This document shows positions 1-33,042 of a stretch of 33,042 nt of DNA, one piece after another (the stretch's first letter is position 1; each line of letters starts with the position of its first letter). This DNA is from a virus. The position numbers were made by a program, and so were the translations under genes. The stretch lies in IMG/VR virus record IMGVR_UViG_3300013772_000036, positions 1-33,042 of that record; one strand, 5' to 3'. The notes beneath the pieces are model-generated. The model was not told the origin of the DNA and made no database searches. It saw only the letters and a list, made by a program, of their open reading frames with translations.

Positions 1-90
1 GTCACCGGAACCGGAACCGGAACCATATTGCACCGCGTCGGCGAAGGTGCCTTTAAGGAGCTTCAGGAGGACCAAGGCGTCGATTTCCAT
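1..90 (-). CDS. Gly-rich dipeptide protein A, 5' part (continues at 33042 if the window is circular)
   Basis: This is the 5' end of a leftward gene. The ATG is at base 90, inside the last codons of the DUF6948-like gene. Thirty codons are open to base 1 with no stop, giving a head that contains LLKGTFADAVQYG followed by SGSGSGD. If base 1 is joined to base 33042, the frame continues as REANNGLTVEAP and stops at 33004, giving 42 aa. Gene B (32724..33029) has the same LLKGTFADAVQYG head and a GDVREANNG tail, so the joined product matches its neighbour in design. The start codon is not certain because the Shine-Dalgarno is weak (GAAGG very close to the ATG). No function is known to me. Confidence 0.55.
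   Translation of the reverse strand, partial: MEIDALVLLKLLKGTFADAVQYGSGSGSGD
15..65. repeat. 51-bp direct repeat, copy 1 (copy 2 at 32966..33016)
   Basis: The 51 bases are identical to 32966..33016 and the match ends sharply on both sides (g14 versus t32965, g66 versus a33017). The repeat covers the conserved LKLLKGTFADAVQYG head of Gly-rich proteins A and B plus the first SG unit. Because the flanks differ, it is a duplicated gene segment and not just an assembly overlap. Confidence 0.9.
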
Positions 91-362
91 GCCTTCACCG
101 CCTCTTTGGAACATTCGGCCACGAGAGTCACGCCTTTAATGGTTCCCGCTTTAACTGGCTGCGTCACCCGCGAACCATTAAGCGGACCGCTGGTCGCGAG
201 ACCCATGACGCCGCGAACATTGGCCGACCAATAGACGCACATTTGTACTTCTTCGACGCGAATCATTTCTTTGTCTGCATCTTCCGGATTGATATATCCG
301 AAGAAAACGCCGCGAAGGTCTTTGTTCGTTGTTATCAGCACCGGAATTTTCTCACTCGTCAT
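63..362 (-). CDS. DUF6948-like early protein, 99 aa
   Basis: A 99-aa protein begins at ATG 362 behind AGGAG at a 7-nt spacing. A beta-rich N-terminus (VLITTNKDLRGVFFGYI) is followed by VYWSANVRGVMGLATSGP and a C-terminal VTLVAECSKEAVKAW. This order (strand core, C-Y-W, G-x-x-GLAT-x-GP, then V-x-ECS-x-EA-x-x-AW) fits the small phage family DUF6948 as I remember it. That family has no known biochemical role. The gene lies just downstream of the PcfJ-like gene in the leftward unit, 3 nt past its stop. Its last 28 bases overlap the start of Gly-rich gene A in another frame. The family call rests on motif recall. Confidence 0.65.
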   Translation of the reverse strand: MTSEKIPVLITTNKDLRGVFFGYINPEDADKEMIRVEEVQMCVYWSANVRGVMGLATSGPLNGSRVTQPVKAGTIKGVTLVAECSKEAVKAWKSTPWSS

Positions 363-365
363 TTC

Positions 366-1073
366 CTAGCTCCTGCGTTCAAAGATGTAATTCTCGTCAC
401 CAATATGGCTATAAATCGGCTTGTTTCCGGCGGAATCAACAAAACGGTCGAGGACGGTGCGAAGCTTCTCGTTGACATGGTAATAGCCGAGGTTTTTCAT
501 TTCCGACGGGCGCACGTCGACTCCGATCTTTTTGAGAAAGGCCGTTGTGGGGTCAATATATCTGGGATGAATCGAGCCATTCCCTTTCCCCTTGACCTGC
601 TGAATGGTCTCGCCATCTTTGGTCATCTCAAAGGTGACATGCGGATCATTGTTCTTGTCTCGCAGGGAATAGATCGTTGAACTACCTGGAGCGTTGCCAC
701 CAAGACAGTGCCGCATCAAAAAGCCTTCACGCTCGTAGGCCTTCTTGGTCAGAAGTTTCACGATCCGCATGCCATCACCAAGATCCACGAGGAGTTCTGT
801 GTCTTCGTCGGTCTCGACACGATCGCGTCCCTTCTTTTGATTGGCGTCGGACCATTTCTTCGCGGCTGTCAGCGCTTGCTCATAGCTCATCTTGCGCAAA
901 CGCGTCGGCGCGTCGGCGGATACCAAATAATCGATGATGTGCTCGCGCTCCTCGATAGGCGGAGTCGCCTTCTTGCACTGCGCGAGAAGGACGGTTTTGC
1001 ACCATTCGAGAACCTCCGCGGTGGTGCCCAATCCTTTCGCGTATTCAAGGTCTGCTTCGATCGTCTTATCCAT
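366..1073 (-). CDS. PcfJ-like domain protein, 235 aa
   Basis: A 235-aa soluble protein. The N-terminal half is helical and charged. The middle holds MRHCLGG followed by IYSLRDKNNDPHVTFEM and IQQVKGKGN. This order (M-x-HC-x-G, then I-x-SLRD, P-x-x-T-x-E and QVKGKGN) is the signature of the PcfJ-like family known from conjugative plasmids and phages, whose biochemical role is not established. The start at 1073 overlaps the stop of the upstream 58-aa gene by 8 nt. The gene is followed 3 nt later by the DUF6948-like gene, so it sits in the middle of the early operon. No signal peptide or membrane segment is visible. The family assignment is from motif recall and the function is unknown. Confidence 0.6.
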   Translation of the reverse strand: MDKTIEADLEYAKGLGTTAEVLEWCKTVLLAQCKKATPPIEEREHIIDYLVSADAPTRLRKMSYEQALTAAKKWSDANQKKGRDRVETDEDTELLVDLGDGMRIVKLLTKKAYEREGFLMRHCLGGNAPGSSTIYSLRDKNNDPHVTFEMTKDGETIQQVKGKGNGSIHPRYIDPTTAFLKKIGVDVRPSEMKNLGYYHVNEKLRTVLDRFVDSAGNKPIYSHIGDENYIFERRS

Positions 1074-1242
1074 CGTTTTTCAGTTCCTTAAGCTGCTCGC
1101 GGATTTTCCTAACGGCGTTCTCGACTGTCTCGAGATCCCGCACGATCTCGTCGAGAGGAGCCTCGCAAAACTCCAAGGTCTCGCCGGCCACGCGGATTTG
1201 CGCGCCGTAAGCGGCGATGACGAGCCACCTGGAGTTCGTCAT
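1066..1242 (-). CDS. Small hypothetical protein with C-terminal coiled coil, 58 aa
   Basis: A longer open frame exists (to 1371), but the start at ATG 1242 is preferred because it overlaps the TGA of the 35-aa membrane peptide gene by four bases (ATGA), as elsewhere in this operon. The product has a short N-terminal strand (RWLVIAAYGAQIRVAGETLEF) and a C-terminal helix rich in E, R and K with a heptad look (LDEIVRDLETVENAVRKIREQLKEL). It may dimerise. I do not recognise the family. The Shine-Dalgarno is weak, so expression probably depends on coupling to the upstream gene. Confidence 0.55.
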   Translation of the reverse strand: MTNSRWLVIAAYGAQIRVAGETLEFCEAPLDEIVRDLETVENAVRKIREQLKELKNDG

Positions 1243-1346
1243 ATCGAGCACCCGCCATAAAAAGCCAAAATAAATCCTAAAATAAAAACGACAAAACATA
1301 AAGCGACGACAAATCCGGTGAACGCTTCGCGCGCTTTTTCTTTCAT
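1239..1346 (-). CDS. 35-aa single-pass membrane peptide
   Basis: A 35-aa frame runs from ATG 1346 to TGA 1239. The ATG overlaps the TGA of the ERF gene (ATGA) and its own TGA overlaps the ATG of the next gene (ATGA), so it fills the gap between them exactly. The sequence has a charged N-terminus (MKEKAREAF), a hydrophobic stretch of about 20 residues (residues 12-29, VVALCFVVFILGFILAF-like) and a short GGCSI tail. The natural reading is one transmembrane helix with the N-terminus inside. The perfect double overlap and the clean hydrophobic span argue that it is real despite its size. The function is unknown. Confidence 0.6.
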   Translation of the reverse strand: MKEKAREAFTGFVVALCFVVFILGFILAFYGGCSI

Positions 1347-1993
1347 CGCGGCGCCTCAATCCCCGGATCAAACGGGATATCGCCGGCCAACTCCGCGAGC
1401 ACCGCGTCCGTCACCGTGCGCAAGTCGGTGAACGGCCTCCCGTTGAGTTTCTTGCCGATCTCGGGCCAGACAGATTCGTGGACTTTGCCTTTTTTGAGGA
1501 TCGCGGAAATAGCGTCTTGATGCTCGCCGATGTGGTTGTTGTAAATTACCGACTTGGCCGCTGGGATTGGCGCCTTTGGCGGCGGATGTGAGCGGCTCGC
1601 GATGCCGGCCGCGGCGTTCCCGTCGTCATCCTCCTCGGTGACAAGCCCGACGATCGTCGAATAGCCATACCGGCGCAGGTATGTCGTGGCGGCGCCGACG
1701 TCTTGGGCTCCCCAGCTTCTCGGTTCGCACCAAACTTCGCCGCTGAAAAACTCGCCCGAGGCGTGAACGATGGTCGTCTCGATCCCGATCATATTCCCGT
1801 TCGCCAGCGCCACCTGGATAACGGCGAGACCGTGTTTTGCGAGAATGGGACGAGACACCTCGACGCACGATGCCAGGTCGGCATAGCGACTTTTGAAGTG
1901 CGGGTTTGTCGAGTCCTTCGGTGCTGGCACTAGATCCGCTTGCGCGGCGATGAAGGCGACAAACACCTTCGATGTTTCGGCGCTAGATCTCAT
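1343..1993 (-). CDS. erf: ERF family single-strand annealing protein
   Basis: A 216-aa protein of the ERF superfamily, phage recombinases that anneal complementary single strands and can help circularise or recombine phage DNA. The N-terminal half carries the family signature: KDSTNPHFKSRYADLAS (about residues 26-42), VSRPILAKHGLAVIQ (47-61), then IETTIVHASGEFFSGE and GAATTYLRRYGYSTIVGL, the GA-x-TY-x-RRY core. After an acidic linker (TEEDDDGN) the C-terminal part is Pro/Ala-rich and then helical, as is usual in ERF proteins. The ATG at 1993 overlaps the TGA of the Gp157-like gene by 4 nt, and its own stop overlaps the 35-aa peptide gene. Together with the ERCC4-type nuclease at 3087..3572 it suggests a recombination role. 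Confidence 0.9.
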   Translation of the reverse strand: MRSSAETSKVFVAFIAAQADLVPAPKDSTNPHFKSRYADLASCVEVSRPILAKHGLAVIQVALANGNMIGIETTIVHASGEFFSGEVWCEPRSWGAQDVGAATTYLRRYGYSTIVGLVTEEDDDGNAAAGIASRSHPPPKAPIPAAKSVIYNNHIGEHQDAISAILKKGKVHESVWPEIGKKLNGRPFTDLRTVTDAVLAELAGDIPFDPGIEAPR

Positions 1994-2580
1994 TCTTCAG
2001 ACTCCGGCAACGCTGTTTGCTTACTGGCGCGGGGAAAGTTTACGTGCGAACCGCGATCGGCAAGAGAAACCCATTCGTGGGTAATCCCAGCATCAAGCTC
2101 GGCGCGAACGCGCGCAACGTCGATCGAGTAAGAGACTTTTGTCAGGACATAATCCGGCGGCACGCCGAAGAACGCCGCCGACTCCGGCGTGATCGCCTTG
2201 TCGCCGAACGAGAAAACGAGCGACTGGAGGCCTCCGTTTTTTGCGATCGAGATCTTGCCGAGTTTGCCGCTGTACGGAATGTCGGGCGTCGCCGCTAGAA
2301 TATCCTTGGTCCTGGCTTTGAAACGCTCGTGGACCTCCGTGAGCTTGTTCTGAAGGCCGACATAGTAGGAAGCCGCCTCTTTCGCCGCCGCCAGCTGGAC
2401 CTTGGCCCAGTTGTTGAACGCGATGCGCCGGTCAACCGCATTGGCGAGGTTTTGCTCGGCGATGCCGAACGCGTGAATAAGAAATGCATCGATCTGGTCA
2501 GCTCCGTCGATATCTTCGCAAATTGTCGATAAAATGTGGGCAGCAAAAGCCATGGGCACCTTTTTATTCTCGTCGCTCAT
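1990..2580 (-). CDS. Gp157-like early protein, 196 aa
   Basis: First gene after the leftward promoter candidate. The start at ATG 2580 is chosen over an upstream in-frame start because it has a strong Shine-Dalgarno (GGAAGAGG) about 2-5 nt away. The middle is a long Ala/Lys/Glu-rich helix (KVQLAAAKEAASYYVGLQNK and onward), followed by SGKLGKISIAKNGG, VPPDYV and IDVARVRAELDAG. The layout of a long coiled coil, then G-K-x-x-IAKN, P-x-x-Y and a final helix ending in a glycine resembles the siphovirus Gp157 family, whose members often sit beside single-strand annealing genes. No catalytic motif is seen. The family call is tentative. Confidence 0.6.
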   Translation of the reverse strand: MSDENKKVPMAFAAHILSTICEDIDGADQIDAFLIHAFGIAEQNLANAVDRRIAFNNWAKVQLAAAKEAASYYVGLQNKLTEVHERFKARTKDILAATPDIPYSGKLGKISIAKNGGLQSLVFSFGDKAITPESAAFFGVPPDYVLTKVSYSIDVARVRAELDAGITHEWVSLADRGSHVNFPRASKQTALPESEE

Positions 2581-2608
2581 TCCCTCTTCCTTTTTCAAAT
2601 TGTTTTCG

Positions 2609-2637
2609 TTATTAAAACATTCTTGCGATATTTTCAA
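2609..2637 (-). promoter_or_regulatory. Candidate sigma70-type promoter of the leftward early unit
   Basis: On the minus strand TTGAAA (2637-2632, 5/6 to consensus) is followed after exactly 17 nt by TAATAA (2614-2609). It ends about 28 nt before the start codon of the Gp157-like gene. The interval between the two diverging genes (2581-2660) is distinctly AT-rich. The heptamer CGTTATT overlaps the -10 box and recurs in the other divergent interval at 3776. Confidence 0.5.
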
Positions 2638-2660
2638 GCCAGAACCCAGGAGGCCCAAGA

Positions 2661-2933
2661 ATGACAATTGAAGCGATGAAAGCCCGTTGTGGTTCTGTCG
2701 GCCCTCGCGCGCTCGACAACTTGCCGCTGTCGGTGCGGAGAATCATCGAGGATGACATGAAGCAGCTGATTCGCGTTGCCGAATTATCGCCCAAGGTCCT
2801 TCGACTGGCCGAGGCCGAATACGGAGACGACTATGACGAGGCTATCCCGCAACTTCGGGACGCGCTCGCCGCCCTCGGCCGCCGTTCAATCGACGATATG
2901 CTGCCTACAGCGATGCGGCCAGGTGGACCATGA
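2661..2933 (+). CDS. Hypothetical protein, 90 aa
   Basis: A rightward gene that diverges from the early leftward unit. The ATG at 2661 has a near-ideal AGGAGG Shine-Dalgarno. The product is small, helical and slightly acidic, with LPLSVRRIIEDDMKQLIRVA and a YGDDYDEAIPQLRDALAAL helix. No known domain is recognised. It overlaps the next gene by ATGA at 2930-2933, so the two are probably translated together. No better open frame exists on the other strand. Its placement between leftward genes suggests an immediate-early or regulatory role, but that is only inference from position. Confidence 0.65.
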   Translation: MTIEAMKARCGSVGPRALDNLPLSVRRIIEDDMKQLIRVAELSPKVLRLAEAEYGDDYDEAIPQLRDALAALGRRSIDDMLPTAMRPGGP

Positions 2934-3154
2934 AAACACGCGACATTCTGATCGCCGTCGAGGAGACAGGCCGCCTGCCTGGGCTCGGACCGCTGACGCG
3001 ATATCGGCTTAAGATAAGCGGTTTGGTGGTCGTTCGTGCCGGCGGGAGAGCGGAGCTGACGGCGGCTGGCGTGGCCGAGATTCTGCCTAGGTTGCGATCT
3101 TCAGGTGCGGCAAGAACGACTGGAGTTCCCGCCAGCGTTGACGGGCGGCGCTGA
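2930..3154 (+). CDS. Hypothetical small protein, possible winged-helix fold
   Basis: A 74-aa protein whose ATG overlaps the stop of the preceding gene (ATGA). The stretch LTRYRLKISGLVVVRAGGRAELTAAGVAEI has the outline of a winged-helix C-terminal half: helix, 'GLVVV', a turn 'AGGR', then 'LTAAG'. This is a weak resemblance only. The last 68 bases run antisense to the 3' end of the ERCC4-type nuclease gene, and the last 20 residues look less protein-like, so the two convergent genes really overlap or this frame is over-extended. There is no terminator visible between them. Divergent position plus a possible DNA-binding fold would fit a regulator. Confidence 0.5.
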   Translation: MKTRDILIAVEETGRLPGLGPLTRYRLKISGLVVVRAGGRAELTAAGVAEILPRLRSSGAARTTGVPASVDGRR

Positions 3155-3572
3155 AGAGAAGTCTCGCGGCAAGTCTGTCGGCAATGTCGCGGCGGCCGGC
3201 CATCAGAATATTTACGCCGCGAGCCTGCCAGCTCATCAGCGATCCCATCACGGCGGCCGACGTCACCTTTGATCGCCACATGCCGGCTTCGATATCGATC
3301 CACGAGGCCTCGACTACGATGGCGTGCACCTCATAAGCGAGGAGGCGCTGGATCTCGCGCTCGAATCGTTCGCGACCGACGCCGACAACGCCGCAAAGAT
3401 CGTCGAGCGATTTCCGTTCCACGGCGATTCTGTTTTCTAGCCCCAAAATTCCATAATCGCCGGTTTGGATCGTGCCGCGCACGGTTTTCATCGGAGCGAG
3501 CGTGAACGGCAGCTGCTCACGATTGTCAATTATAACTGTCACATTTTCCGGTTTAAGTTCTTGGCTGCTCAT
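3087..3572 (-). CDS. ERCC4-type (XPF-like) nuclease
   Basis: A 161-aa stand-alone nuclease domain. The family motifs are visible in order: DNREQLPF (D16, R18, E19), TGDYGI (G38-D39), VERKSLDDL (E52-R53-K54 with D57), then RFEREIQRLLAYEVHAIVVE (69-88). These are the metal-binding GDx(n)ERKx3D residues of the ERCC4 domain in XPF, Mus81 and many phage nucleases. All key residues are present. No helix-hairpin-helix is attached, so it would need a partner or act on branched or recombining DNA alone. It likely works with the ERF protein on phage recombination intermediates (inference). The ATG at 3572 lies 6 nt after the stop of the upstream 61-aa gene. Confidence 0.85.
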   Translation of the reverse strand: MSSQELKPENVTVIIDNREQLPFTLAPMKTVRGTIQTGDYGILGLENRIAVERKSLDDLCGVVGVGRERFEREIQRLLAYEVHAIVVEASWIDIEAGMWRSKVTSAAVMGSLMSWQARGVNILMAGRRDIADRLAARLLFSAARQRWRELQSFLPHLKIAT

Positions 3573-3578
3573 GCCGGG

Positions 3579-3764
3579 TCATCTCGACGACGGCTCTAGT
3601 TTTTCCCTCAGAACTGCCGCCAGGCGCATGCCTTTTTTTTCCGCTTCTCGCACATATTTTTCGTGTGTTTTCCGAAGCAGCATTGTCCACACAACGACGG
3701 TGTTGCGCTTATGCGGCGGCGGCTTCCGCGTCGGCGTTTCTTTTTCTTGAGCACTTGACGACAT
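3579..3764 (-). CDS. Small basic hypothetical protein, 61 aa
   Basis: The start at ATG 3764 is preferred to a GTG at 3776 because GGAG lies 6 nt upstream of it. The N-terminus is polar and disordered-looking (MSSSAQEKETPTRKPPPHKR). It is followed by TVVVWTMLLRKTHEKYVREAEKKGMRLAAVLREKL, which could be a strand-helix-helix unit of a small DNA-binding protein, but no fold is recognised with confidence. It is the first leftward gene after the 3765-3828 divergent interval and directly precedes the ERCC4-type nuclease. Confidence 0.6.
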   Translation of the reverse strand: MSSSAQEKETPTRKPPPHKRNTVVVWTMLLRKTHEKYVREAEKKGMRLAAVLREKLEPSSR

Positions 3765-3775
3765 ATTGGTCTCCA

Positions 3776-3805
3776 CGTTATTTTTGACGTCCTAAAACAA
3801 TAACG
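3776..3805. promoter_or_regulatory. Candidate operator dyad in divergent interval
   Basis: CGTTATT (3776-3782) and AATAACG (3799-3805) form a perfect 7-bp inverted repeat centred near GACGTC (3787-3792). It lies between the diverging 61-aa gene and primase gene. The same heptamer occurs once at 2607-2613 in the other divergent interval, overlapping a candidate -10 box. A weak rightward promoter could use TTGACG at 3784-3789. Binding by one of the phage regulators (32248..32433 or 32430..32666) is only a guess. Confidence 0.35.
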
Positions 3806-3828
3806 ACATTTTCGACAGGAAGCAAACG

Positions 3829-4623
3829 GTGATTAGCTACCACCCGCTAAAAAACGGCCGGGACGACCAGTATTGCCGCGGCTTCAATACCGCCGATACC
3901 GACGGGGTGGCTAGGATAGCCAGAGGAATTTGCAGTTATGTTTGGAGCCCATGCATTTGGCGCGATGGCAACAGAAATGAAGATAATTTTTTGCGCGCTG
4001 ACTGGTGGGCGCTTGATTTCGACAACGGCGAAATGACGCTCACGGAAGCCTGCCGTTTGTTTTGCGACATGGTCCACATTATCGGCACGACCAAGAGCCA
4101 CCAGATAGACAAGGGTGGTAAAACCTGCGATCGGTTTCGCCTTCTCCTCAAGTCCACAGAGCCCGTCACCGACGTGCGCGACTACCGATATACGCTGAAA
4201 AAACTAATCGATCGTCATTCCTCGGATCCTAAAACAAAGGACGGGGGGAGGATGTTTTACCCATGCAAACGAATTGTCCAGACCTCTGCCGAGGGATATA
4301 CCGAAGACATAGTTCCCGCACCGCAAGAACGACCGATCAAAAATCGGTTTGCCGCCTATCGTCCGGCCGTAATGATGCCGAGCTATGCGCGCTTTGCACT
4401 GACAAACGTCATCCCGACTGGATCGCGAAACTCGACCTGGTACGGCGTCGCGAAGGACTTGGGTCGCGTCGGCTTGGCGCCGGATGAGATTTTAGCGCGC
4501 GTGATCGCGTCACCAACGTACGCAGGCAAAGCAAGTCACGATCTTGTTGCGGAGATCGCGGCGTGCATTAGGAATGGACTGGAGTCGATTCAAACGGAAG
4601 TGGAGGCTGAGCATGGAAGATAA
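3829..4623 (+). CDS. Prim-pol type (archaeo-eukaryotic) DNA primase
   Basis: A 264-aa protein with a GTG start at 3829 and AGGAAG upstream. The primase-polymerase signature is visible: WWALDFDNG (D63 and D65, the catalytic hDhD pair), HIIGTTKSHQ (S90-H91) and CDRFRLLL (D101-R104), in the spacing typical of phage and plasmid AEP primases. The C-terminal third (FALTNVIPTGSRNSTWYGVA and onward) resembles the small helical domain found after such primases. It would make primers on phage DNA. The gene overlaps the SF3 helicase gene by 11 nt, so primase and helicase are made as separate, coupled proteins. Confidence 0.8.
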   Translation: MISYHPLKNGRDDQYCRGFNTADTDGVARIARGICSYVWSPCIWRDGNRNEDNFLRADWWALDFDNGEMTLTEACRLFCDMVHIIGTTKSHQIDKGGKTCDRFRLLLKSTEPVTDVRDYRYTLKKLIDRHSSDPKTKDGGRMFYPCKRIVQTSAEGYTEDIVPAPQERPIKNRFAAYRPAVMMPSYARFALTNVIPTGSRNSTWYGVAKDLGRVGLAPDEILARVIASPTYAGKASHDLVAEIAACIRNGLESIQTEVEAEHGR

Positions 4624-5980
4624 CCCGACGAATGTTACCGCGATTGGCGGCGCGCGCAAGGGAAAAAGCAAGCCAAAGGCCGAGGGCGGTGGTGTGTGGA
4701 AGCCGAAGCAGGCCGAGTTCTATCGGGCGATCTCGGACGTGATTCGGCGGCTGCCGTCGCTCTTGCCGGCATTCCCAACGCCGACCATAGCGATCGAAAT
4801 GGAGCTCGGCGCCCACGTTCCCGCGACGGTCGAAGATGACGTCGTGACGATCATCAGCCGCGAGGCGCTCGCCATGCGGATTCAGACCTACTGCGAGACG
4901 CTGGCAAACCCGTCCTACATATTTACCGCCAAGCAGCTGCGAGATATCGCCGACCTATTTCTTATGTCGGCCGTGCCGGTATCGGCAGCGAGCATCGCCA
5001 GCGTGTCTTGGAGCGACGAGCCTGGCCTGACTTACAGGCGCCTGCCTTGGGCAAAAAATTCGGACTGGACGGCTTACGACGCGCCGACTTGGGAGAAGTT
5101 ACTCGCGAGAATGTCGAACGCCCAGGCGTTCATCGAGTGGGTTGGCAGTCTGTTCTTCGAGGACGCGCAAAGCCATAACTATGTCTGGTTGTTTGGCGAT
5201 GGAAACGACGGAAAAGGCTCGCTAAATCGGTTCCTCGAGCTCGTGTTCGGACCAGCCTATCGCGCCAAACAGCCGCCGATTGGACGGGACAAATTCTGGA
5301 CATACGGCCTTCTCGGAGCCCGCCTCGTCACCTTCGCCGAGTGCGACGACCACACATTCGTAGCCTCGGCGCTATTCAAGAGTCTCACCGGCGGCGATTC
5401 CGTAGACGTCGAGGCCAAGGGCCAAATGAGCTTCACTGCCAGGCTCAAGGCGCGATTTCTGATCTTGTCGAACAGTAAACCGACGTTATCGAGCGGGAAG
5501 GCCAACCTGCGCCGCATCATCTATTGCGAGATGGCGAAGAACGCGACGGAGTTCGACCACGAGTTCGAAGACCGCTTGTGGGACGAGGGCGGCGCGTTTC
5601 TTAGTCTATGCATTCGACAATATGCGGATAAATATCCGAAGCATGGACACATAAGGAGCGACCACGAGGACATTGAAAACTGGATCGCGACGCTCGAGGA
5701 ACCGTTCGAGATCGCCTGCGACGCGCTGTTTGATGTTGAGCCCGCCGCGTCGATCACCGCGGCGGAGATGAACGCGGCGTTGGGGCGCTATTGGGACAAA
5801 CACCCGCAGGGGATGCGCCTGGCGTTTCTGCGCTGGTTAGAAAAGACACACGGAATCAAAAAACGGCGGATTGGGGGTGGGCCGATGAGACCTAGGGTTT
5901 GGCTCGGCGCGAACCTTCGAGCAGCGTTCACCGGCGTGACTCCGCGAGGCGACGCGCCTGGACGGTTCGGCGAAGATTAG
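4613..5980 (+). CDS. Superfamily 3 DNA helicase (D5-like)
   Basis: A 455-aa protein from ATG 4613, chosen over an upstream in-frame start because GGAGG lies 7 nt before it. The N-terminal 120 residues are basic and helical. The SF3 core shows Walker A GDGNDGKGS (195-203), Walker B-like RLVTFAECDD (237-246), and motif C ILSNSKP (284-290) followed by the arginine-rich LRRIIYCEM. The domain order matches the D5/poxvirus-type replicative helicases paired with prim-pol primases in phages and plasmids. It is a hexameric 3'-to-5' unwinding enzyme by family knowledge. The last codons run into the GGGACGGG repeat region, where such a helicase may load. Confidence 0.88.
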   Translation: MEDNPTNVTAIGGARKGKSKPKAEGGGVWKPKQAEFYRAISDVIRRLPSLLPAFPTPTIAIEMELGAHVPATVEDDVVTIISREALAMRIQTYCETLANPSYIFTAKQLRDIADLFLMSAVPVSAASIASVSWSDEPGLTYRRLPWAKNSDWTAYDAPTWEKLLARMSNAQAFIEWVGSLFFEDAQSHNYVWLFGDGNDGKGSLNRFLELVFGPAYRAKQPPIGRDKFWTYGLLGARLVTFAECDDHTFVASALFKSLTGGDSVDVEAKGQMSFTARLKARFLILSNSKPTLSSGKANLRRIIYCEMAKNATEFDHEFEDRLWDEGGAFLSLCIRQYADKYPKHGHIRSDHEDIENWIATLEEPFEIACDALFDVEPAASITAAEMNAALGRYWDKHPQGMRLAFLRWLEKTHGIKKRRIGGGPMRPRVWLGANLRAAFTGVTPRGDAPGRFGED

Positions 5981-6227
5981 GACGGGAATGGGACGGGAAT
6001 GGGACGGGTTTTAATGTAACAACCTGTATTAATTGATTCCGTCCCACCCGTCCCACCCGTCCAGGGGTCAGGCGTATATAAGAAATAAATAGGGGTAAAT
6101 TGCATATTTTTTATAGGCGATTCGCCGGAAAAGCCGGGACGGCGGGACGGGTCTTGATATAGCAGCGATTACGAGATGTTAAGTCTGTTTTTTGGGGTGG
6201 ACGGGAATGGGACGTCCCTGGGACGGG
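5980..6227. repeat. GGGACGGG repeat cluster with AT-rich tract; candidate replication origin
   Basis: The non-coding interval after the helicase gene holds repeats of a GGGACGGG-type word. Forward copies start at 5980 (7 of 8 bases), 5990, 6001, 6136, 6144, 6199 and 6220. Inverted copies lie at 6039-6045, 6047-6054 and 6056-6062, and there is a perfect palindrome GGGACGTCCC at 6209-6218. The first three forward and three inverted copies can pair as a long hairpin (5980-6062) with a 30-nt AT-rich loop, bulged because spacers are AAT on one arm and A on the other. An AT-rich tract follows at 6073-6117. Direct and inverted iterons next to an unwinding tract beside primase and helicase genes fit an origin; a transcription-ending role for the hairpin is also possible. 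Confidence 0.6.
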
Positions 6228-6259
6228 CAGACGAAGGCATCATTTTAGGAGGGGAACAT

Positions 6260-6568
6260 ATGATCGATGGAAAACTTGGCGGCCGATGCGAGCACAAAAG
6301 CGCAATAGAAACCAAATGCGATAAGGGGCATCACTACGCCAAACGGGCGTGCGCGGACTGCGGCGCCTTCCTCGGCTGGGCGAAGAACCCGCGAACGGTC
6401 GCGGCAATCGCCGAGATCGAGAACAAGTGCCTTCATCTCTGGACCCACCCAGGTTTGTCCGACTGGGAACGGCAGTTCGTACGGTCGATCGGAGACGACC
6501 CTAGGAAGCTATCGCCGCCTCAGAACGAGCGGATAGAGGCTCTGTGGCGAAGAACGAGTTCCACGTGA
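6260..6568 (+). CDS. Small Cys/His-rich protein, 102 aa
   Basis: The start at ATG 6260 has AGGAGG 7 nt upstream and excludes an unlikely N-terminal extension encoded by the repeat region. The N-terminal half contains CEHK (C10), KCDKGHHYAKRACADCG with further Cys and His residues, and GWAKNP. This C/H pattern ending in CxxCG-x-x-x-GW looks like a small zinc ribbon common among phage hypothetical proteins. The C-terminal half is helical (LSDWERQFVRSIGD, SPPQNERIEALWRR). The stop overlaps the GTG of the next gene (GTGA). Function unknown. Confidence 0.7.
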   Translation: MIDGKLGGRCEHKSAIETKCDKGHHYAKRACADCGAFLGWAKNPRTVAAIAEIENKCLHLWTHPGLSDWERQFVRSIGDDPRKLSPPQNERIEALWRRTSST

Positions 6569-6720
6569 AACAGAAATGGCGCCTCTGGCTCCGGCAGTTC
6601 TTCTGCGACCACGCATGGGTCTTTACCCGGTTTCTCCCGGCGGCCGGGGGTCGCATCATCCAGCACAAGTGCCTCAACTGCGGCAAGAGGCGTCGCAACG
6701 AGTTCTTGGGCAGCGGGTGA
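6565..6720 (+). CDS. 51-aa putative zinc-finger protein
   Basis: GTG at 6565 overlaps the TGA of the previous gene by four bases. The 51-aa product is very basic and aromatic (MKQKWRLWLRQFF) and holds C14-D-H16 with a later HKCLNCGKRRRNE, so a CxH...CxxC metal site is likely. Phage-encoded small proteins with a 'C-x-H-x-W ... CL-x-CGK-x-R' layout are common, but their roles are not known to me. It is the last clear rightward gene before the opposite-strand endolysin gene. Confidence 0.6.
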   Translation: MKQKWRLWLRQFFCDHAWVFTRFLPAAGGRIIQHKCLNCGKRRRNEFLGSG

Positions 6721-6729
6721 GGCCGAGGC

Positions 6730-6963
6730 ATGGCCGGCCGACCCAAGGCGCTCAAAACGGCGTTTCTGTGGATTGAGATGCTACTCTGGAAGTCTGGGGT
6801 GGTGTCTCCCGCCAGGATCGTTTCGCGAGCGGCCTCGATTCCCTCGCGACCCTTACGGGATGAAGAACCTCGGCTGGCCGTCGTTTGGCTGGCGAGAGTC
6901 CAAATGGATCCAAGTACCTACGCGGTTTTCCATCCTCATCCCCCAGGCGTCGAGCATCGGTAG
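6730..6963 (+). CDS. Doubtful 77-aa open frame
   Basis: An ATG at 6730 follows a weak GAGG-like site 9 nt after the previous stop. The first 25 residues (MAGRPKALKTAFLWIEMLLW) are plausible, but the rest overlaps the opposite-strand peptidase gene by 111 bp and looks like an antisense reading. It could be a short real gene over-extended by chance or no gene at all. If it is discarded, 6721-6852 holds only a hairpin. Confidence 0.2.
   Translation: MAGRPKALKTAFLWIEMLLWKSGVVSPARIVSRAASIPSRPLRDEEPRLAVVWLARVQMDPSTYAVFHPHPPGVEHR
6824..6848. other. Hairpin just past the endolysin stop
   Basis: CGCGAG (6824-6829) and CTCGCG (6843-6848) can form a 6-bp GC-rich stem with a 13-nt loop just downstream of the leftward endolysin stop codon. 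No T-run follows on either strand, so it is not a classical terminator. It may protect the 3' end or mark convergent transcription. Confidence 0.3.
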
Positions 6964-7314
6964 GAGCTTGGCTCTGATCTCGGCGCAGCCATCCGTCCCG
7001 TCGAACCCGCCGACGTGGAAGTCGACCGCCGCCCAACTGCCTTCGCACATATGAGCCGAGTGCCTCGCCCCGCCGATCGACGGCAGCGAGTTGTATTCCC
7101 TTGGCCTGAACCAACAGTGAACGACGATCGGCATCGCGACGAACTGGCGCACCTTGTCCATCGACCCGGCGAAGGCAACAAGTTGTCCCTTGACATGCTC
7201 GTCTAGGCCATCGCCCTCGGTCGCCAATCTCGACCAGGTGGGGAGCCAGAGGAGCTCGCCGACCGAGAAGTGTTTCGAGACTTGCGCTTTCGGATCGGTC
7301 CAATCGATGGCCAT
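6853..7314 (-). CDS. Peptidase M15-type endolysin
   Basis: A 153-aa protein from ATG 7314 with GAGGAG 7 nt upstream. It contains KHFSVGELLWLP near the N-terminus, a helix ending in MPIVVHCWFRPREYN, the zinc site ARHSAHM...AAVDFH (H88, D98) and WIHLDSRQP (H137). H-x(9)-D plus a distal H is the zinc triad of the M15 family (D-Ala-D-Ala carboxypeptidase and L-Ala-D-Glu type phage endolysins). It would cleave peptidoglycan stem peptides at lysis. There is no signal peptide, so it would need a holin. It is the only leftward gene in this region and is convergent with the small Cys-rich genes; it probably has its own promoter. A virion-associated role is possible but less likely. Confidence 0.85.
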   Translation of the reverse strand: MAIDWTDPKAQVSKHFSVGELLWLPTWSRLATEGDGLDEHVKGQLVAFAGSMDKVRQFVAMPIVVHCWFRPREYNSLPSIGGARHSAHMCEGSWAAVDFHVGGFDGTDGCAEIRAKLLPMLDAWGMRMENRVGTWIHLDSRQPNDGQPRFFIP

Positions 7315-7382
7315 GTTTCGCTCCTCAAAAACTGAAACCGCGCTCAATGAACGCGGCTCCAAAGGTCTTGGTATTCCCCTTG

Positions 7383-7409
7383 AGCATACCTCGGCTCGGC
7401 GGTCGTCAA
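7383..7409 (-). promoter_or_regulatory. Weak candidate promoter of the endolysin gene
   Basis: On the minus strand TTGACG (7409-7404) is followed by TATGCT (7388-7383) at a short 15-nt spacing. It lies about 70 nt before the endolysin start, with a small stem CCGCG/CGCGG (7338-7342 and 7352-7356) in the leader. Its -35 box is 1 nt from the -35 box of the rightward candidate, back to back. Confidence 0.3.
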
Positions 7410-7410
7410 C

Positions 7411-7439
7411 TTGAGTCTTGCGTTTTTTGCGCCGATAAT
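7411..7439 (+). promoter_or_regulatory. Candidate sigma70-type promoter of the late rightward unit
   Basis: TTGAGT (7411-7416) is followed after exactly 17 nt, which include a T-run, by GATAAT (7434-7439, 5/6 to consensus). Transcription would start near 7446, about 60 nt before the HNH gene, the first gene of the long rightward structural unit. The interval 7315-7504 otherwise holds no gene. Confidence 0.5.
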
Positions 7440-7504
7440 GGCAAATAGCTCATCAATTTCAAAAAAACGGCGTTGCATTCCCACCCTGTCGCAGGACGGA
7501 ACGA

Positions 7505-8071
7505 TTGAAAATTAGCAAAACGCAATCGTGTTCGATCGATGGTTGCGCGAGTGAACATCAGGCGCGCGGGTATTGCGATACGCATTATAGCCGCTGGAAA
7601 CGCAACAGGTCGATGGCCATTAGGCCAAACAAAATACCAGACGAACAGAGATTTATGCAGTTGGTTGACAAGTCAACGGGGTGTTGGCTTTGGTTGGCCA
7701 GTCGTTTTTCGTCTGGCTACGCACAGTTCAAAGCGGCGGGAAAAAATCACCGCGCACATCGATTCTCATATCGGGCTTTTAAAGGCGAGATACCCAAAGG
7801 CTTAACACTCGATCATTTGTGCCGAGTAAAGCACTGCGTGAATCCCGAACATCTAGAGCCGGTGACAGCCGCGGAAAATAACCGGCGCATACCGAAAGAA
7901 GCGGTATGCAAACGCGGGCACGCCAGGATACCTGGATCGCGCCGTTGTCTAACATGCAGCACGTTTCATTTGCCAAGTCGGCAGCCAGAATATCGTCGTA
8001 AAAAATCGGCCGCATCCCGCCAAGAGAAGGTTGCCGCTCAGGGCAGAGGAGTAAGCAGTGACGACATCTAA
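7505..8071 (+). CDS. HNH endonuclease with zinc-binding termini
   Basis: A 188-aa protein. The TTG start at 7505 is kept because AGGACGGA lies just upstream and because the segment it adds has a clear zinc-site pattern (C9, C14, C24, H27, ending in HYSRWKR). The HNH core runs CWLWLASRFSSGYAQF (60-75), AHRFSYRAFKGEIPKGL, then LDHLCRVKHCVNPEHLEPV (102-120), with D103-H104 and H116 as catalytic and metal residues. This is the HNH_3 type typical of free-standing phage nucleases, some of them homing endonucleases. A second Cys/His cluster (C135, H139, C148, C151) follows. It overlaps the next gene by 14 nt. The role may be packaging-related or selfish; the sequence alone does not decide. Confidence 0.88.
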   Translation: MKISKTQSCSIDGCASEHQARGYCDTHYSRWKRNRSMAIRPNKIPDEQRFMQLVDKSTGCWLWLASRFSSGYAQFKAAGKNHRAHRFSYRAFKGEIPKGLTLDHLCRVKHCVNPEHLEPVTAAENNRRIPKEAVCKRGHARIPGSRRCLTCSTFHLPSRQPEYRRKKSAASRQEKVAAQGRGVSSDDI

Positions 8072-8456
8072 CCTCAGGCCTTGGCCAAAGGGCGTCAGCG
8101 GCAATCCTGGCGGGGCCGTTGCGCTTTCCCCAGAATTAAAGGCAATTCGCTCATTGTCTCAGGCGGAAGTGACCAAAATAGTGTCGAAAGTGGCGCGCAT
8201 GAATGTCTCCGAGCTAGAGCGTGCCGCTGCTGATCAGACCGCACCGGCGATCGAAGTCGCTATCGCAACCATATTCGACCAGTCGATAAAAAAAGCCGAC
8301 CATGCGCGGCTCACATTCCTCCTCGACCGCGCAATCGGCAAAGTCCCACTCGTCGAGATCGGCGACGCTGACAGCGATGTTCCGCTGGCGCGTTTGTCTG
8401 TCGAGGAGCTTCTGCAGATTGTCAGGCCGAAGCCGAAAGAATTGGGGGCGGGATGA
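8058..8456 (+). CDS. DUF5681-like protein, possible small terminase subunit
   Basis: A GTG start at 8058 behind GAGGAG gives 132 aa. The N-terminus carries WPKGVSGNPGG, the hallmark of DUF5681-type phage proteins, which in some phages lie just before the large terminase gene and are taken as small terminase subunits. The rest is helical (AEVTKIVSKVARMNVSELE, VAIATIFDQSIKKADHARL). Here nine genes separate it from terL, so the small-terminase role is plausible but unproven. Its stop overlaps the next gene by ATGA. Confidence 0.65.
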   Translation: MTTSNLRPWPKGVSGNPGGAVALSPELKAIRSLSQAEVTKIVSKVARMNVSELERAAADQTAPAIEVAIATIFDQSIKKADHARLTFLLDRAIGKVPLVEIGDADSDVPLARLSVEELLQIVRPKPKELGAG

Positions 8457-8704
8457 TTACCCTCCGCGATATCGTAAAAAGCGATCGTGCGACTGCCGCA
8501 ATCACGACCGACGAATGCAAGATGATCGCCGCGGTCTTGGATCTCGCTGCGCGCTCGCGCCTCATAAGAGCTTGTTTACCTAAGCAGTACCGCCACCAGG
8601 CTTTAGCCTTTCGCATGCTCGCCGCGACTCTTGGGAGAACGCCGGCTGAGCGCGAGCCGAGCCTTGAGACGCAGATCAGGCGGGAAATGGCGGCTGCGAA
8701 GTGA
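8453..8704 (+). CDS. Hypothetical helical protein, 83 aa
   Basis: ATG 8453 overlaps the previous TGA, and its own TGA overlaps the GTG of the methyltransferase gene. The product is alpha-helical and basic, with TTDECKMIAAVLDLAARSRLI and a C-terminal RRE tail. No motif is recognised. Perfect overlaps at both ends support translation. Confidence 0.6.
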   Translation: MITLRDIVKSDRATAAITTDECKMIAAVLDLAARSRLIRACLPKQYRHQALAFRMLAATLGRTPAEREPSLETQIRREMAAAK

Positions 8705-9876
8705 TTCTCCACGGCGACTGCTTAGAACATCTCGCAACGCTTGCCGCGGAGTCGGTTGACTCGCTCGTCACCGATCCGCCCGCTGGCATCTCATTCATGG
8801 GCAAAGCCTGGGATTCGGACAAAGGCGGCCGGGACGCTTGGGTCTCGTGGATGACCGACGTGATGCGTGAATGCCATCGCGTGATGAAGCCCGGCGCGCA
8901 CGGTCTTGTTTGGACGATTCCTCGCACGTCGCACTGGACGATGACGGCTCTGGAGAATGCGGGATTTGAGATTAGGGATGTGGTGACGCATCTCTTTGGG
9001 ACGGGGTTCCCCAAGTCTCTTGATGTGTCGAAGGCGATTGATAAAGAGGCGGGGGCGAAGCGGGAAGTCGTCGGCCAATCCCCAAATTGGCGACCTGCAA
9101 AAACGCATGGTGGCGCCGGTTTTGATGCTGCGGTCGGCGACGGCCAGGCCGTGATGAATCTCACCGCTCCCGCGACCGATTCCGCCAAACAGTGGCAAGG
9201 ATTCGGCACCGCTCTAAAACCAGCCTGCGAATTCTGGGTTTTAATCCGCAAGCCGTGCAGCGAGAAGACGGTGGCGAAGAACGTTCTCAGGTGGGGAACG
9301 GGCGCGTTGAATATTGATGCGAGTCGGATTGGCTCAGAACAAGTTGGATGGCTTGGCCGAAAAGGTAGCGAACTATTCGACTCGTCGAAATCCGAAAACA
9401 AACGAACTGGTTTTGCAAACGGTGGAGATCAACGCCCAACTACCGGCCGCTTCCCCGCCAACCTAGTCCTAGACGAGGATGCCGCGGCGGCGTTGGATGA
9501 GCAGAGCGGGGAAAGAATTGTTGCGCCGATCGGCAAGCCAAGCCGCGGGAAATCTAGTAATAGCGAAATCTACGGCGCAGGGAAAACAAACGGCTCGACG
9601 TCGTACCCCGGAGAAAAAGGCGGCGCCTCCCGCTTTTTTTACGTCGCTAAAGCCTCCAAGTCAGATCGCGGCGACGACAACAAACACCCCACGGTTAAAT
9701 CCACCAAGCTAATGAGCTACCTCTGCCGTCTCGTCACGCCTCCGGGCGGTACGGTCTTAGATCCTTTCATGGGGTCGGGTAGCACTGGCGTAGCGGCTAA
9801 GGCGGAGAAATTCGAATTCATCGGCATCGAGAGAGAAGCAGAATACGCAGCAATCGCGGAAACGAGGATGGCGTGA
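8701..9876 (+). CDS. DNA methyltransferase (N6-adenine/N4-cytosine type, DPPA variant)
   Basis: A 391-aa protein from GTG 8701, coupled to the upstream gene by GTGA. Near the N-terminus is ILHGDCLEHL, then VTDPPAGISFMGKAWD (catalytic motif IV, D25-P26-P27-A28). The SAM-binding motif I lies near the C-terminus, LDPFMGSGSTG (about 353-363), preceded by HPTVKSTKLMSYLCRLV. The order motif IV then motif I is the beta class. DPPA in place of the usual DPPY/DPPW is seen in a phage-specific branch, so it is not a sign of decay. It likely methylates phage DNA against host restriction. No restriction partner is encoded here. Confidence 0.88.
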   Translation: MILHGDCLEHLATLAAESVDSLVTDPPAGISFMGKAWDSDKGGRDAWVSWMTDVMRECHRVMKPGAHGLVWTIPRTSHWTMTALENAGFEIRDVVTHLFGTGFPKSLDVSKAIDKEAGAKREVVGQSPNWRPAKTHGGAGFDAAVGDGQAVMNLTAPATDSAKQWQGFGTALKPACEFWVLIRKPCSEKTVAKNVLRWGTGALNIDASRIGSEQVGWLGRKGSELFDSSKSENKRTGFANGGDQRPTTGRFPANLVLDEDAAAALDEQSGERIVAPIGKPSRGKSSNSEIYGAGKTNGSTSYPGEKGGASRFFYVAKASKSDRGDDNKHPTVKSTKLMSYLCRLVTPPGGTVLDPFMGSGSTGVAAKAEKFEFIGIEREAEYAAIAETRMA

Positions 9877-10046
9877 GTTCTCGCTTCGGCTACGTCTGCC
9901 GCGGCTGCCGCCTAGTTTTCCCGGCCTGCTGGTACGAGCCAGCGAAGTGCCAGTGCGGCAACAACACGTTCCGGAAGGCCAACGTCTCGGACATCAAACA
10001 GGCGATCAGAGAGCTGGAAGAAATGCTCGCGGGGGATGCGAATTGA
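9873..10046 (+). CDS. 57-aa zinc-ribbon protein
   Basis: GTG 9873 overlaps the stop of the methyltransferase gene (GTGA). The product has two Cys pairs, CRGC and CQCG, about 17 residues apart, then a helical C-terminus (VSDIKQAIRELEEML). A small zinc ribbon is the natural reading. Its TGA overlaps a TTG start of the next gene (TTGA). No function is known. Confidence 0.65.
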   Translation: MSSRFGYVCRGCRLVFPACWYEPAKCQCGNNTFRKANVSDIKQAIRELEEMLAGDAN

Positions 10047-10309
10047 GTTACCCGATTGTCGGCGGCGAGATCTCGATCGAAGCAATGGACGAGGCGCGCA
10101 TCGCGGCCGAGAAGGCCAAGCGCGACGCCGAAGCAACTCGCGCATTCGTCCTCGAACATTTCGAAGAGCTTCGCGGCACTCAACTGGCCGTCGAGATGAC
10201 GTCAGTCGCCAACCTCCCAAGCTATTCGTGCCTCATCGTTAACGATCACTTGCTCCTCTCCTACGTCGAGGCGGAGCAGCTGATTAAACAACTGGAGAGA
10301 ACGGTATGA
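10043..10309 (+). CDS. Hypothetical protein, 88 aa
   Basis: Several starts are possible. TTG 10043 is preferred because it overlaps the previous stop (TTGA) as in neighbouring genes; ATG 10086 is the alternative. The product has a charged helix (AMDEARIAAEKAKRDAEATR) followed by a strand-rich second half (SYSCLIVNDHLLLSYVEAEQ) and ends overlapping the next gene by ATGA. No family is recognised. Confidence 0.55.
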   Translation: MSYPIVGGEISIEAMDEARIAAEKAKRDAEATRAFVLEHFEELRGTQLAVEMTSVANLPSYSCLIVNDHLLLSYVEAEQLIKQLERTV

Positions 10310-10524
10310 CAGCGCCAACCGCAGAACAAAAAGCCGCGACCGCCGGCATCTTCAAAAACATCAAAACGCTGCTAGAAAAAGGCCTTTTCTTCGGCGAATA
10401 CGGCGGCCTTGTCGGCGAGGCGATTGGGTTTCTCAACGCCAACATCGCGGCGATTGAGACAGATCTCAAGCCGGCCGAAGTCCCCGCGCCGAAGCGCACC
10501 AAGATCAAGGGAGCGACGGCTTGA
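10306..10524 (+). CDS. Hypothetical protein, 72 aa
   Basis: ATG 10306 overlaps the previous stop, and its stop overlaps the TTG of the next gene. The product begins with an Ala/Lys helix, then EKGLFFGEYGGLVGEAIGFLNANIAAIETDL, which is amphipathic rather than membrane spanning. A basic, Pro-rich tail ends the protein. No family recognised. Confidence 0.6.
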   Translation: MTAPTAEQKAATAGIFKNIKTLLEKGLFFGEYGGLVGEAIGFLNANIAAIETDLKPAEVPAPKRTKIKGATA

Positions 10525-10808
10525 GTAATTTGCCCAAGGCGAAACCGGCGCCAGAGATGGCGAGGAAAGGCGCGAGCCCAGAGCCCGTTGTCGCGCCAGT
10601 GACGAACATCACCGGCAGAAATCCGCTCGAGCGCAAGGCATTCACGGTTGAGCGGTCGACCGATCCGACAAAGCCAGGATGGTGCTTCGTGACGATCACG
10701 TACGTTGAGGACAAGATCGTTCACATTGAGCGGTCGGAACCGGATCTAAAGCCGGTTTGTTTAGAGAAATTCAAGGTGACCGCATTACGATATTGGATTT
10801 CATTCTGA
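10521..10808 (+). CDS. Hypothetical protein, 95 aa
   Basis: TTG 10521 overlaps the previous TGA (TTGA) and has GGAG upstream. The first 35 residues are Pro/Ala/Lys-rich and probably disordered. The rest is beta-like (KAFTVERSTDPTKPGWCFVT, DKIVHIERSEPD). Its TGA shares a base with the ATG of the next gene (TGATG). No family recognised. Confidence 0.6.
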   Translation: MSNLPKAKPAPEMARKGASPEPVVAPVTNITGRNPLERKAFTVERSTDPTKPGWCFVTITYVEDKIVHIERSEPDLKPVCLEKFKVTALRYWISF

Positions 10809-11083
10809 TGCTAGAAAAAGCCCTAAACGTATTCGTCAATCTGGTTCCAACCCTGATGCTGCTCGCCGTCGTCGCTCTGTCGTTCGGCACGAGGCCGATC
10901 GAAGCCGCGCCGATGATAGCTGTCGCGGCAGCGCTCTGGGGATTTCACTTCTATGTGACGCTCCCGATCCCCGAGCCGCCGAAGACCGACGATGCCCGCA
11001 TGGCGAAGATCGAGGCCGACGTCAAGGAAGCGATGAAAACGGCGCAGTCGGCACAGACCGCCGCTGGATTGAGGAAGCTATGA
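10808..11083 (+). CDS. Two-TM membrane protein, possible holin
   Basis: Start at ATG 10808, which overlaps the previous stop. The 91-aa product has two hydrophobic segments (about residues 8-26, NVFVNLVPTLMLLAVVALSF, and 35-49, PMIAVAAALWGFHFY). They are followed by a charged helical tail (DDARMAKIEADVKEAMKTAQ). Two membrane helices and a charged cytoplasmic tail are the layout of class II holins, but that is a layout argument only. Its place upstream of terL is unusual for a holin, and other roles for a small phage membrane protein are open. Confidence 0.6.
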   Translation: MLEKALNVFVNLVPTLMLLAVVALSFGTRPIEAAPMIAVAAALWGFHFYVTLPIPEPPKTDDARMAKIEADVKEAMKTAQSAQTAAGLRKL

Positions 11084-11247
11084 ACGTGTTCGACCGCATC
11101 GCCAAGGTCATCGCGGCGTGGGGCCTTCCCGTCCCGGTCATGGGTGAGCCCAACCCGGACGCGTACGCTCGTGTCGCCGATGCGCTTGAGTGGGCGCAGA
11201 AGAGAATCAAAGCACTGGAAGGCGATCTCGGAGACGTGACGAGTTGA
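11080..11247 (+). CDS. Hypothetical protein, 55 aa
   Basis: ATG 11080 overlaps the previous stop (ATGA), and the TGA overlaps the TTG of terL (TTGA). The product reads MNVFDRIAKVIAAWGLPVPV followed by a helix rich in E and K. It is short but framed exactly between two coupled genes. Position directly before terL would also suit a small terminase accessory role, but no motif supports that. Confidence 0.55.
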   Translation: MNVFDRIAKVIAAWGLPVPVMGEPNPDAYARVADALEWAQKRIKALEGDLGDVTS

Positions 11248-12647
11248 GCGCTGCCCTCGACATTTCGCAGAGCGAGTACGACGATGCCCTAAGCTTCGCC
11301 GCTCGGCGCGACTTGTGGCGCTACGGCAACATCGCTTGGAAGCTCCGGCCAGAGCAGCTGCTACTCAAGCAAGAGCTCGAGCGCTGTGAAGTCCAGCTCG
11401 CGGTGTTCAACATCTGCCGGCGCCTCGGCAAGACCTACACGCTCGTCCTTTACGCCATCGAACAGGCGATGCTTGAGAAGCAGAAGATCCGCTACGGCTG
11501 CGCGTTCCTCACCGACCTCGAGGAGTTCGTCCTCCCGGCGTTCGCGCTCATCCTAGAGGACTGCCCGGACGATCTCAGGCCGCACTATCACCTGACGCGC
11601 AAGACCTGGATCTTTCCGAACGGCTCCGAGATCAAGCTCGTGGGCCTCGACAAGAATCCGAACGGCTTGCGCGGGAACGCCATCGCCAAGATCATCATCG
11701 ACGAGGCCGGCTTCGTCTCGAACCTGAAGTTCGTTTACACGTCGGTCATCATCCCGGCGACCGCCAAGCAGAAGAACATCAAGGTCATCTTTCTCTCGAC
11801 GCCGCCGCCGACTCCAGAGCATTTCTTCGTGACGCTCATGGACAAGGCGCAATCGCAGCCGAACGGATTTTACAAAGAATTAACAATCGACGACATTTCT
11901 GATCTCGATCCGGTTGAGCGGCAACGTCTTCTCGACGAGGTTGGCGGTGAACAATCGATCGAGGCGCAGCGCGAGTTCTTCTGCCGCATCATCATCGACG
12001 TGACGATCGCACTGGCGCCAGAGTTCGACGCGAAGCGGCACGTCAAGGAATGCGTCGCGCCGGAGTTCACCAAATTCTGGGTGAGCGGCGACACCGGCGG
12101 CGTCCGAGACCGCACGGTCTTTCATCTCATGACCTACGATTTCCGCCGCGCCAAGATCATGGTCCTAGACGAGATCGAGTTCCCGAGCGTTACAGGCTCC
12201 GAGACTTGGGTAGCCGCGGCGAAGAAAATGGAAGCCGGGCGTCCCGTCACGCGCTTCATCGACGCCGACGGCCAGATGCGCGTCGACCTGCAAACGCAAC
12301 ACGGCTATCCGGTGATGCTGCCGCGCAAAGACGAGCTGACGCCGACCGTAAACCAGGTTCGCGTTGCTCTGCGCCGCGATGAAGTTGAGATAGACCCTAA
12401 GTGCGTTTTGCTCATTAAGACGCTCAAGGGCGGGACGCTGAACCCTCAGAGGACGGACCTCGCGAGGACTGAGGCGCTCGGCCACATGGACGCGTTTATG
12501 TCGTTCGCCTACGGGATGCGGCACGCGAACAGGGCCAATCCGTTCCCGCAGTACGGCGTTGGCGTCAGCGAAGCCACGCACTTCATAAGACCTAATCAAA
12601 CGCCAACAGCGACGAAATTACGCGGCCTATTTAGGGGTGCAGGTTGA
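11244..12647 (+). CDS. terL: Terminase large subunit
   Basis: A 467-aa packaging motor from TTG 11244, preferred to an upstream in-frame start because it forms the TTGA overlap with the previous gene. Walker A is CRRLGKTY (58-65), Walker B is KIIIDEAGF (149-157, D153-E154), and STPP at 185-188 is the coupling motif. The nuclease half shows SGDTGG (D283), VLDEIE (D309), FIDADG (D340) and HMDAF (D416), the acidic residues of the RNase H-like headful or site-specific nuclease. The gene is directly followed by portal and scaffold, the usual order. Confidence 0.92.
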   Translation: MSAALDISQSEYDDALSFAARRDLWRYGNIAWKLRPEQLLLKQELERCEVQLAVFNICRRLGKTYTLVLYAIEQAMLEKQKIRYGCAFLTDLEEFVLPAFALILEDCPDDLRPHYHLTRKTWIFPNGSEIKLVGLDKNPNGLRGNAIAKIIIDEAGFVSNLKFVYTSVIIPATAKQKNIKVIFLSTPPPTPEHFFVTLMDKAQSQPNGFYKELTIDDISDLDPVERQRLLDEVGGEQSIEAQREFFCRIIIDVTIALAPEFDAKRHVKECVAPEFTKFWVSGDTGGVRDRTVFHLMTYDFRRAKIMVLDEIEFPSVTGSETWVAAAKKMEAGRPVTRFIDADGQMRVDLQTQHGYPVMLPRKDELTPTVNQVRVALRRDEVEIDPKCVLLIKTLKGGTLNPQRTDLARTEALGHMDAFMSFAYGMRHANRANPFPQYGVGVSEATHFIRPNQTPTATKLRGLFRGAG

Positions 12648-12676
12648 ATTTTCATGAACTATTTGAGGGTCCGACC

Positions 12677-14866
12677 ATGAGCGCCATCGATTTAAACCTT
12701 ATGAGACCTGGGCCGCCGATGGACACCGACGCCACAATCGCCGCGATGAAGGCGAAAGACGGCGGATATACCCAGTCTCAGCCGAAGATCAGCGACTACT
12801 TCGCCGCAGCCGACAGCGAGACGATCGCTCAAGAGCTGCAAGCGAAGGTCGAGAAATATTACAGTTACATCATCAGCTCCAATCTCGTGGAGCTCTGGCG
12901 CCGCTCGTACCGCGCCTATTACGGCATGCGGCAATCGACCGGCGCCTCGGGTTGGGGCGTGTTCGACGTCGGCCAGCTCGTGCCGTCCGGCGACCAAGGC
13001 GAGATTGTCCGCGTCAAGGTGAATCACTTCGCGAACCTCATCACGCACCAGGTCGTCATGACGACTGGCCAGCGTCCGGCGCTCGAGTGCCGCGCGGTCA
13101 ACGCCGATGCGTCGAGCCTCGTAGCGGCAAGCTTAGGCGACGGCATCGCCGAGTATTTCATGCGGGAACGGCGCCTAGAACGGAACTACTTCCAGGCGAT
13201 CGAGACGGCCGTCGTGGTTTCTGAGGGATACGTCGTTCTCGGGTGGGATGCGACCGCCGGAAAACAGTACGGCGCTGGACCGAATGGGTCAGTTCAATAC
13301 GACGGCGATCTCACCGCGAAGAACTTCACGCCGTTCGACATGGTGAAGGACACGACCAAGAGCTCCGACGACGATGAGACCTGGTACATCACGGTCGGCA
13401 AGAAAAACAAGTATGACCTCATGGCGAAATACCCGCATTTGGCGGAACAGATCGATGGCGTGACGCCAGACGAAATGATCGATGCCAAGTTCGGCGACCC
13501 GTCGAGGATCATCGCCGGCGCCAACCGCGCGCAACAAGAGTCCGACGACATTTCTTACAAAGAGTTTTACCACGACATTACCGACGCCATGCCTGACGGG
13601 CGTTACACGATTTTCATCAACGGCGATATCTGCCTGTTCGACGGGCCTTTGCCGTTCCGCGCACTGAAGGACGTCGTTCACCGCGTCACGCCAAAGAACA
13701 TCATCGGCACGCCGTTCGGATGGACGGATTCTTTCGACGTCCTGGCGCTCCAAGAGCTTGTAGACAAACTGTATACGGTCGTCGCGACTAACGTGCTCGG
13801 CACCGGCGTCTCGAACTTCTGGTCGCCGCCGGGGAACGAGGTCACGGTCTCGCAAATCGCTGGCGGGATGAATCTCATCGAGTCGATGGTGAAGCCCGAG
13901 GTTCTCGATCTCCTCATGGCTCAAGTCGAGTCGACCAACTTCATCAACAAGATCGAAGCGGTGATGCAAACGCTGAAGGGCGTGAGCTCGATCAACCGCG
14001 GCGACATGCCGTCGAGCGACATGTCCGGCTCGGCGATGGCGTTTATGGCGAGCCAGGCGATCACGTTCAACAGCGGCTTGCAGTCGGGCGCCAATCAGCT
14101 CTTGGAGTCGATGGGAACGGGGATGATGCACATCCTTCAGGACTATGCGACGACGCCGCGGATGGCGATCATTGCCGGCAAGCAGAACCGCACGCAGATG
14201 AAAACCTATATGGGTAAAGACCTGGCCCCGATCAATAACGTCGTTTGCGACGCGACGAGCGCGCTCTCGAAGACCTTGGCCGGCAAGCTGTCGATCGCGG
14301 ACAACCTGCTCAAGGCGGGAATGGTTCCGACCGCGCAGGAGTACCTGACGCTCATCAAGACCGGCCAGATGGAGCCGCTGACGCGAGCGCCGGTGATGGA
14401 AAACTTTCTCATCCAGGCCGAGAACGAAGAGCTACTCCAGGGCATCAACCCGCCGGTTCTCCGCACCGACATGCACAAGCAGCACATCGCCGAGCACAAG
14501 ACGGTCATCTCGACGCCAGACTCCAGGCGGGACCCGAAGATCACGGTGCCGACGCTCCAGCACATCGCCGATCACGAAGCGATGGACTTGCAGATGCAGC
14601 AGCAGGACCCGGCATATCTTGCCGCGACCGATCAGCCGCCGCTTCCGTTCCCAACGCCGCCGCCTCAACCGCAACCTCCGCAAGGGCAGCCGCCTCCTGG
14701 CCCCGGCGGACCTCCAGGAGCTCCCGGCGGCATCGCCGCGACCACGAACCCGGCGAACCCCATCGCGCAGCAGGCCGCGAAGACTCGCCAGCCGAACATG
14801 CCAAACCTCCCCAAGGGGACGGATCAGCAGACCCAAGCGTCGTTCCAACAAATTGGAGGCAAGTGA
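12677..14866 (+). CDS. Portal protein
   Basis: The start at ATG 12677 has GAGGG about 7 nt upstream; TTG 12644 (TTGA overlap with terL) is the alternative and would add 11 residues. The 729-aa product has the head-like helix KYYSYIISSNLVELWRRSYR, a central RVKVNHFANLITHQVVMTTG, FDMVKDTTKSSDDDETWY and a long helical barrel region. The C-terminal 60 residues are proline/glutamine-rich, probably flexible. Size, order terL-portal-scaffold-capsid and the N-terminal motifs support a podovirus-type portal dodecamer through which DNA is packaged. Confidence 0.88.
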   Translation: MSAIDLNLMRPGPPMDTDATIAAMKAKDGGYTQSQPKISDYFAAADSETIAQELQAKVEKYYSYIISSNLVELWRRSYRAYYGMRQSTGASGWGVFDVGQLVPSGDQGEIVRVKVNHFANLITHQVVMTTGQRPALECRAVNADASSLVAASLGDGIAEYFMRERRLERNYFQAIETAVVVSEGYVVLGWDATAGKQYGAGPNGSVQYDGDLTAKNFTPFDMVKDTTKSSDDDETWYITVGKKNKYDLMAKYPHLAEQIDGVTPDEMIDAKFGDPSRIIAGANRAQQESDDISYKEFYHDITDAMPDGRYTIFINGDICLFDGPLPFRALKDVVHRVTPKNIIGTPFGWTDSFDVLALQELVDKLYTVVATNVLGTGVSNFWSPPGNEVTVSQIAGGMNLIESMVKPEVLDLLMAQVESTNFINKIEAVMQTLKGVSSINRGDMPSSDMSGSAMAFMASQAITFNSGLQSGANQLLESMGTGMMHILQDYATTPRMAIIAGKQNRTQMKTYMGKDLAPINNVVCDATSALSKTLAGKLSIADNLLKAGMVPTAQEYLTLIKTGQMEPLTRAPVMENFLIQAENEELLQGINPPVLRTDMHKQHIAEHKTVISTPDSRRDPKITVPTLQHIADHEAMDLQMQQQDPAYLAATDQPPLPFPTPPPQPQPPQGQPPPGPGGPPGAPGGIAATTNPANPIAQQAAKTRQPNMPNLPKGTDQQTQASFQQIGGK

Positions 14867-14868
14867 TC

Positions 14869-15894
14869 ATGGCCGAAGGTGCAATCAGTCTCCCACCGGG
14901 AGCATTTGCGGCGGCCAAGGCCGGCACGGCTCAACCAGTCGCGGCGCCGAAGGCGGAGGCCAAGCCGGTAGTTGAGGCGAAGCCGACCGTCGTCGTCCGG
15001 AAGCCCGCCCTTCGTGAAGCGGAGCCAGAGCCGGCCGCGGCCGAAGATCCGAAGGACATGACGCCGACCGAGCGCAAAATATGGAAGCTCAAGGTCGACG
15101 GCGAAGAGTTCGACTTCGACGCGACCGACGAGGAGGCGGTCAAGCGCGAGATCATGAAGGCTCGCGGGTCGAACAAGAGGTTCGAAACGGCGGCGCAGCT
15201 CCGCAAAGAAGCCGAGACCGCGTTCGAGATGCTCAAGGACCCGGCGCAGCTGAAACGCATCCTGTCCGATCCTCGCGTCGGCGTGGACGTGAAGAAATTC
15301 GCCGAAGACGTCGTTTGGGAACAAATCCAGGCGCAGCAGCGCGAGGCCGAGTGGAAGCTCGACCCGGCGAAGAAAACTCAGTGGGAAAGAGAGCAGCGTC
15401 TCGCCGAATTCGAAGCGCGCGAGGCCGCCGCCCAAGCCGCAGGGCAGACCCGCCAGCAGAGCGAGGCCCAAGCCCGCTACGAGACGAGTTATGAAACCAA
15501 GATCGTGGCGGCGCTAGAGATCGGCGGCATCCCCAAGACGCCGGCCGCGGTCGCTCGCATGGCCGAATACATGATGAAGGCGGTCGAGCAGGGCTATGAC
15601 TTGAGCGCCGAAGAAATCGTTCAGCAGGTGAAGCAGGACTATCTCAGCGATTTGACGTCAGTCCTCGGGAACGCGGACGGAGAGCAGCTTCTAGCCCTTC
15701 TCGGCGAGGCCAATGCTGAGAAATTGCGTAAAGCCGATTTAAAACGCCTGAAGAATCCGCAGGGAAATCCGTTCCCGCAACGCTCGGCGGCGAAGCGATC
15801 GGCCGATGCCAAGCCCGAGCCGGCGCCGTCCCGGAAATCGGGATCGCAGTGGAAAGATGACCTTGTGAAAGATTTCCTTAACCGCAAGCGATAA
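14869..15894 (+). CDS. Scaffolding protein
   Basis: ATG 14869 follows GGAGG at 9 nt and lies just past the portal stop. A GTG at 14863 is less well spaced. The 341-aa product begins with an Ala/Pro/Lys/Val-rich linker, then a compact part (WKLKVDGEEFDFDATDEEAV) and a long Ala/Gln/Glu-rich coiled coil (about residues 100-200). Its C-terminus is basic (SGSQWKDDLVKDFLNRKR), a common feature of scaffold tails that bind capsid protein. Position between portal and major capsid is decisive. A leader of 194 nt separates it from the capsid gene. Confidence 0.75.
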   Translation: MAEGAISLPPGAFAAAKAGTAQPVAAPKAEAKPVVEAKPTVVVRKPALREAEPEPAAAEDPKDMTPTERKIWKLKVDGEEFDFDATDEEAVKREIMKARGSNKRFETAAQLRKEAETAFEMLKDPAQLKRILSDPRVGVDVKKFAEDVVWEQIQAQQREAEWKLDPAKKTQWEREQRLAEFEAREAAAQAAGQTRQQSEAQARYETSYETKIVAALEIGGIPKTPAAVARMAEYMMKAVEQGYDLSAEEIVQQVKQDYLSDLTSVLGNADGEQLLALLGEANAEKLRKADLKRLKNPQGNPFPQRSAAKRSADAKPEPAPSRKSGSQWKDDLVKDFLNRKR

Positions 15895-15926
15895 TTTCCG
15901 ATAGAGTAGAAGCACACTTTCCATTC

Positions 15927-16013
15927 CGCGAGACGACGGGCCGGCTCCTAGCCCCACCTGACCGCGGCGCACTGTCTGAAGAGACGACTCGCGCCGACGG
16001 GCTTCTTTTGCCC
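15927..16013 (+). promoter_or_regulatory. Candidate structured leader RNA upstream of the capsid gene
   Basis: The 194-nt interval 15895-16088 contains several mutually compatible stems. CGCGAG (15927-15932) pairs with CTCGCG (15988-15993) as an outer stem. Inside, GGGC (15938-15941) pairs with GCCC (15951-15954), and GTCT-GAAG-AGAC (15974-15985) makes a tight tetraloop hairpin. Outside, GGGC (15999-16002) pairs with GCCC (16010-16013) around a T-rich loop. The word CGACGGGC occurs twice (15934-15941 and 15995-16002), so the stems can exchange partners. A regulatory role in capsid expression is inference; I could not match it to a known RNA family. Confidence 0.4.
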
Positions 16014-16088
16014 TACCACAGCGACGACGCCTCAAAATCCGTGTCTTGAATCAATCAAAAACACCTATTTTTATGGGGTTATCTCGTC

Positions 16089-17399
16089 ATGGCCAATCCG
16101 AACGGCACAAGCTCGAACAACCTAACATCGCTCAACACGATGTTTAAATACGTGCAGGACAAGGCCCAAAGCCTCCTGCCCGAAAACGCCGTGTTGCTGA
16201 AGCTCGTCCCAGAGCTGACGTCGAACACCGAAGAAGGCCGGAAATACTTGATTCCGGTTCAGCTGACGCACGAGAACGGCATCACCTACGGCGACGGCAC
16301 GGTGTTCGCCCTGAACGCGGCGAGCTCGGCGGTCTACGACGAAATCAGCGTCGACTCCTACCCGATGGTCTTGCTCACGCAGATCTCGGAATCGGTCGCC
16401 GGCCGCATGGCGAATAGCGAGAAGGCGTTCATCACCGAATCGACCTTGCGCGCCGAAGTCATGTATCAGTCGCTCGCGCGGTTCTATGAAATCTCGATGC
16501 TCTACGGACAAGCGGTCGGCGGCATCGGAACTTCGATCGTCACGACGTCGGTGGCGTCCGGAACTACCGGCACGTGCTACATCACCGCCGCTGCCTACGC
16601 TCCCGGCATCTTCGCCGGTGCGGTTGGCGCCAACATTAACTTCTACGACAGCGCTGGCGCGCTGGTTTCGACCGCCGCCGACTCGGTGTTTACGATCACC
16701 GCCGTCACGCACTCCAACACGGCGCCATCTTTCGCGCTCCTCGGCACGGCGACCGGCGTCACGGCGCTCTCGACCGCGTTCGGCGCCGGATCCTGCGTTA
16801 TCGTGTTCAACGGCGCTGGCGGATCCTCGGCAGTCAACGGCAACGACATGATCGGCCTCGACGCTCAAATCGTCGGCGGCACGACCACGTTCGGCATCAA
16901 CGCGGCGCTTTACCCGCTCTGGCAGGGCCAAACCTACTCTTGCGGCTCGGCTGCACTCACCATGTCGAAAGTCCTCTCGGGCATCGGCCAGTGCGTGGCG
17001 GTCGGCGGATTGAACAGCGAAGCGGTCTTGATGGTGTCGGCAGCGACCTATCAGAACCTCAACGCCGATCAAGCGGCTCTGCGCCAGTACGATGGCAGCT
17101 ACAGCGGCAAGGACGCCGAGAACGGTTCCGAGGACATTACATACCGCGGACCGAACGGGAAAATCACCGTCATGGTGAACAACATCACGAAGCAGGGCGA
17201 AGCCCACGCGATCCCGAAGAAGTACGTGAAGCGCGTCGGCGTCCACGAGATCTCGTTCAAGCGTCCAGGCAAGGACGACGAGTTCTTTCAAGAGATCCCA
17301 GGCTACGCCGGCTACTCGCTGCGTGCCTCGGGCGACTTCTGCGTGTTGCTTGAGAAGCCAGCGCAAGCGGTCAAGTTCACTTTGATCGTAAATTCCTGA
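16089..17399 (+). CDS. Major capsid protein
   Basis: A 436-aa protein with ATG 16089 after a weak GGGG site. The N-terminus (NTMFKYVQDKAQSLLPENAV) and ISEDS-like QISESVAGRMANSEKAFITE fit the capsid helix/E-loop region. The centre holds a strand-rich insertion full of Ala, Thr, Gly and Ser (about residues 150-260). The C-terminal part (LMVSAATYQNLNADQAALRQ, KKYVKRVGVHEISFKRPGKD) fits the P and A domains of an HK97-fold coat protein. The position after scaffold and before a strong terminator, with its own long leader, matches a highly expressed coat gene. I cannot place it in a named capsid family with certainty. Confidence 0.85.
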   Translation: MANPNGTSSNNLTSLNTMFKYVQDKAQSLLPENAVLLKLVPELTSNTEEGRKYLIPVQLTHENGITYGDGTVFALNAASSAVYDEISVDSYPMVLLTQISESVAGRMANSEKAFITESTLRAEVMYQSLARFYEISMLYGQAVGGIGTSIVTTSVASGTTGTCYITAAAYAPGIFAGAVGANINFYDSAGALVSTAADSVFTITAVTHSNTAPSFALLGTATGVTALSTAFGAGSCVIVFNGAGGSSAVNGNDMIGLDAQIVGGTTTFGINAALYPLWQGQTYSCGSAALTMSKVLSGIGQCVAVGGLNSEAVLMVSAATYQNLNADQAALRQYDGSYSGKDAENGSEDITYRGPNGKITVMVNNITKQGEAHAIPKKYVKRVGVHEISFKRPGKDDEFFQEIPGYAGYSLRASGDFCVLLEKPAQAVKFTLIVNS

Positions 17400-17422
17400 G
17401 TTGATTAGCTAATGGGAGTGCC

Positions 17423-17450
17423 GGCCAGGGATGGCTGGCCTCCTTTTTTC
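17423..17450 (+). terminator. Intrinsic terminator after the major capsid gene
   Basis: GGCCAG (17423-17428) pairs perfectly with CTGGCC (17435-17440) around a 6-nt loop, and is followed by TCCTTTTTTC (17441-17450). It lies 24 nt past the capsid stop. It probably ends or attenuates most transcripts so that the capsid gene is expressed above the downstream genes. Confidence 0.75.
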
Positions 17451-17496
17451 TCCATGAACAGCGCGTACCCACTCGCGCCTGACAAAGGAAAACAGC

Positions 17497-18315
17497 ATGT
17501 CGTCGAGCATCGTCATCACCGTCAAGTCCGGCCGCGCTTCCGGCGATCTCGCCCGTTTCGTCAAGGACGTGAACGATCCGAAGGGCGAGGCTCGGGTGCT
17601 CGAGCAGCTGTTTAGCCGCCTTCGGAGCGGCACCGAGCTCGGCTCGTCGTTCGTCGTTCAGACCGGAGCATCGGCACCAGTCGCGGCGACGAATACGGTC
17701 ACCGGCGTCTCAGTCGTCGCGACCGACACGCTCGCCATCGGTGGCACGACGATGACCTACACGGCGTCTCCGACGCTCGCGACTGACGTCATGGTCACGG
17801 TCCCATCTGCGGTCGTCATCGCATCTGGAGCCAACCTCTCGGCGGTGACCGGCATCATGACGAGCACGGCGCACGGCTTCGTCACCGGCGACCTGGTGCG
17901 CGTCTCGACCGGCACGACACTGCCGACGTTGTTTGTCGTCTCGACTGACTATTGGGTCATCAAGATCGGCGCGAATACGTTTAAAATCGCCTCTTCGATG
18001 GCCAATGCTCTCGCCGGCCTCGCAATCATCCCTTCGGATGGAGGCACCGGAAACCAGACCTTCACGCTCACGGGGAACACCTACAAAGCACAGAAGCTCG
18101 CGGCGGCGATCAACGCCAACACGACGCTAAATCAGGCTGTTCACGCGACGTATGCGGCTGGCGTCGTGACGCTCACGGCCCAACAGGCTGGCGTCGGCGG
18201 GAACTACATCGGCGTCGTGAGTTCCGGCGGAACAATGGCCGTTGCCAGCGCGCTCTGCACCGGCGGCACTGGCGGCGCGAACACGGTGGCCGTCAACTAC
18301 GCGCTCGGAGGCTAA
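17497..18315 (+). CDS. Head decoration or fibre-like virion protein, 272 aa
   Basis: ATG 17497 has AGGAAAA upstream. After a short charged helix (residues 20-45) the protein is almost all beta and rich in Thr, Ala, Val and Gly. It includes a repeat-type unit: STAHGFVTGDLVRVSTGTTLP, then DYWVIKIGANTFKIASS and SDGGTGNQTF, a pattern seen as Ig-like or beta-sandwich inserts in many phage tail and decoration proteins. The location just after the capsid gene favours a capsid decoration protein. The exact role is unresolved. Confidence 0.6.
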   Translation: MSSSIVITVKSGRASGDLARFVKDVNDPKGEARVLEQLFSRLRSGTELGSSFVVQTGASAPVAATNTVTGVSVVATDTLAIGGTTMTYTASPTLATDVMVTVPSAVVIASGANLSAVTGIMTSTAHGFVTGDLVRVSTGTTLPTLFVVSTDYWVIKIGANTFKIASSMANALAGLAIIPSDGGTGNQTFTLTGNTYKAQKLAAAINANTTLNQAVHATYAAGVVTLTAQQAGVGGNYIGVVSSGGTMAVASALCTGGTGGANTVAVNYALGG

Positions 18316-18317
18316 AA

Positions 18318-18674
18318 ATGCAGCTTACAAACAATGCGTCCACGACTAACACGTGGGCCACGACGAATCACATCGATTATGACGGGTCCTTATACGACGA
18401 GGGCTCGCTTCAATTCGTTTACACCGACGCGACGACCGGCGCGAAGACCTTCGGCGGCGTGCGAGAGGTCGATCAGATCACGTTCGCGGCGCTGGCATCG
18501 ACCACGGACGGCGATTATTTCGTCATTAACGATTATCTCGGCGGCTCTTGGGCTATCGCACTCGACACAACGGGGTTGGCTGCCGCAACGCCGACCGACG
18601 CGAGTTCTCTTTACGCCGACTACTGGGACGGTCGCGCTGACAGTCACGACATGCTTTTACAAACTCTGAGGTGA
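18318..18674 (+). CDS. Virion-associated hypothetical protein, 118 aa
   Basis: Starts 2 nt after the previous stop. The product is beta-rich with SLQFVYTDATTGAKTFGGVR and a TTDGDYFVINDYLGGSWAIA segment that resembles the 'GDYF-x-x-x-D-x-x-G-x-SWA-x-AL' domain of various phage structural proteins. It probably forms part of a decoration or fibre structure with its neighbours. Only the pattern is recognised. Confidence 0.55.
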   Translation: MQLTNNASTTNTWATTNHIDYDGSLYDEGSLQFVYTDATTGAKTFGGVREVDQITFAALASTTDGDYFVINDYLGGSWAIALDTTGLAAATPTDASSLYADYWDGRADSHDMLLQTLR

Positions 18675-18678
18675 CTCG

Positions 18679-20352
18679 GTGAGCACAGCCGTTGTTTTTA
18701 ACGGAGTATCTTATACGGTCCCTGCGCTGGCTGACGCCTCGTGGGGGACCAACGTTTCTAATTACCTGATCGCGATTGCGACGGGATGCCTTCAGAAGTC
18801 CGGCGGCACGTTCACGCTGACTGCCGAGACAAACTTCGGTGCGACGTATGGCCTAAAAACGGCGTATCTCAAGACCCAGACGGCGAACGTCGCCGCGGCC
18901 GGTTGGGCGCGGCTCGCCAAGACCGACTCGATCTCGTGGCGGAACAACGCCAATGGCGCGGACCTGGCGCTTGGGATCGACGGGTCAGACAACCTGACGT
19001 TCGCCAGCGCCATCATCCCGACCCTTTCCGGCGGCGTAATCTTGCCGAGTAAGGGCGGGACGGGAATCGCGAACAATGCCGCCTCGACGCTGACGATCTC
19101 TGGGTCTTACGCGACGACGCTCACGATCTCGGGAATCACGGCGCTTGCCTTGCCGACTACCGGCACGCTTGCAACGCTTGCGGGAACCGAGTCACTCACC
19201 AACAAAACACTCAACAAAGTCACGATCGGAACGGGCGCGACCGGGGCCACGCTCACGATCGCAGATACCGCCGCCGTTCAATTCAACGGCGCATTCACGA
19301 CGATCGTCGCGTCGACCAACAACACGAGCATCACGCTGCCGCTGTCTGGCACTTTGGCGACGCTTGCTGGGTCCGAGACGCTATCAAACAAGACGCTAAC
19401 AGCGCCGATTCTCGGCACGCCGACCTCTGGTGCGCTGACCAACTGCACGGCCTACCCGGTTGCTTCGCTTGCGAACTTGGGTGCGGGAATCGCGACGTTT
19501 CTCGCCACGCCATCCAGCGCAAATTTCGCGGCGGCTATTACCGACGAAACCGGAACCGGCAAAGTCGTGCTGGCGACGTCGCCGCAGTTCTCCACGAACG
19601 CCGATCTCTTGGCTAATGGCGAGCACCGCTACTACAACGCTGGAAACACGTTTTACGTCGGATTTAAAGGCGGCGCGGCTGCGGCGAACAAGATCTGGAC
19701 GTTGCCACTTGTCGATGGTTCTGCTGGTCAGATTTTAAAGACGGACGGATCGGCGGTTCTCGGCTGGGTTTCGGCGTTTTCGAATCCGATGGCAACAACC
19801 GGCGACATGGTTTACGGCGGGGTTAGCGGCGCCAGCACAAACTTACCGACCGGCGCTACTGCCGGAGTTTTGCACGGAGGGAACGCCGCGGTTCCATCTT
19901 GGAGCACGATCGTCAACGCGGATATCAGTTCTTCAGCTGCAATTGACGGGACGAAATTAGCTGCGGCCGGTTCGACGTCCACGACATTCACAGATGACGG
20001 AACCGTCCCGGGCACTTCCGGTTCAGTGGCTCTTATGTCTACGAAGGTCGGTGATTTCGTCACGGTTTTTATCCCCGCGTTCAACTTTGCGGTTGGATCG
20101 GGATCTCCCGGCACAATTACAGCAAACACCGCCCTGCCTGCTGCCCAGCGCCCAGCTACTACAACGCAATTTGCGTCATGCAACGTCATCCGCGACAACG
20201 CTGCCGGCTCGACGCTTGCCGGTATTTTTCAAATCGGCACGAACGGCCGTGTCGCATTCCGTAAAATCCAGGCCGGCGGTTTCACGGCGTCGACGTCATG
20301 CGGCCTACAGCAGCCTATTTCGATCACTTATTTTGTTGGGACGGGGAGTTAA
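18679..20352 (+). CDS. Tail fibre protein
   Basis: GTG 18679 with GAGGTGA upstream gives 557 aa. The N-terminus (VVFNGVSYTVPALADASWGT and FTLTAETNFGATYGLKT) is of the type found in phage fibres. The middle has at least two near-copies of LPTTGTLATLAG-TESLTNKTL (residues 150-180) and LPLSGTLATLAG-SETLSNKTL (220-245), followed by GTPTSGALTNCTAYPV, a motif series typical of tail fibres and trimeric beta-helix shafts. The C-terminal 150 residues form a likely globular domain ending in PISITYFVGTGS. It probably binds the host surface. No intramolecular chaperone or depolymerase motif is seen. Confidence 0.75.
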   Translation: MSTAVVFNGVSYTVPALADASWGTNVSNYLIAIATGCLQKSGGTFTLTAETNFGATYGLKTAYLKTQTANVAAAGWARLAKTDSISWRNNANGADLALGIDGSDNLTFASAIIPTLSGGVILPSKGGTGIANNAASTLTISGSYATTLTISGITALALPTTGTLATLAGTESLTNKTLNKVTIGTGATGATLTIADTAAVQFNGAFTTIVASTNNTSITLPLSGTLATLAGSETLSNKTLTAPILGTPTSGALTNCTAYPVASLANLGAGIATFLATPSSANFAAAITDETGTGKVVLATSPQFSTNADLLANGEHRYYNAGNTFYVGFKGGAAAANKIWTLPLVDGSAGQILKTDGSAVLGWVSAFSNPMATTGDMVYGGVSGASTNLPTGATAGVLHGGNAAVPSWSTIVNADISSSAAIDGTKLAAAGSTSTTFTDDGTVPGTSGSVALMSTKVGDFVTVFIPAFNFAVGSGSPGTITANTALPAAQRPATTTQFASCNVIRDNAAGSTLAGIFQIGTNGRVAFRKIQAGGFTASTSCGLQQPISITYFVGTGS

Positions 20353-20354
20353 AA

Positions 20355-20603
20355 ATGCATTTCGACGACTCAGAGAAGCCTGGCCGCAAGGCCGCGCTGC
20401 AAAAGCTGATGGACATGATGAGCGCCAAGACCGGCGAGAAACTCGGCGGCCTTAAAAAGCCGACTGGCGTTGCGATCGGCATCGAAGGATCGCCGGACGA
20501 GGAAGCCGGTGAATCGGCGGATGAAGAGGCAGCGGAGGGCGAGCCGTCGGAAGAAGACAAGATGAAAATCGCAGAGCTCTACCATAAATTTTGCAGCAAA
20601 TGA
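20355..20603 (+). CDS. Small acidic protein, 82 aa
   Basis: Start chosen at ATG 20355 with GGGGAG 6 nt upstream, not at an upstream in-frame start. The first half is basic and helical (GRKAALQKLMDMMSAKTGEKL) and the second half is strongly acidic (SPDEEAGESADEEAAEGEPS). Short two-faced proteins of this type occur near connector genes in phages, but I do not know a function. A capsid-assembly or fibre-chaperone role would be guesswork. Confidence 0.6.
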   Translation: MHFDDSEKPGRKAALQKLMDMMSAKTGEKLGGLKKPTGVAIGIEGSPDEEAGESADEEAAEGEPSEEDKMKIAELYHKFCSK

Positions 20604-20612
20604 GCGTGATCC

Positions 20613-21497
20613 ATGAGCCAATGGACAACCGCTGATCTGCTAACAACGATCAAAAATCGGAGCATGTTCCCAGATGCGTCATCTGGCTCACTCGGAACGG
20701 CGACGCTGTTGCAATTCGCGACCGAAGAGTTGCTTATCACGCTCATGCCGCTAATTCTCAGCGTGCGTGAGAAGTATTATGAGACGTATGCCGACACAAC
20801 GATTACGAGCGCTACAACGTCAATCGCTGTGCCGGCGCGCGCCAGCGGCGGCGTCCTGTCATCGGTCCAGTACATTTTCAACACCGACGTCAGGCAAATG
20901 CTCCCAATCGATCCATCGACGGTGACGACGACGGCGGGATCGAGCTACCCGACAAACTACTATTTTCAAAACAACTCGATCATTCCGTATCCGCCGCCGG
21001 CATCGACTCAAGGAACGGTGCGGATACGCTATTTCCAGCGCCCAAACCGCCTAGAGCAGACAGCCAACTGCGCTCAAATCACGGCGTTTGATGCGACGAC
21101 GGTCACTTGCGCCGCCGTGCCGAGCACCTGGGCGATCACGAATACTGTCGACTTCATCCCGAAAACTCAGAGCCAGGCGACGCCATACGGGCTCGACTCG
21201 GCGATTACTGGCGTATCGTCGAACATCTTGACCTTCACGGAGACTCCTACCGGCGTTGCGATCGGCGATTGGGTGGCGCTGTCGGAATACACGCCGATCC
21301 CCGAGGTGCCATTCGAGTTTCAGGCGATCTTGGCGCAAGCGACGGCGTGCCGCGGACTCGAAGCAATTAAGGACATGGCCGGACTGCAAAACGCGCAGGC
21401 GACGTTAGATAAGCAGATCATTGCCGCGACGAAGCTGATGACGGCGAGAGATAAGGGTGGAACTAAAAAAATATTGAGCGGATGGCGGCGCTTTTGA
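20613..21497 (+). CDS. Head-tail adaptor protein (gp4-like)
   Basis: A 294-aa protein. Its N-terminus TADLLTTIKNRSMFPDASSG, LLQFATEELLITLMPLILSVREKYYE has the helical pattern of podovirus adaptor (P22 gp4-like) proteins that bind the portal. The middle holds a beta insertion (about residues 130-235, TPTGVAIGDWVALSEYTPIP) and the C-terminus returns to helices (FQAILAQATACRGLEAIKDM). It overlaps the next gene by 16 nt. It likely forms the ring between portal and nozzle. The call rests on motif and position. Confidence 0.65.
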   Translation: MSQWTTADLLTTIKNRSMFPDASSGSLGTATLLQFATEELLITLMPLILSVREKYYETYADTTITSATTSIAVPARASGGVLSSVQYIFNTDVRQMLPIDPSTVTTTAGSSYPTNYYFQNNSIIPYPPPASTQGTVRIRYFQRPNRLEQTANCAQITAFDATTVTCAAVPSTWAITNTVDFIPKTQSQATPYGLDSAITGVSSNILTFTETPTGVAIGDWVALSEYTPIPEVPFEFQAILAQATACRGLEAIKDMAGLQNAQATLDKQIIAATKLMTARDKGGTKKILSGWRRF

Positions 21498-24463
21498 CTC
21501 AATCTCTCAAACCAAAAGTCAGCGGACTTTTCACTTTTCAGAACGACCTCTCGGCCGTCCCTGAGGGGGCGCTGTCGCAGGCCGATAACATCGTCATCGA
21601 CCGCGACAACGAGGCAGAGCCGCGGCGCGGGTTTGGATACCTGTCGCACAACTCAGGCGTGATCTCAAAATACTCCGACTCGACATATCGCACCAGTAAG
21701 CTGTTTTTCTACCAGGACAAGACGATTTCCTATTACGGGCCCTATGGCGCTCCGACGACGCTCGCCTATCACGACTCGACGAGCGGATGGGTAAATTACA
21801 GCGGCTCGTTTTCTCCGCCGAGCAGCTCGGTCACGATGCGATCGGCGCAGGCGAGCAAGAATTTCTACTTCACGACTTCCAAGGGCGTTCAAAAGCTCGA
21901 CGTTTTCAACGGCACGCCAGCGGCGATCGGAGTCCCTCCGGCTCTTGACGTCACGGCGAGCATTGCCGCAACCGTCACGCCAACCGCCACGACGACGAAC
22001 ACGAGCAAAGTGCTCACGTCGGTCTCGGCCATCACCGGCGTTGCGATCGGAATGTCGGTAACCGGGTCGAACGTCCCGGCTTCGAGCTACGTCGTCTCGT
22101 TCAACGCCACGACGATCACGATAAACAATGCGGCGACTGGCTCTGGGTCGACCATTACGATGACTATATCGGCTCCAGCGACATGGCTCGCTCCCGCGGC
22201 GAGCTCGGGCCTCAACACGACGGCCTACCGCGTCCTCTGGGGCATCAAAGACGCCAACAAAAACCTGATCCTCGGGGCGCCGTCGCAAATCAGCCAGGTA
22301 TCGAATACGACCGGCGCCGCGGCGGCGACGATCATCAATTTTTCGGTCAACCCGAACATCACGACGTCGCATTTCTACCAGATTTACCGGCCCGCGGCCG
22401 TGGCGAACGGCATCACGCCAAACGATGAGGGTCAACTCGTTTACGAGGGAAACCCTGTCGCGGCAGATATTACCTACGGCCAGATCTCCGTGGTGGACAT
22501 TGTTCCCGACGCCTTGCGCGGCGCGACGATTTACACGGCGCAGAGCCAGGACGGTCTTGCAAACGAGAACGAGCCGCCGCCGCTGGCGAATGACATTGCC
22601 GTCTTCCGCGACTGCCTATTTTACGCCAACACGAGCACTCTTCAGAGCTTCGATCTGACGCTTGTCGGAACCGGATCACCGGCCGGACTAGTCGCTGCAG
22701 ATACGATCACGATCGACGGCGTTGTTTTCACGGCGGCGGCGTCAGAAACGGCATCGACCGGCACGTTCGCTGTTGCGAAAGTCTATCTATCGACCGGAAC
22801 GCACCTGACGACACATAGCAACACGACCGTGGACGGGATTTCCTCAACGGGCGGAATGGCTGCCGGCATGTCGGTCACGGCAACAGGCATCCCAGACGGC
22901 GCATTTATCGTTTCGGTCGATAGCAGCGTCGCGATCACGATTTCAATCGCAGCGACCGCGTCGGCAAGCGTCGCTGACGGAGTAATCACCGGCGACTCGG
23001 CCAGCCAGGCGATCCGGGACACGGCTCTTTCCCTTGTCCGCGTCATCAACCGCTACGCGAGCTCGACGGTTTACGCTTACTACCTGTCGGGACCGACCGA
23101 CCTCCCTGGGCAAATTCTCCTCCAGGCGAGAACTGTCGGCCAGGCGATGTTCACGGTCATCTCGTCGCGGTCGTCGTGCTGGAGCCCGGTTATTTCGTCG
23201 GCGCAAAACTCGACGAACGATGCAAATAAGAACGCCGTTTTCTACTCCAAGGCGTCTCAACCGGAAGCGGTTCCGCTAGGCAACAAGATCCCGGTTGGTT
23301 CGGCGGATAAGAACATTCTCAGAATCATTCCGCTTCGCGACTCTCTGTTCGTCCTGAAAGAGGACGGGATTTTTCGGATTTACGGGACGTCGAGCGCCAA
23401 CTTCCAGGTCTCTCCGCTCGACAACACGGCAAACCTCATCGCGCCAGACAGCGCCGTGGCGATCAACAATCAGATTTACGCGCTCACGACTCAGGGCGTC
23501 GTCTCGATTGGTGAGACCGGCGTGCAAATCATGTCGAGGCCGATCGAGTCGGATCTTACGAGCCTGACGAGTCTGGTCGACGGGAGCGGCAACAGCGCGT
23601 TGACGACGTTGCAACAAACGGCGTTCGGCGTCGCCTACGAGTCGTCTAGGGCCTACTACCTGTTCGTCATCACCGAAGGCACTGACACCGAGCCGACGCA
23701 ATACTATCGCTACAACACGATCACGAACGCCTGGACGCACTCGTCGATGACAAAATCGTGCGGCGGCGTCAATCCGACTGATGACAAGCTCTATCTCGGG
23801 AACGCCTCGGGCGATATTGTCGACGTCGAGAACAAGACGCTGACCTATTCGGATTACGCCGACTATTCGTCGACACAGACGATTTCGGCGGTCGCAGGGA
23901 CGACCGTAACGATCACGTCATCCGATACGATTGCAGTCGGATCGATCATCTTTCAATCGGCGACGGTGTTTGGAACGGTTGCGTCGATAGATTCTATCGC
24001 CGGCACCGTCACGATGACGCTCGCGACGTCGTTCTCGAATGCAGCGGCCGATGTCCTGGCGCCGATCTCTTGCGTCATGGCGTGGGTCCCCGTCTCGTTT
24101 GAAAACCCCGGCATGGCAAAACAGATCCGCGAAGCGACGCTCCTATTCAAAAGCGATTTCAACGGCTCGGCGACGGTTGGCTTTTCTTCGGACGTGAGCC
24201 CCGAGGTCGAGACCGAGACGATTGCCGGGGGGAACGTCGGTGGTTTCGGTTTGAGCGCTTGGGGCGGGCCGGCAGAGACGCCATTGGGCGTCGCATGGGG
24301 AGGGTCGCCTCGCCGGCGACCGATTCGCGTTCTAGTGCCGCGAAATCACCAGCGTTCTTCGGTATTGACTGTGACGTTCTCGCACTCGTATGGGTACTCA
24401 CCTTGGCTCGTCCAGGGTTTGAGCATCCAAGGCGAAATCACCAGCGAGAGGTCTTCAAATTGA
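21482..24463 (+). CDS. Tail nozzle / stabilisation-type protein, 993 aa
   Basis: The N-terminus reads SGLFTFQNDLSAVPEGALSQ, then ADNIVIDRDNEAEPRRGFGY. 'P-x-G-A-L-x-x-A-D-N-x-V-I-D-R-x-x-x-x-E-P-R-R-G-F' is the opening of the podovirus nozzle family that forms a six-bladed propeller at the tail tip. The middle carries beta inserts (VAIGMSVTGSNVPASSYVV and GMAAGMSVTATGIPDGAFIV), and a second propeller part follows (LRIIPLRDSLFVLKEDGIFR, GVVSIGETGVQIMSRPIESD). The C-terminal stretch ends in HSYGYSPWLVQGLSIQGEI. At 993 aa it is larger than many relatives, mainly because of these inserts. Confidence 0.75.
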   Translation: MAALLTQSLKPKVSGLFTFQNDLSAVPEGALSQADNIVIDRDNEAEPRRGFGYLSHNSGVISKYSDSTYRTSKLFFYQDKTISYYGPYGAPTTLAYHDSTSGWVNYSGSFSPPSSSVTMRSAQASKNFYFTTSKGVQKLDVFNGTPAAIGVPPALDVTASIAATVTPTATTTNTSKVLTSVSAITGVAIGMSVTGSNVPASSYVVSFNATTITINNAATGSGSTITMTISAPATWLAPAASSGLNTTAYRVLWGIKDANKNLILGAPSQISQVSNTTGAAAATIINFSVNPNITTSHFYQIYRPAAVANGITPNDEGQLVYEGNPVAADITYGQISVVDIVPDALRGATIYTAQSQDGLANENEPPPLANDIAVFRDCLFYANTSTLQSFDLTLVGTGSPAGLVAADTITIDGVVFTAAASETASTGTFAVAKVYLSTGTHLTTHSNTTVDGISSTGGMAAGMSVTATGIPDGAFIVSVDSSVAITISIAATASASVADGVITGDSASQAIRDTALSLVRVINRYASSTVYAYYLSGPTDLPGQILLQARTVGQAMFTVISSRSSCWSPVISSAQNSTNDANKNAVFYSKASQPEAVPLGNKIPVGSADKNILRIIPLRDSLFVLKEDGIFRIYGTSSANFQVSPLDNTANLIAPDSAVAINNQIYALTTQGVVSIGETGVQIMSRPIESDLTSLTSLVDGSGNSALTTLQQTAFGVAYESSRAYYLFVITEGTDTEPTQYYRYNTITNAWTHSSMTKSCGGVNPTDDKLYLGNASGDIVDVENKTLTYSDYADYSSTQTISAVAGTTVTITSSDTIAVGSIIFQSATVFGTVASIDSIAGTVTMTLATSFSNAAADVLAPISCVMAWVPVSFENPGMAKQIREATLLFKSDFNGSATVGFSSDVSPEVETETIAGGNVGGFGLSAWGGPAETPLGVAWGGSPRRRPIRVLVPRNHQRSSVLTVTFSHSYGYSPWLVQGLSIQGEITSERSSN

Positions 24464-24549
24464 ACCAAATGCAAAATGAATTGAAACGCTATAACGCTGC
24501 GGCCACAAAATACTTTGGAACGTTCGCCCATTTGAACGGTGGGGTGTAA
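24460..24549 (+). CDS. 29-aa micro-ORF between nozzle and next virion gene
   Basis: A TTG at 24460 overlaps the nozzle stop (TTGA), giving 29 codons that read NQMQNELKRYNAAATKYFGT followed by FAHLNGGV; an internal ATG at 24469 gives 26. Its end overlaps the GTG start of the next gene by 11 nt. The composition looks protein-like. It could be a coupling peptide that carries ribosomes to the weak GTG start, or the N-terminus of a longer protein joined by a +1 shift. Confidence 0.35.
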   Translation: MNQMQNELKRYNAAATKYFGTFAHLNGGV

Positions 24550-25006
24550 AATCGGGGCGCTTCCACCAATTCGCCGTCTCCTTGTCGACGATTTCCCGAC
24601 GCAACGCTCGTGGATCTCGCCGCTGCTCTTAACGTTCAACTCATTCACCGAAGCCGTCGTAAACAACCTCACGAAGGGCCTGACGCTCGCCGACAACACC
24701 TCGAGCGACGTCAAGACGGTGCAGATCGCGAACGTGCCGACGCCGACGACAACCGGGGGGGCGAACGGCCCAGCCATTGTGAAGTGGACGAAGGCTCTGC
24801 CGCCCGTCGCGGTCATCGTCGGGAACGTCGTGAACCTCACCGGGACGCCGCCGGTCGCCAACGCCGGGTTTGTTCTCGCGACCGCCGTTCAAGTGCAATG
24901 GTCGATGGACACGACGGGGAAATATCTTCAGATCACCGGCGTCGTCGGCATCACTCCGACTCAGGCGTCTCAGTTCGCACTCACGCTCATTTGCATTCAG
25001 GGGTAA
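24539..25006 (+). CDS. Virion structural protein, 155 aa
   Basis: The frame begins at GTG 24539, for which no good Shine-Dalgarno is seen. The mature-looking sequence starts IGALPPIRRLLVDDFPTQRS with WISPLLLTFNSFTEAV, then LTKGLTLADNTSSDVKTVQI. The 'LP-x-x-RR-x-x-x-x-DFP...W...LN-x-F...N-x-GLT-x-x-DN' outline recurs in podovirus virion proteins encoded near the tail nozzle gene. The rest is a beta domain ending in SQFALTLICIQG. Its exact place in the particle is not known to me. Confidence 0.6.
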   Translation: MGCKIGALPPIRRLLVDDFPTQRSWISPLLLTFNSFTEAVVNNLTKGLTLADNTSSDVKTVQIANVPTPTTTGGANGPAIVKWTKALPPVAVIVGNVVNLTGTPPVANAGFVLATAVQVQWSMDTTGKYLQITGVVGITPTQASQFALTLICIQG

Positions 25007-25009
25007 CCC

Positions 25010-26281
25010 ATGGCGATCGTCGGCGGGCAACAAGACGAGGAACTGCAGAACGGGCAGCCGGCGCAGCCTGCTGGCTCGACTGGCGGCGGCGCCTTTGTCG
25101 GCGGCGGATCGGGCCAGGGGGCGACGACCAAGACCGCGACCGCTCCGACGAGCTCCGGTTACACGAACCTGTCGAGCTACCTTCAGGCGAATCAGGGGAC
25201 CGGCGCGACGACCGGGCAGGCGGCCGAGAACGTCGTCGGCCAAGCCGGCTCCAAGGCCACCGAGGCCGATGCGCGATACGGAACGCTTGCCGGCAATGAC
25301 GTCGCCAAGGCCGAACAGAGCGTTGGTCCCGACTACAGCACGCTAGAAAACATAAAAAGCGGCAAGGTAAACGCCAAGAACGCCCAAGTAGCCTATGGCG
25401 CCAACGCGCCAACCGCCGGAACTGTCGCCGGATCGACCGTCATAAACAACCTCGATAGCGATGCGACGGCGGCGCAAAGCGACGCTACTGCGGCCAATTC
25501 TGACCTCATGGACAAGGCCGGAAGCAAGGGAGCGCAAGGCGGACAAGCCGGTGTCGCCGGACTTCTGAGAAATGCATACCAGCAGCCAAATTATACGGCT
25601 GGCGAGAACAATCTCGATTCTTTCTTGGCGGGCGGAACGCCTGGCGGGCAAAAGGCAATAGGTCAAGCGGCCGGCGTCGCGAAGGGCGTCACGAATAGCT
25701 ATGCCAAGATCAACAACGCGCTCGGCGACAGGATCAACGCCGCGCACGACCAGGTCGCCGACACAAATAACCAATACAACAACGCGTACGTTCCGCCGCC
25801 GCCAGAGAAGGGCGTCGGTTCTGCCGGCGCGGCTATGGTGGCGAGTAACAAGCCTTCGGCGGTATCGCCGGTGGCGGCGCCGAAGGCGGTTAATCCTGCG
25901 CCGGTGTCCACGCCTCAATCACAACCAACGGCGGCGAAGCCGTCTGCGGTCGGCGCCATGGGTCAAGCCATAAAAACGTCTGTAACAAACCCCGTTAAAT
26001 CAGCAAAAGACGTCGCAAATGCCATAACTCATCCGGCTCCGATAACAACGAATCACATCTTTGATCATGTCGGCGCGCCGCATGATCTATTTTCGAAATA
26101 CGGCAAGTATTTTCATCCCCGTGCTCCTGTCGCCAATGATCCTGCCACACATGCGGTTGAGCACGCCGTGACGCAGCCGGCGCCGATCAGCGGATATTCG
26201 CAGGTAACAAATGCTCTGGAACAAGCGGCGAAAAACTCGCAGCCGCAAAATATATATAAAAAAGTCAGTAAGTATTTATAG
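25010..26281 (+). CDS. Internal virion-type protein, Ala/Gly/Thr-rich, 423 aa
   Basis: ATG 25010 follows AGGGG. The protein is low-complexity, rich in Ala, Gly, Gln, Asn and Thr, with no clear globular fold in residues 1-120. A helical, Asp/Ala-rich middle (NNLDSDATAAQSDATAANSD) is followed by a Pro/Ala/Lys linker and a His-containing C-terminus (FDHVGAPHDLFSKYGKYF). Such extended Ala/Gln-rich proteins encoded after the nozzle are usually ejection or internal head proteins of podoviruses. No enzyme motif is visible. Confidence 0.55.
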   Translation: MAIVGGQQDEELQNGQPAQPAGSTGGGAFVGGGSGQGATTKTATAPTSSGYTNLSSYLQANQGTGATTGQAAENVVGQAGSKATEADARYGTLAGNDVAKAEQSVGPDYSTLENIKSGKVNAKNAQVAYGANAPTAGTVAGSTVINNLDSDATAAQSDATAANSDLMDKAGSKGAQGGQAGVAGLLRNAYQQPNYTAGENNLDSFLAGGTPGGQKAIGQAAGVAKGVTNSYAKINNALGDRINAAHDQVADTNNQYNNAYVPPPPEKGVGSAGAAMVASNKPSAVSPVAAPKAVNPAPVSTPQSQPTAAKPSAVGAMGQAIKTSVTNPVKSAKDVANAITHPAPITTNHIFDHVGAPHDLFSKYGKYFHPRAPVANDPATHAVEHAVTQPAPISGYSQVTNALEQAAKNSQPQNIYKKVSKYL

Positions 26282-26290
26282 GGGTCGAAA

Positions 26291-27445
26291 ATGTCTGGAT
26301 GGTCCGACTATCAAAAGAAAAGCGGCGGATTGTACGGCAAAGGCGTGATGGGAGGTATCCTCGGCGCCGACAATATGACGAAACCAGGAGCCGACTCCTC
26401 ATCAGCTATCAGCGGTTTAGACCAGACCGCAAATGCCTATAAAGGCATAGCCGCGCCGACGTTGGCGCCGGTTTCGTCCGGCCCAATGGAGGCGCAGCAG
26501 GCGCAGTCATATCAGGCCGGGCCGTCGGCTTACGGCGGCATTCAGACAGACCCATCGGGGCATCAGGCGCAACAGGCGCAAATGGCGGCGCTGTCTAATC
26601 TCGCAAAAAACGGCGGTCGAAACGCTGCAAGCGACGCCAATCTCGCGCAGATTCAACAAGGCGAGAACGCAAACGCTGCCGGTCAACGCGGCGCCATCAT
26701 GCAAAACATGCAAGCGCGCGGGATGGGAGGCAGCGGCAACAGTCTCTTGGCGCAGCTGTCAAACTCCCAGAACGCGACGAACAACCAATCGGCCCAAGAC
26801 ATGCAAGTCCGCGGGCAGGATCAAAACACGGCGCTGCAAGCCGGCCAGGCCGCCGCCGGCATCGGCTCGAACATGGAAAACCAGTCGTTTAACGAGCAAG
26901 CGCAAAAGGCATCCGCGGCCGACGCGATCGCCAAGTTCAACGCGGGTCAGCAGGGCCAAACGAGCGTGTTCAACGCCGGCCAGGGCAACGCCGTCGGGGA
27001 ATCTAACGCCGGGCGCAATCAGCAGGGACAAGAGTTCAACTCTGGTCTCGGCCAACAGCAGTTCGCCGACACGATGGGAATTGCCCAAGGGAACCAACAA
27101 GGCGGAAAAGCCTCTGAGGAATATTGGGCCGACAAATACAAAGAAGATCAAAAGGCAAACGGCGGCATGCTTGGCGGCGCCGAAAAAGCTGGCGCGGCGA
27201 TCTTGGCTGCGTCTCGCGGCGGTGGCGTCCCTGGCGTGGCTCCAGTCCGCGGAAATAGCCCTCTGAATGACATCGTAAAAGTCAACACCAGCCCCGGAGA
27301 AGTTGTCGTCGATCGTGATTTGCGTCAACACGGCACAAAAGATCAGATCGCCAATTTTGTTAGAAACCCGCCGCCGATCAAAGGCTCAAACCAAGACCGC
27401 GAGGCGATGCTCGGAGCCCTCGGGAATTTGCGGAGGCGCCGGTGA
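26291..27445 (+). CDS. Internal virion-type protein, Gln/Asn/Gly-rich, 384 aa
   Basis: ATG 26291 behind AGGGG. Residues 60-270 are extremely rich in Gln, Ala, Asn and Gly (for example QQAQMAALSNLAKNGGRNAA, FNEQAQKASAADAIAKFNAG), suggesting a long helical rod. The C-terminal part has a more defined segment, NDIVKVNTSPGEVVVDRDLR followed by IANFVRNPPP, a motif 'SPGE-x-V-x-x-R' often seen at the C-terminus of phage internal proteins. The stop overlaps the GTG of the next gene (GTGA). It is probably ejected with DNA or lines the portal channel. Confidence 0.6.
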   Translation: MSGWSDYQKKSGGLYGKGVMGGILGADNMTKPGADSSSAISGLDQTANAYKGIAAPTLAPVSSGPMEAQQAQSYQAGPSAYGGIQTDPSGHQAQQAQMAALSNLAKNGGRNAASDANLAQIQQGENANAAGQRGAIMQNMQARGMGGSGNSLLAQLSNSQNATNNQSAQDMQVRGQDQNTALQAGQAAAGIGSNMENQSFNEQAQKASAADAIAKFNAGQQGQTSVFNAGQGNAVGESNAGRNQQGQEFNSGLGQQQFADTMGIAQGNQQGGKASEEYWADKYKEDQKANGGMLGGAEKAGAAILAASRGGGVPGVAPVRGNSPLNDIVKVNTSPGEVVVDRDLRQHGTKDQIANFVRNPPPIKGSNQDREAMLGALGNLRRRR

Positions 27446-29289
27446 GAACAGAAGTCGTAAAATACGTCAAGAAAAAGCGCGGCCTTTATGCGGCTGATGG
27501 CGGCGAAGTGCCTAACTTTGTCGACCAGTCGTCAGAAAACGGCGATACGCCTGCCATCGACGTTAACGCCGACACTGACGTCATGTCCGCCGATCCGAAT
27601 AAGAACTATGTCGAGCAGTCGTCGCAGAATGACCCGGCGAAAGACGACGGCAAAAAGAAGAAAAAAGCGGCCGACGACAGTCAACCGGTGCCGGATAGCC
27701 CAAAGTTCCGCATTTCTGCGATGAGTCCGATTTCTCTTAGAATACCTCCGACATTAAATGCGGCTGATGGCGGCGAAGTGCCTAACTTTGTCGACCAGTC
27801 GTCAGAAAACGGCGATACGCCTGCCATCGACGTTAACGCCGACGATGAGCCCGAGTCGAACGATGCTCCGGTGGCGAAGCCAGACGCGGCGCCAGCCGAC
27901 GATCCTGCCGCGCCAGATCCGTCGCCAGATGACGCCAAGCAACAGGCGATCAAGGACTATCTCGAAAAGCAATACGGCCAGGCCGCCGACGACAGCGGCA
28001 TCAAGGCCGCCGTTGCGGAGCAACATCATCAGAACATGATCGCGAACCTCGGCGAGGGTTTGCATGAGATGGTCACTTCGCGTGCGGTCGCAAACGGCGC
28101 CGCGCCAGATAGCGGCAAGTTCTTCCAGGGAATCCGCGACCAAGGCAAGGCCGGCGTCGACCAGGCGATGGGAGCCCGTCAACAAGCGATCCAAGGCTTC
28201 TTGCAGAAGAACGCGCTCAACCGCCAGGTCATTCAAGACCAGATGACGAAGGGGACGTACGATAATCAGCAGGCCGCGGCGAAGGCGGCGCAGTCGTTAA
28301 ACGATCCAACATCGCCTCATTCACTCGGCATGCAGCCGCTGTTTCAAAAACTGTGGTCCAAGCAACTCGCTGGCGCCGACGTTTCGAATCTTTCCGCCAA
28401 TCAAATGGACGATCTCGGCAAGCAATTCGAGCACAAGTCGGCGACCGATCAGGCCGGTATGACCGCACAGTTGCGTGCCGATGCGTTGAAGTTCGGCGCT
28501 CAAGCCCACGCAGATGCGATGCAAAGCAACCTGCAAAACAGACAGGCATATGCCGACGACAGGTCCGACAAGAAAACGGCCGCGACTCAGTCGGCGAAGA
28601 TGCTCGAAATGGAAAACAAGGGCATGGGAGGTCGCGGAGCTCCGCAATATATCTCGCAGAACATGCGAACCCAACAATCGATCAAGAACGCGAATAAAAT
28701 GCTCGATGAGCTCCCGAAAGACGCGACTGGTCAGTCTGATTACGACAAGATGAACGACAAGCAAATACACCTTTTTAACGCAGAATTGGAGCGCATCGCT
28801 TCTAACGGCGCGCCGACTGAATCCGGTCGAAATGCCATGGAAGCCGACACGCTAAAATCTAAATGGCAAGAATTTAAGCAAAAATTCGTAGGAAATCCTC
28901 TCCCGGCTGACGTCGGCAATTTCGTCAGGCAGAACGCGAAATATTTGCGCGACCTAAAGGACTCTGTCGACTCGACTGTTAACGGATTTAGACGCGAAAA
29001 CTATGACAATTACGCTGGCATAAACGCCATTTCGGCCAAAGACGCCGAGACATACCGCGGCAAACACCCGGAGCTATTCCCCGAGGAGAACGGGACGCCA
29101 GCAGCTCCAGACAAACCGGCGGCGGCTCCGCAAGTCGGCGGCCCTGGCATGGCGGTCGGCGCTCCGGCAGGGCAATCGCCGGCTGACGGCATGGTCAAGA
29201 TCCAGGACCCGAAAACCGGCGAAACCCGCATGGTGCCGCCTGACGCCGTTTCGAAGTATCTCAAAAAGGGCGGAAAGGTGGTCAATTGA
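27442..29289 (+). CDS. Internal virion protein with duplicated N-terminal segment, 615 aa
   Basis: GTG 27442 overlaps the previous stop (GTGA). The N-terminal 200 residues are acidic and contain an exact duplication of ADGGEVPNFVDQSSENGD-type sequence about 90 residues apart. A weaker third relative, NYVEQSSQNDPA, lies between them. The remaining 400 residues are helical and rich in Ala, Gln, Lys and Asp (IKDYLEKQYGQAADDSGIKA, NALNRQVIQDQMTKGTYDNQ). The C-terminus has a Pro/Ala linker and ends in DAVSKYLKKGGKVVN. It is likely an ejection protein. Its TGA overlaps the TTG of the next gene. Confidence 0.6.
   Translation: MRTEVVKYVKKKRGLYAADGGEVPNFVDQSSENGDTPAIDVNADTDVMSADPNKNYVEQSSQNDPAKDDGKKKKKAADDSQPVPDSPKFRISAMSPISLRIPPTLNAADGGEVPNFVDQSSENGDTPAIDVNADDEPESNDAPVAKPDAAPADDPAAPDPSPDDAKQQAIKDYLEKQYGQAADDSGIKAAVAEQHHQNMIANLGEGLHEMVTSRAVANGAAPDSGKFFQGIRDQGKAGVDQAMGARQQAIQGFLQKNALNRQVIQDQMTKGTYDNQQAAAKAAQSLNDPTSPHSLGMQPLFQKLWSKQLAGADVSNLSANQMDDLGKQFEHKSATDQAGMTAQLRADALKFGAQAHADAMQSNLQNRQAYADDRSDKKTAATQSAKMLEMENKGMGGRGAPQYISQNMRTQQSIKNANKMLDELPKDATGQSDYDKMNDKQIHLFNAELERIASNGAPTESGRNAMEADTLKSKWQEFKQKFVGNPLPADVGNFVRQNAKYLRDLKDSVDSTVNGFRRENYDNYAGINAISAKDAETYRGKHPELFPEENGTPAAPDKPAAAPQVGGPGMAVGAPAGQSPADGMVKIQDPKTGETRMVPPDAVSKYLKKGGKVVN
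27488..27573 (+). repeat. 86-bp exact direct repeat, copy 1
   Basis: Identical over 86 bases to 27758..27843. The copies are 270 bp apart, exactly 90 codons, so both are read in the same frame and code for the same residues. The match ends at a27574 versus g27844 and t27487 versus a27757. The intervening 184 bp encodes a Lys-rich segment and a Ser/Ile/Pro-rich one. Confidence 0.95.
27758..27843 (+). repeat. 86-bp exact direct repeat, copy 2
   Basis: Second copy of the unit at 27488..27573, in the same reading frame. Identity even at third codon positions points to a recent duplication or ongoing recombination between copies; loss of one copy with the intervening DNA would delete 90 codons without a frameshift. 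Confidence 0.95.
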
Positions 29290-31505
29290 GCGACTTTTTC
29301 GACGACCACGATTCGGCTCCGGTGCCGGCAGCTGCCGCCGCGGCCGGCTCATCTTTTTTCGACGACCACGATTCGGAGCCGATCAAACCGACTGGCTCGG
29401 CGAACCCGCTCGACTGGAACGAAGCCGATCGCGCCAAGTTCAAAGGCCTCGCCGGCCAGGCATGGGACAACTCCGCGGGGAACCCGAAAAATATCGCGGC
29501 GGCTCTGACGCACGTCGACATTCCTATTCTCGGGCCTATGGTCAAGCGCGCGGCGCAGGCGATCATCCCGAAGGCATATGAGGACGAGCAGGACGCGGCC
29601 GACGCGAAGTTCGCTCACGACCATCCAGGCGCCAAGTTTGCCGGCCAGATGCTCGGCGGCGGTATGCTGCCGATCCAAACTCCGCAGTTCGCCGCCGCGG
29701 CACCTGGCGCGGGTCTCTTGGCGCGCGGCGGCACGGCGTTGGCGAACGCAGGTTTGCGCGTGGCTGCCGGCACCGGCATGAGTGCGGCCGACGCGGCAGC
29801 TCGAGGCGAGGACCCAGTTGAGGCGGCGAAGAACGCAGCCATGGTCGGCGGCGGGCTTGAGGGCGTCATCGGCGCAGCGAAAATGGCTCCAGCCGTCGCA
29901 GCCAAGGCGGCCAACATCTTCGGCGGCACTCGCGAGGAGAATCTCGCGAAATACATGGCCGACCGAGGCCGCATCAACGCCAACGGCGCGAAAACGTCCG
30001 AAGACGTCAAGGACATGGTCGACAACGCTGTCGGCGTCCACCTGGCCGAGCGCGATCAGCTCAACGGCGCGGCCGATGCCGCCGAGAACCATCTCAATGA
30101 GACCTACAAGCAAACGAAGCGCGACCTCAACTCGGTGACGCCGCTCGCCAAGGCGCAAGAGTTCACGGCGGCACTCGGCAACACGAAGGCCAAGCTGCAC
30201 GAAATGTCCGATGCGGCCGACGATGCGCTCGTCTCAAGCGGCGTGACGTTCGAAAAACAACACCTGCTCGACGCGATCGACAAAATAGGGAAAGGCGCCG
30301 GGGATGCGATCGGCGACGAGGCGACTTCGGCACTCGCCAAGCTCCAGGCGACGCGGGACCGCATCGACACGCAGCTTCCAGACCAAATCGACGCCAAGAG
30401 GCTCCGGACGGTGCTCAAGCAAGTGCGGAAGGACATTGATTTCGATCAGGCCTCTGGCGAGTTCAATGATTCGCTCACCGGGATGCGCAAGGAATTCACC
30501 GGCCAAATCAGCGGCGCGCTGAAAGACGCCGTTCCAGAATACGCCGGCTATATGGACCAAATGTCGGTGATAGCCGACAACCTCGGTCACATGAATCGAT
30601 ACTTCGGCACCGATTCGCGCGCGCTCGGATCGCTTGAGGCGCTCCGCAAGGGCGGCCCTCAGTCGCAGCTGATCGAGGAGGCGCTCAACAATCACGCCGC
30701 GGCGAACGGCGACAACGGCCTGCTCAACAGCTTGAGCGAATCTCGCGCCAATCAGTCTTTACTCGAACGAATGAAGAATGGTGAAGACCTCCGCGGGCTT
30801 TTGCATCCGAACGAAATGGCGGCGGCTCAACAAACCCGCGCGGCTGCCGATGCTAAACAGGCGGTCGTCGACGGCTTCGAGCGACTCGGACCGAACCGCA
30901 CGTACGGCGTTGCGAAAAATGGGATGCGCGACAATAACACGAGTTTCTTGGACAATAAGGCGCTCGATGCTCTCGGCGATGCCGACAAGCAAAACTATAA
31001 GCAGGTCTTAGACGACAAGACTGTCCATGACAGTTTCTATAAAGAGCGTCCGAACGGATCCCGAATGGCAGTCGTCGGCAGCGTCACCGGCGGCGGACTT
31101 GGCTATCTGGCCGGCGGAAAGGCCGGCATGGCAGCCGGTGCGGTCGCCGGGAATCACATCGGCGCCGGCCTCGACAAGTACGGCGGTCGCGTCGTCAAGG
31201 GAGCCGCTGACGCCGTTTCGAGCATCGGTGAGGCGATTCCCCAGGTCGTCAAGGACGCGGCCTCTGGCGTCGCGAAAAACGGCATCCCAGCGCCGTTTAT
31301 GCCGGCATTGACCAACGGCGGCGACGATGGGACTTCGAAGGTGCGCCAGATGCTCGGGAGCCGCGAAGGCGTGCAACAGCTCGGCAAGTTTGCCGGGCCT
31401 CTTCAGGCCGCCGCGGCCGGCGGTAAGCAGAAGCTCGCCGTCGCTCACTTTATGATGAGCCAACAAGATCCCGAGTACGCCAAGATGATGCAGGCAAACC
31501 CATGA
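29286..31505 (+). CDS. Large internal virion protein, 739 aa
   Basis: TTG 29286 overlaps the previous stop (TTGA). The N-terminus carries two copies of FFDDHDS (residues 4-10 and 24-30) in an acidic setting separated by a poly-Ala linker. The body is mostly helical with glycine-rich segments that could enter a membrane (GAGLLARGGTALANAGLRVA; VVGSVTGGGLGYLAGGKAGM; AAGAVAGNHIGAGLDKYGG). Length, place as the last of the large virion genes and the glycine zipper-like segments fit an ejection protein that helps build the trans-envelope channel. No lytic transglycosylase motif was found. Confidence 0.65.
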   Translation: MSDFFDDHDSAPVPAAAAAAGSSFFDDHDSEPIKPTGSANPLDWNEADRAKFKGLAGQAWDNSAGNPKNIAAALTHVDIPILGPMVKRAAQAIIPKAYEDEQDAADAKFAHDHPGAKFAGQMLGGGMLPIQTPQFAAAAPGAGLLARGGTALANAGLRVAAGTGMSAADAAARGEDPVEAAKNAAMVGGGLEGVIGAAKMAPAVAAKAANIFGGTREENLAKYMADRGRINANGAKTSEDVKDMVDNAVGVHLAERDQLNGAADAAENHLNETYKQTKRDLNSVTPLAKAQEFTAALGNTKAKLHEMSDAADDALVSSGVTFEKQHLLDAIDKIGKGAGDAIGDEATSALAKLQATRDRIDTQLPDQIDAKRLRTVLKQVRKDIDFDQASGEFNDSLTGMRKEFTGQISGALKDAVPEYAGYMDQMSVIADNLGHMNRYFGTDSRALGSLEALRKGGPQSQLIEEALNNHAAANGDNGLLNSLSESRANQSLLERMKNGEDLRGLLHPNEMAAAQQTRAAADAKQAVVDGFERLGPNRTYGVAKNGMRDNNTSFLDNKALDALGDADKQNYKQVLDDKTVHDSFYKERPNGSRMAVVGSVTGGGLGYLAGGKAGMAAGAVAGNHIGAGLDKYGGRVVKGAADAVSSIGEAIPQVVKDAASGVAKNGIPAPFMPALTNGGDDGTSKVRQMLGSREGVQQLGKFAGPLQAAAAGGKQKLAVAHFMMSQQDPEYAKMMQANP
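29295..29376 (+). repeat. 22-bp direct repeats coding for FFDDHDS
   Basis: Bases 29295-29316 and 29355-29376 are identical and offset by exactly 60 bp (20 codons). They encode the paired acidic motif at the N-terminus of the internal virion protein. Short repeated acidic motifs of this kind at the N-terminus of phage internal proteins may act as docking or packaging signals (inference). Confidence 0.85.
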
Positions 31506-31684
31506 GCCCTTGGATGACCGATATCGGCAAGGAAGTCATCGTCGCGCTCCTGACCGCCGGCCTCAGCTGGCTCGGCCATTTCGTGGCGCGTCTCACCCGC
31601 GACTTGAACGCCTCGTTCCAGAAGATCAGAGACCTCGAAAACAGAGTTAAGTGCCTAGAAAACGAAACTTATGGGGGGGAGTGA
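31502..31684 (+). CDS. Small membrane protein with coiled coil, 60 aa; holin or spanin candidate
   Basis: ATG 31502 overlaps the previous stop (ATGA). A hydrophobic segment (about residues 12-28, VIVALLTAGLSWLGHFV) is followed by a basic, then coiled-coil-like tail (ARLTRDLNASFQKIRDLENR) with one Cys. One membrane helix plus a charged coiled coil is the layout of class III holins and of inner-membrane spanins; the short tail argues against a full Rz protein. The endolysin lies far away at 6853..7314, so the lysis genes would be split. Confidence 0.55.
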   Translation: MSPWMTDIGKEVIVALLTAGLSWLGHFVARLTRDLNASFQKIRDLENRVKCLENETYGGE

Positions 31685-31686
31685 AC

Positions 31687-32016
31687 ATGGAAGGTATTTT
31701 TGAAGGACTCGCGGTCAAGTTCGCAGTGCATGAGATCAGCGTTTATGGCGTCGCCGTCGACTGGGCCAAGATGAAGGCCGATTTCGATGCGAAGCTCAAG
31801 GCGCTGCTCCCGGCGTTCTGGGACGTGGAAGCCGAGAAGGCCGTCAACGCGGTTGTCGATGCATGTAAATCGGCGTTGCAAGATGCCGGCGACATGTCGG
31901 CGATTCTAACGGCACTGGCGGCGAAGGATTTCGTCGGCGCAGAGGGCGCGTTGATCGACCTCGTGGGTAAGCTCCCAGGCGGGCACCTATTCCTCCAGGC
32001 GCTCGGCGCGGCGTGA
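31687..32016 (+). CDS. Hypothetical protein, 109 aa
   Basis: ATG 31687 with a strong GGGGGAG site. The product is helical and has no membrane segment: FDAKLKALLPAFWDVEAEKA is followed by AVVDACKSALQDAGDM and a glycine-rich end (DLVGKLPGGHLFLQALGAA). It is the last gene of the rightward unit. Its 3' end overlaps the convergent zinc-ribbon gene by 30 bp. The family is unknown to me. Confidence 0.65.
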   Translation: MEGIFEGLAVKFAVHEISVYGVAVDWAKMKADFDAKLKALLPAFWDVEAEKAVNAVVDACKSALQDAGDMSAILTALAAKDFVGAEGALIDLVGKLPGGHLFLQALGAA

Positions 32017-32193
32017 TTTCCTAGACGGACATTGCACTGATCGATCGTTCATGGCCTTGACCTTCACATGATGGTGCAGGGCCTCTTTTTCTTTCGGTTG
32101 GCAGGCGGGGCAGCGGCGAATGTCGATCCAGCCTTGGGGGTTTGGCGGGCCGAAGCGCAGGGAGCATCCGGGACAGAGGTTGCTATGGTTCAT
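31987..32193 (-). CDS. Zinc-ribbon protein, 68 aa
   Basis: ATG 32193 with GAGG 8 nt upstream, and its start lies inside the 22-aa micro-ORF before it. The N-terminal half has CPGC (C7, C10) and RRCPACQ (C28, C31) about 17 residues apart, a four-Cys zinc ribbon. The C-terminal half has HHH and is basic. It is the last gene of the leftward unit and runs into the 3' end of the rightward one by 30 bp. Function unknown. Confidence 0.6.
   Translation of the reverse strand: MNHSNLCPGCSLRFGPPNPQGWIDIRRCPACQPKEKEALHHHVKVKAMNDRSVQCPSRKSRRAERLEE
32053..32094 (+). terminator. Candidate terminator of the rightward unit
   Basis: GGCCTT (32053-32058) can pair with AGGGCC (32078-32083, one G-T pair), extended by ACC/GGT (32060-32062 with 32073-32075), and is followed by TCTTTTTCTTT (32084-32094). 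It lies 37 nt past the last rightward stop, inside the opposing zinc-ribbon gene, a common place for a terminator between convergent units. Confidence 0.5.
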
Positions 32194-32251
32194 TTAATTT
32201 CCTCAACGTCACCGCCTTCTCCAATTTTTCTAGGTCTGCGATGGAAGTCAT
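32183..32251 (-). CDS. 22-aa micro-ORF
   Basis: ATG 32251 overlaps the TGA of the HTH gene (ATGA), and the frame reads MTSIADLEKLEKAVTLRKLN-EP before a TAG at 32183. The start of the zinc-ribbon gene overlaps its end. It exactly fills the gap of the operon, is helical and charged, and could be a real microprotein or just a device to carry ribosomes forward. Nothing else supports it. Confidence 0.35.
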   Translation of the reverse strand: MTSIADLEKLEKAVTLRKLNEP

Positions 32252-32433
32252 TTTTTCTTCTTCCCTTCCCGCTTCGCAGCCCGAATGATGCGCGCTGCAC
32301 TAGAAAAGCTGACGCCGATTTTAGCTTCGATGTCTCGGCAGGAATACCCGCCAGCGTGAAGGCGCAAGACTTCGAAACGTTTCTCGACGGAGATCTCAAG
32401 CTTCATCGGCTTGCCGCAGTGCTCGCAGATCAT
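32248..32433 (-). CDS. Small zinc/HTH DNA-binding protein, 61 aa
   Basis: ATG 32433 overlaps the stop of the XRE gene (ATGA). The N-terminus MICEHCGKPM has a CxxC pair, and a resolvase/sigma-type helix-turn-helix follows: EKRFEVLRLHAGGYSCRDIE (18-37), then AKIGVSFSSAARIIR. The C-terminus is very basic (RAAKREGKKKK). Phage regulators of this size with a 'GYS-x-x-x-I-A-x-x-x-G-x-S-x-x-x-V-x-R-I' layout are common. It probably binds DNA. Target unknown. Confidence 0.7.
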   Translation of the reverse strand: MICEHCGKPMKLEISVEKRFEVLRLHAGGYSCRDIEAKIGVSFSSAARIIRAAKREGKKKK

Positions 32434-32666
32434 TTCTCACCTAAAAGACGAGACATTTTCGCGCCAAGGGCATTCGAAATTGAAAGACTAGAGCCCAGAG
32501 TCGGACACCTCTTGCCGGCTTCGATTTGACTGATGGCCGCTGGCGTTAATCCGCTGCGTGTCGCAAGTTCGGCGGCCGTCATCCCAAGAAATTCTCGGCA
32601 AGATTTTACATTCTTGGCGAACACTCTTGCGATATCGACGTCGGCTGTTTTGTTTTTCGACTTCAT
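32430..32666 (-). CDS. XRE-family transcriptional regulator, 78 aa
   Basis: The start is set at ATG 32666 (GAG 7 nt upstream); a TTG at 32672 is possible. The Cro/CI-type helix-turn-helix covers residues 26-58: EFLGMTAAELATRSGLTPAA is followed by ISQIEAGKRCPTLGSSLSIS, with the typical 'S-Q-I-E-x-G-x-R-x-P-T-L'. There is no C-terminal peptidase domain, so it is Cro-like and not LexA/CI-like. It could repress or switch early transcription. It is not enough to call the phage temperate, as no integrase is seen. Confidence 0.8.
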   Translation of the reverse strand: MKSKNKTADVDIARVFAKNVKSCREFLGMTAAELATRSGLTPAAISQIEAGKRCPTLGSSLSISNALGAKMSRLLGEK

Positions 32667-32710
32667 TCCCAAACTCTGATTTTTTCGATCTTTGTTGTCG
32701 GTTTGCGAAA

Positions 32711-32749
32711 TTAAATTTGTTCACTACTCCTCCTCAATTTCGCATCCAT
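32711..32749 (-). CDS. 12-codon remnant of a third repeat-gene cassette
   Basis: ATG 32749 follows the same AGGGAGGCGAAC leader as gene B and opens MDAKLRRSSEQI before a stop at 32711. The opening MD-x-x-L matches the MDSQL of gene B. It overlaps the 3' end of gene B in another frame. It is too short to be a sure gene and is most easily read as the degenerate start of a third cassette, or as a coupling peptide for the XRE gene. Confidence 0.3.
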   Translation of the reverse strand: MDAKLRRSSEQI

Positions 32750-33029
32750 TGTTCGCCTCCCTGACGTCACCGTAACCGGAACCGAAACCGTCACCGTCAC
32801 CGTAACCGTCACCGTCACCGTCACCGTCACCGTAACCGTAACCGTAACCGGAACCGTCACCGTAACCGGAACCGTCACCGTCACCGTAACCGTAACCGTA
32901 ACCGTAACCGGAACCGGAACCGGAACCGGAACCGGAACCGGAACCGTAACCGTAACCGTAACCGTAACCGGAACCATATTGCACCGCGTCGGCGAAGGTG
33001 CCTTTAAGGAGCTTCAACTGTGAGTCCAT
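32724..33029 (-). CDS. Gly-rich dipeptide protein B encoded by a hexanucleotide array, 101 aa
   Basis: ATG 33029 has GGGAGG 7 nt upstream, a strong site. The head is MDSQLKLLKGTFADAVQ. Then 35 dipeptides follow, all ending in Gly: YG (13), SG (10), DG (9)-type units plus one FG, given by order of blocks and not random (for example six SG in a row between blocks of four YG). The tail is GDVREANNGCEIEEE. It is low-complexity, aromatic-glycine-rich and probably unfolded, perhaps phase-separating or surface-sticky. Family and function are unknown to me. The start lies inside the 3' end of gene A, and the tail carries the leader of the next small frame. Confidence 0.7.
   Translation of the reverse strand: MDSQLKLLKGTFADAVQYGSGYGYGYGYGSGSGSGSGSGSGYGYGYGYGDGDGSGYGDGSGYGYGYGDGDGDGDGYGDGDGFGSGYGDVREANNGCEIEEE
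32769..32972. repeat. 34-unit hexanucleotide array ACCGNN
   Basis: Thirty-four consecutive 6-bp units, all ACCG followed by TA, GA or TC (one AA). On the minus strand they read TAC, TCC or GAC followed by GGT. So every unit is one dipeptide, the glycine codon never varies, and the other codon changes at one base at a time. The phase of the array is kept throughout. A shorter array of three SG units is at bases 1-24 in gene A. Confidence 0.95.
32966..33016. repeat. 51-bp direct repeat, copy 2 (copy 1 at 15..65)
   Basis: Identical to 15..65. It encodes the conserved head of gene B from LKLLKGTF through YG and the first SG unit. See the entry at 15..65 for the boundaries. Confidence 0.9.
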
Positions 33030-33042
33030 TGTTCGCCTCCCT
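33004..33042 (-). CDS. Gly-rich dipeptide protein A, 3' part (joins base 1 if circular)
   Basis: Reading leftward from base 33042, the frame that continues the gene at 1..90 gives REANNGLTVEAP and a TAA at 33004-33006. The REANNG tail is shared with gene B, and the codon phase at the window edge fits without adjustment. This stretch also contains the leader and ATG (33029) of gene B, so genes A and B overlap by 26 bp. Confidence 0.5.
   Translation of the reverse strand, partial: REANNGLTVEAP

Follow-up and report, generated by a model that had tools for sequence, protein, structure and literature searches.

A predicted Sm-like phage protein family, DUF6948, paired with a hypervariable Gly-X repeat gene

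RESULTS

DUF6948 and an adjacent gene built of Gly-X repeat units form what is apparently a widespread and undescribed phage gene pair. The two genes stand side by side, the array keeps its reading frame and a conserved residue alphabet, its order and length are hypervariable, and the pair frequently lies among recombination and replication genes. The pair is carried by hundreds of phage contigs from a wide range of environments, by phage isolates of Pectobacterium, Iodobacter, Vibrio, and Chlorobiaceae, and by gonococcal genomes. The stretch of DNA analyzed here in full (the window) is a viral record of 33,042 bases, linear by its IMG/VR class.

At the right end of the window, array gene B (32724 to 33029, minus strand; ATG at 33027 to 33029) is an ORF whose translation is a 101-amino-acid protein of the form MDSQLKLLKGTFADAVQY-(GX)35-VREANNGCEIEEE. 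Its hexamer array (32766 to 32975, minus strand) consists of 35 GGTNNC units in perfect register, with NN being TA in 14, TC in 10, GA in 10, and TT in 1, which gives the X codons TAC (14), TCC (10), GAC (10), and TTC (1). The TRF score of this array, 275, is far above chance, and the existence of a repeat-array gene, as proposed in a preliminary description of this DNA, is not in doubt. That description had counted 34 units, each one base away from the others; there are 35, one of them TTC, and TCC is two bases away from GAC. An SD-like sequence, AGGGAGG, precedes the ATG, and the ribosome-binding and start region of the cassette (33014 to 33042, minus strand) is copy 2 of a repeat, D8, copy 1 of which lies 3' of the array (32734 to 32762, minus strand). 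AGGGAGGCGAACAATGG is present twice, once 5' of gene B and once past its array (at ~32746 to 32762). This third SD/start-like copy agrees with the start-like remnant reported earlier after the array. The tail REANNG, which had been taken to be shared by two genes, is mostly AGGGAGGCGAACAATGG, that is, the SD/start region of the next cassette read in frame.

The 5' part of a second copy, array gene A, occupies positions 1 to 90 (minus strand; start codon at 88 to 90), where the head MEIDALVLLKLLKGTFADAVQY is followed by four GX units (S, S, S, D) and then by the contig end. Copy A shares a core of ~47 bases with copy B, and its first segment differs (MEIDALVL). The earlier proposal of two genes with a common head and tail therefore holds for the head, a copy of which is present at 1 to 90, but not for the tail. 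Because the array of gene A runs off the contig, the "3 units" ascribed to it mark an edge rather than a length, and the comparison of 3 with 34 units is not supported, since it depends on a truncated array and treats a linear record as if its ends met. When the ends are joined, GGTGAC is followed directly by AGGGAGG, compared with GGTGACGTCAGGGAGG after array B, and circular closure of the record is plausible. Tandem cassettes with common heads and different arrays, as suggested for the window, recur in other phages (five cassettes at L162, seven at L225, and five at L230). One MAG (G003) has a pair of copies that agree in head and C-terminal domain, with ~40 units in one array and only a few in the other. 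Among IMG/VR records, we found no close relatives of the DUF6948 protein or the array head of the window, and a similarity search of array and head against phages, with the low-complexity filter on, gave no match.

The key neighbor of the array, absent from the preliminary description, is the DUF6948 gene at 63 to 362 (minus strand), the 3' end of which overlaps the start of array gene A. Its 99-amino-acid product, predicted to be Sm/LSm-like, matches PF22253 (E = 3e-13) at 50.2 bits over profile positions 3 to 85 of 85, above the curated Pfam cutoff of 27 bits. The early gene cluster also includes, farther upstream, a gene for a PcfJ-like protein (366 to 1073, minus strand; PF14284, E = 1.7e-6). 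An Erf-type single-strand annealing protein is encoded at 1343 to 1993 (minus strand; PF04404, E = 4e-21), and an HTH_3 regulator is encoded downstream of array gene B (32430 to 32672, minus strand; PF01381, E = 5.6e-12). The content of the window is podovirus-like, including Erf, a primase, a DNA methyltransferase, a terminase, a portal, and an internal virion protein. A search with the downstream gene at 31651 to 32016 found no relatives. The PcfJ-like gene has three, all without GX arrays (L122, 6400 to 8200; L123, 6400 to 7211; L124, 6400 to 7300). These carry another C-terminal repeat, ASSGNYSQL/ATSGDYAPS, in which the N/D/Y positions are variable and which the window copy does not have, and L122 has an additional repeat ORF (QLYSQLYSQLD). 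Elsewhere in the window, two 91-base direct repeats (27488 to 27578 and 27758 to 27848; 98% identity, 270 bases apart) lie inside the ORF at 27442 to 29289, and short GGACGGGAATG direct repeats lie between early genes at 5980 to 6008 and 6199 to 6227.

GGTNNC arrays occurred in viral contigs in at least 119 stretches; in prokaryotic genomes (257 Gb), a comparable mixed pattern gave 10 stretches. We surveyed 176 arrays from 151 loci and clustered the neighboring ORFs. The dominant neighbor family was DUF6948, present at 113 of ~147 array-bearing loci, and most of the array loci without it were cut by contig ends. The DUF6948 gene was nearly always just upstream of the array and on the same strand, mostly ending less than ~60 bases from it. 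In a reverse sample, in which loci were picked by a DUF6948 DNA motif, a Gly-X array lay downstream in about 98 of the 99 to 100 usable loci, a rate best read as "nearly all," since a few of the 98 depend on a choice of frame or on distant runs (e.g., L291). Three motif-picked loci had no array: L338 was cut short, L340 was not DUF6948, and L268 had a disrupted ORF. At two loci (L140 and L187), the DUF6948 frame runs on into the array (PF22253, E = 8e-23 and 1e-20). Adjacency and these two fusions suggest that the DUF6948 protein and the array product may interact physically.

Genes for Erf, RecT, RecE, exonuclease, SSB, and resolvase recur near the pair, which thus often lies in an early recombination/replication region. 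In cellular genomes, DUF6948 is infrequent: it was found in 0 of 398 others in the phylum of G001, in 1 of 395 in the phylum of G003, and in 0 of 14 control genomes, and the Pectobacterium DUF6948 gene had no DNA-level match in E. coli genomes. Two Neisseria gonorrhoeae records in a plasmid collection (L243 and L365), which are chromosome-sized (2.17 Mb), have three DUF6948-like places each, and in both records one of these has an adjacent GN/GS/GY array.

The view that the array acts as a protein is well supported by its coding features. An in-frame start lay within 120 bases of 226 of 241 arrays, and 122 of the 241 had an SD-like site; in control frames, an ATG with an SD was found in 6 of 482. 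Among ORFs with a recurrent C-terminal domain (FAHG...WHxxLTGSCxxGR), the array was in frame in 35 of 35. These in-frame starts, SD-like sites, and in-frame domains lend good support to translation of the array frame, and, as in a coding variable tandem repeat, there is an ORF, start signals are present, and lengths come in unit multiples. The recurrent domain, of ~150 amino acids, occurs at L128, L213, L229, and 32 other loci; AF2 models it with confidence (pLDDT of 93), and neither a Pfam family nor a convincing PDB fold match was found for it. At L003, L038, L139, L169, L193, L198, and L204, the array proteins end in another recurrent domain (AYWRSDxxGxPANGG...ALHATxxPxKWKGERxWxVALxGEV...GALKREII), which likewise gave no Pfam match. 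The pure GLGL/GVGV hexamer arrays of L008, L079, L073, and L013 are a different, monotone repeat class, and all of these contigs except L013 share the head NHAxRQLxTVLxVIRI.

Over 280 arrays, the X residues were Ser (36%), Tyr (30%), Asp (23%), Phe (3%), and Asn (3%). The unit that encodes them differs by phage (GGT-NNC, GGC-NNC, GGC-NNT, or GGG-NNC) and is homogeneous within ~240 of the 280 arrays. TC, TA, and GA account for ~90% of NN dinucleotides, and the Ala codon GCC was observed 29 times in the 280 arrays, compared with 735 expected when NN is built from T/G plus A/C. Within arrays, heterozygosity was 0.67 at the X codon (amino-acid-changing positions), compared with 0.046 and 0.056 at the synonymous positions, which vary in ~5% of units. 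One reading of this synonymous uniformity is that recombination homogenizes the units and that selection maintains the mix of residues. Unit type was no more alike at 70 to 80% DUF6948 identity than between distant DUF6948 proteins, so the partner seems blind to synonymous bases.

Comparison of related phages indicates that the array can change in order and length while the neighboring DNA stays identical, array change thus outpacing mutation of the flanks. Eight Pectobacterium/Dickeya phages have array genes with the head MSKLIKPE(K/R)YG, encoding 53, 85, 73, 73, 67, 83, 89, and 73 amino acids. Ymer and Amona match base for base through 4 kb on the upstream side of the array and 1 kb on the downstream side, yet their arrays, of 30 and 27 units, are ordered differently. 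In Pappous and Taid, the downstream 994 bases are identical and the likeness of the arrays is 0.36, compared with 0.40 for shuffled arrays, and L267 and L314 fit this pattern, with 40 and 48 units. Between the two gonococcal genome records, the arrays show a one-unit difference and substitutions. Identical arrays are often found in independent IMG/VR contigs whose flanks are identical, which means that assemblies can reproduce them.

Array lengths in the survey ranged from 4 to more than 70 units. Identical units stood next to each other a little less often than in shuffled arrays (lag-1 value of 0.283 versus 0.305), and multiunit blocks were repeated in 75 of 210 arrays, a combination that fits block duplication or recombination better than single-unit slippage. 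Growth and shrinkage by slippage or recombination had been proposed for the window; block duplication and recombination are in keeping with the arrays, and single-unit slippage as the sole mechanism is disfavored. We also considered the arrays as recombination breakpoints; the Pectobacterium phage genomes are mosaic throughout, and no special role of the arrays was seen.

The DUF6948 protein of the window was modeled with AF2 from 65 family sequences (pLDDT of 94.8, pTM of 0.87). Sm/LSm proteins made up all of the 20 best PDB fold matches, with 3by7 and spliceosomal SmE at the top, at modest scores (probability of 0.8 to 1.0, E of 0.03 to 0.5, TM of 0.4 to 0.5), and small beta-barrels are readily cross-matched in fold searches. 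In the model, the helix is C terminal rather than N terminal. Among viral proteins, the fold search matched DUF6948 proteins and, at lower rank, phage proteins labeled Sm-like or RNA-binding. At the sequence level, no PDB entry matched the profile at an E value of ≤1, and homology to Sm, LSm, or Hfq was thus not detected. Judged from the model, DUF6948 probably has an Sm/LSm-like fold.

DISCUSSION

The reading that we prefer, tentatively and at somewhat less than an even chance, is that of a two-gene phage module in which DUF6948 would be the nucleic-acid-binding partner and the Gly-X product a disordered tail or scaffold with a composition-driven role. The first gene (63 to 362 in the window) would supply a small protein, Sm/LSm-like by prediction, that putatively binds RNA or single-stranded DNA, probably as a ring. 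The second gene follows immediately, in many cases overlapping the 3' end of the first, and encodes a presumably disordered (Gly-X)n chain in which X is Ser, Tyr, or Asp. Some of these chains carry a folded domain at the C terminus, and at two loci the chain is fused in frame to DUF6948. Early in infection, this Gly/Ser/Tyr/Asp chain would serve as a multivalent disordered tail or scaffold of DUF6948, with aromatic residues as stickers and acidic residues as spacers. Blocks of units would be rearranged fast by recombination, perhaps aided by phage annealing proteins, with frame and residue mix kept, and such rearrangement would be tolerable because composition rather than order would matter. 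The pair would thereby join a predicted Sm-like protein with a disordered chain of a type known from eukaryotic condensates. With identical flanks and different arrays, the isolated phages Ymer, Amona, and Koroua offer a direct way to test what array order and length do.

Hypervariability could reflect diversifying selection instead of indifference to order. The array might be a diversity label or decoy, diversified, for example, to escape a sensor of the host or of a rival phage or to mark self against coinfecting phages. This is one of two serious rivals, although we consider it unlikely. In its favor are the differences in order and length at identical flanks (Ymer and Amona, ~5 kb with 0 mismatches) and the high heterozygosity at the X codon (0.67 versus 0.046 and 0.056 at synonymous positions). 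However, composition is conserved across very different phages, as fits a composition-driven role, there is no known sensor or target, and PADLOC defense models gave no informative match for the proteins tested. A functionless, selfish or neutral expansion of microsatellite type in a dispensable ORF is quite unlikely. Recombination can expand repeats, lengths run from 4 to more than 70 units, and order looks almost random, but pairing with DUF6948 is near-constant over hundreds of diverse phages, the same residue alphabet arises from different codons with Ala excluded, and frame, starts, and C-terminal domains are maintained. That the differences between isolates are mostly short-read misassembly of the repeat is highly improbable. 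Ymer and Abuela were indeed assembled from short reads (NextSeq 300 cycles, metaSPAdes; PMC11445585), and contig ends fall in arrays, those of the window included; however, the arrays of Ymer and Abuela are identical, the two N. gonorrhoeae records show a difference of one unit together with substitutions, and arrays often agree between independent IMG/VR contigs with identical flanks.

The other serious rival, and the strongest by anatomy because a GG-Y-NN-Y unit stands beside a small protein, is that the array transcript is a guide RNA of period 6, bound by Sm-like DUF6948, with the information in NN. The precedent is VIPR, whose vrRNAs are noncoding YNNGG repeats with free NN and whose Vipr protein is a RAMP/RRM protein of ~20 kDa (preprint PMC13142463). 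The GG-Y-NN-Y anatomy, a small neighbor of Sm-like fold, carriage by phages, tandem cassettes, and hypervariable NN all speak for such an RNA, yet we regard it as very unlikely. With ~90% of NN being TC, TA, or GA, no natural long target could be spelled, and GC is shunned as though Ala were forbidden. Arrays of GGG or GGA units occur, the frame is kept into C-terminal domains, and unit type is independent of DUF6948 relatedness. In a small target test (10 arrays against 3 Mb, with 0 to 4 skipped bases and both orientations), NN strings matched phage DNA no better than shuffled strings did. Period, NN alphabet, GGR arrays, frame conservation, and this test together disfavor the guide-RNA reading. 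The broader proposition that the arrays are a second information-bearing class of phage repeats, with the transcript (perhaps besides the protein) bound by DUF6948 and the variable dinucleotides specifying something, as in VIPR but through a different protein family and repeat period, is most improbable.

A literature search that covered mainly journal papers open without subscription found no paper that names DUF6948 and nothing relevant on the GSGYG motif in phages. The earlier remark that such proteins have no described function thus stands within that search, and, with no function or description found, the paired system is new relative to known systems. The family itself is already catalogued in Pfam (PF22253) without a function, the window gene at 63 to 362 being a member; to that entry the present analysis adds the pairing with an array gene, the prediction of an Sm-like fold, and the observation that the array is hypervariable.

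The DUF6948/array pair is not a member of VIPR. Both combine a phage-borne small protein with adjacent repeats of GGY plus a variable dinucleotide, in several cassettes per locus. However, the period is 5 (YNNGG) in VIPR and 6 in the window and the surveyed arrays, the VIPR protein is a RAMP/RRM protein of ~20 kDa as opposed to a predicted Sm-like domain of ~10 kDa, and the conserved array neighbor, DUF6948, has fold matches of the Sm type, not RRM. VIPR NN is free and noncoding, whereas here NN is limited to Ser, Tyr, and Asp codons in an ORF, and, unlike the GGY of VIPR, GGR arrays are present among the partners of DUF6948. With VNTR or contingency-type genes the arrays share in-frame gain and loss of repeats; here, in contrast, order is scrambled too, a near-obligate partner gene is present, and synonymous positions are homogenized while amino-acid-changing ones are mixed. 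A eukaryotic parallel is provided by Sm/LSm proteins with low-complexity regions, such as LSM14/RAP55 and EDC3, and the tails of Hfq are comparable. The fold class, as predicted for DUF6948, and the disordered low-complexity chain are common to these proteins and to the phage pair; in the phages, a hypervariable gene of its own, of Gly-X type, usually encodes the disordered part.
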